This document shows positions 1-64,000 of a DNA stretch of 64,000 bases, piece after piece. The position numbers and the translations under genes were made by a program. The stretch lies in assembly GCF_034424315.1 (NCBI RefSeq), contig NZ_CP139972.1:5332001-5396000 (forward strand), written 5' to 3'. The stretch comes from Chitinophaga sancti (GTDB taxonomy: Bacteria > Bacteroidota > Bacteroidia > Chitinophagales > Chitinophagaceae). The notes below the pieces were generated by a model that was not told the DNA's origin, did no database searches, and worked only from the letters and a program-made list of their open reading frames with translations. Numbering within the stretch: the first letter of the stretch is position 1; each line of letters begins with the position of its first letter.

Positions 1-95
1 TAATCTTACAATACTAATTTACACCCCTCTTTCCGGTTTTCCTCGTACCATTTCGTTCATTCTTATCCGTTGCCGTTCAATCTGTTCATTCATAT

Positions 96-125
96 AAAAA
101 AAAGACCGGCCAGTGCAAACTGGCC
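96..125 (-). terminator. Intrinsic terminator of the SusCD-GH31 operon
   Basis: Read on the minus strand, a 6-bp GGCCAG/CTGGCC hairpin (108-125) is followed by eight T residues (96-103). It lies 70 bp after the GH31 stop codon, as expected for the end of that operon. Confidence 0.75.
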
Positions 126-193
126 AGCCGTTAATTTTGCCCGCTCCCGGTGGAGGCAACCAATATCTACCCCCAACCGGGTAACAGGCTGCA

Positions 194-2644
194 TCAAAAT
201 TCCACCACAATCCTATCCGCACTATTTTTTATGCTCAGTGCCTGCACCCGGCAAACAGCTGTTGTGGCATACCCACCCTGTGGATCAAAACGGGAAATAG
301 GAGAGAGAAAACTGATGCGTGAAGATTGTAAAGATTGTACCGAACCATTCACCTTCACCTGCTGCAATTGCCCCAAACCATGAAATATCAGACTGATATT
401 ATTAAACTTTGACGTATAGCTGCCCTCCACCTTATCAAAGATCAACCCACCATCATAACGTATCACCCTTTTATAATAAACACCTTTCTCATAATCATAT
501 GTCTGCCCATCATCTTCATAATAAGTAATCGCATTGGCAGTATCACCCTTATATACATGCAAGTACAAAGTGTCACCCGGCCGTTCCGCCGTTGTCTGTA
601 CCAAAGACTGCATCGGTACTATACTACCCGCTTTTACATATACCGGCAACTCATGCATCCCCAATGTATTCACCTTTATCTGCCCTCCTGCTACCTGCTC
701 ATCCGTGTACAAATCATACCATCCCCCTGCCGGAAAATAAATCGCTCCATACTGCTGGTTACTCTCAAACGGCGCAATCATAAATGCATCACCCAACTGA
801 AACTGCTGCTGAAATCGACTATCATACACCCGTGCATCATCCGTATAATTAATTGCCAATGAACGCATCACCGGCAATCCCTTCTCTATCGCCTCATAAA
901 AAACACTATAGATATAAGGCAACAAACGATACCGCAGGTTGATATAATTGCGCGATACCTCCAGCGCCTCTTCCCCAAATGCCCAGGGCTCAGCTGACCT
1001 GGTATTCACCGCCGTATGATTTCTGAAATAAGGCAGAAACGCACCCACTTGCATCCATCTTGTATACAATCCTACCGAAGCATTCCCCGTAAATCCACCA
1101 ATATCCATCCCTGTAAATGCAACACCACTAAGACCCAGGCTATTCATGATGCGCACACCCGCCAGCATATGGTCATCCTCCGCCCTGTTATCCCCGGTCC
1201 AGATGGCAGAATAACGTTGCAAACCCGCATAACCAGCCCTTGTGAGTATAAATGGCCGCTTGTGCATCGCCGCCCTCGCCCCCTCATAACTCGCCCTTAC
1301 CATCTCCAGAGCATATACGTTATGCACCTGCCGATGCGTTGTTCCATGTCCGTCAAAATCAAACAACACATTATCCGGCATCTTCTGCCCCCAAGTCGCA
1401 ATCTCATTCATATCATTCCAAAAACCGGCTACCCCCACATCTACATATGACCTCAATTGCCGCTTCCACCATTCACGCCCCTGCTCATTTGTAAAATCAG
1501 GAAAGTGACACCAACCCGGCCATACCTGCCCGGTATACAATTGCCCATCTACATATTTGATGAACACATTATCCTGCACACCACTCTCATATGCCGCATA
1601 TCCCTTCTCTACCTTTATTCCCGGATCATTGATAACTGTCAGCTCAAAACCCTGCTGCTTCAGTTTACTCACCAACCCCGCCGGGTCAGGAAACCGATCC
1701 TTATCCCAGGTGAACAATTTATACGCATCCATATAATGGATATCCAGCGTAATCCCGTCAGCAGGTATTTTCTTCTCCCTCAATGTCTGCGCAATACGCA
1801 ACACCTCCTGATCAGGATAATAACTATACCTGTTTTGCTGATATCCCAGGCTCCACAATGGCGGCATATGCATCCTCCCGGTCAATCCTGTATAAGCCTG
1901 AATTATACCCGCTACCGAAGGGGCATGTATAAAGTAATAATTCATCTCACCACCTCTCGCCGCAAACGATGAAAACCGGTTATTGCTCGCACCAAAATTG
2001 AAATCAGACTGGTAAGTATTATCCAGAAAAATTCCATATTCCAGTCCATGATGAATCCCTATGTAGAAAGGAATCGTACTATACAATGGATCCTGATCCG
2101 TCCTGTATCCAAATACATCCGAGTTCCAGTTTGTATACGCGTTACCTGTTCTGTCCAGTGGTCCGTTCTTTTCTCCCAGTCCAATGAAGCGTTCTTCCGG
2201 CTGCATTTTCCTGTAAGCCGTCACGGTATTATCCACCCATGATGTCGTCAATCCGTTTTCTTCTTCGTTGATGGGCTTTCCATCCGGGGTATAAAAAGAA
2301 ATGGAGAAAGGCCGCTTACTAATGCGTGCTTGTATAAGCCTGGTTGTTATGGAAATCTGTTCGCCGACTTCCCTAATCACCGCTGCAACAGAAGATGGCC
2401 TGGCCACCACCGCATAAGAAAAATCATCTCCCAGCGGCTGTCTGTCCATTCTTACCCTGATCACGCTATCATTGTATACGCTTATCTGTACATAAGCATG
2501 TGTGGTAGTAAAGCTCACCTGATCTTTGCCAATACGCACCTGTTTTACATCGCCTGCATTCACAACACCATGCTGGGCAAAAAGCGCCCTGTTGCCTGAT
2601 AGCGCCATCAACACTACCATAGCAATCCAAACTAATCTGTTCAT
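194..2644 (-). CDS. Glycoside hydrolase family 31 (alpha-glucosidase-like), secreted
   Basis: This 816-residue protein has a signal peptide (residues 1-23, ending LFAQ), so it is exported to the periplasm or outer membrane. It carries a GH31 N-terminal beta domain, a (beta/alpha)8 barrel and C-terminal beta domains. The family nucleophile lies in GFWNDMNE (D411) and the acid/base is probably D484 in WTGDN. GH31 enzymes are retaining alpha-glycosidases, with alpha-glucosidase and alpha-xylosidase the commonest activities, and exact specificity cannot be read here. It is the last gene of a susC-susD-GH31 operon, 57 bp after susD, so it probably trims alpha-linked oligosaccharides imported by that pair. 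Length is normal for the family. Confidence 0.93.
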   Translation of the reverse strand: MNRLVWIAMVVLMALSGNRALFAQHGVVNAGDVKQVRIGKDQVSFTTTHAYVQISVYNDSVIRVRMDRQPLGDDFSYAVVARPSSVAAVIREVGEQISITTRLIQARISKRPFSISFYTPDGKPINEEENGLTTSWVDNTVTAYRKMQPEERFIGLGEKNGPLDRTGNAYTNWNSDVFGYRTDQDPLYSTIPFYIGIHHGLEYGIFLDNTYQSDFNFGASNNRFSSFAARGGEMNYYFIHAPSVAGIIQAYTGLTGRMHMPPLWSLGYQQNRYSYYPDQEVLRIAQTLREKKIPADGITLDIHYMDAYKLFTWDKDRFPDPAGLVSKLKQQGFELTVINDPGIKVEKGYAAYESGVQDNVFIKYVDGQLYTGQVWPGWCHFPDFTNEQGREWWKRQLRSYVDVGVAGFWNDMNEIATWGQKMPDNVLFDFDGHGTTHRQVHNVYALEMVRASYEGARAAMHKRPFILTRAGYAGLQRYSAIWTGDNRAEDDHMLAGVRIMNSLGLSGVAFTGMDIGGFTGNASVGLYTRWMQVGAFLPYFRNHTAVNTRSAEPWAFGEEALEVSRNYINLRYRLLPYIYSVFYEAIEKGLPVMRSLAINYTDDARVYDSRFQQQFQLGDAFMIAPFESNQQYGAIYFPAGGWYDLYTDEQVAGGQIKVNTLGMHELPVYVKAGSIVPMQSLVQTTAERPGDTLYLHVYKGDTANAITYYEDDGQTYDYEKGVYYKRVIRYDGGLIFDKVEGSYTSKFNNISLIFHGLGQLQQVKVNGSVQSLQSSRISFLSPISRFDPQGGYATTAVCRVQALSIKNSADRIVVEF

Positions 2645-2701
2645 ATGATGACTTTAACAACATCAGCTAACGGCTACAGTACCGTCAGCTGATGTTTGTG
2701 A

Positions 2702-4252
2702 TTAATAACCTGCGTTTTGAACCAGGTTCTTATTAACCGAGAGGTCGCTGGTGGGAATTGGGAATAATAAATATTTAGGATTATCGGCGGGTTTCAACTG
2801 CCATGTATCGAGGAACTTGCCAAAGCGGATCAGATCCTGCCTGCGCCAGCCTTCCCAGTACATTTCACGGCCTCTTTCATCGATCAGGTTATCAAGGGTC
2901 AGCGATGCAAATACGGTCGCACCACGTTTTACACGCAGTTCATTTACGATTACCAATGCACCTGCTGCATCTCCTGTACGCAGCATCGCTTCTGCCTTCA
3001 TCAGCAATACATCTGCATAACGCAGAAATACATAATCATTACTTGCATTGTTTGTATTCCTGGATTCATCAGATGTCAGGTCCGGCGGGTATTTCACTAC
3101 ACGTATACCGCTTACTTCGAGTGTAGCAGGATCTGTTTCCTGCAATTTCACCTCTTTTGTAAAAATGAGCGGATGCCCCTTTCTATCCTGTAATACTTTA
3201 CCACCAGCACCATATTGTTGCCCTATCAGAAAACCTACTTTCAGACCTGTTACATCCGTTACGCCAGGATAATCACCACCCCTGCGGGTGTCGCTCACTT
3301 CAAACTTATCATAGAAATCAGAGATCGTTGTGAAACCATTCCATCCGCTTGGATCCTGGTTATAGTGCAGGGTAGGAGCCCAGTGGCAGTAAGCGTTGTT
3401 ACCACCACGGGAGCTGGCAGTGCTAATACCAGGACCATTGCGCTGGGTGAAGATATTTTCAGTACCTATCACATCATTGTTATAGGCAAAATTGGCAAAG
3501 AAATTATTTGTCAGGTGGTACTTTCCGGAGGCAATGATCTGATCGGCCAATGCTATCACCTTTTGCATGTCAGCGGCGTCGAAGGTGGGCGCTTGCCTGT
3601 TCAGGAATGCACCTCTGTTCAGATACGTTTTCATGAGCAGTGCCCTGGCGCCATTTTTATTTGCCTGATATGCTTTTGCACTATCTGACAATATGGGAAT
3701 AATGGCTTCCAGTTCGCCGATAATATAATCAGCCGCTTCATTTGCTTTCAATACTTTAGGCACATTCAGCAAGGTATCTCCCGGGTTACGGAAAGGTACC
3801 TGCCCCCAGCCATCAAGGGTGGCAAACATTGAGAATGCACGTATAAAACGGGCTTCTGCTGCCTGACTTTCACTGGGATGGAAATTAAGTACGTTCGTGG
3901 CCAGGAACTGTAACTGGAGAATTGCCGTAAACGAATTACCAACAAAGGTATGGTCAGAATTCCAGTTATGCAGTTTCAGTGCACGCCATACACCGTTATC
4001 GTCCCAGTCGCCACCACGGGTAGGCGCAACCGCCTCGTCAGATGTCATTTCACATAATGCCCAATAGTTGGATTGGTCCTGAAAAGGCAGTTGAAGCCCG
4101 TCATAAGCTGTCACCAACAGTGAAGCCACTTTGATTACGGAATCTGCCTGGGTCTTGGTGATAGTGGAACCTAGTTTCTCATCGAGTTTCGTACAGGACG
4201 CCATTCCACCTATTACCAGTACTAATATGATATATGCTATTTTGGATCGCAT
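2702..4252 (-). CDS. SusD/RagB-family outer-membrane glycan-binding lipoprotein
   Basis: A 516-residue lipoprotein with a lipobox ending MASC (Cys20). The architecture is SusD-like: an N-terminal TPR-rich half and a C-terminal RagB/SusD domain, including the typical segment with EGWRRQDLIRFGK and a short final strand. SusD proteins sit as a lid on the SusC barrel and capture glycans at the cell surface. It starts 23 bp after susC and precedes the GH31 gene, so the three genes form one transcription unit. The ligand is not predictable from sequence; the GH31 neighbour suggests an alpha-linked glucan or oligosaccharide. Confidence 0.95.
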   Translation of the reverse strand: MRSKIAYIILVLVIGGMASCTKLDEKLGSTITKTQADSVIKVASLLVTAYDGLQLPFQDQSNYWALCEMTSDEAVAPTRGGDWDDNGVWRALKLHNWNSDHTFVGNSFTAILQLQFLATNVLNFHPSESQAAEARFIRAFSMFATLDGWGQVPFRNPGDTLLNVPKVLKANEAADYIIGELEAIIPILSDSAKAYQANKNGARALLMKTYLNRGAFLNRQAPTFDAADMQKVIALADQIIASGKYHLTNNFFANFAYNNDVIGTENIFTQRNGPGISTASSRGGNNAYCHWAPTLHYNQDPSGWNGFTTISDFYDKFEVSDTRRGGDYPGVTDVTGLKVGFLIGQQYGAGGKVLQDRKGHPLIFTKEVKLQETDPATLEVSGIRVVKYPPDLTSDESRNTNNASNDYVFLRYADVLLMKAEAMLRTGDAAGALVIVNELRVKRGATVFASLTLDNLIDERGREMYWEGWRRQDLIRFGKFLDTWQLKPADNPKYLLFPIPTSDLSVNKNLVQNAGY

Positions 4253-4275
4253 GTCAGTAATTTTTGATCAGTGAT

Positions 4276-7230
4276 TTATAAGGAGAAATTGATACCAGCG
4301 AGGATGCTCCTTGCTGTTGGATAAGGTGAGTATTCAATACCCATAGATGTAACCCCATTGATGTTTTTATCGGTGTTTACTTCAGGATCAAATCCGGTAT
4401 ATTTGGTAATGATAAAGAGGTTCTGACCTGTCAGGTAAATAGATGCTCCTTTTACCACCTTTCCGATATTTCCGATCTTATAACTGAGTGTGATGTTGTC
4501 CATCTTCATGAAATTACCTTTCTCCAGGTAACGGCTGGATACTGTAATCGGGTTGGACAAAGCCTCTTTAGACCCCACCAGTTTGGCCGCAATGTTCCTG
4601 GACCCCAGGTTGCCGATAGGCAATACTGTATTGGCAGTATTATTATAAATATCAAAGCCAAAGGCACCGTGCATATTCACACCCAGTGTCCAGCTTTTGT
4701 AATTAACAGAGGTAATGATCCCCATCATGGTCTTAGGATTGGGTTGCCCCAGAAAGTACATGCTGTTACCATTATCCTTGTATATGCCCTGACCATTGTC
4801 GTCAAAGCCCTCAAACTGCCGTACATAAAAAGAGTTCAAAGGCATGTTGTTCACGAGGCGCTGCGCGTAAGCATTAGATGCACCCTGCCCACTGATAGAA
4901 CCTGTGAGCACCGGAGGGCCATCGTAGTTTTTCAGTTCATTGCGCAGGAAAGTCGCGTTCACACCCAGATCCCAGGTGAAATCTTTGGTAGCCACCACAT
5001 CGCCACGCAGAACGATTTCAAACCCTTTATTGATCACATTTGCTGGCAGGTTTATCCAGTAATTGGATGCAGGTGCCGGCTGAATAGCAGGGAAATTGAA
5101 GAGCAGGTTCGTTGTATTCTTATTAAAATAATCCACGCTACCATACAATCTGCCATTAAAGAAAGCATAGTCAATACCTGCATTCAGCTGTTTGGAACTT
5201 TCCCATTTCAGATTAGGATTTGCCACGTTGCTCAGACTTGCCCCTCCGTTGGAATTGAGCGTATATTGTTCCTGTGCAGCGCCGGCAGGGAATTCCTGGT
5301 TACCGGTAATACCCCAGCCTACACGTAATGAAAGTTGAGAAACGGTCTTATTATCTTTCAGGAAAGCTTCGTTGGCGATGTTCCATTTTGCAGCGAAAGA
5401 TGGGAAGTAACCATATTTATTGTTTTCCCCGAACTTGCTGGAACCATCTGCTCTCAGGGTAGCTGTCAACAGGTATTTATCGAAAAAGTTCAGGTTAGCC
5501 CTGCCGAAAAAGGATTGCAGTTCTGACTTCGGATTTCTGAAAGAAGAAATAAATGTATTGGTTTGAATTGGGTTTTGTAGGATATCTACATACTTCAGCG
5601 CGTCCGTTGAGAAACCCAGGCCCCCCATGCTACGCCCTTTATAATTAAACTGCTGGCTTTCATAACCAACTACAGCACTGAGGAACATGGCTTTGGTCAC
5701 CTGCTTATTATAATTCAGTGTGTGGGTGAACAACTGAGAAGTAAGGGTATTCACCCCATAATAAGCCTGCCCGTTGTCCATCACATTTGGGATATTAATA
5801 AAAGAGGCGATCTGTGTTTCTCTTTCACCCACCTGGTGATTGATACTATAAACAAAACGATACTCCAGATCATCAGTGATTTTGATATAAGGAGAGATGT
5901 TCGCCAGGATACTATTGACATTTACATCATCATCATATGCCGCGGACATCGCTTCCGGATTAATAGCAGATCCCTTTCCTAATATATTGAAAGAACCATC
6001 TGCTTTACGGAGTGCAAGCGTAGGATTCCATTGCAAGGCCTGACCAATGAGGCTGCCTGTAAAACCAGCGTCGTTGGTAATAGGTGCAATCTGTTCTGTA
6101 GTATGTGCCGCCTGAACAGAGTAGTCAACCCCTATCCTTTGGTTGTCCAGGAGTTTGAACTGACCATTTAAGTTAGCTGTATACTTTCTCAAACCGGTTT
6201 TCTTTACAATACCCTGCTGATCGAGCATACCAAAGGAAGCACGGTATACACCATTGTCATTTCCACCGCTGAGGCCCACATTTACATTGTGTGTGATACC
6301 TGTACGCAGAATGCTGTTCATAGGATCTACGCTACTACCTTCATCGCCGGCAGTAAGGTTATATTGTTTCAGGGCTGATCTGTAACCCGCGGCATCCAGT
6401 ACATCCAGCTTTTTCAGGATACTGCTGGCACCGGCAGAATAGTTGAGATCCAGTTTGGGAGGTCCGGATTGGCCTTTTTTAGTAGTAATAATTACTACGC
6501 CATTGGCACCTCTGGCACCATAGATGGCGGTGGCAGATGCATCTTTCAATACATCCATAGACTGGATATCGAAGCTATTGATGAAATTCAGCGGATTGGC
6601 ATCGGGCGTCTGACCCAGGCCATTTGCATTCACAGAGGGTTTTGCTGTACGGCCATCCAATGGCATCCCATCTACTACATATAAAGGTTGGTTACCTGTT
6701 CTTACAGAAGAGTTACCACGAATTCTTACAGTAGTAGCACCACCAGGAGCACCACTGTTATTCATGACCATGAGCCCTGCTACCTTTCCCAGGATCAACT
6801 GATCAGGGGCGGTAACAATCCCCTTGTTAAAATCGGCCGACTTGATCGAGACAACGGAACCTGTCAGGTCTTTTTTTCGGGTGGTACCATAACCTACTAC
6901 GACCACATCAGTGAGGGTAGTGCTGGAAGGAACGAGTGAAATAGAAAACTGAGATTTCCCGGCGATAGCAACTTCCTGTTGATTATAGCCGATGAAAGAA
7001 ATAACGAGGGTCGTGCCATTGGGGGGAACACTCAATTTAAAAGTACCATCTGCAATGGCAGTAGTACCAGTGCTCGTACCTTTTACCTGAATGGTAGCAC
7101 CTGGAACCGGGCTGCCATTTTCGTCAGTTATTTTACCGGTGACGGGCCGGTTCTGGGCGCTGGCTATACCTGCTATTAGCAGCAACGACAAGCATATCAG
7201 CCGCACCTTACAAAACAGGAGAGTGGTCAT
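4276..7230 (-). CDS. SusC/RagA-family TonB-dependent outer-membrane transporter
   Basis: This 984-residue protein has a signal peptide (residues 1-25), a carboxypeptidase-regulatory-like beta-sandwich (about 27-102), the SusC signature around VVVGYGTTRKKDLTGSV (about 110-127), a plug domain and a C-terminal 22-strand barrel. There is no N-terminal STN domain, so it is not of the sigma/anti-sigma type. SusC transporters import oligosaccharides with energy from TonB-ExbBD. It is the first gene of the operon with susD and GH31. The upstream 383 bp carry inverted repeats that may be control sites, and a DUF6377 regulator gene lies just beyond. Confidence 0.95.
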   Translation of the reverse strand: MTTLLFCKVRLICLSLLLIAGIASAQNRPVTGKITDENGSPVPGATIQVKGTSTGTTAIADGTFKLSVPPNGTTLVISFIGYNQQEVAIAGKSQFSISLVPSSTTLTDVVVVGYGTTRKKDLTGSVVSIKSADFNKGIVTAPDQLILGKVAGLMVMNNSGAPGGATTVRIRGNSSVRTGNQPLYVVDGMPLDGRTAKPSVNANGLGQTPDANPLNFINSFDIQSMDVLKDASATAIYGARGANGVVIITTKKGQSGPPKLDLNYSAGASSILKKLDVLDAAGYRSALKQYNLTAGDEGSSVDPMNSILRTGITHNVNVGLSGGNDNGVYRASFGMLDQQGIVKKTGLRKYTANLNGQFKLLDNQRIGVDYSVQAAHTTEQIAPITNDAGFTGSLIGQALQWNPTLALRKADGSFNILGKGSAINPEAMSAAYDDDVNVNSILANISPYIKITDDLEYRFVYSINHQVGERETQIASFINIPNVMDNGQAYYGVNTLTSQLFTHTLNYNKQVTKAMFLSAVVGYESQQFNYKGRSMGGLGFSTDALKYVDILQNPIQTNTFISSFRNPKSELQSFFGRANLNFFDKYLLTATLRADGSSKFGENNKYGYFPSFAAKWNIANEAFLKDNKTVSQLSLRVGWGITGNQEFPAGAAQEQYTLNSNGGASLSNVANPNLKWESSKQLNAGIDYAFFNGRLYGSVDYFNKNTTNLLFNFPAIQPAPASNYWINLPANVINKGFEIVLRGDVVATKDFTWDLGVNATFLRNELKNYDGPPVLTGSISGQGASNAYAQRLVNNMPLNSFYVRQFEGFDDNGQGIYKDNGNSMYFLGQPNPKTMMGIITSVNYKSWTLGVNMHGAFGFDIYNNTANTVLPIGNLGSRNIAAKLVGSKEALSNPITVSSRYLEKGNFMKMDNITLSYKIGNIGKVVKGASIYLTGQNLFIITKYTGFDPEVNTDKNINGVTSMGIEYSPYPTARSILAGINFSL

Positions 7231-7613
7231 AGATCAGTTTTTATTGGTTTGTGGAATATTGATGCCGTATGGAAATAATGAATGGAGGATACGGTCAGGC
7301 ATGCTGACGTACTTAAGTCCATTGGGAAAAAAGAGAAAGAATAGTTTCAGTCTGTTAGTTAGCAGACTGACATCACGACTGTTTCTTTCATAAACTGGAA
7401 TTCAAAAAATGCTGCGCGTCCGGGTCACTACAGGTTACAAAAACTACAACACAGGATTTGGTTGATAATTCAAAATAGAACTGATTAAAGAGGTGGGCAA
7501 TTTATATGGCCCCTATATAGAAAATAAAGATTAAAATAGGTTTCATTTCATAACGAATAAGTTAAAAGTCAGATACTTACAAACGAATTATGAAATTATA
7601 TATATAATGGTTA
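7231..7613. other. Intergenic region upstream of susC
   Basis: No gene was found in these 383 bp. They should contain the susC promoter, but no clean TAnnTTTG element was found on the minus strand. Two inverted repeats stand out: TCAGTCTG/CAGACTGA (7347-7354 and 7363-7370, 8-nt spacer) and CCGTAT/ATACGG (about 7265-7294). The first is a plausible operator or leader hairpin. The 3' end of the regulator gene borders the region at 7614. Confidence 0.4.
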
Positions 7614-9218
7614 TTATAGTGCTTTTATATCCATTAGCCGCTCTTCGAACTCCTCTTTTGGGATGATTGCCTTGTTCTTGATCTTGGTTTTGTAGGTGTA
7701 AATTGTATTAACAGAGTACTCCAGGATCTGGGCAATTTTTACGTTATCATTAATTCCGATCCTTATCAAAGCAAAAATACGAAGATCTGTATTGAGCAAT
7801 TCATCTTCTTTTAGTTTTATCTGATCTTCCTCTTTAAAAAAGGAATTAAAAACAGTAACAAAGTTGGGGAAGATACGCAGGAAGATCCGGTCAAAATTCC
7901 TGAACAACTGTTCCCTTTCATCTTTCAGGTCTATATTATTAACAAGGTATTTGACCTCGCTATATTTATTATCTGATAATTTCTGGTCGGCCAGTTTCTT
8001 GAATTTCTTGATCTTGTCCAGGTAAGCAGAATTAATCTGGAAGCAATAACCGATATATTCTTCTTTGATTTTATTCGCTTCCATCAGTTTCTCGTTAATT
8101 TCCTGTTGAATGGCGTGCGCCGCTGTGATCGTTTGCTGGGCAGATTGTAACTTTTTATACTGCTTAAGGATAATAATAGCCAGCCATACCAAAGCCAGCA
8201 GGAGGAGGGTAACAATGGTAGCATATACGAACAGCATTTTTTTCTGTCCTTCTACCGTATTGATCTTCTCGCCTTCGATAATGGGGAGGATGGCACTTAA
8301 CTGTACTTTTCTAAGTCGCGCACCATAAAACGAGGCATCGGCGACGGCATATTCTATGTACCGCGAGGCATTCTTTACATCCTGCTCTTTAAAAAGGAGG
8401 CTTGCCAGGATGAACATAGCAGTCGTTTCTTTCGTGCTGGATTGAATATCGGCCATCGCTGCGATGGTCATCATAATGATCGCACTATCTTTTTTGCCGG
8501 TACGAATAAAGATGTTTCCGAGTGAAGAAGTAGCAATCGCCGTTTGATGTACTGTAAGGTCTTTATGTGCTACGGCCAGGCGATAATAATAAGCTGCACT
8601 ATCCAGGTTTCCTGCTTTCTGGTACAGCAAGCCATAATTATAGTCATAGCTGAAGCTATGAGGTTTAAAAAGTACCAGTGCTGAATCTATACAGGCACCT
8701 CCCAACCGTGTATATTCCGGTGCAAAATATTGGTCGCTGCTATAATCGGAAAGGTCATAGTAATACCGGCTCTTCAATGCATAATATTCAGCCCTGGCGC
8801 TATCCGGCAATTTGTGTACATCAATCACGGCCAGGTAATCACCAGTTTCCCTAAACATCCCTGAAGACAACAGCACAAACCCCAGTTTAACACCGGCATA
8901 ATTAATACGGGCAGAATCCCTCATTTTCTCCGCCAGCGATTTTAGTTCCTGGGCATAGGCAAATGCAGAATCAAATTTGAAAACCTTGAATTGCTCGTAT
9001 AGTTGCTGGCAGATCTCGAATTGTTCCCGTAGGGAGAGGGAATGTGTGCTGACCAGCTCAGCCCTCAGTAAATTGATCTGCCTGAGTTTATTTTCATCAT
9101 ACATGGAAGCCTGTTCAATAGTATGGTTCAACCGTTCCAGCAGGCTGTCATTTTGGGGAAAGGCATGGAGCAGCCCATAATGCATGAGCAAAAACAGCGA
9201 GATGATCTTACACTTCAT
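7614..9218 (-). CDS. DUF6377-type membrane regulator with TPR sensor and HTH domain
   Basis: A 534-residue protein with an N-terminal signal/anchor, then a helical TPR-like region (about 30-310), one transmembrane helix (about 326-349, rich in L/I/V), a coiled-coil stretch and a C-terminal LuxR-like helix-turn-helix (about 480-520, around VKIAQILEYSVNTIYTYKTK). This layout matches Bacteroidota DUF6377/SusR-like regulators, which sense periplasmic signals and control nearby polysaccharide loci. Its position directly upstream of susC, on the same strand, supports control of that operon. Direct regulation and the inducer are inference. Confidence 0.85.
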   Translation of the reverse strand: MKCKIISLFLLMHYGLLHAFPQNDSLLERLNHTIEQASMYDENKLRQINLLRAELVSTHSLSLREQFEICQQLYEQFKVFKFDSAFAYAQELKSLAEKMRDSARINYAGVKLGFVLLSSGMFRETGDYLAVIDVHKLPDSARAEYYALKSRYYYDLSDYSSDQYFAPEYTRLGGACIDSALVLFKPHSFSYDYNYGLLYQKAGNLDSAAYYYRLAVAHKDLTVHQTAIATSSLGNIFIRTGKKDSAIIMMTIAAMADIQSSTKETTAMFILASLLFKEQDVKNASRYIEYAVADASFYGARLRKVQLSAILPIIEGEKINTVEGQKKMLFVYATIVTLLLLALVWLAIIILKQYKKLQSAQQTITAAHAIQQEINEKLMEANKIKEEYIGYCFQINSAYLDKIKKFKKLADQKLSDNKYSEVKYLVNNIDLKDEREQLFRNFDRIFLRIFPNFVTVFNSFFKEEDQIKLKEDELLNTDLRIFALIRIGINDNVKIAQILEYSVNTIYTYKTKIKNKAIIPKEEFEERLMDIKAL

Positions 9219-9273
9219 TCGTTCAATTTTGTGGAATTGGGTGGAGTATGGTACTCCTAAGCACTACAATTAT

Positions 9274-10314
9274 CTACGAAGCTGCGCCGGCCTCCTTATC
9301 TTCCTCATCGTAACCGGTTATTCCGTTTTTAAACTTCCAATATATGCGCTTTCTGAGACCTTCGGGTGACAGCACCCTCATTCCATCTCCATATCCCAGT
9401 ATTTCTCTTTCGAGTTCCAGATTCAGCTGAACCTTGATTTTGATGACAATGCCATCTGACCTCGTCTCAACAATTTCCTGGGAATGGTGCATGGGTTTAG
9501 TAGCAATATAAGGCGCATGTTCCTGGCTAACAAATAGTTTTACATTCTTTGCACTTTTTTCACTGGAAACAGTCACGCCGACTACGTCATGGTAAAACTC
9601 CACAGGGGAGATACGGCCATTTTCTACATACAGCGCTTCCTGGCAAAAGCAGATAGATTCAATTCTATCCAGGGCCAGGTTCTGAATTTGTGCATTCTTA
9701 TTTTTTACACCTACCGCAAACCACCTGTTCTTAAATTCTTTCAGCCACCACACATGGAACTCAAAGGTGCTTTCTGACCTGGCCTTGAATGACTGGTAGG
9801 TAATAGTAACTGCCTTCTGCTGGATGATCGATTGATAAACGATTTCCAGGTGTTCCAGCCCCTTGAGGCGCTCGTTCTTTTCAAAATCGATGACAGACTC
9901 TGTATGGTTAGCGGCAGAGTAAACGTGGTCTTCCAGCTTTTGTACCACTTCATTCAGATTGGTGAAATGGGAGAAACCCTTAAACTGTTTCAGGATTTCA
10001 ACCGCTTCATTCATCCTTCCCAGATCCTGTTCACTGAGTGGAATATTCGTGATACTATAGTCAGCTTCTTCATATGTATAATACTTCTTTTCGACTACAA
10101 TGATCGGTGCATTATATCCCAGTTTGTCGCTACGCATGGTTTGAATATCCGCCTGAACAGAGCGCCGGCTGATACCTTTGTCAATACCTTCATAATCGTA
10201 CAGCGCATCGGATACAGCGTTTATCAGGTCTTCCAGAGTCCACCTCCTGCGGCGGTTTCTCAAGCAGGCATCAATGGTTTTATATCGGATCAAAGCATTC
10301 TTATTCGCGGGCAT
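9274..10314 (-). CDS. WYL-domain transcriptional regulator
   Basis: A 346-residue protein with an N-terminal winged-helix region (about 1-75, including SRRSVQADIQTM), a middle linker and a WYL domain (about 145-330). The WYL fold is a ligand- or nucleic-acid-sensing module. Family members often regulate stress, DNA-damage or defence genes, and some have other roles. It lies 55 bp upstream of the DUF6377 gene on the same strand and could share transcription with it, but no functional link is evident. The start is an ATG in ATGCCCGCG, with no strong ribosome-binding site, which is normal in this phylum. Confidence 0.9.
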   Translation of the reverse strand: MPANKNALIRYKTIDACLRNRRRRWTLEDLINAVSDALYDYEGIDKGISRRSVQADIQTMRSDKLGYNAPIIVVEKKYYTYEEADYSITNIPLSEQDLGRMNEAVEILKQFKGFSHFTNLNEVVQKLEDHVYSAANHTESVIDFEKNERLKGLEHLEIVYQSIIQQKAVTITYQSFKARSESTFEFHVWWLKEFKNRWFAVGVKNKNAQIQNLALDRIESICFCQEALYVENGRISPVEFYHDVVGVTVSSEKSAKNVKLFVSQEHAPYIATKPMHHSQEIVETRSDGIVIKIKVQLNLELEREILGYGDGMRVLSPEGLRKRIYWKFKNGITGYDEEDKEAGAAS

Positions 10315-10615
10315 CTACAGGATATTTTTTCAAAAAGTAGGGAAAATAATTAATTGCGCAAAAAAACTGCGCAGTGGGTAATGACTTTTGTATTGTCATC
10401 TTAACAATAACGACAACACGAACTTTTACGGCCTTTCATCCATTTGGGAACCACGGTTCAATTTTTGGTTTGTTAATTTTAGGAGTGGCTTTTTCAAGCC
10501 GCTCTAATTTTTCCTTCTCCCGAAAAAATTCATAATCAACAACTTACATCTCCAAAAAACAAAACCCCTGTTTTCAGGGATTCTCAGGGATCGCAATCCG
10601 CACTACTTTTACATC
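10315..10615. other. Divergent intergenic region, WYL regulator / hypothetical gene
   Basis: About 300 bp without a gene between two divergent genes. An imperfect -7-like element, TACTTTTA, lies about 10 bp before the plus-strand start at 10616. No clear operator, RNA or terminator was seen. Confidence 0.3.
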
Positions 10616-11167
10616 ATGATCAGGTACGGCAGTATAGCACTAGTAATCTTGGCCCTGGCTATTGGAGGCTATGTTTTACTTGCCTACAAATTCGACACCA
10701 TTATAGTATATGACAGGGAAGCAGCATACACCACTGTTGGCCGACATCTGTCTGTACAGCCTGAATTTATGATCAATGCCAACCAGGAAGTGCGGGTGAA
10801 TATCAACTTCGAAGATGTACACGAATCCGCCTTGCTGAAAAACCTGGAAGTAAGTCTTACACCAGCGGGAGACACCACTAAAACCATTCCGCTACTTTCT
10901 GTCACCGTCAGCGATTGCAATCCTGGTAAAGGAGCGACTACATTCACTGACCTTTCAGAAAACTGTAAGCTGCTGCAGCCCGGGTACTCTACTCCAACCA
11001 AATCTTTCACATTCGCCTTTGACGCGAATACCGTTCGCCGAAATGCTTATCTCGTCAGGATACGAGGTGACATTAATACTGATGGCAGCAATGCTGTAAC
11101 TCCTTTCGCAAAGGAGATCAGTATCGAGAAGGAAACAGTGCTACGGGAAAGAAGTTGGTTGTTTTAA
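10616..11167 (+). CDS. Hypothetical protein with N-terminal membrane anchor
   Basis: A 183-residue protein with one hydrophobic N-terminal helix (about residues 5-25), followed by a beta-rich soluble domain. It contains a pair of cysteines (DCNPG and ENCKL) that could form a disulfide outside the cytoplasm. I do not recognise the family. It stands alone between the divergent WYL gene and the convergent RlaP operon, so context gives no role. It has normal composition and clear coding character. Confidence 0.7.
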   Translation: MIRYGSIALVILALAIGGYVLLAYKFDTIIVYDREAAYTTVGRHLSVQPEFMINANQEVRVNINFEDVHESALLKNLEVSLTPAGDTTKTIPLLSVTVSDCNPGKGATTFTDLSENCKLLQPGYSTPTKSFTFAFDANTVRRNAYLVRIRGDINTDGSNAVTPFAKEISIEKETVLRERSWLF

Positions 11168-11248
11168 ATCGATACGATTCCTATGCCTAATAAAAACCCG
11201 ATTTTGAGATTATTCCAATCTATCCTATGACAACTACGCAGGTATTCT

Positions 11249-11398
11249 CTACTTTTCCTTCAATATCTGAACGGCGACCTGACCTGCCAGGGCGCCGTTC
11301 AGCCTGGTGGGCTCTCCCTTTCCAGGCAGCATTACCTCCCCGCTGCGGAATGCAGCATCCACAAACGACTTTTCCGCTATAGTTAAAGCATAATCCCA
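11249..11398 (-). pseudogene. Orphan 3' gene fragment in frame after the RlaP stop
   Basis: Directly after the TGA stop of the preceding nucleotidyltransferase gene, the same frame stays open for 49 codons (from WDYALTIAEK to QILKEK, then TAG at 11249-11251). The translation has ordinary protein composition and host-like codons (for example VMLPGKGEPTRLNGALAG). There is no ATG. Possible explanations are the tail of a deleted gene, a C-terminal extension cut off by a nonsense mutation, or a short gene with an unusual start. I do not recognise the family. The reading frame and stop codons were read directly; the pseudogene status is inference. Confidence 0.45.
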
Positions 11399-12454
11399 TC
11401 ATTGATAGAATGTTGTTCTGATTGTAACCAGTAATTCATTCGTTTTTACCTCATCCGGCATTTCTGGCAGATCAGATTTTGTATAAAGCTCCTCTATATG
11501 ATCCAGTTTCTCATCTACCATCGCTAAGAGATCATTGTATTCAAAACCACCACCTTTTATTTTCAGCAGGAAGTCTCTGTCCGGTCTTTCTACAATCACT
11601 TTCTTATGAACCGCAATCTCCTCCGCCATATTCAACAGGCGAAAAGTATGCATCATATTCTTTGCATCATAGTTTTTACCATGAGAGAGCGTATTCTGAA
11701 AACGGGCATCGTTCCTGTTGTCCACCCATTCCAGGTATTCCCTGTATTCGCGGCAGTAAACAGAGTAGCCATCTTTGTTGAACTGCATGACAGCAACGGG
11801 AGAGAGGCCGTTCGGAATACTACTTACCCGCACATCGTTGGCATCCTCACCTGATACAATTCCTTTCAGAGATCCACCCGCCTCGTGGTAAACAAGATAC
11901 ACATCTCTAAAATGCGGTACACTGGTCAAACCACAATCTTCCTGTAAGTACTGATACTTCTCTAACCATGTAGCCAATGGAATGCTCCCATTTTCGTCAA
12001 TAACATAACAGAATTCGGGTACAGCCTTTCTTACTTTCTCTGCAGGACGGTTGATCATTTTATTCAGTCCTTTCGCCTTTTTGATCTGCGACGCAGCATA
12101 ACCAGCGAATGTATCCTTGCATAATTTAGAAAGGAAATCTTCAGGCTTAATCATCTCCATAAGCGGATGGCGGTATAATACACAGCTTTCCGGAGTACCC
12201 AGTAGTTCCAGGATATTAGGATTATTCTTTTGCAATAATTCCAGGAACCTGCCTATTTCAAAATAAACTTCATCGTTGGTTGCATTATAGACCTGTGGAG
12301 TATAGGTAAAACCATACAGCTCCCGTTGAGGTAAAACATAAATCCCTTTCAGATCTGTGTCTGAAGTGGCGGTATGCAGTTGCTGGGAGCGACTGCCGCT
12401 AATGGCCTTTAACAACAGGTGTTGTGGCTCATTCATTAATTGCTCAAAAGTCAT
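11399..12454 (-). CDS. RlaP-type nucleotidyltransferase (RNA-repair-associated), second copy
   Basis: A 351-residue protein counted from the ATG at 12454. An open stretch extends a few codons upstream, but MTFEQLM is the natural start, overlapping the upstream gene by 11 bp. The N-terminus has a polymerase-beta-fold signature: GSRSQQLHTATSDTDLKGIY, with the G-S motif and the metal-binding D-x-D in SDTDLKG. It fits the PF10127/COG3541 group, called RlaP because many members sit beside RNA ligases in RNA-repair operons. Its own reaction is unknown; nucleotide addition to RNA ends is a reasonable inference. It is translationally coupled to a second, shorter homologue. Confidence 0.85.
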   Translation of the reverse strand: MTFEQLMNEPQHLLLKAISGSRSQQLHTATSDTDLKGIYVLPQRELYGFTYTPQVYNATNDEVYFEIGRFLELLQKNNPNILELLGTPESCVLYRHPLMEMIKPEDFLSKLCKDTFAGYAASQIKKAKGLNKMINRPAEKVRKAVPEFCYVIDENGSIPLATWLEKYQYLQEDCGLTSVPHFRDVYLVYHEAGGSLKGIVSGEDANDVRVSSIPNGLSPVAVMQFNKDGYSVYCREYREYLEWVDNRNDARFQNTLSHGKNYDAKNMMHTFRLLNMAEEIAVHKKVIVERPDRDFLLKIKGGGFEYNDLLAMVDEKLDHIEELYTKSDLPEMPDEVKTNELLVTIRTTFYQ

Positions 12455-13208
12455 AGTTACGGATATATTTTCTGAACAGCACATCCAGTTCAACGGTATT
12501 ATTCTTCAATGGCAACAGGGAGGCCGCTTTTTCATTACAATACTGAATTGTATCAGCTATCCATTGTTGTAGGGGCATGACGGGAGAGATCAATGTCTTC
12601 TCATCTGCTGCCTGTTTTTGTATGAGCAATGCATCAATAGTTGCCTGCCATGCAGCATCGCTGATCAGCGTTCTTAGTATATGAAATTCCATGGGAGGAA
12701 CTGCTCCTTTTTCTACAATCCACTTTGCAGCGAGTAAGGGTCGCAATGCATAGAAGTACTTTTTGATCCTGACCGTTTCACCCTGTAAGTCATTCTCAAA
12801 AGTGTTTTTAGCCATTGAAATATAGTGATGACAACCTGCCCGCTGAGAGAAATATTTCTCTGACAAGTTGAGTAATTCAGCCTTGAGATCCTCGTTGGGA
12901 ATATAGTGTATAGGTGATTGCACCCATTCATACAATGGCGCATTTGACTTCAAAAAAAGCTGCAATGCCTTACGTAAATCCCAACCACCAATGTCGAGAA
13001 TTTCATTTACAGGCAACTCAATTACATCTTTTCTTTCTGCTATACCCAGGTAGTCATTTAATGGACGGATGTAAATGAACCGAACATCAAAGTCGCTGTC
13101 AGGCGAAGCAAATCCCCATGCTCTACTACCTGACTCACAGGCATATATGATTTTTACGCCCTGACTTTTTTCAATCATTGACAATTTCTCTGCGATGATA
13201 GTTCTCAT
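12444..13208 (-). CDS. RlaP-type nucleotidyltransferase, first copy
   Basis: A 254-residue protein with the nucleotidyltransferase motif near the N-terminus: ESGSRAWGFASPDSDFDVRF (about residues 25-44), giving the G-S motif and catalytic D-x-D pair. It is a shorter relative of the next gene and overlaps it by 11 bp, so the two enzymes are probably made together and may act as a pair. Polymerase-beta-fold RlaP proteins are linked to RNA repair by genome context. No RtcB ligase gene is visible in the window. It is transcribed divergently from the small ORFs, tRNA and YkuK gene. Confidence 0.87.
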   Translation of the reverse strand: MRTIIAEKLSMIEKSQGVKIIYACESGSRAWGFASPDSDFDVRFIYIRPLNDYLGIAERKDVIELPVNEILDIGGWDLRKALQLFLKSNAPLYEWVQSPIHYIPNEDLKAELLNLSEKYFSQRAGCHHYISMAKNTFENDLQGETVRIKKYFYALRPLLAAKWIVEKGAVPPMEFHILRTLISDAAWQATIDALLIQKQAADEKTLISPVMPLQQWIADTIQYCNEKAASLLPLKNNTVELDVLFRKYIRNYDF

Positions 13209-13300
13209 TTTATTTCTTGTATTTTCAGGTCAACAACATTTTAATTTTCTGTTAATTAGCTACAGGAAAGCAATTCAAGCTAAAAAAATATTTCAAAATA

Positions 13301-13333
13301 TTTGTGTAGAATGAAAAAATTATTTCATCTTTG
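13301..13333 (+). promoter_or_regulatory. Candidate promoter of the small-ORF/RNA unit
   Basis: A TTTG box (13301-13304) is followed after 21 bp by CATCTTTG (13326-13333), one mismatch from the Bacteroidota -7 consensus TAnnTTTG. Transcription would begin near 13340, upstream of the 27-codon ORF and its terminator. Confidence 0.5.
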
Positions 13334-13363
13334 CACTGACAAAATTATTTAAACAATTCACAT

Positions 13364-13447
13364 ATGCAGCACCTCGTACTAAAAAATATAGACACAGTCG
13401 GTCCAGTGATCGGCGCCGTGCGCGGGGAGTGTTATGTAACGAAGTAG
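13364..13447 (+). CDS. Possible 27-residue peptide or small RNA
   Basis: A 27-codon ORF (MQHLVLKNID to GECYVTK) sits between a good promoter candidate and a strong terminator, so a discrete transcript of about 160 nt is likely. The same stretch has a 6-bp long-range pairing (GTACTA at 13376-13381 with TAGTAC at 13445-13450), so a non-coding RNA is an equal possibility. No family was recognised. It is divergent from the RlaP genes and upstream of the tRNA and YkuK gene. Confidence 0.3.
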   Translation: MQHLVLKNIDTVGPVIGAVRGECYVTK

Positions 13448-13474
13448 TACAATAAACTAATTCAATATAACAAG

Positions 13475-13503
13475 AGCCCTGCGAGAAATTGCAGGGCTTT
13501 TTT
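13475..13503 (+). terminator. Intrinsic terminator
   Basis: An 8-bp stem AGCCCTGC/GCAGGGCT (13475-13482 and 13491-13498) is followed by a run of T residues. It ends the short transcript that starts near 13340. Confidence 0.85.
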
Positions 13504-13532
13504 CATTTATAAACCGACAAAAACTAATACGC

Positions 13533-13739
13533 ATGCAAATGCAGTTGATATCTATACAATTCACTATGCTGGCGGGTCTACACAGATCAGGCGAAGGGGT
13601 GACGTGTGCATACATATCAACAGATTGGAAACGTGCAGGTATTGGATTTGATGCGCTATTTGGTGATGATAGTAAAGGCAATAATGATAGCGAGCGCGAG
13701 CCGGAAATATATCAACGACCTAGTTATATCTGGACATAA
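13533..13739 (+). CDS. Small hypothetical protein
   Basis: A 68-codon ORF with a protein-like composition and an acidic C-terminal half (GDDSKGNNDSEREPE). No domain or signal peptide is evident and I do not recognise it. It lies between two terminators (ending at 13503 and 13797), so it would be its own transcript. An 8-bp inverted pair, GTTGATAT with ATATCAAC, spans its first half, so a structured RNA is an alternative. It belongs by position to the RlaP/tRNA/YkuK cluster. Confidence 0.35.
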   Translation: MQMQLISIQFTMLAGLHRSGEGVTCAYISTDWKRAGIGFDALFGDDSKGNNDSEREPEIYQRPSYIWT

Positions 13740-13765
13740 TTAAACATTATGTATTCAGTAAAAAG

Positions 13766-13797
13766 AACCCGGTCGTTATCAAACGGCCGGGTTTTTT
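13766..13797 (+). terminator. Intrinsic terminator before the tRNA
   Basis: The stem AACCCGG/CCGGGTT (13766-13772 and 13787-13793) with an inner CGTT/AACG pairing is followed by six T residues. It separates the 68-codon ORF from the tRNA that begins 13 bp later. Confidence 0.85.
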
Positions 13798-13809
13798 ATT
13801 GCCCCTTAT

Positions 13810-13882
13810 TGGCCTGTGGCGCAATGGTTAGCGCAGTTGCCTTATACGCAAACGGTTACCAGTTCAAGTCTGGTCAGGTCAA
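13810..13882 (+). tRNA. tRNA-Ile (anticodon UAU), atypical
   Basis: A full cloverleaf can be drawn by eye. The acceptor is TGGCCTG/CAGGTCA (7 bp with one G-U). The D stem is GCGC/GCGC with a loop containing GG. The anticodon stem is GTTGC/GCAAA with one G-A mismatch at its base, and its loop is CTTATAC. The T stem is ACCAG/CTGGT with loop TTCAAGT. The discriminator is A, and CCA is not encoded. The anticodon TAT would read AUA. Most bacteria read AUA with a lysidine-modified CAU tRNA, so a UAU tRNA is unusual. It is followed 50 bp later by the YkuK gene and may share its transcript. It could be a functional tRNA, a decoy or an RNA substrate of the neighbouring enzymes. Confidence 0.8.
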
Positions 13883-13932
13883 CAAACAAAAACATTAAAA
13901 AGAAAAACGCAAACAACAAACATGACGTAGCC

Positions 13933-14418
13933 ATGGAAACTGTAAGAAGCTGGAGAAGGCTCAATGGAATGGAAATCATCAGCCCCATCGAAGAAGAAAT
14001 TGAAAACGTACTGTCTGCCGAAAGTGGCGATGGCAATGCACTGAAAGTGTGCATCGGCACGGATAGTCAGAAGAAAGGAAAGATCGTGGAATTCGCCACC
14101 GTGATCGTTTTCCTGCGGAAAGGGAAAGGAGGATTCATGTATATATTAACTGATGCCTCCACCCACAAGATGAGTATAAAGGAAAGGATGCTCGCAGAAG
14201 TAGGCAAGAGTATAGAAGTTGCTTATTCACTGTGTCACCTCTTTACTAAATACGGTGTAGATATGGAGATACACGCTGACATCAATACGAATCCAGCTTT
14301 TAAAAGTAACGATGCGCTGAAAGAGGCAATGGGTTATATCACAGGAATGGGATTCTCTTTCCGGGCTAAACCACATGCTTTTGCAAGTACAAGTTGTGCG
14401 AATAAAATTGTTCATTAA
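13933..14418 (+). CDS. YkuK-family RNase H-like protein (DUF458)
   Basis: A 161-residue protein from the ATG at 13933. The open frame extends upstream through the tRNA, so the farther start is rejected. It matches the YkuK/DUF458 RNase H-like family: an early CIGTDSQ strand with an acidic residue, a middle DASTHKMSIKERMLAE segment, and a late HADINTNP to GYITGMGF to SCANKIVH region. The family is believed to have an RNase H fold, but its substrate is unknown. It lies just after a tRNA, before a large structured RNA and near two RlaP enzymes, which suggests a role in RNA processing or repair. That role is inference. Confidence 0.88.
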   Translation: METVRSWRRLNGMEIISPIEEEIENVLSAESGDGNALKVCIGTDSQKKGKIVEFATVIVFLRKGKGGFMYILTDASTHKMSIKERMLAEVGKSIEVAYSLCHLFTKYGVDMEIHADINTNPAFKSNDALKEAMGYITGMGFSFRAKPHAFASTSCANKIVH

Positions 14419-14460
14419 TCAATCTCAATACAATGATCTACCTAACTAACTTTATTTATG

Positions 14461-14847
14461 TAGACCTTAGTTCCGAAAGGGATGAAACAGTTGATAAACT
14501 TACTGCCAGGACCGGATCTGACCCCAGATCAACTGATGGATCCAAGCTGGCGCCAACAAGCACGCACTGGGGTGCAAGCCTTGTTGATAACGGTGGAGTA
14601 CCAATGCCCGATGGGTATAGGACTCTACCTATCCCCAGGTGGTCTGGATAGCAGTTTATCAGGCAAGTAATTTCACTTCACCTTTAAAATAAGTGCTACT
14701 TATATGGTGCATGGTCTGAATTCCGGTTCCAATATTCCGTAAGATATTGGGCAGGAATTCAGGGCCTTTGCCAAAGCGAAATGATTGCCACCGATAATAA
14801 TTTTGCTGCTGCTGCCAATGTAAACCATTGGAGTGGTAATTTTTTTT
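14461..14847 (+). ncRNA. Candidate large structured non-coding RNA
   Basis: No convincing gene lies here, but many complementary segments do. There is a GAAA-capped hairpin (14471-14482). A 10-bp closing stem pairs 14491-14500 with 14653-14662 and is extended by CCAG/CTGG. Inside it are GATCTG/CAGATC (14515-14530), CAACAAG/CTTGTTG with inner GCAC/GTGC (14554-14586), and GGTGGAGT/ACTCTACC with inner ATGCCC/GGGTAT (14592-14629). Then come ATAAGT/ACTTAT (14689-14703), CTGAATTCC/GGAATTCAG with inner CCAATAT/ATATTGG (14716-14762), and a final ATTGCCAC/GTGGTAAT stem followed by eight T residues (14784-14847). It does not show the conserved motifs of RNase P RNA, tmRNA or SRP RNA. It may be co-transcribed with the YkuK gene. 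Confidence 0.6.
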
Positions 14848-14938
14848 GCCTAAGAAAAGCATATACGCCGGCACGAAAGTTTATTTAAATCGCGTTCATT
14901 AATTACGTACTTTAAATCTACATTATAACCCGAGCAAT

Positions 14939-16573
14939 ATGAAAAGAGTTCTTTTGACACTAGGCGTGCTGGTACAATTGGCCTCTCTGAATTCATTTAG
15001 TCAGATAAAAGATCAGATCACCACTCATAATGGTGTCGTTCAGGGAGTACGGGAACCGGGATCCTCTATTTTAATCTTCAAAGGCATACCTTATGCCGCA
15101 CCTCCAGTCGGCCCACTCAGGTGGAAAGAGCCACAACCGGCGAACAACTGGAAAGGCATTCGCAAAGCAGACCACTTTGGTCACAATGCCATGCAGAAAA
15201 ACATTTTTGGCGATATGTCCTTCCGTTCTTCCGGTATGAGCGAGGATTGTCTCTACCTCAATGTATGGACACCTACCAAAACAGGTAAGGAAAAACTGCC
15301 TGTATTAGTTTATTTCTATGGCGGCGGCCTCGCTGCCGGCGATGGATCTGAACCTCGCTACGATGGTGCCAGTATGGCTAAAAAAGGTATTGTTGCCGTA
15401 ACCATCAATTACCGCCTCGGTATCTTTGGTTTTTTCTCGCATCCAGACCTTACGAAAGAATCACCCCATCATACTTCTGGCAACTATGGCTACCTCGATC
15501 AACATGCAGCCCTGGAATGGGTACGTGACAACATCGCTGCTTTTGGTGGAGATCCTGCTAAAGTCACTATCGCGGGCGAATCTGCCGGCTCTATATCCGT
15601 ATCCGTACAAATGGCCTCCCCACTGTCCAAAGAACTCATTGCAGGTGCAATAGGGGAAAGCGGCGCTGCCATCAACCCAACCCTGTACCCGGTTCCCCTG
15701 GAAGAAGCGGAAACACACGGTACAGCATTCGCGGAAAAAATGAATGCCAATACACTGGAAGCCCTCAGGGCTATTCCTGCTGAAAAACTGCTGGATTCTG
15801 TATTTTCAGTGGCGACACCTTATTCCTCCGCTACGATCGATGGTTACCTCATTCCCCGCTCTCTGCCTGAAATCTTTGAAGCAGGCGAGCAGGCAAAGGT
15901 TCCCCTGCTGGTAGGATGGAACTCCGCAGAAGTGCCCTTCCAGGCTATCATGAGAGCAGAAGCACCTACTCCTGATAACTATAAAAAGGTACTGAACCAG
16001 ACCTTTGGCGATAAAGCTGCCGGAATACTGGAATTGTACCCGGCCGGTAGCGAAGAAGAAACCATCCGCTCTGCCACCGCATTAGCCAGCGATCGTTTTA
16101 TCGTCTACAGCACCTGGAAATGGGCAGACCTTCAGGCTAAAACCAGTGGTCAGCCAGTATACAGGTATGTATTTTCACGGATCCGTCCGGCTATGACCCC
16201 TAAAATGGGCAATGCAACCCCAGGCCTGGCCGGTGGCGTTCAGAAAGGAAACAATGCCAAACCTGCACCACCTAAATACCCTGCCGTTGGCGCCTCCCAC
16301 GCATCCGAAATTGAATATGCCCTCGGCAACCTGTATAGCAATAAAGTATATGCCTGGACTGCCGACGACAACAAAGTATCCGCAACCATGCTGGATTACT
16401 TTGCTAATTTCATTAAAACAGGCAATCCAAATGGCAATGGCCTACCAGAATGGCAACCCATCCTCAAAGACAGTAAGCAGATCCACTATATGGATATCAA
16501 TGTGAAGAGCGAGCTGAAAACAGATACTTACAGAGCCAGATACCTATTCTTAGATAAGTTGTACATGAAATAA
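14939..16573 (+). CDS. Type-B carboxylesterase, secreted
   Basis: A 544-residue protein with a signal peptide (about 1-21) and the carboxylesterase/para-nitrobenzyl-esterase fold. The nucleophile elbow is GESAGS (Ser about 214), the oxyanion-hole segment is FYGGG, and the likely catalytic His lies in GASHASEIEY. Family members hydrolyse carboxylic esters; the natural substrate is not predictable. The protein is probably periplasmic or secreted. It is monocistronic, followed by a short gap and an unrelated lipoprotein gene. Confidence 0.92.
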   Translation: MKRVLLTLGVLVQLASLNSFSQIKDQITTHNGVVQGVREPGSSILIFKGIPYAAPPVGPLRWKEPQPANNWKGIRKADHFGHNAMQKNIFGDMSFRSSGMSEDCLYLNVWTPTKTGKEKLPVLVYFYGGGLAAGDGSEPRYDGASMAKKGIVAVTINYRLGIFGFFSHPDLTKESPHHTSGNYGYLDQHAALEWVRDNIAAFGGDPAKVTIAGESAGSISVSVQMASPLSKELIAGAIGESGAAINPTLYPVPLEEAETHGTAFAEKMNANTLEALRAIPAEKLLDSVFSVATPYSSATIDGYLIPRSLPEIFEAGEQAKVPLLVGWNSAEVPFQAIMRAEAPTPDNYKKVLNQTFGDKAAGILELYPAGSEEETIRSATALASDRFIVYSTWKWADLQAKTSGQPVYRYVFSRIRPAMTPKMGNATPGLAGGVQKGNNAKPAPPKYPAVGASHASEIEYALGNLYSNKVYAWTADDNKVSATMLDYFANFIKTGNPNGNGLPEWQPILKDSKQIHYMDINVKSELKTDTYRARYLFLDKLYMK

Positions 16574-16673
16574 AAAGAGGCCGTATTGAAAGTAACTGAT
16601 GGAAAGAGATCTCATTTATTGAATTCTCAGGCTATTCAGATCACTTTTGATACGGCCCCTTTATCTTCGCGCC

Positions 16674-17423
16674 ATGAAATTCCTCTACCTGCTGCCTTTC
16701 TTTGGAATCCTCATAGCCTGTGGACACACTTCCAGCCCTCCGGAAGAAGTGTTCTCCTTCGATTATGAACTGCTGGAAACCCTATACCATCAGAGCGATT
16801 CTGTCATTGTACACGGCGATACCGTAGAGACGATTAGTTACGCTTTGGATACAACGGCCATACAAACCGGCATTTTTGCCTATATGCAGCACGATTTTGA
16901 GATTTATGCTCCTCCAAAGTTGATTATCCTCACAAGAAGAGCACAGGCGCTAAAAAGCCAGGGAAAAGATGTTACAGATGCATTCAGGGAAATAATAGCA
17001 GACTACCCCGCCGAACTGGAAGAACGCCTCTATGAAACTTCAGACATGAATGATTATTGCCAGATTTCTGTCAATACCGCCATGCTGGGGGCTTATGCGA
17101 ATGAGCAAGTCAATGAGATCGACTCGGCTATCAATATCTTAAAACCACAATTGGATAATGTGGAATCCTGGAGCTCGAGAATCCACGAAATGTACATCCG
17201 GCTATGTGTTAAACGCTATGGAAGGGAAAGAGTGATACAGGAGCTGGAAAACTGCAAAGCAACCCTACAGCATACAAACACCCAGCCTGAAATTGCCGAA
17301 TGGACGGTGACTGTATTTGGAGCAAGGATAGGGGATACAGGTATGAATGGAATGACTCCCGAAGAAGCAGATGCTTCTATCAATGAAATAGTGATCAATG
17401 ATATTTGCAAACTGGTGAATTAA
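16674..17423 (+). CDS. Hypothetical lipoprotein
   Basis: A 249-residue protein counted from the ATG at 16674, which gives a proper lipoprotein signal (MKFLYLLPFFGILIAC). The upstream in-frame start would bury it. The rest is mostly alpha-helical and possibly repeat-like, with no recognised motif. A -7-like TATCTTCG lies just before the start. It stands between the esterase gene and a convergent unknown gene, so no role can be assigned. Confidence 0.7.
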   Translation: MKFLYLLPFFGILIACGHTSSPPEEVFSFDYELLETLYHQSDSVIVHGDTVETISYALDTTAIQTGIFAYMQHDFEIYAPPKLIILTRRAQALKSQGKDVTDAFREIIADYPAELEERLYETSDMNDYCQISVNTAMLGAYANEQVNEIDSAINILKPQLDNVESWSSRIHEMYIRLCVKRYGRERVIQELENCKATLQHTNTQPEIAEWTVTVFGARIGDTGMNGMTPEEADASINEIVINDICKLVN

Positions 17424-17457
17424 TTCAAGCTAATAATTCAAACTAAGCATTCTAAAT

Positions 17458-18117
17458 TTAAGTATTCTCAAACTGCGTTCCTTTCAACCAATATCCATAC
17501 CCATCAATCGCCATCTGCAGCTCCCTCCTTAAACGCAAAAATTCCAGGGTATCGATCTCTCCAATCAAACGTCTTTCCTCCAATGCTTCCAGATCTAACT
17601 TTTTCTGTTTACATTTTTGAGCAAATCCATACAACTCTGCCTCTTTTTTCCTTTTCTCAATATATGCTTCAGTATTCCAATAAGGATTATGCTGATCAGT
17701 AACTCTATCCAGTGAATAGCCGCCTCTTTCTAAACCGATAGATGATTTGTATTGCAGCATAGGCTGCTGTCGCACAAACATTTCATAAGCTTCACTGATA
17801 AAAGACAGCTCCCCATTACGGGTTACTATCGTCCAGTGATCACCCGATCTTTCTATATAGTCAATCCGGAACCCCTCGCTTCTCACCACATCCATATCAA
17901 ATCTTAGTTCCCTGATCTGCCTAAATACGAGGGTACAGGGTGCTATCCAGAAAGTAAACATAAATCCCTTCAGCTCCGGTTCATTCCACTTGAAAATATA
18001 ATCGATATCAAATTCCAGGTCTCCCGTCATCGCCATCTGGTAAATTGTCACATCACCCCAGCCCATCTGCTCAAAATCCGCATCATTCCAGTATGACTTT
18101 TCTAAAGTATATTCCAT
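17458..18117 (-). CDS. Hypothetical cytoplasmic protein
   Basis: A 219-residue protein without signal peptide or membrane segment. The N-terminal two-thirds is beta-rich and rich in aromatic residues. The C-terminus (about 145-205) is a charged helix with coiled-coil character (KRKKEAELYGFAQKCKQKK and EALEERRLIGEIDTL). No family was recognised. It is convergent with the lipoprotein gene and 265 bp downstream of an alpha/beta hydrolase gene. Confidence 0.7.
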   Translation of the reverse strand: MEYTLEKSYWNDADFEQMGWGDVTIYQMAMTGDLEFDIDYIFKWNEPELKGFMFTFWIAPCTLVFRQIRELRFDMDVVRSEGFRIDYIERSGDHWTIVTRNGELSFISEAYEMFVRQQPMLQYKSSIGLERGGYSLDRVTDQHNPYWNTEAYIEKRKKEAELYGFAQKCKQKKLDLEALEERRLIGEIDTLEFLRLRRELQMAIDGYGYWLKGTQFENT

Positions 18118-18382
18118 GCTGTATATTACACAAAAATTTAACCCCTTCGTTCAAAAAAATACTTGCCCGGCTTCTCATTGGGTTAAAAAAACATCAGCTA
18201 AACAAATAGTTTCTATAAGCATTGTTTAAGCATTCTATACTCATTCTATATTCGTTCTATAACTATTCTATATCGCTTCTATAACACTACAAGCCCGCCT
18301 CGCCGTCGCACCTATACCCAAAAACACAAAAAGACAACCATTGCTGATTGTCTTTTCTCATTTATTGGACTTGATTCGTCTA

Positions 18383-19207
18383 TTATCCCTTAATAAATGC
18401 TAATATATCTTTATTAATTGTAGCCGCCTCTGTCGTCGGCATACCATGCGGGAAACCCGGATAAGTAATCAGCTTGCCATTCTTCAACAGCTTCGCCGCC
18501 GCCAGCGCAGTCGTCTTATAAGGTACGATCTGATCATCTTCACCATGCAATACCAGTACAGGTACCTCTACCGCTTTCAGATCTTCAGTGAAATCTGTCT
18601 CAGAGAAAGCCTTGACACAGTCATAATGAGCTTTAATACCACCCATCATACCCTGTCTCCACCAATTATCTTTCACACCTTGCTTTACATCCGCACCTTC
18701 ACGATTGTAACCAAAGAATGGAGTCGGAAAATCATGGAAATACTGTGTCCGGTTGGTAGCAGTATTCTCGCGAATTTCATCGAATACTGATAATGGAACA
18801 CCGTCAGGATTGTTGTCATTTTTCACCATGATAGGAGTAACAGCACTGATCAGCACAGCTTTCGCTACGCGACCGTTACCACCATGTTTCGCAACATAAC
18901 GAATTACCTCGCCACCACCGGTTGAGTGACCAATATGAATCGCGTCTTTCAGATCCAGTGCTTTTGTCAGTTCTGCTACATCTGCTACATAAGTATCCAT
19001 TTCGTTTCCTGTAGCTGTCTGTGTAGAACGACCATGGCCTCTGCGGTCATGCGCAATTACTCTGTAACCTTTCTCCAGGAAGAACATCATCTGTAAATCC
19101 CAGTCATCAGAAGATAAAGGCCAACCATGATGAAATACGATAGGTTGTCCGGTACCCCAATCTTTGTAATAAATCTCTGTTCCGTCTTTAACTATAATCT
19201 TACCCAT
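18383..19207 (-). CDS. Alpha/beta hydrolase, chloroperoxidase/arylesterase-like
   Basis: A 274-residue single-domain alpha/beta hydrolase. The catalytic triad is visible: Ser in GHSTGGG (about residue 94), Asp in HGEDDQIVP and His in GFPHGMPT near the C-terminus. The HGWPLSSDDW segment forms the oxyanion-hole region. This pattern matches cofactor-free haloperoxidase/esterase-type proteins, which are usually esterases in practice. No signal peptide is present, so it is cytoplasmic. It is monocistronic. Confidence 0.92.
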   Translation of the reverse strand: MGKIIVKDGTEIYYKDWGTGQPIVFHHGWPLSSDDWDLQMMFFLEKGYRVIAHDRRGHGRSTQTATGNEMDTYVADVAELTKALDLKDAIHIGHSTGGGEVIRYVAKHGGNGRVAKAVLISAVTPIMVKNDNNPDGVPLSVFDEIRENTATNRTQYFHDFPTPFFGYNREGADVKQGVKDNWWRQGMMGGIKAHYDCVKAFSETDFTEDLKAVEVPVLVLHGEDDQIVPYKTTALAAAKLLKNGKLITYPGFPHGMPTTEAATINKDILAFIKG

Positions 19208-19660
19208 ATACCTGTTTTGTTTAGAGTTTTGTGATAATTAAAGTTACTTCGATATTAGATTAGGGAAAGCCCAAGTAACATGCCATATTATCGGTTTTCT
19301 TGTCCGATTCATGGCTTCATCAAAAAAGCCTCAAAACAGCCGCTGCTGCGAAGGCTGATATCCTTCAATCAAAACTGATTTTATCACCGATCGGATGGCT
19401 GCTTAGTGAAATCAATTTGTTCTACATCTAATGGTTAATGCCGGATAAATGATAGAGCACGCAGCACAGCGCCGCACCAGGGATCCCGCATCCACTTTTG
19501 CCGGATCTTTACACTCAATGCAGAAAAGTGTATCCTTTCAAAAAAACAGCCTAATAAACATGAAATAATCAGCTATTCGAGCATGCCAGCCATGTATATG
19601 TTTAATTTTTAAATCTGAAAATATTATGTTGTTTTGTAAATTATACTTAATCCTTAACCT
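19208..19660. other. Divergent intergenic region
   Basis: 453 bp without a supported gene between the alpha/beta hydrolase (minus strand) and a membrane protein (plus strand). No clear -33/-7 promoter pair, hairpin, RNA or repeat was recognised here. Confidence 0.3.
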
Positions 19661-20392
19661 ATGCGTCTGAATATACCCGGTTTCAAAATATACAAGTTAA
19701 AACAATACCAACACCGCGATAAACACCGCCATGATACCGGTTATACTGGTCGAATTACCCAAGGTGGGCGCATCTACATACAAAAGAACTGGTATACTAC
19801 TATCAGCACAAGAAGTGCATACATCGTAGGATGTCAAAATACCGGCACCATCCCTGCAAGCATTCATCTGCACTTTAGTGTATATGACAGGAGCGGCCAC
19901 AAAATAGATTCATTTACAAAATCTTCCTCCCTGCTACTTCCTGGCAAATCAACTGAAATTCCTTTCGGAATTCAGTATGATAAATCATTTCTCAAGCTGG
20001 AAGGTGCGGAAGTCTATCGTGAGGGTACCGACCCCGTCTTTACGCCTATCAAAAGGGCAGTACCTGGTATGTTACGCATAAAAGCCTCACTGGTAGCATT
20101 GTTTCTGAGCTTTGTTTCTGCAATGGCGTTGACAGAACCGCATACACCGGGTGTAGCTTCAGTTTTTCTGCCACTCATTGCAATCACAGCACTTACCATG
20201 TCGATATTGAACAGAACTCCTATATGGTTGATGTTTATATTCCTGTTATTGGTGCCATTCTCGGGGTATAAACCTGAAATTGCAAAGTCTATTTTCATAG
20301 TTGCATTGGGGTACTTAAGCCTGGTATGGAATAAAAGAGGCGCTTTTAAGGATTTCCTGTGTCCGTATTCAACGCCATGGTACCTGGTGTAA
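19661..20392 (+). CDS. Hypothetical membrane protein
   Basis: A 243-residue protein. The first half is a soluble beta-rich domain (about 20-125) with a segment resembling an immunoglobulin-like fold (HLHFSVYDRSGHKIDSFTK). The second half carries about four transmembrane helices (roughly 133-220). No signal peptide is seen. No family was recognised. It precedes two tandem paralogous membrane proteins on the same strand, but 150 bp and a separate -7 element lie between, so co-transcription is doubtful. Confidence 0.65.
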   Translation: MRLNIPGFKIYKLKQYQHRDKHRHDTGYTGRITQGGRIYIQKNWYTTISTRSAYIVGCQNTGTIPASIHLHFSVYDRSGHKIDSFTKSSSLLLPGKSTEIPFGIQYDKSFLKLEGAEVYREGTDPVFTPIKRAVPGMLRIKASLVALFLSFVSAMALTEPHTPGVASVFLPLIAITALTMSILNRTPIWLMFIFLLLVPFSGYKPEIAKSIFIVALGYLSLVWNKRGAFKDFLCPYSTPWYLV

Positions 20393-20515
20393 ATGGGGTA
20401 ATTATAATTTGAGTGCCCCATCTGTGTGCGAATCCTCCTTATTGCACACAGAACAGAAAGGTATGAGGCAGATAAACCCAACCAAAATCATCATACACGA
20501 CTAAGCCAAATTACG

Positions 20516-20523
20516 TAATTTTG
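20516..20523 (+). promoter_or_regulatory. Candidate -7 promoter element
   Basis: TAATTTTG matches the Bacteroidota -7 consensus TAnnTTTG exactly, 20 bp before the first tandem paralogue. No good -33 TTTG was found at the right distance. Confidence 0.4.
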
Positions 20524-20542
20524 GCCTCCAAATACCTATGAC

Positions 20543-21229
20543 ATGTTTGAATCTAAGGAGCCCGCATACCTTGAATTGCAAGACATTGATTCAATAGACA
20601 TCGAATTATTCTTACCGAAACTTGAACAATCATTAGAATTCACGTTCGGTTCCGATGAGACTCTCAAAATCCTTACATTTGGCGACCTCTGTGACCACAT
20701 AGTCCATAAACTGGAAGAAAAAGCCACCAAAGACTGTACTTCACAGCAGGCTTTTTACAGGATCAGGAAAGCCATCAAAGATGCGCAATTGTATGACGCA
20801 GCACTTAGCACTGATACCAGCCTGGAGGAAATATTCCCCCGCAAACACAGATATCAGCTGATCAAAAACTTCGAAACCAAATTAGGTTTTAAAGTTCAGC
20901 TCCTTCAACAGCGGCCTTGGTTATTACTTTTATCCCGCCTGGCCTTGCTGGTGTCCATAGTTACATTATTCTGTGTATTTTTAAAAGGTCTGGCAGGAGT
21001 TATTGTTTCTCTCTTAGGCATCTCGTTATCCAGATTACCACGTAAAAAACTGACGGTAAAAACCGTTGGACAACTGGCAAAAAAGATTGCAAAAGAAAAC
21101 TACAATGATGTAAGACGCACTCCAGCTGTTGTAAATGAGGAAGAAATCGTTCAAAAAATAAAGGAAATGTTTATAAAAGAATTTGAGCTGCATGAATCTT
21201 CCTTAACAAGAGACGCTCCTTTCAATTAA
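20543..21229 (+). CDS. Tandem membrane protein, paralogue 1
   Basis: A 228-residue protein. It has an N-terminal acidic domain (about 1-110) with an FGDLCDHIVHKLEE segment and a conserved DCTSQQAFYRIRKAI stretch, then a hydrophobic region with about two membrane helices (about 125-165), and a C-terminal helical tail ending with LTRDAPFN. The next gene repeats this plan almost residue for residue in the conserved segments. The N-terminal part resembles acyl-carrier-like helical bundles in pattern, but no carrier serine motif is certain. The function is unknown. Confidence 0.75.
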   Translation: MFESKEPAYLELQDIDSIDIELFLPKLEQSLEFTFGSDETLKILTFGDLCDHIVHKLEEKATKDCTSQQAFYRIRKAIKDAQLYDAALSTDTSLEEIFPRKHRYQLIKNFETKLGFKVQLLQQRPWLLLLSRLALLVSIVTLFCVFLKGLAGVIVSLLGISLSRLPRKKLTVKTVGQLAKKIAKENYNDVRRTPAVVNEEEIVQKIKEMFIKEFELHESSLTRDAPFN

Positions 21230-21242
21230 AATTTATCCAAAC

Positions 21243-21914
21243 ATGGAATCTGATGAACTAATCGACATAGATATAGCGGACCTCAATGATATGCTGTCGA
21301 AAATTGAAACCTCCTTTCACATAAAGTTCACGGAAACAGATAACAAACATGTAAAAACCTTCGGCGAACTTTGCGATGTGATTGTCAATAAAATAGAAGG
21401 TAATCATGTAAATGACTGCACTACACAGCAGGCTTTTTATAAGGTTCGGAAGGCTATTATCGCTACACAGCATTGGGAAAAAAATGCTGTAAAACCTGAT
21501 ACAAAGCTAGCTAAGGTATTTCCCCGCAAACATCGGCGTAAGCTGGTAAAAAAGTTCGAAACTGCGCTTGGATATAAAACCCACTTACTCGAGCCCAAAA
21601 TGTGGTTATCCACTTTTCAGATATTAGCGACCCTGGCCAGTATGGTTACCATTTTCTTTTCTCCGCTATATGGCTTTACAGGCCTGGCATTGTGCATATC
21701 CAGTGGATGGATTACCATAAAACTAAGTAAAGAGTTGAATCTGGTAAGCGTACAACAACTGGTAGAAAGGGTTACAAGAGAACATTATATGACCATTAGA
21801 CGTAATCCTTGTACAGTAAACCGTGCAGAGATCATTCCGCAATTAAAAGAACTGTTCAAAGCTGATTTATCATTGGATGATCATGCAGTAAGAGCAGATG
21901 CTCCATTATTCTGA
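21243..21914 (+). CDS. Tandem membrane protein, paralogue 2
   Basis: A 223-residue paralogue of the preceding gene, starting 13 bp after it. Shared landmarks are FGELCDVIVNKIE, DCTTQQAFYKVRKAI, FPRKHRRKLVKKFE, two central membrane helices and a C-terminal VRADAPLF. The matching layout over the full length indicates a recent tandem duplication with divergence. The two proteins may form a heteromeric complex at the inner membrane; this is inference. No enzyme motif is recognised. Confidence 0.75.
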   Translation: MESDELIDIDIADLNDMLSKIETSFHIKFTETDNKHVKTFGELCDVIVNKIEGNHVNDCTTQQAFYKVRKAIIATQHWEKNAVKPDTKLAKVFPRKHRRKLVKKFETALGYKTHLLEPKMWLSTFQILATLASMVTIFFSPLYGFTGLALCISSGWITIKLSKELNLVSVQQLVERVTREHYMTIRRNPCTVNRAEIIPQLKELFKADLSLDDHAVRADAPLF

Positions 21915-21916
21915 TC

Positions 21917-22606
21917 TTATATCAGGCCAACTTTTTTAAGATCACCCTCCTCCTTTATCCATTTCTCTCTTCTTTTCATCTCCGCCTCACTAACCTCATT
22001 CGAAACATACGATCCTAACCTCACCTCCCCATCCGGCACATACTTCGCAATAATTACGCCCGTAGTTGAAATCACTGACGCTGTCATTTTCCACTGCTGT
22101 GCCACAGTTCCCTCAGCAAATAATTTCTTTCCTTTCCCCAATGTGATCGGATGTATCCATGTGTACAATTCGTCCACCAGATGGTTCTCAAATAGTGTCT
22201 GCACCAGGCGGCCACTACCGTGTACCAGTAAATCAGGACCATCCTGCTCCTTCAATTTCCTCAGCTCATTAACAATATCAGTACTGATCAATACAGAATG
22301 CGCCCAGGAAGTGTCAACAGGCGTAGTCGCCACTACGTATTTATTAATCTGATTAAACTTCTCACCGATTGGGTTATCGCCATTATAAGGCCAGTAAGAT
22401 GCAAATATTTCATACGTTTTTCGCCCCAGCAATAAATCAAATGGCTGCTCCATGATTTTAGTTAATACATTCTTTGTCTGCTCATCGCCATATCCAAATT
22501 GCCAGCCACCCCATATAAACCCATTAGCAGGATCTTCCTGCGGTCCGCCGGGTGCCTGAAGCACGCCGTCCATGGTCAGAAATGTAGTTACAATTATCTT
22601 CCGCAT
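21917..22606 (-). CDS. Dihydrofolate-reductase/RibD-C-like family protein
   Basis: A 229-residue protein with the RibD C-terminal/DHFR-like fold. The start MRKIIVTTFLTMDGVLQAPG, the FDLLLGRKTYEIFASYWP segment and the DLLVHGSGRLVQTL segment are typical. Such proteins bind NADPH-like cofactors, but few have a proven substrate, and most are not true DHFRs. It is convergent with the tandem paralogues (2 bp between stop codons). No operon partner is present. Confidence 0.9.
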   Translation of the reverse strand: MRKIIVTTFLTMDGVLQAPGGPQEDPANGFIWGGWQFGYGDEQTKNVLTKIMEQPFDLLLGRKTYEIFASYWPYNGDNPIGEKFNQINKYVVATTPVDTSWAHSVLISTDIVNELRKLKEQDGPDLLVHGSGRLVQTLFENHLVDELYTWIHPITLGKGKKLFAEGTVAQQWKMTASVISTTGVIIAKYVPDGEVRLGSYVSNEVSEAEMKRREKWIKEEGDLKKVGLI

Positions 22607-22782
22607 AGCTTAGGATTTTATTACCCTAAAAGTAAGTCTCTTTAAAAATAAGAATAGGGTAGGAGTACGACAATTACACGGTGCACTTGCGACAAAACAA
22701 CTTTAACATTTTCGCTTAATCTTATTTTTTACCTTGCGAACAAGGGGTTTAACCTGATGCCAGGTAGCAAGCGTGTGCCTGT

Positions 22783-22814
22783 TTTGATTTGATTTGTTTG
22801 ACCTGATTTCTTTG
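22783..22814 (+). promoter_or_regulatory. Candidate promoter of the TlpA-like gene
   Basis: TTTG (22783-22786), 20 bp, then TTTCTTTG (22807-22814), one mismatch from the consensus -7. It lies about 73 bp before the start codon. Confidence 0.45.
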
Positions 22815-22887
22815 CGCTCCTGAAATGATTTAAATCTTCAAATTTATTCCACGTAACTAATTCAGCCACGATAACCTATTACCATTT

Positions 22888-24081
22888 ATGACCCGTTCAC
22901 GTTTATTTACCCTACTTCAACACAGTACCTGTCTACTTTGTTTATGCCTGCTGGGCCTTTGTTCCATCAACGTTTCTGCCCAATTAAAGTTCCGCATTGA
23001 AGGCCACATAGACAACACCCACGCCAAACCCTCAAAAAACGATGTTGGTGATAGTGATATCATTGTTCTTAATTTTGGTAATCTTGTAAGAAAAGATACA
23101 GTCAGGATACACAACAACGCCTTTCACATGGAAGGAGAAATACCCTATCCTTCTTCCGCCTTTATTGAATACAAGTATGGTGGCAATTTAATTCTATTGG
23201 ATAGCAGCAGCTATCTGTTTACGCTTGTAAAAAAAGACATAGATAGTACTCACGCCACCTACGAGCAGGAGATTAAAACAAAATCCACCTTCCACAATAC
23301 CTGGGAAAAATTCTATGACAACAAAGCCAAATTGGTACAGGAGCGCAACCAACTAAACGAGGCGGCGCAGCATACAACCAACCCTGACAGTGCGCTGTAT
23401 TACGCTTTTGCCATCAAAGCAGCAAACAAAAAGATAGTCGCATTCTACCATCAATTTGCAGCGGATCATCCCAACAGCTATATCGCAGCATACATTCTGG
23501 TGGGGGCCCCGGATTTTTCTTATGCTAATTACATGGATGTCTACAGTTCATTCTCTGACAATATCAAAAATTCCTATTATGGTAAGAACTTCTATAGCCG
23601 TATGATAGCGAGCAAGGATGACAAGAAAGAAGAACAGGCAAAAACAGAAATTGCCCAAACAGCGCCAGGTATGTTCCCGGTTACTAATACTATTGATACT
23701 GCTTTAAATAAAATAGTGCTGGATAAAGATTTTTTCAGCAAGCACAAATATACCCTGATCGAATTTTGGGCCAGCTGGTGTGGGCCATGCAGGAAGCTGA
23801 ATGAGAATCTCAAAAAAATGACCGCTTCTTTTAAAGAAAAAGATGTAGAGTTGGTAGGGTTTTCATTGGATCAGGGATCAGAAGCCTGGAAGATTGCAAT
23901 GATCAATGATAAGTTGCCATGGTTGCAGGTAAGTGATCTGAAAGCTGTCGATTCGCCTTTGGCGCAATACCTGAAGCTGGGGGTGATTCCGGCGAATGTA
24001 TTGGTGGATAGGGAAGGGAAGATAGTAAGGACGAATATTTATGAGGGGGAGTTGGAAGGTTTTCTAAAGGGGGTGAATTAG
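22888..24081 (+). CDS. TlpA-like thiol-disulfide oxidoreductase with DUF4369-like domain
   Basis: A 397-residue protein with a signal peptide (about 1-31). The N-terminal region (about 32-250) resembles the DUF4369 module common in Bacteroidota thioredoxins. The C-terminal thioredoxin domain has the redox motif FWASWCGPCRK (Cys about 297 and 300) and a cis-proline in VIPANVLVD. These proteins act in the periplasm, usually reducing disulfides or maturing cytochromes. It is monocistronic. Its last 18 bp overlap the end of a small antisense gene fragment. Confidence 0.92.
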   Translation: MTRSRLFTLLQHSTCLLCLCLLGLCSINVSAQLKFRIEGHIDNTHAKPSKNDVGDSDIIVLNFGNLVRKDTVRIHNNAFHMEGEIPYPSSAFIEYKYGGNLILLDSSSYLFTLVKKDIDSTHATYEQEIKTKSTFHNTWEKFYDNKAKLVQERNQLNEAAQHTTNPDSALYYAFAIKAANKKIVAFYHQFAADHPNSYIAAYILVGAPDFSYANYMDVYSSFSDNIKNSYYGKNFYSRMIASKDDKKEEQAKTEIAQTAPGMFPVTNTIDTALNKIVLDKDFFSKHKYTLIEFWASWCGPCRKLNENLKKMTASFKEKDVELVGFSLDQGSEAWKIAMINDKLPWLQVSDLKAVDSPLAQYLKLGVIPANVLVDREGKIVRTNIYEGELEGFLKGVN

Positions 24082-24312
24082 CTTCGATAGCTTAAGGCTA
24101 CTTTGCAAATCCTCCTGATCTTTGGGATATTTTATTTTACGCAGAAATTCTACCATCGCAATTTCTCCTCCCGGGAAGGTAGGGGGCTTTTCAACAAAAT
24201 CGTAAACAAACATTTTGAGCCTGTTATCCCAAAGGGTATTACTTTGCTGTGCTTTAAGGCCAATGCTGATTATGCAAAGCAATAACAGCAATGAACATCT
24301 ATTCAGATGCAT
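24064..24312 (-). pseudogene. Truncated TonB-C-like protein
   Basis: An 82-codon ORF with a signal peptide (about 1-21) and the beginning of a small TonB-C-type protein: DFVEKPPTFPGGEIAMVEFL followed by RKIKYPK. In intact relatives a further 50-70 residues of the TonB C-terminal fold follow. Here the frame ends abruptly with an unrelated tail inside the 3' end of the TlpA-like gene. It is therefore most likely a remnant left by a deletion, although a short expressed protein cannot be excluded. It is convergent with and overlaps the TlpA-like gene by 18 bp. Confidence 0.5.
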
Positions 24313-24418
24313 AAGGATGGTTTAGACACTAAAAAAATAGTGTGTTATCAAAAATACGGTAGAAGTTTGTGCCTATAAAGCACTTTTCTTCATAAAAACT
24401 GCCAATACTAAAACAGAT

Positions 24419-24703
24419 ATGCAAATAACCGGCAAATTTCAGGTAACAGATGCTTTTAATAGTAGAGATAATAAAGGGATTGTTGTGTTAGGAAAGCTAC
24501 TCGAAGGAACTGTTACCATTGGTAACCTAATAAGTTTTATCACTAAAATGGGGGAAAAGACCATATACATCTTAGAAATTGAAAAGGGGCAATCAGTTTC
24601 TGGCCGTTCTTTTATGGCTTTTCTTATTAAACTTAACGATCCGTCAGACCTTGCTGAACTTAAAATGTTAAGTGGTACTGAGATTAAAATCAAAAGCACA
24701 TAA
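24419..24703 (+). CDS. Small protein resembling a translation-factor beta-barrel domain
   Basis: A 94-residue protein with no signal peptide. The pattern (FQVTDAF, then GIVVLGKLLEGTVTIGNL, then a G-rich strand and LSGTEIKI at the end) resembles domain 2 of elongation-factor-type GTPases, a small beta-barrel. No GTPase domain is present. It could be an independent small barrel protein. It is followed by the tRNA-Asn terminator on the opposite strand. The assignment is by pattern only. Confidence 0.6.
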   Translation: MQITGKFQVTDAFNSRDNKGIVVLGKLLEGTVTIGNLISFITKMGEKTIYILEIEKGQSVSGRSFMAFLIKLNDPSDLAELKMLSGTEIKIKST

Positions 24704-24738
24704 AGCCCATTCTCACCAACCAGGAAAATGATTCCCAT

Positions 24739-24778
24739 AAAAAAAGGCCAGCATCACTGCTAGCCTTCCCTTTTTTCG
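24739..24778 (-). terminator. Bidirectional terminator between small gene and tRNA-Asn
   Basis: A hairpin with arms AAGGCCAGC and GCTAGCCTT (one mismatch) is flanked by A and T runs on both sides. It can stop transcripts from the small plus-strand gene and from the minus-strand tRNA. Confidence 0.7.
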
Positions 24779-24852
24779 CTCCCCCTTCAGGACTTGAACC
24801 TGAGACCCTCTGATTAACAGTCAGATGCTCTAACCAACTGAGCTAAGGAGGA
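24779..24852 (-). tRNA. tRNA-Asn (anticodon GUU)
   Basis: Read on the minus strand, a complete 74-nt cloverleaf: acceptor TCCTCCT/AGGGGGA, D stem GCTC/GAGC, anticodon stem TCTGA/TCAGA with loop CTGTTAA, T stem TCAGG/CCTGA with loop TTCAAGT, discriminator G. The anticodon is GTT. CCA is not encoded. Confidence 0.97.
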
Positions 24853-24875
24853 ATGTTTTCCCCGTTTCGGGATTG

Positions 24876-24905
24876 CAAAGATAGACAAACTTTTATTTCC
24901 GCAAA
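24876..24905 (-). promoter_or_regulatory. Promoter of tRNA-Asn
   Basis: On the minus strand, TTTG (24902-24905) and a perfect -7 TATCTTTG (24876-24883) are separated by 18 bp, ending 24 bp upstream of the tRNA. Confidence 0.65.
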
Positions 24906-24919
24906 ATATTTTTTGAAAA

Positions 24920-26497
24920 TTATTTTACCAAAACCAACAACCGCTCTCCCACAGCCCTTTTCCGCGTATAAAAATTTACAAACTCCCCATCCAGCTTCGT
25001 CACCGGAAACCTCGGAAACGATTTCAACACCTCACAATCCCGCCCCCTTACCTTCAAACTATCCATCGCCTCCCTCGTCGTATACAACAACACCGGCACC
25101 TGCATCAACGTATCCGACCTCAACACCGGCGCATCCAGATAAAAATTAAACGCATAAGAATTCTCCTTATACATACACACCGCCCCACCCCTCAAATGCT
25201 CATTCGCATAAAACGCAGCCGAACTCCCACTCTGATACCCCAATACATCCGGATAAAACATCCCGTTCAAAAACAAATTCAATACCACCGACATCAAACA
25301 AGTCCTGAAAAATACCCGCTCCTCCTTCACCACAAAAAACAACACCATCACACCCGCTATCAACCCCACAAATACATAATTGATCTGAGGCCGGTATAAA
25401 GCCCATAATCCCACTATCGCCACCGCCATGACACTCATGATCACCCGCTGCGTAATAACAAAAAATTTAGGCTTATTTAGCGAAAGTATATACTGCGCCG
25501 TGAGTATCGCAAAAAATGGGAAAATGATATTCAGATAATGCGGTAACTGAAACTTCGACATACTAAACAACAAAAACGTACTCAGGGCTCCGCTGATACA
25601 ATAAAACTCTACCGCTACCTCCCGCTTCCTGATAAACTGTACCACCGCCGCATACAACATCACCGACCACGGCAAAAATGCCCACAATACCGTATGGAAA
25701 AAGAACAAAGGATCCCCCGATCCCCTGATCGGCCCCGTATTCATAAACCGCCCAAACTGACTATCCCAAAAGAAAAACCGGATACCAGATACCCCCGTCC
25801 GCCCAAATACCACCTTCTCCGGATGCGCGTCAAACTGCTGATACAATGCAAACAACTCCGGCGTAATAAACACCAGCACCAATACCCCCACTACCAACCA
25901 CCGCCAATGAAACAACTCCCTCCACTGCTTCGTAAAAATATACTGCCCCGCTATCGCACACCCCACCGGCACTAACGCAAACGGCCCCTTCGTCATTACC
26001 GCACATGCCGTCAACAATGCCCCCAACAACAAACGCCGCTTATATAACAAGTAAACAGCCCCTATGATCAAACCCGTCAGATAAGGCTCCGCCCGCACAT
26101 CCGTACTGGATATCACCAAATGCTCCGCCGTCAGTAATATACATACCGACCACCGCGCCACCTTATCCCCATACAGGTCAAAAGCAAAACGATACGTAAA
26201 GTATACCCCCATCATCAAAAACAGGAAAGCAGGTAACTTGTAAGCAAATGTTGTAAAACCGAAAATCTGATAGCTTAAAGCCATCATCCAGAAAGGAAAA
26301 TGAGGTTTATCCAGCCACTCCTGACCATCCGCAAACAAATTCAGATAATCATGATGCTGCACCATATACTTCGCAATACCAGCATACAATGCACCATCGG
26401 GCTCCATAATAGTAACAGACAATCCTGTTATATGCATAAAAATAAGCAGGCCAATGATCCACCAGCTTATCTTCTTCTCAGAGAAGTTATCAGACAT
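24920..26497 (-). CDS. GT39/ArnT-like membrane glycosyltransferase
   Basis: A 525-residue polytopic membrane protein of the PMT/ArnT superfamily. The start chosen is the ATG at 26497; a TTG two codons earlier is possible. The first periplasmic loop carries the typical acidic pair in MEPDGALYAG and the WLDKPHFPFW segment. About ten to twelve transmembrane helices follow. Family members transfer sugars from polyprenyl-phosphate donors to lipid A, proteins or glycans. No neighbouring glycan gene shows the acceptor. It is a single gene. Confidence 0.88.
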   Translation of the reverse strand: MSDNFSEKKISWWIIGLLIFMHITGLSVTIMEPDGALYAGIAKYMVQHHDYLNLFADGQEWLDKPHFPFWMMALSYQIFGFTTFAYKLPAFLFLMMGVYFTYRFAFDLYGDKVARWSVCILLTAEHLVISSTDVRAEPYLTGLIIGAVYLLYKRRLLLGALLTACAVMTKGPFALVPVGCAIAGQYIFTKQWRELFHWRWLVVGVLVLVFITPELFALYQQFDAHPEKVVFGRTGVSGIRFFFWDSQFGRFMNTGPIRGSGDPLFFFHTVLWAFLPWSVMLYAAVVQFIRKREVAVEFYCISGALSTFLLFSMSKFQLPHYLNIIFPFFAILTAQYILSLNKPKFFVITQRVIMSVMAVAIVGLWALYRPQINYVFVGLIAGVMVLFFVVKEERVFFRTCLMSVVLNLFLNGMFYPDVLGYQSGSSAAFYANEHLRGGAVCMYKENSYAFNFYLDAPVLRSDTLMQVPVLLYTTREAMDSLKVRGRDCEVLKSFPRFPVTKLDGEFVNFYTRKRAVGERLLVLVK

Positions 26498-26609
26498 GCG
26501 CAAATATTACATCGCTGAAGCTAATTACCAAGGTCCTTAATGGAAATTTAACACCCTGACAACAGGCACCAAAATACCATGCAATCCTGCAGACCACCAA
26601 CCTGACAAC

Positions 26610-26948
26610 TTACCACCCAAACAACCCCGTCTTCTCCAACCCCAAATACAAGCCATCCTCCCTCACCTCAATCGGATACGTCTTCAGAAAATACCCCTCC
26701 CCACTGGTGTTCCGCCCATTCTTCACACTAAACCTATACCTGTGCAACGGACACACCACATTCCCATCCTCATCTACCCAACCATCCACCATCACCCCGC
26801 TCGCATGCGGACACTTATAAGCAAACGCATACAAAGCACCCTCATACCGCGTAAAAGAGATCTTCTTCCCCTCTACCTCCAGTACTGTCAGATCCTTTTC
26901 ACCAATCCCCGGATCGGCAAACCGGTGCCATGTATACGTCTTTCCCAT
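26610..26948 (-). CDS. Rieske [2Fe-2S] ferredoxin-like protein
   Basis: A 112-residue Rieske protein with C46-x-H48 (CPH) and C66-x2-H69 (CPLH), 17 residues apart, the full cluster-binding set. There is no membrane anchor, and the length fits soluble Rieske ferredoxins that feed electrons to oxygenases or nitrite reductase-like enzymes. It starts 3 bp after hflX and probably shares its transcript. No oxygenase partner lies nearby, so its redox partner is unknown. Confidence 0.92.
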   Translation of the reverse strand: MGKTYTWHRFADPGIGEKDLTVLEVEGKKISFTRYEGALYAFAYKCPHASGVMVDGWVDEDGNVVCPLHRYRFSVKNGRNTSGEGYFLKTYPIEVREDGLYLGLEKTGLFGW

Positions 26949-26951
26949 ATG

Positions 26952-28145
26952 CTAATAGAAAAATTCCGTTTTATAAGGATACCTCACCCGGTACAACTCC
27001 ACCACCTTCTCCATAATCGTCTTCCGCAACTCCTCCAGGTTCCTCCTCTCAATTGCAGAAATAAACACACAATTCCCCTGCGTCCTGGTCTCCCAATCCG
27101 TCTTCAGCTGATTCAAAATATCCTGCTTCACATCTTCCGCCAACCATTGATCAAAGGTATTCTTCTCATACAGGTCCATCTTATTAAAGATCATTATAGT
27201 CGGCTTGTCAAACGCCTTCAACTCCTGCAATGTGCGATTCACCACCTCTACCTGGTCCTCATACTGCGGATGCGAAATATCCACCACATGCAACAGGATA
27301 TCACTCTCCCTTACCTCATCCAGCGTAGACTTAAAGCTCTCCACCAAATGATGCGGCAGCTTACGGATAAACCCTACCGTATCGCTCAGCAAAAAAGGCG
27401 TCTGCTCAAACACCACCTTACGGGTTGTCGTATCCAAAGTGGCAAACAGCTTATTCTCCGCAAATACCTCACTCTTACTCAGCGTATTCATGATCGTACT
27501 CTTCCCCACGTTGGTATAGCCCACCAGTGCCACCCGAATTAACTCCCCACGATCCTTGCGCTGCGTAAGTGATTGTTTATCAATCTCACCCAGTCGCTTA
27601 CGCAATAATGAGATCTTATCCTTCACAATACGACGGTCCGTTTCTATCTCCGTTTCACCCGGCCCCCTGCTACCTATACCACCTCCCTGTCTCTCCAGGT
27701 GACTCCACATACCCCTCAGCCTTGGCAGAATATATTGATACTGTGCCAGCTCCACCTGCACCTTCGCCTGCGCAGTACGAGCCCTGCGGGCAAAAATATC
27801 CAGGATCAGGTCACTACGATCTATCACCTTGATTTTCAATACATCCTGTATATTAGATATCTGGGAACCCGTCAGTTCATCATCGAAAATGACCAGGTTG
27901 ATATTTCTACCTTGTACAAAATCTCTTATTTCTTCCAGCTTTCCCTTTCCTACGAAAGTTGCTCTGTCAGGGTGTTGCAGCTTTTGGGTAAACCTCTTCA
28001 CAGTCACAGCGCCGGCCGTCTCCGCCAGGAACACCAACTCATCCAGGTACTCCTGTACCTGGCGCTCGTTGTTTTGCTCCTTATGTATCAACCCCACTAT
28101 TACCACCCGCTCTTCCTGCTCAACAATTTGTTTTTTCTCAATCAA
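26952..28145 (-). CDS. hflX: GTPase HflX
   Basis: A GTPase of 397 residues from the TTG at 28145 (MIEKKQIVEQ...). The farther TTG at 28166 would place the start inside a perfect -7 element, so I prefer the inner one. It has the HflX N-terminal domain, then the G domain with P-loop GYTNVGKST (about 212), DTVGFI and NKMD. HflX binds ribosomes, splits stalled or stressed 70S ribosomes, and helps recovery. It is followed by the Rieske gene and divergent from the S9 peptidase. Confidence 0.95.
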   Translation of the reverse strand: MIEKKQIVEQEERVVIVGLIHKEQNNERQVQEYLDELVFLAETAGAVTVKRFTQKLQHPDRATFVGKGKLEEIRDFVQGRNINLVIFDDELTGSQISNIQDVLKIKVIDRSDLILDIFARRARTAQAKVQVELAQYQYILPRLRGMWSHLERQGGGIGSRGPGETEIETDRRIVKDKISLLRKRLGEIDKQSLTQRKDRGELIRVALVGYTNVGKSTIMNTLSKSEVFAENKLFATLDTTTRKVVFEQTPFLLSDTVGFIRKLPHHLVESFKSTLDEVRESDILLHVVDISHPQYEDQVEVVNRTLQELKAFDKPTIMIFNKMDLYEKNTFDQWLAEDVKQDILNQLKTDWETRTQGNCVFISAIERRNLEELRKTIMEKVVELYRVRYPYKTEFFY

Positions 28146-28163
28146 TGTCTGTAATAATTTTGG

Positions 28164-28171
28164 CAAAGGTA
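28164..28171 (-). promoter_or_regulatory. Candidate -7 element of hflX
   Basis: TACCTTTG on the minus strand matches TAnnTTTG exactly. It overlaps the outer TTG start of hflX, which argues that translation begins at the inner TTG at 28145. Confidence 0.45.
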
Positions 28172-28229
28172 AGAAAAGCCCTCAGACTAACATTTTTCCA
28201 TAATTTTAGCGTCCAAACAAAATCTGAAC

Positions 28230-30236
28230 ATGCATAAACCTCTTTTGTTAACATCACTATTCATCACAACTATGGCAATGGCCCAGGAGAAAATGACACC
28301 TGAACGGCTCTGGCAACTGGGCAGAGTGAGCGGGGAATCAGTTACGGCAGATGGAAAGTCTGTAATTTTTGGGGTGACGAACTATAACGTCGCCGACAAT
28401 AAAGGCGAGAAAAATCTCTGGTCCATTCCTGTGGCCGGTGGCGCTGCTACGCAGCTCACTACCTCCCCAGGTGGCGAAGGAGACGTAAGCGCCCGGCCCG
28501 GCAATAAAATCGGCTATTCCCTGAAAGGGCAATATTGGGAAATGAATGCCGATGGCAGCAACCCTACACAAAAAACACATGGCGAAGAAGCCCTCTCAAA
28601 CATCCGCATCTCTCCCGATGGCAAATATATCCTCTTCTCCAAGGAAGTAAAGATCCAGAAAATAAGCGGCGCAGACCACTACGCAGACCTGCCGAAATCA
28701 AACGTGCAGATCTACGATAACCTGAACTACCGCCACTGGGATACCTGGGAAGATGGCAACTTCCAACACGTTTTCTACGCCACCTACGAAGATGGAAAGA
28801 TCGGTACACCCGTAGATATCATGCCAAACGAGCCTTACGATTGTCCAACTATGCCCTTCGGCGGTGCAGAAGATATGATCTGGAGCCCCGATAGCAAAAG
28901 CATCATCTACGTCTCCAAGAAAAAGGCGGGCAAAGAATACGCCCTCAGCACCAATACCGAAATTTACGAATACAACCTCGCTGACAAAAGCACTAAAAAC
29001 CTCTCTGAAGGAAACAAAGGCTACGATGTAAGCCCTGTTTTCAGCCCTGATGGTAAATCCCTCGCATGGCTTTCCATGGCTCACGACGGATACGAATCCG
29101 ATAAAAACGATATCACCATCCTGGATCGCAGCACCGGCACCAAAACCAATCTCACCAAAGACTGGGATAATACCGTTGCCTCTTTCCACTGGAGTAAAGA
29201 TGGCAAACAACTCTACTTCCTCGCAGTGATCAAAGGCACCGAACAGCTGCACGAGCTCACCCTGGGCACCAAAACCATTCGCCAGGTAACCAGCGGCGAC
29301 TTCGACATCTCCGGTATCGTAGGCCAGGCAGGCAATACCCTGGTAGTAACACGTACCGATATGAACCACGCCGCAGAGCTCTTTACCGTAGCCCTGCCCA
29401 AAGGCACTGTCACCCCACTCACCAGCGTAAACAAAGCCTTCTATGACAACACCGCCATGTGTAAAATAGAAAAGCGCTGGACCAAAACCACCGACAACAA
29501 GGACATGCTAAGCTGGGTGATCTATCCGCCTAACTTCGATCCTAACAAAAAATATCCAACCCTGCTCTACTGCCAGGGTGGCCCTCAATCTGCAGTTTCC
29601 CAATTCTATTCCTATCGCTGGAACTTCCAGCTCATGGCTTCCCAAGGCTATATCATCGTGGCTCCTAACCGCCGTGGGATGCCAGGTCATGGTGTAGAAT
29701 GGAATGCTAGCATCAGTAAAGACTGGGGTGGTCAGCCCATCCGCGACTACCTGAGCGCCATCGACGATGTAAGCAAAGAAGCTTATGTAGACAAGAGCAG
29801 ACTCGGTGCTGTTGGCGCCAGCTATGGCGGCTACTCAGTATACATGCTGGCAGGCGTACACGAAAACCGCTTCAAAACCCTCATCGCTCACGATGGTCTC
29901 TTTGACCTGAAGAGCTGGTATGGCACTACCGAAGAACTGTTCTTCGCCAACTGGGATATTGGGGCTTACTTCGATCCGGCAAATGCAAATGCTTACAAGC
30001 AATTCAACCCAAGCGAGTATGCGAACAAATGGAATACACCGATCCTTATTATCCAGGGCGGTGTGGACTTCCGCGTTCCAATCGAGCAGGGTTTACAGGC
30101 CTTCCAGCTCGCCCAGCTGAAAGGTATCAGGAGCAAACTGCTCTACTTCCCCGAAGAAAACCACTGGGTACTGAAGCCACAAAATGCTTTGGTATGGCAG
30201 CGTGAATTCTTCAGCTGGCTCTCCGAAACTTTATAA
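28230..30236 (+). CDS. S9-family prolyl oligopeptidase-like serine peptidase
   Basis: A 668-residue protein with a signal peptide (MHKPLLLTSLFITTMAMAQ). The N-terminal half contains WD40/PD40-like beta-propeller repeats (ISPDGKYILFSKE, FSPDGKSLAWLS and others). The C-terminal alpha/beta hydrolase has Ser in GASYGGYS (about 531), Asp in GGVDFRVP (about 611) and His in ENHWV (about 644). These enzymes release dipeptides or cleave oligopeptides in the periplasm. It is monocistronic and ends with a strong terminator. Confidence 0.95.
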   Translation: MHKPLLLTSLFITTMAMAQEKMTPERLWQLGRVSGESVTADGKSVIFGVTNYNVADNKGEKNLWSIPVAGGAATQLTTSPGGEGDVSARPGNKIGYSLKGQYWEMNADGSNPTQKTHGEEALSNIRISPDGKYILFSKEVKIQKISGADHYADLPKSNVQIYDNLNYRHWDTWEDGNFQHVFYATYEDGKIGTPVDIMPNEPYDCPTMPFGGAEDMIWSPDSKSIIYVSKKKAGKEYALSTNTEIYEYNLADKSTKNLSEGNKGYDVSPVFSPDGKSLAWLSMAHDGYESDKNDITILDRSTGTKTNLTKDWDNTVASFHWSKDGKQLYFLAVIKGTEQLHELTLGTKTIRQVTSGDFDISGIVGQAGNTLVVTRTDMNHAAELFTVALPKGTVTPLTSVNKAFYDNTAMCKIEKRWTKTTDNKDMLSWVIYPPNFDPNKKYPTLLYCQGGPQSAVSQFYSYRWNFQLMASQGYIIVAPNRRGMPGHGVEWNASISKDWGGQPIRDYLSAIDDVSKEAYVDKSRLGAVGASYGGYSVYMLAGVHENRFKTLIAHDGLFDLKSWYGTTEELFFANWDIGAYFDPANANAYKQFNPSEYANKWNTPILIIQGGVDFRVPIEQGLQAFQLAQLKGIRSKLLYFPEENHWVLKPQNALVWQREFFSWLSETL

Positions 30237-30243
30237 TTCAAAT

Positions 30244-30300
30244 AGAGGTTGTCTCAATAATGATCTAAACAATTCCTCATCCTGAGACAACCTCTTTTTT
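30244..30300 (+). terminator. Strong intrinsic terminator
   Basis: A perfect 13-bp stem AGAGGTTGTCTCA/TGAGACAACCTCT (30244-30256 and 30283-30295) is followed by six T residues, just after the S9 peptidase. Confidence 0.93.
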
Positions 30301-30318
30301 CCCAAAAACATTCCCCCA

Positions 30319-31095
30319 ATGAATACAATCCTCCTCCACGTACAAGACCACATCGCCACCATCACCCTCAATCGCCCCGACGTTTACAACGCATTTAACG
30401 ATGAACAAAGCTATGAACTGCAGGAAGCCCTGAAACAGGTAGAAAAAGATCCGCAGGTAAGAGCCGTTGTTCTTACTGGTGCAGGCAAAGCCTTTTGCAG
30501 CGGGCAAGACCTGAAAGCCGCCATGGAAGCAGGTGACCGCAAGCTGAGTGACTCCCTGCACAAACGATATAATCCCATTATCCGCGCTATCCGCAATATG
30601 CCCAAACCCATTATCTGCAAACTCAATGGTGTTGCCGCCGGCGCAGGATGCTCCCTGGCACTGGCATGCGACCTGATCATTGCAAACGAAACCGCTTCGC
30701 TGATCGAGATCTTTATCAATATTGCGCTTGTGCTGGACTCCGGGTCATCTTATTTTCTACCCCGTACCGTCGGCTACCACAGGGCTTTTGAGCTGGCTAC
30801 CAAAGCCACTAAACTCTCCGCTGCCGAGGCAAAGGAACTGGGCCTGGTCAATAAAGTAGTAAAAGGAGAGGAGCTGGATCAGGTCGTACAGGAAGAAGCT
30901 TTGTTCTATGCCAATGCACCGACCAAAGCCATTGCATTATTAAAGAAAATGCTAACCACAGGAATGACTGAAGACCTGGATACCGTACTGGATTATGAAG
31001 CTTACTGCCAGGAAATAGCCGGCAATACCTCAGACAACAAAGAAGGTATCAAAGCATTTATAGAAAAAAGAAAACCCGTCTTTACAGGAAACTAA
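30319..31095 (+). CDS. Enoyl-CoA hydratase/isomerase family, PaaG-like
   Basis: A 258-residue crotonase-fold protein. The oxyanion-hole segments are CSGQDLKAAM (about 60-69) and NGVAAGAGCSLALACD (about 103-118). The position used as acid/base in PaaG-type enzymes is Asp (D140, in ALVLDSGSSYFLPR), rather than the second Glu of hydratases, so an isomerase is more likely. PaaG isomerises the epoxide of phenylacetyl-CoA. No other paa gene is nearby, so a fatty-acid enoyl-CoA isomerase role is possible. It is monocistronic. Confidence 0.88.
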   Translation: MNTILLHVQDHIATITLNRPDVYNAFNDEQSYELQEALKQVEKDPQVRAVVLTGAGKAFCSGQDLKAAMEAGDRKLSDSLHKRYNPIIRAIRNMPKPIICKLNGVAAGAGCSLALACDLIIANETASLIEIFINIALVLDSGSSYFLPRTVGYHRAFELATKATKLSAAEAKELGLVNKVVKGEELDQVVQEEALFYANAPTKAIALLKKMLTTGMTEDLDTVLDYEAYCQEIAGNTSDNKEGIKAFIEKRKPVFTGN

Positions 31096-31169
31096 AACCA
31101 CTGGCAAATCTCCCTGCAACAAAGACAGAATTACGCCATTCATCGAGCAAACAAACTTATTAAAAACAC

Positions 31170-31201
31170 GTAGCGGTCTGACCACAAGGCCAGACCGCTA
31201 C
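31170..31201. terminator. Bidirectional terminator
   Basis: An 11-bp perfect stem GTAGCGGTCTG/CAGACCGCTAC (31170-31180 and 31191-31201) lies between the convergent enoyl-CoA hydratase and outer-membrane protein genes. The T run is weak on both sides. Confidence 0.65.
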
Positions 31202-31223
31202 AATATTATTATACCAGGTACAA

Positions 31224-31925
31224 TTACAGACCGCTCACGCTAATCCCAAAGGAATAAGAATTCACAGAATATGTATTGTTATCCTTAAATAAACTATTCA
31301 GCGCATAAGTACCGAACAAAGCCCAGTTACCATAACCAATTCTTGCAGTACCCGCAAAACGGAAGGTATTAAACCAGTACTTACTACTTTCTTTTTCAAT
31401 TACTTTGAAACCAGTCACATTGCCTATAGTACGGGTATGCGCATTCATCAGGTAACCTGCTTTCAGACCAATAGCCGCTTTAAAACCTTTATTAGCATTA
31501 TCTGGTACCTGGCGGAAACGCAGTTCCAATGGGATTTCCAGGTAGGTAGTAGCCAGTTTTGATTTCTTATACGCATCAGTAGCTGTCCTGGTAGGAGCTG
31601 TTGTATTAGTTATATCCAGCACCATGTTATTGAAAATGTAGTTATCATTCCCAATACCAATACCAGGAGCCAGGCTGAAATTACTTCCTGTCAGCGGAAT
31701 ATCGTACATCAGGGCAACATTGAGAGTCCGGTTAAACTTAGTATCCAGGTTGCTGGCACCCGTACCAGTCAGACCAACATAACCAAATTCGATCACCAGA
31801 AAATCCTTGGAATGTTGTGCAGCACTCTTTGCTTTTGTCGAAACTAATGTGCCGGCAGCGTTGTCCTGGGCAAAAATTCCGTAAGAAAGCCCCAGTAATC
31901 CAAGCGTAAAGAATATTTTCTTCAT
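31224..31925 (-). CDS. PorT-like outer-membrane beta-barrel protein
   Basis: A 233-residue protein from the ATG at 31925, which gives a clean signal peptide (MKKIFFTLGLLGLSYGIFAQ). The longer upstream frame lacks such a signal and is rejected. The remainder has alternating hydrophobic beta strands and ends with SFGISVSGL, as in small outer-membrane barrels (PorT/OmpX-like). The function is unknown; such barrels are often structural or secretion-related. Monocistronic. Confidence 0.85.
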   Translation of the reverse strand: MKKIFFTLGLLGLSYGIFAQDNAAGTLVSTKAKSAAQHSKDFLVIEFGYVGLTGTGASNLDTKFNRTLNVALMYDIPLTGSNFSLAPGIGIGNDNYIFNNMVLDITNTTAPTRTATDAYKKSKLATTYLEIPLELRFRQVPDNANKGFKAAIGLKAGYLMNAHTRTIGNVTGFKVIEKESSKYWFNTFRFAGTARIGYGNWALFGTYALNSLFKDNNTYSVNSYSFGISVSGL

Positions 31926-32112
31926 GTTTAAGTATAAGTCTTGAAAAAGAATATTAGGCAAATTTAATGGAATAGGAGTAAAAGAAAGGGTTAAAATATT
32001 CCCAAAAAAACCATTCCATTCAAAACACGCCAATTCTCCCCGGGCTTTACCAGGGCAGGCGATAGCCGGCAGCAGGTATAATTAAATCCCAAAGGACACA
32101 ATCCCCCCCCTT

Positions 32113-32144
32113 TTTGTAAAATGAATTTTAATATATAACTTTTG
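32113..32144 (+). promoter_or_regulatory. Candidate promoter of the TPR gene
   Basis: TTTG (32113-32116), 20 bp, then AACTTTTG (32137-32144), one mismatch from TAnnTTTG, 23 bp before the start codon. Confidence 0.45.
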
Positions 32145-32167
32145 CCGCTTAATCTGTTTATACACCT

Positions 32168-33124
32168 ATGAACGAGAATGCCCCTACTGAAGAAGAACAG
32201 GATATTCCAGATGCCTGTTTCCAATGTAATAGCCCGGATTATGAACCCGGCTACCCGGTGAAGTTGTGTAAAACATGCCGGAAACGATTTAGCCGCTACC
32301 CGTTAAAAAAGAACATCTTACTGGGCGCGATTGGCTTAGGTATCCTCTTCGCCCTTTCTGTCTATAAATTCAAAGATCAGTTCAAAGCAGCCATCACTTT
32401 CGAGAAAGGACTTGACTTTGCGGATAACAGGGAGTTTATATCCGCCCGGGCAGCGTTTTACCAGGTACTACACCTTTATCCTGCACATGAAAAATCCAAA
32501 GTACACCTGCTCAGGGCCTATTATTTCAATGGAGAACTCGAACAGGCCATTGCAATCTTAAATGAGCTGGATAAAAAACCCACTTATAAAATGAACCCTG
32601 ACCTGGAAGAAGAAGTTGAATCTGTCCGGGAAATGTGGTTGAAAGATAATAAACAGCACCAGGAATTCTCCAAAGGAACAGGGTATTTCATGGATAACCG
32701 CTTCCGGGAAGCAGATAGCATATTCACTAAAATAGTTCATGAAAATCCAACTAACTGGTGGGCCTCCCAGTTTCTCTCTATTAGTTTGAGACAGGAAAAA
32801 AAATATACTGAAGCACTCGCGGAATGCAACCGCAGGCTATCCTATAATCATGAACAGCCATCTGCACTCGCAGAAAAAGCGATCGTACTGCTCATGCTGA
32901 AAAAAGATAAAGAAGCACTGGCGCTGGCCGAACAAGCCAACAAATTATCGCCACTCTCCAGCACTACATTGTTCACACTCGGCGTAGCCAGGTATTGCAA
33001 CAATGATATAACTGGTGCCAAAGAAGCCCTCAGTCAGATGGACGGCCTGGGCACTGATTCCTTTCACCCTGCCGATTCCCTCAATCGCATCATCACCCAA
33101 CACATTAATCTCAGGAACTTATGA
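32168..33124 (+). CDS. TPR membrane protein with N-terminal zinc-ribbon
   Basis: A 318-residue protein. Residues about 18-42 carry two C-x2-C pairs (CFQC and CKTC), a likely zinc ribbon. One transmembrane helix follows (about 53-72), then tetratricopeptide repeats to the C-terminus. TPR domains mediate protein contacts. Its stop overlaps the start of the next gene (ATGA), so the two proteins are translated together and probably work together. The function is unknown. Confidence 0.8.
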   Translation: MNENAPTEEEQDIPDACFQCNSPDYEPGYPVKLCKTCRKRFSRYPLKKNILLGAIGLGILFALSVYKFKDQFKAAITFEKGLDFADNREFISARAAFYQVLHLYPAHEKSKVHLLRAYYFNGELEQAIAILNELDKKPTYKMNPDLEEEVESVREMWLKDNKQHQEFSKGTGYFMDNRFREADSIFTKIVHENPTNWWASQFLSISLRQEKKYTEALAECNRRLSYNHEQPSALAEKAIVLLMLKKDKEALALAEQANKLSPLSSTTLFTLGVARYCNNDITGAKEALSQMDGLGTDSFHPADSLNRIITQHINLRNL

Positions 33125-33666
33125 TCTTTGTACCCGGTATATACATCGCCCTCATCACCTTCCCTGGTATTGTTGTACATGAATTCGCGCACCAGTTATT
33201 CTGCCGGATCTTCGGCGTTGCAGTATTTGATGTGAAATATTTCCAGATGGCAGATCCCGCCGGTTATGTAAAGCACGAGCCGGTACGTAACCCGGTTCAC
33301 CAGCTGTTCATCTGTCTCGGACCATTTATTATCAATACCCTACTGGGACTGGCAATCGCTTTTCCCGCAGCAGTGCCCGTATTCATTCTTGGAGAAGGAA
33401 ATTTCCTGGATTTCGTAATGCTGTATTTCGGTTTCGCTATCGCTATGCACGCCTTCCCCAGCATCACAGATGCCAGGGTATTGTGGGAAACCATCTGGCA
33501 TGGCGAAAACACACCAATGTGGCTCAAAGTCCTTACCGTACCCATTGTAGCATTAATCTACCTGGGCGCAGCTGGGTCCATGTTCTGGCTGAATTTACTA
33601 TATGGAATGGGAATCGCCTTTGGCGTACCGGTACTGATTATAAAATGGCTGGCTCATTATTGCTAG
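33121..33666 (+). CDS. Membrane metallopeptidase-like protein (HExxH)
   Basis: A 181-residue polytopic protein with about five membrane helices. An HEFAH motif (H20, E21, H24) lies within the first helix, as in M50/DUF3267-type intramembrane metalloproteases, and a downstream Asp (SITDARVLWE) could be the third metal ligand. It is shorter than site-2 proteases and lacks a PDZ domain. It overlaps the TPR/zinc-ribbon gene by 4 bp, so that protein may be a partner or substrate adaptor. Protease activity is inferred from the motif. Confidence 0.8.
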   Translation: MIFVPGIYIALITFPGIVVHEFAHQLFCRIFGVAVFDVKYFQMADPAGYVKHEPVRNPVHQLFICLGPFIINTLLGLAIAFPAAVPVFILGEGNFLDFVMLYFGFAIAMHAFPSITDARVLWETIWHGENTPMWLKVLTVPIVALIYLGAAGSMFWLNLLYGMGIAFGVPVLIIKWLAHYC

Positions 33667-36600
33667 CTGAAGAGGTACAATACATCCTCTTTTGTCAGCT
33701 TCTTGATAAAACCGCTATCGTCAGCAATGATCTCTTTTACCAGCGATTTCTTACGCTCCTGCAATTGTAGGATCTTTTCCTCTACGGTATCCTTACAGAT
33801 CATACGGTAAGCAAAGATATTTTTCGTTTGCCCGATACGGTGTGTACGGTCTATCGCCTGTTGCTCTACCGCCGGGTTCCACCATGGGTCTACAATATAT
33901 ACATAGTCTGCCGCTGTGAGGTTCAGACCCACACCACCCGCTTTGAGGGAGATGAGGAATACACGGGATTCTTCGTTATTCTGGAAATTCTGGATCGCCC
34001 TTTCACGCTCGCTGGTGCTGGTGCTACCATCAAAGTACTCAAACTGTACCTTCATATGCTGCAGCTTTTCCCTGATCAGCCCCAGCATACCGAGGAACTG
34101 GGAGAAGATCAGCACCTTGTGATTACCGATGTTTTCAGACATCTCGCGGGTCAGCTCATGCAGTTTCACCGAGTGATTAGGATATTGCTCTGCCTCATTC
34201 AGGATAGCAGGGGAATCACAGATCTGGCGCAGCTTCATCAAGCCTTGCAGGATGGTGAGCTGTGAACGCTCCATACCCTGATCTTCTATTACACCCAGGA
34301 TCTTGCTGCGATAAGAATTACGGTACGCATCATAAATATGTCGCTGTTCCGCATCCATTTCACAGAAAATCACTGTCTCGATCTTCTCCGGCAGATCCTT
34401 CGCTACCTGCTCCTTGGTACGGCGCAGTATAAAAGGATAGATCAGTTTACGCAAATGATCTTTACGTTCTTCGTCCTGGAACTTGTCAATTGGTGTGGCA
34501 AATTCATTGCGGAAGAAATCCACGCTACCCAGCATGCCCGGGTTCAGGAAGTTCATCTGCGCGTATATATCAAAAGTGTTGTTCTGCATTGGGGTACCAC
34601 TCAAAGCCAGCTTGTTGCGGGTATTGAGCAATTGCGCGGCCTTGGTCACCTTACTCTGCGGATTCTTGATAGCCTGCGATTCATCCAGTACTACATAGTC
34701 CAGCGCCAGTTTCATCAGCAATGTGATGTCACTGCGCAGCGTACCGTAGGTAGTGATCAGGATGTCGAATTGTTGTAAGGTTTCCGCGTCCTTCAGTCGG
34801 GCAGGACCGTGGTGAATATGATATCTCATGGAAGGGGTAAACTTCCTGATCTCATTTTCCCAGTTATAGATCAGCGTGGTAGGACATACTACCAGCGCCA
34901 TACATTTACCTTCGTTCTTGTTCTTGTAGTGCTGTATAAAAGTCAGCGCCTGGATGGTTTTACCAAGACCCATATCGTCTGCCAGGATGCCTCCCCACTT
35001 TACTTCGTCGAGGTAGTTCAGCCACTGGAAACCGCTTTCCTGGTAGGGGCGCAGGGTAGCTTCCAGGTTGTAAGGCAGGTCAATATTACGGATCTCGTCG
35101 AACTGCAGCAGCTTTCTACGCTTGCTCTCCAGTTCAGACAGGATCGCTTCATCATCAATGAACTCATAAAGCTCATCGATCACACTGAAATTGTACTTAC
35201 TCAGTTTCAGCGCACCTTTATCTTTTTCTTCCCCGATCTTGAAGAGCAGGGAATATTTCTTCAGCCATTCTTCCGGCAGCAGGCCCAGGGAGCCATCTGC
35301 CAGTTGTACATAGTTCTGCTTGTTGTTCAGCGCGTGCTTAATGTCGCGGATGCTTACTTTCTGATCACCATACAATACTTCAATCTGTGCATCGAACCAG
35401 TCGATGCCGGAGCTGATCTGTAAATTGGTCACCGGCTTGTAGGCACTGAACTTAAAGTTTTTCAGGTTCTCAAACCCAAACACACGTACGTTCATTTCCT
35501 TCAGGGCATCGAAGAAGAGGAAGAACCAGTTGTTCTTCAGCGCCTCTTTTGCTCTCAGGAAGAAGTAGTTGTTATTATTAGGCGTGGCGAAGCTGGTATG
35601 CAGGCTGGCCAGCTTTTCTACGAATTGCTGTTCCGCCTCTTTGTTACGGTGAATGATCAGCACCTTATTCCCTTCCTGCACGGTGATCTTTGCATCATCA
35701 TTCCACTCCACTTCCTGCCCGTGATAGGCGAAGCCCGGCTGGATAATAAACGTTTCACCTACTTCACGCAGGAATACCCTTGCCTCCGGCACCACATCGT
35801 CTACTTCTGCCAGCAGGGTATGATCAAATTGGATGTTATACTGTTTGCTCAGTGGCAACAGGTAATCTTTCAGGTAAGTACTCCATTCAGCAACCGGAAT
35901 GCGCAGGCGGCCCTGTTCGCGGAACAGTTCTACATGCAGTGCATCCTGTGGATTTTCGAACAGGTACAGCACTTTATTCTTCAGGAACAGGATAGAACTA
36001 TCCCATTCATTGTCCGATACACTCATCAGTTCACCCTGTATAGATACATGGCAGGTAATTTCAACTACGTCTTTCCCTGCATGTGTCTTAAAAATAGGCT
36101 GCAACCTTTCACCTGCCAGCTGTACGGTCTGGAGGTTCCTGGTTTTGAACTGCTGGCGGTTAGGCAGCAGGAACAATAAACCATGGGCTGCTATCTGCGG
36201 AAACAGTTTGGCGAGCTTGGGATGCAGGTATTCCAGCATCAGCTCCTTGGTTTCTGTAGGTAGTGCCGATTCGTTATTGTCGTGGGTAATGTTTTCCCAG
36301 ATGCCTGCAAAAGGGGAGTTCTTGCTCAGGAACTTGCTCACTTCTGTACCCTGCACTTTTCGCACAGGCGTAATGAGATCGCGATCCTGTTCTTTATATA
36401 GGTAGAAATCTACGTACTTGGTCAGATCCAGTTTACTCACCAGCGATACGAAGGCATCCTGCTCATCGTTCACTTCCCCGCTTACCAGGTCAATCCTGAA
36501 GAAAGGGTACAGGGGTTCGTTCCCGTTAAATACCACACCAACCCTGTGAGTTATCACAACAGCAGTTTCAGTAGGAGGGGGCGGTGCCGGCTGGCGGCCG

Positions 36601-37406
36601 GCTGTCAGGCCATCCACTCTTTTGATACTGGGATCCAGCACCCGCAGGAAAGGCTTCCCTTCCATATAGGCAAAGGTGAACTTACCATCCAGGTCATCAC
36701 TAAGGGAATAACCATAGAGCGCGAGCAGTTTGTTTTTCTCCTTATCCCAGTTACGCAGGCTATCAAAATAGTAAGGACCATTATTATTCAGCAGGTTCAG
36801 GAAAAGGGCGGTCTTGTGCTTACAGATAGCATGTTCCGACTCATCGCAGGTACAGCTGGTGTCAAAGAAACGTTCTTCATTCCGCTGCAGAATTACAGGG
36901 TATTCGGTACCGTTCTCCTTCACAATTGCTTCAACCTTCTCGTCTTTCGCTGACTGCACCTTGATCGCCTTGCTCTGCTTGGCCAGTTTCTCCGCTTCCA
37001 TGAACAGGTCATTGGAGGTCAGGAGTTTCAGGGCCTTTATATCAATCGACTTTATCTTTACCAGCGTATGCTGCTGGTTATACAAAGTTTCAAAATTCTC
37101 AAACTGATTCTTATCCAGCATTTCCTGCAACTGGAACATAGCAGCCGCCTCATGCCGGCAAATGTCTCCCAGGTTGTAGGGGCATTGGCAGCGCACAGAC
37201 ATGTTGCTGGTCTCATGATATTTGCTGATGGAAACGCGGTAGTAGTTAGCATGGGTATCGCTCTTCACTCGAAAGGTGGCCGATTTCAGGATAGGGTCTG
37301 CCTCAATCAATTCTACACCACCAGTAGCAAATATGCGTTTCCCCCTGCGGATTACCTCATCGGTTCCGTTATTGTACACATATTTGAGCAACTGGGGTAG
37401 CGACAT
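33663..37406 (-). CDS. SNF2-family helicase with two SWIM zinc motifs
   Basis: A 1247-residue protein. Two SWIM-type C-x-C...C-x-H motifs occur: CQCPYNLGDICRHE (about 75-88) and CTCDESEHAICKHK (about 189-202). A long central region precedes the SNF2 ATPase: Walker A DDMGLGKT (about 808), Walker B DESQ, and helicase C-terminal motifs (SLKAGGVGLNLTAADYV, QAIDRTHRIGQ). SNF2 ATPases translocate on DNA and remodel protein-DNA complexes. Bacterial SWIM-SNF2 proteins are widespread in Bacteroidota, with roles in transcription or repair not settled. It ends 4 bp inside the convergent metallopeptidase gene. Confidence 0.93.
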   Translation of the reverse strand: MSLPQLLKYVYNNGTDEVIRRGKRIFATGGVELIEADPILKSATFRVKSDTHANYYRVSISKYHETSNMSVRCQCPYNLGDICRHEAAAMFQLQEMLDKNQFENFETLYNQQHTLVKIKSIDIKALKLLTSNDLFMEAEKLAKQSKAIKVQSAKDEKVEAIVKENGTEYPVILQRNEERFFDTSCTCDESEHAICKHKTALFLNLLNNNGPYYFDSLRNWDKEKNKLLALYGYSLSDDLDGKFTFAYMEGKPFLRVLDPSIKRVDGLTAGRQPAPPPPTETAVVITHRVGVVFNGNEPLYPFFRIDLVSGEVNDEQDAFVSLVSKLDLTKYVDFYLYKEQDRDLITPVRKVQGTEVSKFLSKNSPFAGIWENITHDNNESALPTETKELMLEYLHPKLAKLFPQIAAHGLLFLLPNRQQFKTRNLQTVQLAGERLQPIFKTHAGKDVVEITCHVSIQGELMSVSDNEWDSSILFLKNKVLYLFENPQDALHVELFREQGRLRIPVAEWSTYLKDYLLPLSKQYNIQFDHTLLAEVDDVVPEARVFLREVGETFIIQPGFAYHGQEVEWNDDAKITVQEGNKVLIIHRNKEAEQQFVEKLASLHTSFATPNNNNYFFLRAKEALKNNWFFLFFDALKEMNVRVFGFENLKNFKFSAYKPVTNLQISSGIDWFDAQIEVLYGDQKVSIRDIKHALNNKQNYVQLADGSLGLLPEEWLKKYSLLFKIGEEKDKGALKLSKYNFSVIDELYEFIDDEAILSELESKRRKLLQFDEIRNIDLPYNLEATLRPYQESGFQWLNYLDEVKWGGILADDMGLGKTIQALTFIQHYKNKNEGKCMALVVCPTTLIYNWENEIRKFTPSMRYHIHHGPARLKDAETLQQFDILITTYGTLRSDITLLMKLALDYVVLDESQAIKNPQSKVTKAAQLLNTRNKLALSGTPMQNNTFDIYAQMNFLNPGMLGSVDFFRNEFATPIDKFQDEERKDHLRKLIYPFILRRTKEQVAKDLPEKIETVIFCEMDAEQRHIYDAYRNSYRSKILGVIEDQGMERSQLTILQGLMKLRQICDSPAILNEAEQYPNHSVKLHELTREMSENIGNHKVLIFSQFLGMLGLIREKLQHMKVQFEYFDGSTSTSERERAIQNFQNNEESRVFLISLKAGGVGLNLTAADYVYIVDPWWNPAVEQQAIDRTHRIGQTKNIFAYRMICKDTVEEKILQLQERKKSLVKEIIADDSGFIKKLTKEDVLYLFS

Positions 37407-37600
37407 AGTATCAGTTTGCCTTATTTTATTCTGACCACTTGCGGGTTAAAAACTAAAATATTTAGCAGATGGCAAGAAGGCAATTCACAAAAGTACACAG
37501 AAAAATCGTAAAAAAGATGGGCAAAAGGGTTGCAGTGAAGGAGTGAACGGGGGTACCATGAATAAACCCCTGAACAGAAAAGGGTTTCAATAAAATAAGA

Positions 37601-37630
37601 AGTTCCCGGCGATTTTCATTGCCGGGAACT
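37601..37630 (-). terminator. Terminator of the gcvT operon
   Basis: A perfect 10-bp stem AGTTCCCGGC/GCCGGGAACT lies just after the comB stop. The T run on the minus strand is interrupted. Confidence 0.75.
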
Positions 37631-37638
37631 TTTAAGAA

Positions 37639-38370
37639 TTATTTTGCAATTACCAGCTCTCCATTTTTATAGATCGGAAGCACATTTGCCCCATCCGGAG
37701 TCAGGCAATATTGAATATCCTTTTGTAAACCAAACTTCGCAAGACGTTTGTAATGCGATGCCTGTGTCATCATTTCCTGGATGTTATCCTTGTTGAAGGT
37801 ATACAGCATTTCGGCAGCCAGTGCAGCATCATCATTAATATGAAAATGCTCCTTTATCCGGCTGATCACAGCTCCGGCAAAGAGGGTATCTTCCAAGTTC
37901 ACCCTATCTTTCCAGGCAGCGCAACCAAGTATTACAGGGCGCTTTTGTGCAACCAGGTAATCGCACACAGCAGAAAGGTTAGGGAAAGAACCCGTGATGA
38001 TCTGTTCCGCATCCTTAGCCATATGCAGCAGCTTGGTGCCATTGGTAGTAGTGAGCACTAATGTTTTGTTTTGAATAAACGCAGGGGAATATTCAAAAGG
38101 TGAGTTGCCATGTTCCAGACCTTCGGCCACCCGGCCATCTCTTTCGCCGGCAGTGATGGCGCCCAGTTCGGCTCCGATACGGATGCAATCCGGCACAGTA
38201 GCCACTGGAATCACCCTGGTAGCACCATTGTACAATGCTGTACAAATGGTGGAAGTGGCTCTCAACACATCGATAATCACTACGATACTGCCTTTCACCT
38301 CATGCAGGTGCAGTAAAGCAGGCGATAAACATACTTCTAAAGATGGAAACTCAATTTCTTCTTTGCTCAT
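37639..38370 (-). CDS. 2-phosphosulfolactate phosphatase (ComB-like)
   Basis: A 243-residue protein from the ATG at 38370, two bases after the stop of the upstream gene; a longer start would overlap it. It matches ComB, with VVIIDVLRATSTICTAL near the N-terminus and a conserved GERDG segment. ComB converts phosphosulfolactate to sulfolactate in coenzyme M synthesis in archaea. In Bacteroidota, which make no coenzyme M, a role in sulfonate metabolism, perhaps toward sulfonolipids, is an inference. Third gene of a gcvT-SRPBCC-comB operon. Confidence 0.88.
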   Translation of the reverse strand: MSKEEIEFPSLEVCLSPALLHLHEVKGSIVVIIDVLRATSTICTALYNGATRVIPVATVPDCIRIGAELGAITAGERDGRVAEGLEHGNSPFEYSPAFIQNKTLVLTTTNGTKLLHMAKDAEQIITGSFPNLSAVCDYLVAQKRPVILGCAAWKDRVNLEDTLFAGAVISRIKEHFHINDDAALAAEMLYTFNKDNIQEMMTQASHYKRLAKFGLQKDIQYCLTPDGANVLPIYKNGELVIAK

Positions 38371-38372
38371 TA

Positions 38373-38846
38373 TCAATCTAGTATTACTCTCCATTTTTCG
38401 CTCTCCGCATAGTCCTTGATGGCATCATTACGCATTTTGAGCAACTGTGTCATGTACTTGTTCAGGTAAAGCTTCTCAAACCATCTGCCCAGGCGCCCGT
38501 AAGGGGTGCCAAATTCAAATACATCAATAGCAATCGTTGCATTCTCGATTTGCTTGAAATGATGCTCATGCCTCATATAGGTAAAGTCTCCTTCTACCAT
38601 CTCATCACAGAAATAGTCCTTATGGCGCATTTCCGTAATGCGGGTGGTCAGCTGTCTGATCTTTCCCAAATGTTTAGCTTGCCAGGTTACTGTTTCGTCA
38701 GCTTCAATCAGTCCGTTTACACGGCCTTTGATAGCGTCTTCCTGCAAATGCAACATACTGCGCTTATGCAGGGTGATGCTCCGGCTTAGGTCAAAAACCC
38801 TGTCCATTGGAGCACGAATGACAGTAGTCAGATGAATTGTAGGCAT
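38373..38846 (-). CDS. SRPBCC/START-like ligand-binding protein
   Basis: A 157-residue protein with the SRPBCC (polyketide cyclase/START) fold pattern: a first strand TIHLTTVIRAPMDRVFDLSR, middle strands and a long C-terminal helix. Such proteins bind hydrophobic ligands in a central cavity. The ligand is unknown. It sits between gcvT and comB with gaps of 25 and 2 bp, so the three are co-transcribed. Confidence 0.82.
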   Translation of the reverse strand: MPTIHLTTVIRAPMDRVFDLSRSITLHKRSMLHLQEDAIKGRVNGLIEADETVTWQAKHLGKIRQLTTRITEMRHKDYFCDEMVEGDFTYMRHEHHFKQIENATIAIDVFEFGTPYGRLGRWFEKLYLNKYMTQLLKMRNDAIKDYAESEKWRVILD

Positions 38847-38871
38847 AGCGATATGGTTTTAAAAAGGTGTA

Positions 38872-39960
38872 TTAGCTTAAGAACGGTACTTTCACCACCT
38901 TGGCTTTCAATAGCTTATCCCTCACTGCTACATATATCTCGGAATCCAGCGCGGCAAAAGGTGTTTGAACATAGCCCAGGCCTATAGCTTTCTGCATAGT
39001 AGGCGATTGCGTACCGGAAGTAACGCGGCCTATTACCTGACCATTAGCATCCCTGATCTCATAATCATGACGGGGAATACCCTTGTCAACCATTTCAAAT
39101 CCTACCAGTTTCTGTTGCAGACCGGCAGCCTTTTGCGCTTCAAAGATACTACGTGAAGTAAATTCTTTCGTAAATTTCGTGATCCAGCCCAGCCCGGCTT
39201 CAAGCGGAGATGTGTGGTCATCGATATCATTACCATACAGACAGAAGCCCATTTCCAGCCGCAGGGTATCTCTTGCACCAAGGCCTATGGGTTTCAAACC
39301 TTTAGGTCCGCCAACAGCGAAGATGGCATCCCAGATCTTGTCTGCATTGTCGGCCTTGTCTTCAAAATAAATCTCAATACCACCAGCACCGGTATAACCT
39401 GTAGCACTGATAACCACATTGGAAACACCTGCAAATTCACCCTTGGCAAAAGTGTAGTATTTCAGGTTCACCAGGTCTACGCTTGTCAGGGATTGCAGCA
39501 TGCTCGCAGCATTTGGACCCTGGATAGCCAGCAGGCAGGTACGTTCTGAAATGTTCTCCATTTCCACACCTTCCGTGTTGAATTTGCTGATCCAGTTCCA
39601 GTCCTTCTCTATATTACTGGCATTCACTACCAGCATATATACCTTGTTCTCCTCAATGCAGTATACCAGCAGGTCATCCACAATACCACCTTCTTCATTA
39701 GGCAGACAGCTGTACTGAGCCTTACCAGCCGTCAGTTTGGAGGCATCATTGCTGGTCACCCTTTGAATCAGATCCAGGGCATGCGCTCCTTTTAACATGA
39801 ACTCACCCATATGGCTGACATCAAATACCCCCGCATTGTTGCGCACAGCCGCATGCTCATCGTTGATACCAGTATAAGAGATTGGCATGTTGTAACCTGC
39901 GAACGGTGCCATCTTAGCGCCAAGCGCTATGTGTTTGTTTGTAAATGGTGTGTTCTTCAT
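38872..39960 (-). CDS. gcvT: Aminomethyltransferase (glycine cleavage T protein)
   Basis: A 362-residue GcvT. It opens with [21 protein letters not shown] and includes the folate-binding region with [11 protein letters not shown] and the [12 protein letters not shown] segment; C-terminal strands follow. GcvT transfers the methylene group from lipoyl-bound aminomethyl on H protein to tetrahydrofolate, releasing ammonia. It is the first gene of the operon with SRPBCC and comB. The other glycine-cleavage genes are not in this window. Confidence 0.96.
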
Positions 39961-40243
39961 AATCTAATGATCGGTACTTGTTTTGGGTATGCTTTTAGTT
40001 TAGTTTTGTTTAAGCCCCGCAAAAATAGGCTGATTTTCCAAATTCAGCGAGTTTGGACCAATAATTGCCTCTTCCGTCACAATAGTTATGCTACAGCATC
40101 ATAAATTTGAACCGGGAATCTAAACAACGTATAGCATATGAATGTTATTATCCCGCGGTATGTGATTTGCTAACCAACAATTTAGATACCGGATTATCAC
40201 TTGCTGAAATTGACTATCGTTACCTGACCTCTTTAAATATTAA

Positions 40244-41869
40244 ATGCATACAACTGTGAAGCACACCATCTGGCTGCTGGCGCTCACTTTGCCATCTGCG
40301 CAACTGACGGCCCAAAAGAAAGCCGACCGTAAAACTTTGGGAAACCTGCAGGCCCATATTACCTACCTGGCTAGCGATAAATTGGAAGGACGCCTCACCG
40401 GCAGCCCCGGCGAACAATTAGCGGCAGGCTATATCTCTGCCCAAATGAAACAGGCCGGCCTGACCCCCAAAGGGGAAAATGGCTACCTCCAGACCTTCCC
40501 GGTCAACGAAGGCAAGACCATCGATCCTGCCAGCTCACTGACCATCAATAACAATACACTAACTCCCATTGAACAGTACATTCCATTGCCATTCAGCGCC
40601 GAAAAAAGCGCGAAAGGAGAGATAATGCCCGCTGTCAATGAACCGGATAATATATGGCTGCTCAATGTAAAAGATATTGAATCAGACCCTCACACAGATC
40701 CCCTGGAAGTATACAGACAGGCTGCCGCAGAAGCTGCAAAAGAAGGAGCCGCCGGTGTCATTTTCTACAATGGCCCCGAATCTCCCGCTGATGTACACAA
40801 ATGGTTATCAAGAGAAACCACACCCCTCACCATCCCGGTGATCTGGGTGACAGATGGTATCAGCAAAACCATGGAAAATGCAGAAGAAGTAAAAGTAAGT
40901 ATGAATGTTGCCTTTGGCGCCAGTAAACGTACCGGCACCAATGTGATAGGTTTCCTCGACAATAAAGCTCCTGCCACCATTATCATAGGCGCTCACTTCG
41001 ATCACCTGGGAAAAGGTGAAGACCATAACTCCCTGGCACCCAAAGATAAATCGATCCATAACGGTGCCGATGACAATGCCAGCGGTACAGCAGCCCTCAT
41101 AGAGCTGGCCCGGCTGCTGAAAAGTGCACACTTCAATAAATACAATTTCCTGTTCACCGCCTTCTCAGGTGAAGAACTGGGCCTGTTTGGCTCCAAATAC
41201 CTCGCAGACCACTCACCTGTGGATATTGGCACCGTTGATTACATGATCAATATGGATATGATAGGTCGCCTGGATACCGCCAAAGGCTTGCAGATAGGAG
41301 GGATAGGCACTTCCCCCGTATGGCCGGAACTCGTGAAGAAGACAGCGCCTGCAGGACTAAGACTAAGCCTTGATTCCTCCGGCACAGGCCCCTCAGACCA
41401 TACGTCCTTTTACCTGAAAAATGTACCCGTACTGTTCTTTTTTACCGGCTCCCATGCTGATTATCATAAACCATCAGACGATGCAGACAGGATAAACTAC
41501 AATGGGGAAATGGTCGTGATCAAAATGGTATACGACATCGTAGAGAAGACAAATGGTATGACCAAACTGGCTTTTACCAAAACAAAGGATAAGCAAATGG
41601 GTACCGGCGCACGGTTTTCAGTTACCCTGGGTATCATGCCCGATTACACCTGGCAAAAGGATGGAGTTCATGTAGATGCAGTAACGGAAGGTAAACCTGC
41701 CCACAACGCTGGCCTGGCAGTGAATGACATCATCATCCGCTTGGGTGCCCATCAAGTTACAAATCTCGAAGACTACATGCAGGCCCTTGCCAGCTTCAAA
41801 AAAGGAGACAAAACAACCGTACTTGTAAAGAGAGGTGCAGCGGAAAAGAAATTCAATATTCAGTTCTAA
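40244..41869 (+). CDS. M28 aminopeptidase with PA and PDZ domains, secreted
   Basis: A 541-residue protein with a signal peptide (about 1-22). It has a PA insertion domain (about 115-230), an M28 zinc peptidase core (about 240-430) and a C-terminal PDZ domain (about 450-541). Zinc-ligand motifs are visible: HFDHLG, NGADDNASG, GEELGLFGS, MINMDMIG and GPSDHTSFY. M28 enzymes are co-catalytic di-zinc aminopeptidases. The PDZ domain may position peptide ends or mediate contacts. It is monocistronic, divergent from gcvT. Confidence 0.94.
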   Translation: MHTTVKHTIWLLALTLPSAQLTAQKKADRKTLGNLQAHITYLASDKLEGRLTGSPGEQLAAGYISAQMKQAGLTPKGENGYLQTFPVNEGKTIDPASSLTINNNTLTPIEQYIPLPFSAEKSAKGEIMPAVNEPDNIWLLNVKDIESDPHTDPLEVYRQAAAEAAKEGAAGVIFYNGPESPADVHKWLSRETTPLTIPVIWVTDGISKTMENAEEVKVSMNVAFGASKRTGTNVIGFLDNKAPATIIIGAHFDHLGKGEDHNSLAPKDKSIHNGADDNASGTAALIELARLLKSAHFNKYNFLFTAFSGEELGLFGSKYLADHSPVDIGTVDYMINMDMIGRLDTAKGLQIGGIGTSPVWPELVKKTAPAGLRLSLDSSGTGPSDHTSFYLKNVPVLFFFTGSHADYHKPSDDADRINYNGEMVVIKMVYDIVEKTNGMTKLAFTKTKDKQMGTGARFSVTLGIMPDYTWQKDGVHVDAVTEGKPAHNAGLAVNDIIIRLGAHQVTNLEDYMQALASFKKGDKTTVLVKRGAAEKKFNIQF

Positions 41870-41976
41870 GCCAACCACAAACCATACATACTTAAGGATA
41901 CGCTTTTGCCATACAGCAAAAGCGTTTTTTGTGATCTTTTTTTAAAACCGGTATCTTGCAGCTTCAATATCGTGAT

Positions 41977-42378
41977 ATGAAGCCTGTTTTGTTAATATTT
42001 ACGGTAGCCGCAATATTCTTTTCGTGTAATCAGTCGCGTAACGATAACCGGGATGCCTCGGCATATGATGTCGTGACCGGGAAAAGCTATATCCTGCGCA
42101 ATGCCCAACCTGTGAGCAGCGATTCTCTTACTAATATAGTTTTACAGCGCCAGGAAGAAATGAGCCGGATCCTGGAAAGACACGGATTTAAAAAACACAT
42201 TGCCAGGAAAGACAGCATCCTCTTTCGCCGTACAAACGGTCTGGAAGTAATGCTCGAACTCCCGACACCTGAAGATGCCTGGCAGGCAAATGCAATCATT
42301 GCATTCGATCCTCAGAAAAGCCCGCTGTTTATCAATCTGAAAAAGGATAGTACGCAGGTAATCAATTATATTAAGTAA
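41977..42378 (+). CDS. Hypothetical lipoprotein
   Basis: A 133-residue protein from the ATG at 41977, giving a lipoprotein signal (MKPVLLIFTVAAIFFSC). An upstream TTG is rejected. The mature part is short with mixed alpha/beta pattern and no known motif. It lies 26 bp before the NrtR gene, so it might be co-transcribed, but no functional link is clear. Confidence 0.65.
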   Translation: MKPVLLIFTVAAIFFSCNQSRNDNRDASAYDVVTGKSYILRNAQPVSSDSLTNIVLQRQEEMSRILERHGFKKHIARKDSILFRRTNGLEVMLELPTPEDAWQANAIIAFDPQKSPLFINLKKDSTQVINYIK

Positions 42379-42403
42379 CCCTGCGCAAGAACCATTCAAT
42401 CAT

Positions 42404-43090
42404 TTGGGACCTAGACAAGACATACGACTCTGTGTAGATGCAGTAGTATTTGGTTACACTGCCGAAAAAAGTATCTCCGTACTGCTGATCAAGCGTACGA
42501 TAGATCCTTTTATTCATGACTGGGCACTGCCCGGAGGCTTCGTGCTGAACGGCGAAACACTCGAAGATGCCGTGACCCGCGAACTGCTCACCGAAGCCGG
42601 TGTACATATCAATTACCTGGAACAACTGTACACCTTTGGCAGACCGGAGCGGGATCCCCGTGGCAGGATCATCTCCATCGCCTATTTCGGACTTGTCAAT
42701 CCTACCAACTTTAAACTGGCGGCCAGCTCAGATGCTGAAGATGCCCGCTGGTTCGATATAAAAAATTTACCCGCACTGGCTTTTGACCATAGCGAAATCG
42801 TAAACACCGCTGTCAAAAGATTGCGCAATAAGATCCGCTATGAACCAATCGGCTTCGAACTGCTGGATAAAAAGTTTCCTATTTCTGACCTGGAAAAACT
42901 CTATGAAACAGTACTGGACCGCCCTATAGACAGACGTAACTTCCAGAAGAAAATGAATCACTTCGGGATCCTGATGGGGCATAATGAAAAACAAAAACAC
43001 CCTTCTGCCGGTAGGCCGGCTAAACTATACAGCTTCAATGAAGAGCGGTATTTCCAGCTGAAACAAGAAGGTATCATGTTCGAAATCTAA
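42404..43090 (+). CDS. nrtR: NrtR: Nudix-related transcriptional regulator of NAD metabolism
   Basis: A 228-residue protein with an N-terminal Nudix-like domain (about 10-140; LPGGFVLNGETLEDAVTREL) and a C-terminal winged helix (about 150-228; RRNFQKKMNHFG, then GRPAKLYSF). This is the NrtR layout. NrtR represses NAD synthesis or salvage genes and releases DNA when it binds ADP-ribose-like ligands. No ATG occurs at the N-terminus; a TTG at 42404 is the best start. It is followed 144 bp later by the nadM-nadV genes and a palindromic operator. Confidence 0.9.
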   Translation: MGPRQDIRLCVDAVVFGYTAEKSISVLLIKRTIDPFIHDWALPGGFVLNGETLEDAVTRELLTEAGVHINYLEQLYTFGRPERDPRGRIISIAYFGLVNPTNFKLAASSDAEDARWFDIKNLPALAFDHSEIVNTAVKRLRNKIRYEPIGFELLDKKFPISDLEKLYETVLDRPIDRRNFQKKMNHFGILMGHNEKQKHPSAGRPAKLYSFNEERYFQLKQEGIMFEI

Positions 43091-43205
43091 TCCTTTTGGT
43101 ACAAATTTTTCATTTCCCTCTACCTATCTCAATAGGAGGGGGAATTTTTTTTATTATTGATAATCAACACGCAATCTGTATTTGTGTAAAAATCACCAAA
43201 AATAT

Positions 43206-43254
43206 TTTGCGTATATAAAATAAGCCTTCTATATTTGTGTAGAAGTTACACAAA
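43206..43254 (+). promoter_or_regulatory. nadM-nadV promoter with palindromic NrtR-type operator
   Basis: A perfect promoter: TTTG (43206-43209), 20 bp, TATATTTG (43230-43237). A palindrome TTTGTGTA-GAAGT-TACACAAA (43234-43254) overlaps the -7 and start site, ideal for repression. A weaker copy (TTTGTGTA, then TCACCAAA) begins at 43181. NrtR binding is inferred from the neighbour gene. Confidence 0.75.
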
Positions 43255-43264
43255 ACACTGGTAT

Positions 43265-44176
43265 ATGACAACGCTAAAACCGACAGGAGTAATCATCGCC
43301 CGCTTTCAGACACCCAGCCTCCACGAAGGCCATTTGGAACTGATCCGGCAGGTAAAGCAAAAACATAACCGCCTTATCATCGTACTCGGCGTTAGCCCGG
43401 TGAAAGGTAGCCGCAAGAATCCACTGGATTATTACACCAGGGAAAGAATGATCAAACAACTCTTCCCCGATGTTATCATCCTCCCCCAGAGCGATCAGGC
43501 AGATGATAAAGTATGGTCTCAGAAACTGGATGAATTGCTCTCGACGAACTTCCCGCACGAATCATTCGTGTTGTACGGCAGCCGCGATAGTTTCATCCCT
43601 TACTACCATGGTCGTTATTCTACCAATGACCTGCCGCCGGTAAAGGATTATAACGCTACCGCCCTCCGCGAAGCAGTATCTGACAAGGTATTTGATACGG
43701 AAGAATTCAGAGCAGGCATCATCTACAATACATACAATCAGTTTCCGAAAGTATATCCAACCGTAGACATTGCCGTATTCAGAAATAACCGCAGCGAATT
43801 ATTAGTAGGTCGTAAACCTGCCGAAAACGCCTGGCGCCTGCCAGGAGGATTCACAGATCCAGGCGATAATTGCTTTGACATAGCCGCCCGCCGTGAATTA
43901 CAGGAAGAATGTGGTCAACTCGAAACCAGTGCGATGCAATACGAATGCTCCATGCAGATGGACGACTGGCGCTACCGCTCTGAAGTAGACAAGATCATCA
44001 CTACCTTATTCAGTACAGACCTGATCTTCGGAGAACCGGATGCTGCTGACGATATCGCAGCTCTACGCTGGATACCGGTAAATGAAATCAAAAACATGAT
44101 TGCTAACGGTGAAATCGTACCTGTCCACATCCCATTACTGGAAAGACTCGCTGAAAAATATTCTACTAACGCCTAA
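43265..44176 (+). CDS. nadM: Bifunctional NMN adenylyltransferase/Nudix hydrolase (NadM-Nudix)
   Basis: A 303-residue protein from the ATG at 43265 (MTTLKPTGVI...). The N-terminal nucleotidyltransferase domain has the ARFQTPSLHEGH motif (related to the GxFxPxHxGH signature) and a KDYNATALREA segment. The C-terminal Nudix domain (about 180-303) carries LPGGFTDPGDN and RRELQEECG, with spacing one residue longer than the classic Nudix box. NadM makes NAD from NMN and ATP. The Nudix part probably cleans up ADP-ribose-like products. It precedes nadV by 11 bp. Confidence 0.92.
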   Translation: MTTLKPTGVIIARFQTPSLHEGHLELIRQVKQKHNRLIIVLGVSPVKGSRKNPLDYYTRERMIKQLFPDVIILPQSDQADDKVWSQKLDELLSTNFPHESFVLYGSRDSFIPYYHGRYSTNDLPPVKDYNATALREAVSDKVFDTEEFRAGIIYNTYNQFPKVYPTVDIAVFRNNRSELLVGRKPAENAWRLPGGFTDPGDNCFDIAARRELQEECGQLETSAMQYECSMQMDDWRYRSEVDKIITTLFSTDLIFGEPDAADDIAALRWIPVNEIKNMIANGEIVPVHIPLLERLAEKYSTNA

Positions 44177-44187
44177 TTCAAAGAATC

Positions 44188-45603
44188 ATGACAAAGGAAA
44201 ACCTCATCCTCTTAGCCGACGCCTATAAATACTCTCACCATAAACTGTACATACCCGGCACTGAATATATCTACTCCTACCTCGAAAGCCGGGGCGGCAA
44301 ATTTGAAGAAACTGTATTCTACGGCCTCCAGTACCTGCTCATGGAATACCTGCAGGGCGTAGTGATCACCAAAGAAAAAATTGACGAAGCAGAAAGCGAG
44401 TTGAAAGAAGTATTTGGTCGCAACGATGTGTTTGACCGCACCAAATTTGAATATATCATAGAGAAACACGGCGGTCGCCTGCCAGTGAGGATCAAAGCCG
44501 TTCCGGAAGGTACCGTCACCGCTACCCACAATGTGTTGATGACCATCGAAAACACCGACCCAAAATGTTTCTGGCTCACCAACTTCCTCGAAACATTGCT
44601 GATGCAGGTATGGTACCCTTGTACCGTAGCTACCATGAGCCGCGAGATTAAAAAAGTTGTCAATAAGTATTATAACGAAACCGCCAGTGCTGCATCATTC
44701 GCAGGCATCGACTTCGTGCTGAACGACTTCGGTTTCCGTGGTGCCAGCTCCGTAGAAAGTGCAGGATGGGGTGGTAGTGCACACCTGATCAACTTTGCGG
44801 GTAGCGATACCATCATCGCCTCTACCTTTGCCAAAAGATATTATAAAGCACCCGCTGCCCCCGGCCTCTCTATCCCCGCTACCGAACACTCTATCATGAC
44901 CCTCTTAGGTGAACCCGGAGAAAAAGAGATCTTCAAACATGTGCTGGATGCATTCCCAACCGGCACCATTGCCTGTGTATCTGATTCTTACAACATCATC
45001 AGGGCCTGCGAAGAATACTGGGGTACTGAACTGAAAGAACAGATCCTGAAAAGAGAGGGTACGCTGGTGATTCGCCCTGATAGTGGAGATGCCGTACAAA
45101 CCCTGTTAAGAATATTTGAAGTGCTCACAGAAAAATTCGGTTACACTGTCAATGAAAAAGGATACAAAGTATTACCTCCGCAGGTACGTGTGATCCAGGG
45201 TGATGGTATCAGTTATTCTTCTATCCCGGGTATCTACGAAGCATTGAAAAACGCCGGTATCAGCGCCGAAAACCTGGTATTAGGTATGGGTGGGGCATTG
45301 TTACAGAGAGTGAACAGAGATACGCAGGAATATGCCCTGAAATGCGCACACGCGGTAGTCAACGGTAAAGACATCAATGTTCAGAAGAATCCACTGGAAC
45401 TGGATGCAAATGGTAACACCCGTGTATCTTTCAAGAAATCAAAATCTGGTAAACAGGTACTGGTTAAACAGGATGGCAAATTTGTAACCATGCCTGAAAG
45501 CCAGGCTGTTGGCCTTAAAGATGAGTTGGTTACCGTGTTTGAAAACGGTGAAATAAAAACCTCCTACACATTTAACGATATTAAAAACAGGGCACAGATC
45601 TAG
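44188..45603 (+). CDS. nadV: Nicotinamide phosphoribosyltransferase (NadV/NAMPT-like)
   Basis: A 471-residue protein of the nicotinamide phosphoribosyltransferase family, with VIRPDSGD, PATEHSIM and GGALLQRVNRDTQEYALKC motifs. It joins nicotinamide and PRPP to give NMN, which NadM then adenylates to NAD. The pair forms a two-step salvage route that skips deamidation. Co-transcribed with nadM. Length and motifs are normal. Confidence 0.95.
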   Translation: MTKENLILLADAYKYSHHKLYIPGTEYIYSYLESRGGKFEETVFYGLQYLLMEYLQGVVITKEKIDEAESELKEVFGRNDVFDRTKFEYIIEKHGGRLPVRIKAVPEGTVTATHNVLMTIENTDPKCFWLTNFLETLLMQVWYPCTVATMSREIKKVVNKYYNETASAASFAGIDFVLNDFGFRGASSVESAGWGGSAHLINFAGSDTIIASTFAKRYYKAPAAPGLSIPATEHSIMTLLGEPGEKEIFKHVLDAFPTGTIACVSDSYNIIRACEEYWGTELKEQILKREGTLVIRPDSGDAVQTLLRIFEVLTEKFGYTVNEKGYKVLPPQVRVIQGDGISYSSIPGIYEALKNAGISAENLVLGMGGALLQRVNRDTQEYALKCAHAVVNGKDINVQKNPLELDANGNTRVSFKKSKSGKQVLVKQDGKFVTMPESQAVGLKDELVTVFENGEIKTSYTFNDIKNRAQI

Positions 45604-45690
45604 CCTTTCACCTGTTGTTTGTTAGCAATAGTAAATAAAACATTCATGAAAGAGGGATTCACCAACGGGCATGAAAACCATTTTCAGAAT

Positions 45691-45719
45691 AAAAAGGCCG
45701 GAGTACGATTACTCCGGCC
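45691..45719 (-). terminator. Terminator of the RND efflux operon
   Basis: A perfect 9-bp stem GGCCGGAGT/ACTCCGGCC (45696-45719) is followed on the minus strand by five T residues, 50 bp after the last efflux gene. Confidence 0.88.
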
Positions 45720-45771
45720 ACTTCTTAAACCTACAACTGTTACACTGTGTTTGTAACGTATCTTTAATATC

Positions 45772-48700
45772 TTAATTAAGTGAAGTTTCTTCTATCTCTG
45801 CCGCATAAGGCGCCACCAATCGCTGCCTGATCAATCTCTTAGCCGAAGGCTTATTCATTCCAAACCTCGCCATAAACCCATCCACAATCTTATACACCAC
45901 CGGCACCACGATCAGCGTCAGGAACATAGAACTAATCAGCCCCCCGATAATCACCCACGCCAAACCATTCTTCGTTGCAGACACACCACCGGTTGCCAAC
46001 GCAATTGGCAACATACCAATCACCATCGCAATCGTCGTCATCAAAATTGGCCTCAAACGCGCATTATTCGCATGGATCAAGGCCTCATCCGTACTCTGTC
46101 CCTGGTCCTTCATCTGGTTCGTAAAGTCCACAAGAATGATCGCATTCTTCGCCACAAGCCCAATCAACATAATCATACCCAGGATGGTAAAGATGTTCAG
46201 CGTATTATTCGTCAGCGCCAGTGCCAGCAAGGCACCAATAATCGCCAGCGGAATAGAGAACAACACTACGAACGGATAAATATAGTTATCATACAAGGCC
46301 ACCATGATCAGATACACCATCACAATAGAGATCAGCAAAGCCGCACCCATCGTACCAAATGAATCACCCTGGTTTTCCGCATCACCTGCCCACAGGTAAC
46401 TTACCCCCACCGGCTTACGCAGCGGCTCCAGTTTCTTCGCAAACTCAGACTGCACCGTACCTGATGGCACACCTATCACCTGGGATTTTACAGATACAGA
46501 TGTATTCTTATCCCTTCTCTCCAGCTGGCTCGGACCAGAACCTTCTGTGATCGCTGCAAACTGAGACAATTTGATCAGCTGCCCTTTATTATTTACAAAC
46601 TGGATATTGGATACATCCGTCAGGTTCTTCCTGTCAAAATCATCAAAGCGGATATTGATATCATACTCATAATCTCCCTGTCTGAACTTAATCTTACTAT
46701 CATCCGCAGTACCACTAAAAGCCGTCTGCATGGTACCACCCACATTCTCCAGTGTCAATCCCAGCGCAGACATCTTATCACGATCCACCGTTACGTTGAT
46801 TTCCGGGTTACCTTCTTCTACAGACAGTTTCACATCACTCGTACCATCTATCGTCTTCAACACTGCCATCGCCTGTTTTGCAAACACCATCGCACTATCC
46901 AGTTCAGAACCCATCACCACCAGTTCAATCGGCGCCGCTTCTGCAGTACCCAGGATGCTCACATCCATGGTCTTCACTTTCACACCTGGCAAGATCTTAC
47001 GTAATTCCACTTTCATTTGTGCTGCATAGATATCCGCACTCACCGCACGTTTCTTCGCATCCACCATCATTACCGTGATCTCTGATTTGTAAGCGGTAGA
47101 CTGTGAAGTACCGAAACCATCCTCACTTGTCTGGCCTACAGTCGTAATCAAACGGGTCACTTCTTTCTTTGTGGAAAGGAAAGCTTCCGCCTTACGGGTA
47201 GCCTGGTTGCTCTGTTCTACAGATGCATCTTTCGGCATTTCCAACACCACGATAAACTGGCCACGGTCACCTTTCGGAATGAACTCACCACCAATGTATC
47301 CCTTACCTACCAGCATGAAAGAAGCGATCAACAATGCAATCGCTGCCATAATTGCCCAACGTTTATGATTCAGCGCCCATTTCAGGATACCAGTCATCCA
47401 TTCAGTAAACTTCGTCAGCTGACGCTCAAACCACAGGATGAATTTCTCAAACAGGTTCTTACCAGTGATGTGCTCCAGCTTACCAAAGCGGGAAGACAAT
47501 AAGGGTACAATCATGAAGGAAGACAGTAAGCTCAACATGGTAGAGATCATCACCACCACACAGAACTGACGTACGATCTGAGATACCATTTCATTTGTCA
47601 GGGAGATTGGCAGGAACACGACCACAATTACCAGGGTAATGGAGGTAACAGTGAACCCAATTTCTTTCACACCATCAAATGCCGCTCTCACCCTGTTCTT
47701 ACCCATCTCCATATGACGGTAAATGTTTTCCAGTACCACGATCGCATCATCCACCAGGATACCTACCACCAGTGATAAACCCAGCAGTGACATCAGGTTC
47801 AGGGAAAAGCCCATCAGCTTCATACCAATGAAGGTCGCTATCAGTGATGCCGGGATAGAGATCATTACGAAGATCGCACTACGGATACTGTGCAGGAACA
47901 ACAGCATAACCGCTGCCACCAACAGGATCGCAATCATCAGGTCATGGATCACGGAATCAGCAGATTCCAGGGTAAAGTCAGAAGAGTCATTCGCAATGAA
48001 GATCTTCAGGTGGAAAGAAGAATAATCACGTTCAATCTCAGCAATCGCTTTCTTCATTTCCTCACTCACAGTTACCGCATTCGCATCAGACTGTTTCTGC
48101 ACCATCAGGGCAATTGCACTGGTTCCATCCACACGTGCAATACGGTCTACATCTTTCTGCGCATCCTGTACATCCGCAATATCTTTCAGCCTCACCTGTG
48201 TACCATCTTCACTTGTGCTCAGCACCAGGTTACGCAGCTGATCTACATTTTTATATTTACCAGCCAGGCGGATCAGGATCTGCTGATCATGTGTTTTTAC
48301 CTTACCGGTAGGGAAATCGAGGTTCGCATTGGTCACGACCTGGCGTACCGTATTGATAGACATCTTATAAGCTTCCAGCTTATGAGGATCCACATTGATC
48401 TGTATCTCTCTTTCCTGGCCACCAATCAGGGATACCTGTGCCACACCACCCAAACGGGAGAGCAATGGCTGGATCTTTTTATCTACCAGGTCATAGAATG
48501 CCTTGCTATCCATATCAGCAGTAGCAGACAGTGTCATGATTGGTAAGTCATCGAGTGAGAACTTAGTCAGTGACGGCGTTTTTGCATCAGAAGGCAGATC
48601 GGAAAGCACCGCATTCACCTTACGTTGAGCATCCTGCAGCGCCACGTCTACATTCGCATCGTTATTTAGCTGTATAGTTACAGTAGATAAACTTTCGTTG

Positions 48701-48951
48701 GATTTAGAAATGATCTTCTTGATCTTTTCCATAGAGGCCACCGCATCCTCAATCTTCTTGGTGATCGTACTTTCTACCTCTTTAGGCGAAGCACCGGGAT
48801 ACACAGTAGCAACAGTTACTACCGGTGAAGTAAACTTAGGCAACAACTCGTAGTTGAGTGATAGATAACTCATCACCCCCAGTAAGGTAAGGATGGTGAA
48901 TATCACGACTACGATCGTAGGCCGCTTGATGGATATTTCTGTAATCTTCAT
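45772..48951 (-). CDS. RND-family efflux pump inner-membrane transporter (AcrB-like)
   Basis: A 1059-residue AcrB/HAE1-type RND transporter. It has twelve membrane helices and two large periplasmic loops. The proton-relay acids are in GILVDDAIVVL (D401, D402), and the relay lysine is in GLVAKNAIILVDF near the C-terminus. It forms a trimer that exports drugs or toxic amphiphiles through the adaptor and TolC partners encoded just upstream. The start MKITEISIKRP is typical of the family. Confidence 0.95.
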   Translation of the reverse strand: MKITEISIKRPTIVVVIFTILTLLGVMSYLSLNYELLPKFTSPVVTVATVYPGASPKEVESTITKKIEDAVASMEKIKKIISKSNESLSTVTIQLNNDANVDVALQDAQRKVNAVLSDLPSDAKTPSLTKFSLDDLPIMTLSATADMDSKAFYDLVDKKIQPLLSRLGGVAQVSLIGGQEREIQINVDPHKLEAYKMSINTVRQVVTNANLDFPTGKVKTHDQQILIRLAGKYKNVDQLRNLVLSTSEDGTQVRLKDIADVQDAQKDVDRIARVDGTSAIALMVQKQSDANAVTVSEEMKKAIAEIERDYSSFHLKIFIANDSSDFTLESADSVIHDLMIAILLVAAVMLLFLHSIRSAIFVMISIPASLIATFIGMKLMGFSLNLMSLLGLSLVVGILVDDAIVVLENIYRHMEMGKNRVRAAFDGVKEIGFTVTSITLVIVVVFLPISLTNEMVSQIVRQFCVVVMISTMLSLLSSFMIVPLLSSRFGKLEHITGKNLFEKFILWFERQLTKFTEWMTGILKWALNHKRWAIMAAIALLIASFMLVGKGYIGGEFIPKGDRGQFIVVLEMPKDASVEQSNQATRKAEAFLSTKKEVTRLITTVGQTSEDGFGTSQSTAYKSEITVMMVDAKKRAVSADIYAAQMKVELRKILPGVKVKTMDVSILGTAEAAPIELVVMGSELDSAMVFAKQAMAVLKTIDGTSDVKLSVEEGNPEINVTVDRDKMSALGLTLENVGGTMQTAFSGTADDSKIKFRQGDYEYDINIRFDDFDRKNLTDVSNIQFVNNKGQLIKLSQFAAITEGSGPSQLERRDKNTSVSVKSQVIGVPSGTVQSEFAKKLEPLRKPVGVSYLWAGDAENQGDSFGTMGAALLISIVMVYLIMVALYDNYIYPFVVLFSIPLAIIGALLALALTNNTLNIFTILGMIMLIGLVAKNAIILVDFTNQMKDQGQSTDEALIHANNARLRPILMTTIAMVIGMLPIALATGGVSATKNGLAWVIIGGLISSMFLTLIVVPVVYKIVDGFMARFGMNKPSAKRLIRQRLVAPYAAEIEETSLN

Positions 48952-48979
48952 TGTTTTCTTTTTTACCGGATTGTCCTGA

Positions 48980-50053
48980 TTATCCTTTCGCCTGTTGTTG
49001 CACAGTTACTTTAGCACCATCTGTCAGGTTAATCTGACCGGCAGTGATCACTGTTTCTCCTTCATTCAGTCCTTCTCTTATTTCCACTTTGTCACCGAAA
49101 ATGCGGCCTGCTACCACTTTACGCAGTTTCGCTGTATTGTTTTCAAATACATACACCTGGTTACTGTTCACGCCACCAATGAAGGAAGTACGTGGAACCA
49201 GGATCATTGGTGCGGCATTTTTGATATCGAAATGAGCAGTACCGAACATACCTGCACGCAGTTGCTTGCCACTGATGTTGGCTACTTCCATTTCTACCGG
49301 GTAGTTCAGGGTATTGTCACCTTTCGCAGCGATGAAAGTAATTTTACCTTCATAGCTGACTTCAGGGAATACATTGGTTGTTACGTTTACTTTGTCTCCT
49401 TCCTTCAGGCTTACCACCTGGATTTCCGGAACAGATACAGCCAGTTTCAATCGGCTTACATCTACGATGTCGAACAGTTTATTACCAGGGGAGAGGTAAG
49501 CACCCTGTTCTACATATTTTTTATTGATGATACCGGAGATCGGTGCTTTGATATAAGTATCGCTTACACGACGGGTAGCAGCAGTATAGCGGGTTTTAGC
49601 CAGTTCGTATTGCAGGGAGGCATCATCCACCTGTTTCTTTGTCACACCACCTGTTTTGAATGCCGCTTCATATCTTTCTTTATCTACGCGCAGTTGCTCA
49701 AGATTTACTTTAGCTGATTGCAGATCAGTACCCAGAATTTCACCATCTACATAGGCAATCACCTGCCCCTGTCTTACCACGCTACCTTCGTCTACCAGTA
49801 GTTTGGTAATACGACCGGAAGTTTCTGCCAGGTAGTCCAGTTCACGCACGGGTGCAAAGTTTCCGTTTGCGAGGAAACCCTGTGAAAAATCTTCTTTACT
49901 CACCTTTTCCGTCAGCACTGAAATTTCACCTGCATTACTTTCTTTTACGAATTTGGTTTTTTCTTCGTTGGCTTTCTTATTGGCACCCAGTTTCCACATG
50001 ATCAATACCACGGCGGCGATGGTCACTAAGGTCCAGATAATAATTTTTTTCAT
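48980..50053 (-). CDS. RND efflux periplasmic adaptor (membrane fusion protein)
   Basis: A 357-residue HlyD/AcrA-type adaptor with one N-terminal membrane anchor (about 5-20), a lipoyl-like domain split by an alpha-helical hairpin (about 110-160), a beta-barrel and a membrane-proximal domain ending with NEGETVITAGQINLTDG. It bridges the RND pump and the outer-membrane channel. It lies 28 bp from the pump gene and 37 bp from the TolC gene. Not a lipoprotein. Confidence 0.94.
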   Translation of the reverse strand: MKKIIIWTLVTIAAVVLIMWKLGANKKANEEKTKFVKESNAGEISVLTEKVSKEDFSQGFLANGNFAPVRELDYLAETSGRITKLLVDEGSVVRQGQVIAYVDGEILGTDLQSAKVNLEQLRVDKERYEAAFKTGGVTKKQVDDASLQYELAKTRYTAATRRVSDTYIKAPISGIINKKYVEQGAYLSPGNKLFDIVDVSRLKLAVSVPEIQVVSLKEGDKVNVTTNVFPEVSYEGKITFIAAKGDNTLNYPVEMEVANISGKQLRAGMFGTAHFDIKNAAPMILVPRTSFIGGVNSNQVYVFENNTAKLRKVVAGRIFGDKVEIREGLNEGETVITAGQINLTDGAKVTVQQQAKG

Positions 50054-50090
50054 ATAGTTCCAGTATACAGTTTTAAAGAAAGTGATTGTG

Positions 50091-51446
50091 TTAGTTCAAC
50101 AGGGATTTAAGATTCCCATTGGATTTGATGATGTCCAGTTCAGCCAGTTTATATTGCAACAATGCCTCGTTGTAGTTATTCTGTGCTTCGGTCAGGGATG
50201 TTTCTGAATCCAGCAGATCGGTCAGACTGGCCAGGCCCAGGTTATAGTTGTTCTGGGTAGAAGTATACACCTCGTTTGCCAGTTCAACGTTTTCCTTTTG
50301 CGCACGGATGGTGCTCAGGTTGTTCTGTGCCTGCAGTTTGGCATTTTCAAACTGGGTATTCAGTGCCAGTGCTACTTCTTCCTTCTGCTTAGTCAGTTCT
50401 TTCAGTGTCACATTTGCCTGGCTTACTCTTGAGCGGCGGGCAAAACCATCGAAGATAGGCACCTTCAGGGTCAGGCTCACAGAAGCCATATCGTACCAGT
50501 TGGCAGTAGATCCGCCAGACTTGGATTTAAGAAAGTCGAACTTGTCGCTGAGACCATTGTAAGAATAGTTACCACCCAGCTGCAGGGTAGGGTAGTACTG
50601 GGCGATGTATGCCTTCTTCTGGTAGTTCTGCAGTTCTTCCTGTTTAGTCAGGAGTTTATATTCAATCCTGTTGTCCAGCGCCACGCCTCCGAAATCAGCA
50701 GCACCAGCTGTTTTGCTTTCGATCTCTTTGAAGGAAGTAACTGGCAGTTCCAGGGCAGTGCTCATAGACATCCCCATCTGCATTTTCAGCTGGTTGGCCT
50801 GGATCAGGAACTGGTTCTGCGCGTTGATGCGCTGTGTTTTATAATTGGTGAGGTTCACACGCATCCTGTCCAGGTCAATCTTGCGGGCAAGGCCGTTTTC
50901 AACCTGTGTAGCGGTGGTGTTTACCAGTTGTTGCAGTTTGTCAATATTGGCATCCAGCACAATTGTTTTTTCACGGCTTACCAGTGCAGCATAATAAAGA
51001 CTGGTCACGTTGTAGATCACCGTTTCTTCGCTCTGTGCGGTTTGCATACGGTAGTATTCTTCACCAGCTTTCGCGGCTTTCAGCCCGGTGAATACGGATT
51101 GGTTATAAACTTCCTGGGTAACGGAACCTGCAGCGGACACGTTGTGCGTCACACCTGCGGTGAGCAGCACGGTTTTGCCGGGTTGCCCGATAAAATCACC
51201 GGGAATAGGTAATACCTGTTTCTTGATATTGTTCGTGTAACTTCCGTTGGCATTGACTTGCGGCAGTGCCTGACCTCTTACTTCACTGGTCTTGAACCTG
51301 CCCATATCTTCTTCAAGCCTGGTGCGGGCCAGGGCCTGATTGTTGGCGAGGGCATATTTCAGGCAATCCTGTAAAGTCAGTGCAGATTGCGCATAGGAAG
51401 CCCTGATCCCCGCCAGGAGGACAAGTGTAAACATGATCTTTTTCAT
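50091..51446 (-). CDS. TolC-family outer-membrane efflux protein
   Basis: A 451-residue protein with a signal peptide (about 1-19) and the two OEP repeats of TolC (N-terminal LTLQDCLKYALANNQAL, C-terminal NYNLGLASLTDLLDSET). It is the outer-membrane channel of the tripartite pump encoded by this operon. Spacing and order (TolC, adaptor, pump) are common in Bacteroidota. Confidence 0.95.
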   Translation of the reverse strand: MKKIMFTLVLLAGIRASYAQSALTLQDCLKYALANNQALARTRLEEDMGRFKTSEVRGQALPQVNANGSYTNNIKKQVLPIPGDFIGQPGKTVLLTAGVTHNVSAAGSVTQEVYNQSVFTGLKAAKAGEEYYRMQTAQSEETVIYNVTSLYYAALVSREKTIVLDANIDKLQQLVNTTATQVENGLARKIDLDRMRVNLTNYKTQRINAQNQFLIQANQLKMQMGMSMSTALELPVTSFKEIESKTAGAADFGGVALDNRIEYKLLTKQEELQNYQKKAYIAQYYPTLQLGGNYSYNGLSDKFDFLKSKSGGSTANWYDMASVSLTLKVPIFDGFARRSRVSQANVTLKELTKQKEEVALALNTQFENAKLQAQNNLSTIRAQKENVELANEVYTSTQNNYNLGLASLTDLLDSETSLTEAQNNYNEALLQYKLAELDIIKSNGNLKSLLN

Positions 51447-51489
51447 CCGTATGTTTCTTTGAATTACTTTTTAGTTGGCAGAATAGGTT

Positions 51490-52119
51490 TTAAGTGATGC
51501 TGGTAGTAGATTCTTCTTCTATATGTAAATATTGTGCTGCCAGTTTTCTTCCCTCCAGGGTAGCTACGCCCAGAATGAAATGCTTTGTCAGTTGTTCCAT
51601 TACTTCATGCATATCATATTGCATGACCGGATACTGTTCAGGATCGAATACGGTCTCCAGCTGTAGTTGGCGCATACGGCTGATGATATTCATATTCAGA
51701 TCGCTTCTATACACCCCTTCCTCTATACCACGCTGTAAATTTTCTGTGATGCCCTGCAGTACACAATCCTTCTTAAACTCTTCGATTCGCCGCCAGATGG
51801 CCGGATGGTATTTCTGTATTTCGTACAGCATGACAGGGTTGATTGTTTTCCCCATCATCTCCATGTATTCCAGTTCCCTGATCAGCTCTTCAATTGCATC
51901 GGCGGAGTTTTGGCGAAAGTCCTGGAAATGCTCGATGTGACTATTCAGCACGAATTTCATTCCCTCCAGCACCAGGTCTTCTTTGTCTTCGAAATGCTCG
52001 TATACCGTTTTCTTGGATACGCCCGTTTCTTTCGATATGTCAAACATCGTAACGCTCTTGATGCCGTATAAGCGGAACATCTTTAGCGCCGTTTCCATGA
52101 TCCTTTCTTTTACGCCCAT
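51490..52119 (-). CDS. TetR-family transcriptional regulator, second
   Basis: A 209-residue TetR-type repressor with an N-terminal helix-turn-helix (about 10-55; YGIKSVTMFDISKETGVSKK) and a helical ligand-binding C-terminal domain. It lies 43 bp before the TolC gene and 7 bp after another TetR gene, so both regulators are co-transcribed with the pump. TetR proteins usually repress efflux genes until a substrate binds. Two in series is unusual. Confidence 0.92.
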   Translation of the reverse strand: MGVKERIMETALKMFRLYGIKSVTMFDISKETGVSKKTVYEHFEDKEDLVLEGMKFVLNSHIEHFQDFRQNSADAIEELIRELEYMEMMGKTINPVMLYEIQKYHPAIWRRIEEFKKDCVLQGITENLQRGIEEGVYRSDLNMNIISRMRQLQLETVFDPEQYPVMQYDMHEVMEQLTKHFILGVATLEGRKLAAQYLHIEEESTTSIT

Positions 52120-52126
52120 GTTATCC

Positions 52127-52732
52127 TCATTGCTTTATGCCTTTAACGAATATCTCGGTTAGTAACCGCTGTCTGTCTATGATTTTTTCTACTTCTTCCG
52201 GATCTATTTCTAATTTAGGATTGAGGCAGTCCGAAACCGAAAAACGCAATCCCTCCATTGCCTGGCTATATAAGGCCGCTATCTCACTAATGTTGTCAAT
52301 CTTAAAATCACCTGCTGCCACGCCTTTTTTCATAATGCGGGCCATCATAGCCAGTTCTCTTTCTTTCATAATAGTCATGGCACGGATGGTCTCAGCACTA
52401 TTATCATTCAGGATCTTGAACATTTCCAGGCGGTAGTACCTGAGTACAAACTGGCGTTTAATTTCGAGGAGGTTCATCAGGATGCTGGCGGCAGGCAGAT
52501 CTTTCTCTGCTTCCATTTCCTGCTCTGATATAAAGTACTCCCCGATCTTTTCGAGCACAGCAAAATGCAGGCTCTTTTTGTCGGAAAAATAATAATACAA
52601 TGAAGCCTTTGAACAATGCAGGTCGTCCGCAATCTCATTCATGGTAGTCTTGGAAGCAGTGTAATTAGAGAATCTCTTTAACGCTGCATCCAGGATCTTA
52701 TCCCGCATTTCATCCTTGGTTTCTGCGATCAT
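52127..52732 (-). CDS. TetR-family transcriptional regulator, first (operon leader)
   Basis: A 201-residue TetR-type protein with an N-terminal helix-turn-helix (about 10-55; KTTMNEIADDLHCSKASLYY). It is the first gene of the efflux operon. Its start lies against a set of nested inverted repeats (52733-52848), which suggests autoregulation. It is only weakly similar to the next regulator, so this is not a recent duplication. The ligand is unknown. Confidence 0.92.
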   Translation of the reverse strand: MIAETKDEMRDKILDAALKRFSNYTASKTTMNEIADDLHCSKASLYYYFSDKKSLHFAVLEKIGEYFISEQEMEAEKDLPAASILMNLLEIKRQFVLRYYRLEMFKILNDNSAETIRAMTIMKERELAMMARIMKKGVAAGDFKIDNISEIAALYSQAMEGLRFSVSDCLNPKLEIDPEEVEKIIDRQRLLTEIFVKGIKQ

Positions 52733-52848
52733 TAACTTTTTGACTTTTTTAGTTTCGAAGTCAAAAGTAGAAAGTTTTACGCAAATAGCGAAGAAAAGTT
52801 ATCCTTTAACAAAGGATTAACTTTTCGAACCAAAAAGTCAAAAAGTTA
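52733..52848 (-). promoter_or_regulatory. Nested inverted repeats upstream of the efflux operon
   Basis: The motif AAGTCAAAA (or its complement) occurs three times. A 27-bp arm (52733-52759) is complementary, with few mismatches, to 52824-52848. Between them lies a near-perfect palindrome, with arms 52794-52807 and 52811-52825. These are good candidates for TetR operators and for the operon promoter. Confidence 0.6.
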
Positions 52849-53032
52849 TACTGCCCTTTTTTCAATTGTAAATCAATTATTTATATGTATCATAATCTCT
52901 AATCGGTAGGGGAAATTTTTTTATCAGGAGATTTTCAGGTTTAGCCGACACATTTCGTCTATACATCTCAAAAAATGGAATTCGTGCGCTTAGGGCATTC
53001 CTTTTGCCTTAACACAAGCAAATCGAATCTAT
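52849..53032. other. Upstream region of the histidine/proline-rich secreted protein
   Basis: AT-rich sequence between the efflux operator region and the gene at 53033. No consensus -33/-7 pair was found; a TTCCTTTTG stretch near 53003 could be a weak -7. Nothing else was recognised. Confidence 0.3.
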
Positions 53033-53548
53033 ATGAAAAAGTTCATGTTCCTCTTTGTAGCAGTGATTGGTTTCACTGTAATAAGTAAAGCCCAGGTAAA
53101 TATTTCTATCAATATTGGCGCACAGCCGGCATGGGGTCCGACCGGTTATGACCACGTAGATTATTATTACTTACCAGACATTGATTGCTATTATGACGTG
53201 CCTAACAAGGTATATGTATATCCTGATGGTAATAATTGGGTAAGAGTGAGACAATTGCCTGCCCGGTACCGCAACGTTGATTTATACAATGCACATAAGG
53301 TGGTGATCAATGGAGACAACAGACCTTACCAGCATGCAGACAAATACCGTCAGGAATATGGTGGTTTCAAGGATAGACATGACCAGACCCCGATCCGTGA
53401 CAGCAAGGAAGAAAAGTATTTCGAAAGCAAGGGCCATCCTCAGCATGCACAGTGGGAAAAGGATCATCAAACCCATAACAAGGGTGGAAAGAAAGGTGGA
53501 GATAACCGTAATGACAGGGATGACCGTCCAGGTCCGGACCGTCACTAA
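53033..53548 (+). CDS. Hypothetical secreted protein, charged C-terminus
   Basis: A 171-residue protein with a signal peptide (about 1-20, ending SKAQ). The mature N-terminal half is rich in Tyr, Pro and Asp (DHVDYYYLPDIDCYYDVPNK). The C-terminal third is very hydrophilic, rich in His, Lys, Asp, Gly and Arg, and likely disordered. No catalytic motif was found. Monocistronic. The function is unknown; a stress-related or cell-surface role is possible. Confidence 0.7.
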   Translation: MKKFMFLFVAVIGFTVISKAQVNISINIGAQPAWGPTGYDHVDYYYLPDIDCYYDVPNKVYVYPDGNNWVRVRQLPARYRNVDLYNAHKVVINGDNRPYQHADKYRQEYGGFKDRHDQTPIRDSKEEKYFESKGHPQHAQWEKDHQTHNKGGKKGGDNRNDRDDRPGPDRH

Positions 53549-53703
53549 GACCGGCCTTTTATTCCCCTACGGGGGCTGATTTAAAAGGGTACCCCTCTCG
53601 CTCGGGTGGGTGATGGAAACGAAATGGTTTTTTAGGTAATTCTCAGCGCCTTCATTTTACCATTTAGTCGGCCACTTCTTAACCAAAAGTCTTTAAAAAA
53701 AGA

Positions 53704-53740
53704 AAAGCCGTCCCGCTAAGTGCAGGACGGCTTTCTTTTT
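53704..53740. terminator. Terminator of the aminotransferase gene
   Basis: A perfect 10-bp stem AAAGCCGTCC/GGACGGCTTT (53704-53713 and 53725-53734) with A and T runs on both sides can work in both directions. Confidence 0.88.
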
Positions 53741-53776
53741 TGTAATGCTTGCCATACAAAATATGATGCTGAAAAC

Positions 53777-55036
53777 TTAGCTCAACTTTTCGAGCGCTGC
53801 TTTCAGGGTAGCCAGCATAGCCGGGATTTCTTCTTTTACGCAGGTACCTACGCTCAGGCGATACCATGGAGACTGCTTGCCTGCACCGAATGCATAGAAA
53901 GGAACCAGGCCCAGTTTCGCTTCGTTCAGCAGGTAAGAAGTAACAGCTGCCTGGTCTTCCAGTACGGTACCATCAGCAGTTTTCTTGCCTTTCAGATCGA
54001 TTTTCAGGGTCAGGTAAATAGCGGCCTGAGGAGCAATTGCTTCTACAGAGTGACCTGCTTTTTTCAGTGCATCGAAGCCTTCGTAGATCTTCTCCAGTCT
54101 TTCTTCCACTTCCGCTTTGAAAGCTTTCAGGTAAGTGTTAACCTCATCTTTACGACGCAGGTAGCGGGCAGCAGCATTTTGTTCTGCCATAGGGCTCCAC
54201 GCACCTACGTGAGACAGGATGGCTTTCATCTTGCCAATGACGTGTGCAGGACCCAGGGCCCAACCAACTCTTACACCGGTTGCAGCAAAAGCCTTACTCA
54301 TACCATCGATGAAGATAGTGTAGTCTCTCAGTTCAGGACGCAGACCAACAGGGGTGTAGTGGTGAGTCTGACCGAAAGTCAATACCCAATACATCTGGTC
54401 GAAAAGAATGTACAGTGGTTTCTCATCAGCACCACGGCTCTTGTTTTCAGCAATTACCAGGTCGCAGATTTCTTCCAGCTGTTGCTTGCCAAAAGCAGTA
54501 CCGGTTGGGTTCTGCGGAGAGCAGAGCGCCAGCAGGGTAGCACCTTTCAGCAGCGGTTTCAGTTCAGCTGCAGTTGGCATGAAATCGTTCTCCGGCTTGG
54601 TTTCCAGTACAACGTGTTCAGCCTCCAGGAAGTGAGTATAGTGATTATTGTTCCAGGACGGTGTAGCATAAACTACCTTCTCTCCCCGGTCCAGGATTGT
54701 TCTGAAAGTGGCATAAATGATAGGACGGCCTCCACAGGAGATCACGATCTCCTTGGTCGGATCGTAGGTTAGCTGCTCATGTTCGGCAATGAACTCACTT
54801 ACCGCCTTTCTCAGTTCCAGGATACCATCTGCTGGTGGGTAGTTGGTTAATCCTTCCTTGTAGGCAGCAATAATCTCTTGCTCAAACTCAGCCGGAATAG
54901 GGAATACTTTAGGGTCAAAATCCCCAATCGTAAAATTGTAGATCTTCTCACCCTTGGCCTGCTTCTCCTTTATCTCACCGGCCAGCTTAATAATTTCAGA
55001 CCCGATCAACGTTTCGGCTAAATGAGACAGTTTCAT
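53777..55036 (-). CDS. PLP-dependent class I/II aminotransferase
   Basis: A 419-residue fold-type I aminotransferase. The PLP lysine is in DGMSKAFAATG (about 249), with the ASPQNPTG-like substrate segment LCSPQNPTGTAF and the RVGWALGPAH motif. The pattern is close to aspartate or related amino-acid aminotransferases. The exact substrate cannot be read. It is monocistronic with its own promoter and terminator. Confidence 0.92.
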   Translation of the reverse strand: MKLSHLAETLIGSEIIKLAGEIKEKQAKGEKIYNFTIGDFDPKVFPIPAEFEQEIIAAYKEGLTNYPPADGILELRKAVSEFIAEHEQLTYDPTKEIVISCGGRPIIYATFRTILDRGEKVVYATPSWNNNHYTHFLEAEHVVLETKPENDFMPTAAELKPLLKGATLLALCSPQNPTGTAFGKQQLEEICDLVIAENKSRGADEKPLYILFDQMYWVLTFGQTHHYTPVGLRPELRDYTIFIDGMSKAFAATGVRVGWALGPAHVIGKMKAILSHVGAWSPMAEQNAAARYLRRKDEVNTYLKAFKAEVEERLEKIYEGFDALKKAGHSVEAIAPQAAIYLTLKIDLKGKKTADGTVLEDQAAVTSYLLNEAKLGLVPFYAFGAGKQSPWYRLSVGTCVKEEIPAMLATLKAALEKLS

Positions 55037-55079
55037 AACCCAAAAGATTTTTTAGTGTTTAATAGATTTTTTGCGCCCG

Positions 55080-55114
55080 CAAAGCTAACTGATATGCAAC
55101 TCATTTAAAACAAA
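55080..55114 (-). promoter_or_regulatory. Candidate promoter of the aminotransferase gene
   Basis: On the minus strand a perfect -7 TAGCTTTG (55080-55087) and TTTG (55111-55114) are spaced 23 bp, slightly long. It lies about 44 bp before the start codon. Confidence 0.45.
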
Positions 55115-55323
55115 TGCCGGATTTTTTCATAACATTCCAAATAAGACGCACTATTTTTGATTAATTTCAATAAAACCACTTTTTTTAAGCATCTCATCTA
55201 ACATAACATTTTGTTATAATGTAGCCGCGTTTACAGGAGAGTACACATTAATATAGGTCTTTTCCACATGCCCGTGCAGGTTTCATGTGGAAAAAAGCTA
55301 AAGAATGCCCGATTCTAACGCTG

Positions 55324-55353
55324 TTCGTAGATTAACAATTCTTTCTATCTTTG
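55324..55353 (+). promoter_or_regulatory. dnaN promoter
   Basis: A perfect -7 TATCTTTG (55346-55353) is preceded after 18 bp by TTCG (55324-55327), one mismatch from the -33 TTTG. The start codon is 73 bp downstream. Confidence 0.6.
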
Positions 55354-55426
55354 TTTGCTCAGGTTGTATAACCTCTCCGCCTTTACAGCGGGAATTCCTT
55401 AGTAAGTATAATAACAACATATCAAC

Positions 55427-56545
55427 ATGAAGTTTATCGTTTCTTCCTCTACTTTGTTAAAACAATTGCAGCAGATCAGCGGGGTTATCAACTCCAATAC
55501 GGTATTGCCTATATTGGAAGATTTCCTTTTCATCATTGACAGGAACGAACTAACAGTAGTAGCTACAGACCTGGAGACTGTTATGAAAGTGAAGCTGGAG
55601 GTAGAAGCCAAGGAAGGCGGTCGTATCTGTATTCCCGCTAAAATCCTGATGGACTCCCTGAAAAATCTGCCTGATCAGCCACTGACTTTCAACATTGACC
55701 TGAACTCCTATGCGGTTGAAATCACTTCCGACAATGGTAAGTACAAGGTAATGGGTGAAAATCCGGAAAACTTTCCGAAAGAACCAACAGCAGATGATAC
55801 CACTTCCTTTACAGTGACCTCTACCGCATTGGTAACTGCTATCAACAAGACCCTGTTTGCCGTGAGCAACGACGATCTGCGCCCTGCTATGACAGGTGTG
55901 TTCTTCGAACTCACTCCAAGCAGCCTCACTTTTGTAGCAACAGATGCGCACCGCCTGGTGAAATATGTCAGAACTGGTGTAGTATGCCCTAAAGCAGAAA
56001 CTTTCATCGTGCCTAAAAAACCTTTGAACCTGCTGAAGTCAGCCCTGCCTGATAATGATAGCGAAATCAAGATTGCTTATAGCCAGAATCACTTCTTTGT
56101 AACACACAATGGTGCACAGATGATCTGTCGACTGATCGATGCCCGTTTCCCTGATTATAAAGTGGTCATTCCAAAGGATAATCCTTATCGCCTTACCCTG
56201 GTGAAGAGCGATTTCCAGAATGCCCTGAAACGTGTGAGCGTTTTTGCTAACAAGAGCACCAACCAGGTAGCACTGAGCATCACTGGCAGCGAATTACAAC
56301 TCTCTGCACAGGACGTGGATTTCTCTTTCGAAGGTAATGAGCGTATGAACTGTTCCTACACCGGCGATGATATGCAGATTGCTTTCAATGCGAAGTTCCT
56401 CATCGAAATGCTGAACGCAGCAGAAGGTGATGAAATCACAATCGAACTGTCTACTCCAACCAAAGCCGGTATCCTGAAACCTTCTGAAAAAGAAGAGAAT
56501 GAAGACCTGCTCATGCTGGTAATGCCACTGATGCTGAATAACTAA
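55427..56545 (+). CDS. dnaN: DNA polymerase III beta subunit (sliding clamp)
   Basis: A 372-residue beta clamp with three repeated clamp domains, starting MKFIVSSSTLLKQLQQISGV and ending LLMLVMPLMLNN. It forms a ring that tethers DNA polymerase III to DNA. Unlike in many bacteria it is not beside dnaA here. It is followed by two hairpins, the second a strong terminator. Confidence 0.98.
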   Translation: MKFIVSSSTLLKQLQQISGVINSNTVLPILEDFLFIIDRNELTVVATDLETVMKVKLEVEAKEGGRICIPAKILMDSLKNLPDQPLTFNIDLNSYAVEITSDNGKYKVMGENPENFPKEPTADDTTSFTVTSTALVTAINKTLFAVSNDDLRPAMTGVFFELTPSSLTFVATDAHRLVKYVRTGVVCPKAETFIVPKKPLNLLKSALPDNDSEIKIAYSQNHFFVTHNGAQMICRLIDARFPDYKVVIPKDNPYRLTLVKSDFQNALKRVSVFANKSTNQVALSITGSELQLSAQDVDFSFEGNERMNCSYTGDDMQIAFNAKFLIEMLNAAEGDEITIELSTPTKAGILKPSEKEENEDLLMLVMPLMLNN

Positions 56546-56568
56546 TTCATTTATTACTACCGGCAGCT

Positions 56569-56654
56569 GCTGGTTTTTGCGCGGCCTTCCGGCTGCGCAA
56601 AAACCAGCCTCCAAAAAAAAATCGCGTTTGCCGACGGCAAACGCGATTTTTTTT
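56569..56654 (+). terminator. Tandem terminator hairpins after dnaN
   Basis: First hairpin: a 14-bp stem (56569-56582 with 56595-56608). Second hairpin: a perfect stem (56613-56632 with 56636-56654) ending in eight T residues. The second also works on the minus strand. Confidence 0.93.
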
Positions 56655-56802
56655 ACTTACTAATTATTTTTCTTTTATACATAACCCGATCACCCACATA
56701 AGCCTGTCTAAAATATTGCACCACAGCCACTTTCAGCCTTTTTATTCCCCAAAAATGTTGTAATTTGATATAGCCATTGAACCCATAACTAAATTCCCGT
56801 AT

Positions 56803-57609
56803 ATGGAATCGTTCTTCAATAACATTCCTTCTTTCTACCGCACCGCAATCCTTGTCGGTGGCCTGGTCCTTCTTTGGGTATTCGAAGGCGCTTTCCCCCG
56901 TTTCTATTTCAAATCTAACCGCTACTTCCACGCCGGCACCAACCTCTTCTTTACACTCACCACCGCCGTCGTGAACTTCAGTCTCGCCTTCCTCATCGTC
57001 AAAGCCTGCACATTCACCGCTAACCGCCATTTCGGCCTGCTATACCTTGTACCACTACCTAACTGGCTTCACGCCACGCTCGCCATCCTCATGATGGATC
57101 TGATCGGGGCCTACCTCGTTCACCTCATACAGCACAAAATTGCCTGGATGTGGCACTTCCATAAGATCCACCACATCGATACCGCAGTAGATGCTACCAC
57201 CGCCCTCCGGCACCACCCCATCGAAAGCATCCTCCGCGTCATCGCACTCTTTGTCGCTGTCATCACCATGGGTATCCCCATCTGGATGGTATTCCTATAC
57301 CAAACCATCTCTGTATTCATGTCACAGTTCAACCACGCCAATATCCACCTCCCCAAATGGCTGGATAATGCCCTGAGCTGGATCATCGTATCACCAGACA
57401 TGCATAAGGTACACCATAGCCATTTCCAGCCGGAAACGGACACTAATTATTCCAATATTTTCTCAATCTGGGATCGCCTCTTTGGCACGTTTAAGAAGGT
57501 AAATGATACTACTTCCCTGCAGTATGGCCTGGATGAATACCAGGAAGAAAAGTATCAAAAGATAGGGGCACTACTCAAAGCACCGTTTGACAAACCTTTA
57601 AATCAATAA
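56803..57609 (+). CDS. Sterol desaturase/fatty acid hydroxylase family protein
   Basis: A 268-residue membrane protein with about five helices and the conserved histidine clusters HLIQH (about 107-111), HKIHH (about 123-127) and HKVHH (about 202-206), the di-iron ligands of the family. These enzymes oxidise lipids, for example adding hydroxyl groups or double bonds with O2. The substrate is unknown; hydroxylation of fatty acids or sphingo/sulfonolipids would fit the phylum. It precedes a small membrane-protein gene by 4 bp. Confidence 0.92.
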   Translation: MESFFNNIPSFYRTAILVGGLVLLWVFEGAFPRFYFKSNRYFHAGTNLFFTLTTAVVNFSLAFLIVKACTFTANRHFGLLYLVPLPNWLHATLAILMMDLIGAYLVHLIQHKIAWMWHFHKIHHIDTAVDATTALRHHPIESILRVIALFVAVITMGIPIWMVFLYQTISVFMSQFNHANIHLPKWLDNALSWIIVSPDMHKVHHSHFQPETDTNYSNIFSIWDRLFGTFKKVNDTTSLQYGLDEYQEEKYQKIGALLKAPFDKPLNQ

Positions 57610-57613
57610 ATAT

Positions 57614-57874
57614 ATGCAACAGCACACCACCTCTTCCACGTCCACTAAAGTTGCCTGCTACATTTCCCTGTTCGCAGGCGTATCTTCCGCCGTATATGCA
57701 TTCGTGGCGAGAAACCCTGAAACAGGGCTTGTCTTTGCTATTGCAGCCATCATCATGGGTGGACTCTCAGATATAAAAGCCCGTAAGAATATTGATGATA
57801 TGCAGGTCGCTACCGCCGGTATATTCATGGCCGTTGTAGCCCTCGCTGTTACCTTATGGCAAATTTATAGCTGA
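57614..57874 (+). CDS. Small membrane protein
   Basis: An 86-residue protein with about three transmembrane helices (roughly 13-30, 36-49, 65-84) and short polar loops. No family was recognised with confidence. It starts 4 bp after the desaturase gene, so it is probably co-transcribed and might modulate it. Confidence 0.7.
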   Translation: MQQHTTSSTSTKVACYISLFAGVSSAVYAFVARNPETGLVFAIAAIIMGGLSDIKARKNIDDMQVATAGIFMAVVALAVTLWQIYS

Positions 57875-57899
57875 CTAACCCCGAGGGAGAGGAGTGAAC

Positions 57900-58412
57900 T
57901 TATTTACGTGACTTCACTTTTTTCCCTCCTGTTTCTTTCCTGTATTTTTCAAGATACCCCTCAGCGGCCTTCACAGGAAATAATACCAGTGAAGTATCCG
58001 TCAACTCCCTGATAATAGAGGTATCTACAGTTCTCGTACTATCCGATGATTTTACCCCCTCTGCATGATTCCAAAGTAACAGTGTATCATGTTGTAATTC
58101 CCATTTCTCATATACCAGCGAATACATATTCACTGCTATCGCCTTCCTGTTCTTTCTTAGCTCCATACCCTGCCATTCATTATCCTTTCCGGTTACAGGC
58201 TGCAACCATTTGCCAATCAGCTTTGCCGTGTCAATGACGACAGTATCAGGCACAACGGTAACGATTGAGTCAGCTACTATCACAGGCGTAGTATCCGCCG
58301 CCGGCATTAATGCCGACGTATCTACTACTGCCTCATTTTCAGGCGTGCGCGACGGATGACAGGCAAATGAAAACATGGTGATAACTCCCACCAGCAGATG
58401 GCTATTTTTCAT
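57900..58412 (-). CDS. Hypothetical lipoprotein, lipocalin-like
   Basis: A 170-residue protein with a lipoprotein signal (MKNSHLLVGVITMFSFAC). After a Thr/Val/Asp-rich linker it has a small beta domain beginning IGKWLQPVTGKDNEWQGMEL, similar to lipocalin-like domains in Bacteroidota. It ends with a Lys/Arg-rich tail (KKVKSRK). The role is unknown. It is divergent from the thiamine operon. Confidence 0.72.
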   Translation of the reverse strand: MKNSHLLVGVITMFSFACHPSRTPENEAVVDTSALMPAADTTPVIVADSIVTVVPDTVVIDTAKLIGKWLQPVTGKDNEWQGMELRKNRKAIAVNMYSLVYEKWELQHDTLLLWNHAEGVKSSDSTRTVDTSIIRELTDTSLVLFPVKAAEGYLEKYRKETGGKKVKSRK

Positions 58413-58453
58413 ATGCTCAAAGATATGGACTTTTTCCCCTACCTTTATGCTTC

Positions 58454-58544
58454 ACTTTAGGGGTGTTTTCCAGGCCACCATACCCGGAAAGCTGAGATGA
58501 GACCCTCAGGACCTGACGCAGTTCATACTGCCGTAGGGAAAAGT
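58454..58544 (+). ncRNA. TPP riboswitch (THI element)
   Basis: The conserved TPP-aptamer pieces appear in order: AGGGGTG (58459-58465), GCTGAGATGAGACCCT, then ACCTGACGCAGTT and CCGTAGGGAA. The outer P1 pairing is ACTTT/AAAGT (58454-58458 with 58540-58544). It lies directly upstream of the thi genes. Downstream, CCTGG/CCAGG and GGTTCAG/CTGAATCC overlap as alternative pairings, a plausible expression platform. Confidence 0.95.
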
Positions 58545-58639
58545 ACCTGGTTCAGCCAAGCCCGCTGCCAGGAATGAACTGAATCCTCACATCTTCTACC
58601 ATCCTTAAAGTTTATTGTTTCACCTTAATTCATGCACTC

Positions 58640-60534
<1,895 letters not shown>

Positions 60535-60592
60535 TCTGACAGTTATATAATCGCGGTACAGTTTTGGGATATGCTAATCAAACTCCATTACT

Positions 60593-61210
60593 TTGATACA
60601 GATCATCACACATACAGGCAAAATAAACCACGAACCAGCCCTCTGGTTACAATTATTACAGGCAGGTGCCGATAGTATACTGGTGCGCAAACCAGGATGG
60701 CAGGAAGCGGATTACGAAATGCTGCTGCTCAATGCACATCCTTCCTGTTACCCGCACCTCATCATAGCCGACCACCCTGTTTTATGTGAGCGCTATGGGC
60801 TGCTGGGGATACATTTTGGGGAGGCCATCAGGGGATCTATATCGCAGGAAGAGCTGCACAGGTACCAGCAACTGGGTTGTATACTCAGCACAAGTATCCA
60901 TAGCGTTCATACACTGCCGGTAGTTAGTAATACCTGGAATCAACTGCTTCTAAGCCCGGTGTTTGATAGTATTTCCAAAGCTGGATATATGGCCGCGTTT
61001 GACACCAACTTCCGTTTAGACAAAGATGGCTATGCAGGCAATGTAATTGCATTGGGCGGTATTAATCAGCATACTGCTGATAAGGCCCGCCATATGCGCT
61101 TCGACGGCATTGCCCTGCATGGCGCCATCTGGCAACATCCGGAACGTGCAGTACGGACCTTCATCAGTATCCGTGATGCATGGTCAGGCAATTCATTCAG
61201 CTCATCATGA
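60593..61210 (+). CDS. Thiamine phosphate synthase-like protein (ThiE/TenI family)
   Basis: A 205-residue TIM-barrel protein of the ThiE/TenI group, with LLSPVFDSISKAGY and VIALGGIN segments. No ATG is present; a TTG at 60593 is the likely start. It differs from the true ThiE that follows (it lacks the QLRMKHAD region), so it may have TenI-like or another thiamine-related activity. Its stop overlaps the next start (ATGA). Confidence 0.8.
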   Translation: MIQIITHTGKINHEPALWLQLLQAGADSILVRKPGWQEADYEMLLLNAHPSCYPHLIIADHPVLCERYGLLGIHFGEAIRGSISQEELHRYQQLGCILSTSIHSVHTLPVVSNTWNQLLLSPVFDSISKAGYMAAFDTNFRLDKDGYAGNVIALGGINQHTADKARHMRFDGIALHGAIWQHPERAVRTFISIRDAWSGNSFSSS

Positions 61211-61839
61211 TGACGATACAATACATTTCCCAGCAGACCGACACCTGCTCTCATCTTGACAATATCCGCATGGCCTGCGCAGCAGGCTGTAAGTGGATTC
61301 AACTGCGTATGAAACATGCAGATACGCAGGCTATTACCGCAACGGCAAGACTGGCAAAAGAAATCTGCGATGCACATGGCGCCACTCTTATTATTAATGA
61401 TCATCCCGGCATTGCAGCACTGGTAGATGCACACGGCACACACGTTGGTAAGGAGGATATGACCGTAGCACAGGCAAGACGTATAGCCGGACCACATAAA
61501 ATAGTAGGCGGTACAGCAAATACGCTCGAAGACATTTTACGACATGCCGCAGATGGTGCCGATTATGTAGGCATAGGCCCTTACCGCTTTACTACCACGA
61601 AAGAAAAATTAAGCCCGATCCTTGGGCTGGATGGCATCCGCAACATTATGTCTCAACTACGTGTAAAGATCCCTGTGATTGCCATCGGTGGCATTACTGC
61701 AGAAGATGTTCCGGGCTTATTCAGCACCGGTATACAGGGTATTGCCCTTAGCGGACTGATTACACATGCACCTGACAAACGCCAGCTTATATCTTCTCTT
61801 TATCAAACCATAGCACATGCAATCACTTCAAATAGCTGA
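61207..61839 (+). CDS. thiE: Thiamine-phosphate synthase ThiE
   Basis: A 210-residue protein from the ATG at 61207, in ATGA overlap with the previous gene. It has the ThiE signatures [35 protein letters not shown] and IAIGGI. It joins HMP-pyrophosphate and thiazole phosphate into thiamine phosphate. It overlaps thiG by 23 bp. Confidence 0.93.
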
Positions 61840-62584
61840 TCATACATTCACTTCCCGGCTCTTTACAGGCACAGGCAAGTTTTCTTCTTTACAACTGATG
61901 GAACAGGCCTTGCTGGCTTCTGCCACGCAATTAGTAACAGTAGCCCTCAAGCGGGTAGACATCCAGGACGCCGGCGACAACATGTTGCGGCATTTGCAAT
62001 CGTTTAAACTAATGCCCAATACCTCCGGGGTACGTACTGCCAGCGAAGCGGTGTATGCTGCACAACTGGCAAGGGAAGCACTGGAAACAAACTGGGTCAA
62101 ACTGGAAATACATCCGGATCCCCGTTACCTGATGCCGGATCCTGTTGAAACACTGCAAGCTGCGGAAGAACTGGTAAAACTAGGTTTCGTGGTCCTCCCT
62201 TATGTACACGCAGATCCTGTATTGTGCAAAAGATTAGAGCAGGTGGGCGTAGCAGCAGTGATGCCATTGGGGGCACCCATAGGTAGTAACAAAGGCTTAC
62301 GCACAGCCGATTTCCTGGAGATCATCATAGAACAGAGCCAGGTACCCGTAGTCGTCGATGCCGGGATTGGCAGCCCCTCAGATGCTGCAAAAGCCATGGA
62401 GATGGGTGCCGATGCGGTTTTGGTCAACACGGCTATTGCGGTAGCAAAGGACCCTGTAGCCATGGCGCAGGCATTTGCAACAGCAATAGTGGCAGGCAGA
62501 ATGGCTTACGAAGCAGGACTGGCACCGGTATACAGGCAGGCAGTAGCTTCCAGCCCTCTTATTGGATTCTTAGATGAAGTATAG
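61817..62584 (+). CDS. thiG: Thiazole synthase ThiG
   Basis: A 255-residue TIM-barrel thiazole synthase. The Schiff-base lysine lies in [10 protein letters not shown], with phosphate-binding segments [10 protein letters not shown] and [13 protein letters not shown]. It builds the thiazole from DXP, dehydroglycine and ThiS-bound sulfur. Two bases separate it from thiH. Confidence 0.96.
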
Positions 62585-62586
62585 CT

Positions 62587-63696
62587 ATGGCAGATTTTAA
62601 AACACTCTTTTCCCAATACGATTGGGAGCAGGTAAAAGATAGCATTTATGCAAAAACAGCTGCAAATGTGGAGCAGGCATTGCATAACAAGCGGCGTACG
62701 ATCGAAGACTTTAAGGCATTAATTTCCCCGGCTGCAGCGCCCTATTTACCAGCCATGGCTCACCTGAGTCAGCAGCTCACCCGGCAGCGGTTTGGTCATA
62801 CCATGCAGTTATACATTCCGCTTTACCTGAGTAATGAATGTCAGAACATCTGTACCTATTGCGGGTTTAGTCTTGACAACAGGATAGCCCGCAAAACGCT
62901 GAACAGGGAGGAGGTGCTGGCAGAAGTAAAGGCGATCAAGGAGATGGGATACGACCATGTATTGCTGGTAACAGGGGAGGCACAGCAGACCGTAGGACTT
63001 CCTTATTTCAGGGAAATGCTGGAGCTGATCCGGCCTTACTTTTCCAACATATCTATGGAGGTACAACCCATGGATCAGTCAGATTATGAAGCCCTCATTC
63101 CAATGGGTTTGCATAGTGTATTGGTGTACCAGGAGACCTATCATGAGGCTGACTATAAACTGCATCATCCCAAAGGACGAAAATCGAATTTCAATTATCG
63201 CCTGGAAACGCCCGACCGCCTGGGCAAAGCGGGTATTCACAAAATAGGACTGGGGGTATTGATTGGACTGGAGGATTGGCGTACAGATAGTTTCTTTACC
63301 GCATTGCATTTACAATACCTGGAAAGGACGTACTGGCAAACGCGGTACAGTCTTTCGTTTCCGCGTTTACGCCCCTGTGCGGGTGGCCTGATGCCCAAGG
63401 CGGTGATGAGTGACCGGGAACTGGTACAACTGATCTGTGCATATAGATTACTATCTCCTGAGCTGGAACTAAGTCTTTCAACACGGGAATCTCCCCGCTT
63501 CAGGGATCATGTGATCCAATTGGGTATTACTACTATGAGTGCAGGCTCACGTACCAACCCGGGTGGCTATACAATGGGGGATGATTCGCTGGAGCAGTTT
63601 GAAATTTCGGATGAACGGGATCCGGCGGAGATAGCGGCTATGCTTCGAAACAATGGATACGAGGCGGTGTGGAAAGATTGGGATAAAGCATTCTGA
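62587..63696 (+). CDS. thiH: Tyrosine lyase ThiH (radical SAM)
   Basis: A 369-residue radical-SAM enzyme with the cluster motif CQNICTYC (C-x3-C-x2-C, about 85-92). ThiH cleaves tyrosine to give dehydroglycine and p-cresol for ThiG. Its presence indicates the oxygen-sensitive ThiH route rather than the glycine-oxidase ThiO. Last gene of the operon. Confidence 0.96.
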   Translation: MADFKTLFSQYDWEQVKDSIYAKTAANVEQALHNKRRTIEDFKALISPAAAPYLPAMAHLSQQLTRQRFGHTMQLYIPLYLSNECQNICTYCGFSLDNRIARKTLNREEVLAEVKAIKEMGYDHVLLVTGEAQQTVGLPYFREMLELIRPYFSNISMEVQPMDQSDYEALIPMGLHSVLVYQETYHEADYKLHHPKGRKSNFNYRLETPDRLGKAGIHKIGLGVLIGLEDWRTDSFFTALHLQYLERTYWQTRYSLSFPRLRPCAGGLMPKAVMSDRELVQLICAYRLLSPELELSLSTRESPRFRDHVIQLGITTMSAGSRTNPGGYTMGDDSLEQFEISDERDPAEIAAMLRNNGYEAVWKDWDKAF

Positions 63697-64000
63697 CAGC
63701 GCTTTATGGCCACGCATACTGAACCGGTATTTCAAGCCCACCGTTGGTGTAACTCACCGGCGCGAAACGGCTTCCGCCTTCGGCAGAATTCGTTTCGCGC
63801 CTATTTTCCTGATAAAAAAATAACAGTTCCGCCTGCAGGCGGAACTGTTATTTTTACCTAAATCCATTACTGAAATTTGTTACTTATAGACATAAGTAGC
63901 TGCTTAATATTCAAATGTAGGTTGCACATAATGAACAACAGCATTACGTTTCATTTTGAACAAAAAGAACAGCTATGCTTATAATGAACAATCTGTTCAG
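63697..64000. other. Region after the thi operon to the window end
   Basis: No gene was found. It holds an 11-bp hairpin GGCGCGAAACG/CGTTTCGCGCC (63759-63801) and a 40-bp perfect palindrome (63816-63855). The last 140 bp are AT-rich with two near copies of ATAATGAACAA; no function was recognised. Confidence 0.5.
63816..63855 (+). terminator. Perfect-palindrome terminator of the thi operon
   Basis: A 40-bp perfect palindrome (arms start AAAAATAACAGTTCC and end GGAACTGTTATTTTT) gives a stem with A and T runs on either side, active in both directions. Confidence 0.85.

What the first reader, a model, noticed from the sequence alone, without database searches (positions are those of the whole stretch)
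11249..14847. Candidate RNA-repair or RNA-processing island: two RlaP enzymes, an odd tRNA, YkuK and a large structured RNA
Two overlapping RlaP-type nucleotidyltransferases (minus strand) face a divergent unit with two tiny ORFs, a tRNA with anticodon UAU, a YkuK-type RNase H-like protein and about 390 nt of highly foldable sequence. Established knowledge: RlaP proteins are linked by gene context to RNA ligases in RNA repair, and YkuK has an RNase H-like fold of unknown role. Inference: the enzymes may process or repair the tRNA and/or the structured RNA, possibly as defence against tRNA-cutting toxins. No RtcB ligase is visible here, so the set would be a reduced or new variant.
Basis: partly seen in the sequence, partly recalled or inferred. 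Interest (0 to 1): 0.8.

Follow-up and report, generated by a model that had tools for sequence, protein, structure and literature searches.

The report
Translation-failure switch for spare tRNAs
In one family of bacteria, spare tRNA genes and RNA-repair genes appear to be kept off by two tiny test peptides in a row and switched on only when the ribosome cannot read those peptides, for example because a toxin has destroyed tRNAs.

Summary
The key feature was missed. The two tiny ORFs are leader peptides of two tandem transcription attenuators: the end of each ORF can pair with the 5' arm of the terminator behind it, so antiterminator and terminator exclude each other. Antiterminator 1 keeps 87.9% of its pairs in 93 loci (36-46% when slid), with compensatory changes; antiterminator 2 behaves alike in 70 loci. 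A model of leader 1 hits 157 of 394 Chitinophagaceae genomes. Of 90 fetched loci (three aromatic-amino-acid operons set aside), 87 have tRNAs (up to 18) and/or RNA-repair genes downstream: RtcB, Band-7, AAA, YkuK, TROVE, RlaP. Leader 1 holds 264 of 287 amino-acid types of its own array; leaders of other genera 84%, random protein windows 61%. The window's leaders are rich in ATA, which its one spare tRNA reads. Best reading: a ribosome-based sensor of tRNA loss or translation failure that releases replacement tRNAs and repair enzymes. No expression data were available. New variant of known kinds.

The parts
11399..12493 (-). RlaP-type nucleotidyltransferase 2 (364 aa as listed from TTG)
   Evidence: PF10127 E 3e-17
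12444..13208 (-). RlaP-type nucleotidyltransferase 1 (254 aa), divergent from the leader unit
   Evidence: PF10127 E 4e-84
13275..13345 (+). promoter-like block conserved in relatives, with TTTGCACTG from 13330; start of transcription not mapped
   Evidence: similar blocks upstream of leader 1 in fetched relatives
13364..13447 (+). leader ORF 1 (27 codons)
13422..13428 (+). antiterminator arm 1 (outer) inside leader 1; inner arm TGTTAT at 13430-13435 pairs with ATAACA at 13467-13472
13476..13503 (+). terminator 1; its 5' arm 13476-13482 is also the partner of arm 1
13533..13739 (+). leader ORF 2 (68 codons; 4 of its 6 Ile codons are ATA)
13714..13720 (+). antiterminator arm 2 (AACGACC) inside leader 2
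13768..13797 (+). terminator 2; its 5' arm pairs with arm 2 or with its own 3' arm
13810..13883 (+). spare tRNA-Ile, anticodon UAU
13933..14418 (+). YkuK-type RNase H-like protein (161 aa)
   Evidence: PF04308 E 8e-34; the same family follows the leader unit in 37 of 90 loci
14461..14847 (+). foldable region of unknown meaning, probably not part of the unit
   Evidence: z -4.4; conserved only in G014 and a 37-nt piece in G010

Best explanation
An attenuator-controlled tRNA-replacement and RNA-repair unit. RNA polymerase passes two leader ORFs in series. If ribosomes translate leader 1 to its stop codon they cover the antiterminator arm, terminator 1 forms and transcription stops. If the ribosome stalls upstream of the arm because a cognate tRNA is cut, missing or uncharged, or if the leader is not translated at all, the arm pairs with the 5' arm of the terminator and polymerase reads on. 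Leader 2 repeats the test. Only failure of both gives full read-through into the spare tRNA and YkuK here (RlaP genes stand divergent), and in relatives into arrays of up to 18 tRNAs with RtcB, Band-7, AAA, TROVE or RlaP. The leader samples many different codons, so it would answer to loss of any of several tRNAs. Shown from sequence: leader ORFs, mutually exclusive hairpins with covariation, array and gene content, match of leader codons to array tRNAs. Inferred: transcription, the inducing signal, function of the spare tRNAs, and the role against tRNA-cutting toxins or translation inhibitors.
For: Antiterminator 1: 87.9% of cells paired in 93 loci against 36-46% when slid, 53 cells changed on both sides, 0 of 500 shuffles reach the score. 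Antiterminator 2: 84.1% against 13-48%, 0 of 500. 92 of 93 loci have an ATG ORF over arm 1; of 89 leaders 59 start exactly 67 nt before the arm and 66 stop 16 nt after it. Folding: with a ribosome held at about codon 9 the antiterminator forms in 83 of 89, with a ribosome at the stop the terminator forms in 89 of 89. 87 of 90 loci have tRNAs or repair genes downstream. Chosen by the AAA protein instead, 67 of 80 loci carry the attenuator upstream of it. Own array amino-acid types in leader 1: 264 of 287, against 83.8% with leaders of other genera and 61.3% (mean per locus; 93.8% for the own leader) with random protein windows. ATA is 36 of 61 Ile codons in leaders before a UAU tRNA, 43 of 118 in the others, 262 of 1102 in operon genes of the former. 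Three loci caught by the same model are aromatic operons with Phe/Tyr-run leaders: the classical form of the same device.
Against: No expression data. Leader 1 shows no significant third-position excess of changes (111, 132, 145 at positions 1, 2, 3; p 0.10; 60 synonymous against 215 other changed codons), so coding rests on the kept frame, start and stop, not on a conserved peptide. Amino-acid enrichment of leaders against array frequency is weak (Spearman 0.32, p 0.17; against the other two frames 0.48, p 0.03). The leader-array association weakens with one locus per genus (median p 0.01, largest 0.055). 26 of 90 loci have no tRNA found by ARAGORN; in 10 of these Rfam found one weak tRNA in all. 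In the window only one tRNA and YkuK follow. Outer arm 1 of the window is imperfect (GCGGGGA with GCCCTGC, one G-U and one mismatch).
Confidence: 0.72

Rival explanations
1. The attenuators are real, but the signal is general: antibiotics that stop ribosomes, or amino-acid starvation, rather than toxin-cut tRNAs. The spare tRNAs then only raise translation capacity.
For: The device reacts to any failure to translate the leader (inference). Anabaena's 26-tRNA operon is induced by antibiotics that target translation (PMC10272220, abstract and passages). 26 of 90 loci control repair or other genes with no tRNA found.
Against: Leader composition follows array content and the linked genes are RNA-repair genes; neither excludes this rival.
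Confidence: 0.18
2. One reading: RlaP and YkuK process or repair the local tRNA and the large structured RNA.
For: RlaP and YkuK are neighbours of the tRNA in several genomes of the genus.
Against: The structured RNA is not conserved. The number of tRNAs varies from 0 to 18 while the enzymes stay, as for spare products rather than dedicated substrates.
Confidence: 0.07
3. The hairpins are ordinary terminators between unrelated short genes and the pairing is chance or shared descent.
For: Loci are related, and parts of the leader are conserved as sequence.
Against: Compensatory changes in both attenuators, a separate arm sequence in a second attenuator of the same genome, fixed distances to start and stop, aromatic-operon controls.
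Confidence: 0.03

Closest known systems
trn operon of Anabaena PCC 7120 and the TrcR regulon (PMC10272220: abstract and passages seen)
   Same: Extra tRNA array (26 genes), silent normally, induced by translational stress; genes raised in the trcR mutant include rtcB, a slipin gene and an AAA ATPase gene.
   Different: Control by the repressor TrcR, array on a megaplasmid apart from the repair genes. The words attenuat and leader do not occur in that text. Homology of its AAA gene to the one here was not tested.
rsr-yrlBA-rtcBA RNA-repair operon with RtcR, Salmonella (PMC7790460: abstract and section list seen)
   Same: RNA-repair operon with RtcB and, from the operon name, an Rsr (Ro-type) gene, switched on when tRNAs are damaged.
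   Different: The sensor is the protein RtcR, which binds tRNA fragments; no leader peptides or tRNA array in what I saw.
RtcB/RlaP/Band-7/TROVE RNA-repair neighbourhoods of Burroughs and Aravind 2016 (gkw722, not held; content recalled; cited in passages of PMC6514570)
   Same: Same protein parts; I recall mention of a tRNA-like RNA beside Band-7 modules.
   Different: Multi-tRNA arrays under tandem attenuators are not part of what I recall; I could not read the paper to check.
Ribosome-mediated transcription attenuators of the trp, his and phe type (recalled)
   Same: Leader ORF, antiterminator that includes the leader's end, intrinsic terminator.
   Different: Two in series; leaders sample many codons instead of a run of one; products include tRNA genes and repair enzymes.

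Membership tests
Ribosome-mediated transcription attenuator | short translated-type leader ORF ending over the switch | tested here: met
   92 of 93 loci; start and stop at fixed distance in 59 and 66 of 89; codon-position test not significant
Ribosome-mediated transcription attenuator | intrinsic terminator after the leader | tested here: met
Ribosome-mediated transcription attenuator | mutually exclusive antiterminator with covariation | tested here: met
Ribosome-mediated transcription attenuator | control codons that match the product | tested here: met
   weaker with one locus per genus; simple enrichment test weak
Ribosome-mediated transcription attenuator | read-through changes with translation of the leader | not testable with these tools
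   needs reporter or in vitro transcription
RtcB-type RNA-repair operon | RNA ligase in the unit | tested here: not met
   none in the window's unit; RtcB at three other places in the genome; in 40 of 90 related loci RtcB is downstream
RtcB-type RNA-repair operon | RlaP nucleotidyltransferase beside it | tested here: met
   two RlaP genes in the window
Stress-induced tRNA array | extra tRNA genes distinct from housekeeping ones | tested here: met
   related genome G124: 8 of 10 array tRNAs had a fetched housekeeping tRNA with the same anticodon, 53-66% identical; the others had none in the 30 loci fetched. Not tested for the window's own tRNA
Stress-induced tRNA array | induction by translational stress | not testable with these tools
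   no expression data
Catalogued anti-phage defence protein (PADLOC) | match to a model | tested here: not met
   no match for RlaP x2, YkuK and Band-7; AAA one short weak match, E 7e-4

The most novel reading that the evidence does not exclude
A polyvalent tRNA census: each leader carries codons for most of the tRNAs that toxins attack, so that loss of any one of them releases the operon. Two leaders in series act as an AND gate against false alarms. The operon then supplies sequence-divergent replacement tRNAs that escape the toxin, together with ligase-based repair: a built-in bacterial counterpart of phage decoy tRNAs.
Probability: 0.45. Interest if true: 0.92.

Novelty: new variant of a known kind. 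Interest (0 to 1): 0.85.

Why it matters
RNA-repair operons built on RtcB and RlaP are widespread (recalled), but what switches them on is known in few cases. Here a sensor that can be read from sequence links tRNA loss to spare tRNAs and repair enzymes across a bacterial family. It predicts which tRNAs are attacked in nature (those sampled by leaders and supplied by arrays), gives YkuK, the AAA protein and an unnamed 250-aa family a setting, and is testable with one reporter. It also extends attenuation from control by a single amino acid to broad surveillance of translation.

Tried and rejected
Large structured RNA as a partner: foldable but conserved only in the sister genome and one short piece among 20 neighbourhoods. 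Rfam families for the leaders: none at gathering score; the three non-tRNA matches below it (E 0.5-0.8) look like chance. Codon-position test of leader 1: not significant. Simple enrichment of leader amino acids against array frequency: Spearman 0.32, p 0.17; against the other two frames 0.48, p 0.03. Spread beyond the family: 8 of 395 genomes of a phylum sample at E 0.001 or better, 4 of them in the own family and 4 marginal ones outside; by eye one of these four stands before an aromatic operon, the other three show no such leader. Own genome: besides the window, three weak matches at E 0.0042, 0.0047 and 0.016; only the first stands before repair genes, so the score alone does not separate them. 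PADLOC: nothing useful.

Rows left out of counts: L154, L158 and L160 (aromatic operons) from the 93 loci, giving 90; L148 (no ORF) from leader statistics, giving 89. The 3 misses of 87 of 90 are L129 and L150 (contig ends just behind the attenuator) and L136. The 80 loci were picked by hand from the match list, all at E 6e-6 or better, so frequencies describe confident matches. Terminator 2 was sought by a pattern: 70 of 90 loci; 60 of these gave an arm and all 60 an ATG ORF over it, two of them shorter than 20 codons. Genus labels and the rows counted were typed from the outputs. The folding control is looser than the test (any partner). One search listed 53 tRNA matches, of which 30 loci were fetched.

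Papers: PMC10272220 outline, abstract and passages; PMC6514570 passages; PMC7790460 abstract and section list; all others only as listings. Searches for a report of this system; none of the listed titles and abstract openings describes it. The library holds open-licence papers only.
Full report
What is there. The window lies in an 8.42-Mb genome. Its AAA-type repair gene, found elsewhere in the genome, is 97% identical to that of Chitinophaga silvisoli, so the genus is very probably Chitinophaga. At 11399-14418 there are two overlapping RlaP genes on the minus strand (PF10127) and, divergent from them, a promoter-like block, a 27-codon ORF, a terminator, a 68-codon ORF, a second terminator, tRNA-Ile(UAU) and a YkuK-type gene.

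Comparison in the genus. A DNA search of 40 relatives and the fetched neighbourhoods show the leader unit in 12 of the 24 other same-genus genomes searched. In these the order is leader 1, terminator 1, leader 2, terminator 2, then tRNAs: Ile(UAU) alone or with others among Gln, His, Tyr, Phe, Lys, Asn, Asp, Ile(GAU) and Arg; in G002 no Ile gene was recognised. The tiny ORFs differ in sequence, but each ends in a stretch complementary to the 5' arm of the terminator behind it.

Attenuator 1. The end of leader 1 (GCGGGGC type, then TGTTAT) pairs with ATAACA and GCCCCGC, and the latter is also the 5' arm of the terminator. In the 13-locus MAFFT alignment 95.3% of cells pair, against 33-49% when slid, and 3 of 500 shuffles reach the covariation score. 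In 93 loci aligned with model R1 it is 87.9% against 36-46%, with 53 cells changed on both sides and 0 of 500 shuffles; that alignment leans towards the structure. GCAGGGC with GCCCTGC replaces GCGGGGC with GCCCCGC in six loci. 92 of 93 loci have an ATG-started ORF over the arm. Of 89 leaders 59 start exactly 67 nt before the arm and 66 stop 16 nt after it, a geometry in which a finishing ribosome would cover the antiterminator. Folding agrees: with a ribosome at about codon 9 the antiterminator forms in 83 of 89 loci, with a ribosome at the stop the terminator forms in 89 of 89. In a looser control with the upstream part shuffled, the 5' arm finds a partner of any kind in 28 of 89.

Attenuator 2. 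A second terminator of the CCGGTCG type was found by pattern in 70 of 90 loci. Its 5' arm pairs with CGACCGG-type stretches about 50 nt upstream: 84.1% of cells against 13-48% when slid, 0 of 500 shuffles for the covariation score. All 60 loci with a recognised arm have an ATG ORF over it, two of them under 20 codons. Members with quite different letters keep the pairing, for example CAACCGGG with CCCGGTTG in L036 and ATACCGTGG in L146.

Distribution and gene content. R1 matches 157 of 394 family genomes at E 0.01 or better, in 60 of 101 genera. In a sample of 395 genomes of the phylum 8 match at E 0.001, four of them in the own family. I fetched 80 of the family loci; with the window and 12 genus loci that makes 93. 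Three are aromatic operons. Behind the attenuator of the other 90: AAA ATPase 45, RtcB 40, Band-7 38, YkuK 37, an unnamed 250-aa family 10, DinB_2 6, TROVE 5, RlaP 5; tRNAs in 64; either in 87. Arrays reach 18 tRNAs (L099). In L131 a TROVE gene and a DinB gene sit between the attenuators and ten tRNAs. When loci are chosen by the AAA protein instead, 67 of 80 carry an R1 match upstream of it on the same strand at E 0.01 or better; some genomes are in both sets.

A second unit in the same genome. Of three further weak R1 matches in the window's genome (E 0.0042, 0.0047, 0.016) one lies directly before a DinB and an AAA gene. It has its own leader (MKRSPKHIASEMSCKQKQARCGLRECCTN), a different arm (TTGCGGGA with TCCCGCA) and a second attenuator. 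The other two look like chance. The genome's three RtcB genes lie elsewhere and have no R1 match.

What the leaders read. The aromatic operons caught by R1 have FYFYFYF-type leaders before prephenate dehydratase; in L154, where they were also named by Pfam, an aminotransferase and a prephenate dehydrogenase follow. So this architecture, in this family, reads codons that fit the product. The repair leaders have no such runs: 65 dissimilar leaders hold on average 14.8 different amino acids in 21 codons, against 12.1 in random protein windows. In 43 loci with at least three array amino-acid types, leader 1 holds on average 93.8% of those types, against 61.3 +/- 2.9% for random windows; permuting arrays among loci reached the association in 0 of 2000 trials. 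Pooled, the own leader covers 264 of 287, a leader of another genus 83.8 +/- 2.0%; with one locus per genus the association has median p 0.01, largest 0.055. ATA is 36 of 61 Ile codons in leaders before a UAU tRNA, 43 of 118 in the others, and 262 of 1102 in operon genes of the former loci. In the window 5 of 8 Ile codons of the two leaders are ATA, against 230 of 1204 in ORFs of 200 aa or more, a mechanical list; its only spare tRNA reads AUA.

The spare tRNAs. In one related complete genome (G124) eight of ten array tRNAs could be compared with a fetched housekeeping tRNA of the same anticodon: 53-66% identity, several with another anticodon loop. Resistance to toxins is a guess from this divergence.

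Mechanism. The ribosome on the leader is the sensor. Normal translation gives termination at two successive places; stalling, or no translation, gives read-through. The products are replacement tRNAs and repair proteins. The link to anticodon nucleases is inference; antibiotics or starvation could give the same signal.

Known relatives. Anabaena's trn operon shows that extra tRNAs can be induced by translational stress, together with rtcB, a slipin gene and an AAA gene that are raised in the trcR mutant (PMC10272220). Salmonella's rtcBA operon shows an RNA-repair operon that senses broken tRNAs through a protein (PMC7790460 abstract). In what I saw neither uses leader-peptide attenuation. The main survey of RNA-repair systems could not be read, so its overlap with the gene content described here is recalled only.

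Limits and results against. Everything is sequence inference. The codon-position test of leader 1 was not significant and the plain enrichment test was weak. 26 of 90 loci have no tRNA found by ARAGORN. E-values of the RNA model are rough, loci were taken from confident matches, and related genomes are not independent. On rechecking I lowered the probability of the novel case from 0.50 to 0.45 because the one-locus-per-genus test is borderline in some draws.

Noticed in passing
L154, L158, L160 (attenuator at about 6000-6100): Attenuators of the same build with Phe/Tyr-run leaders before prephenate dehydratase genes: classical amino-acid attenuation in this family.
   Followed up: partly
L290, L292, L293, L296 (second match near 6520-6655): Chitinophaga loci with a further attenuator-like match between the DinB and AAA genes, with other arm letters in the three examined (L292, L293, L296).
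   Followed up: partly
L149:8694-9452 and nine further loci (cluster 12): An unnamed family of about 250 aa, no Pfam match at E 0.01 (one member tested), in the repair gene rows of 10 of 90 loci.
   Followed up: no
window 14482-14670: A 62-codon ORF inside the foldable region, 88.5% identical at protein level in G014; its GGLDSS stretch recalls asparagine synthase-like proteins (by eye; no Pfam match).
   Followed up: no
window 58449-58556: TPP riboswitch (Rfam RF00059).
   Followed up: no
L291: A contig labelled Beijerinckiaceae carries the Chitinophagaceae-type AAA gene with a weak attenuator match (E 0.059); perhaps a mis-binned metagenome contig.
   Followed up: no
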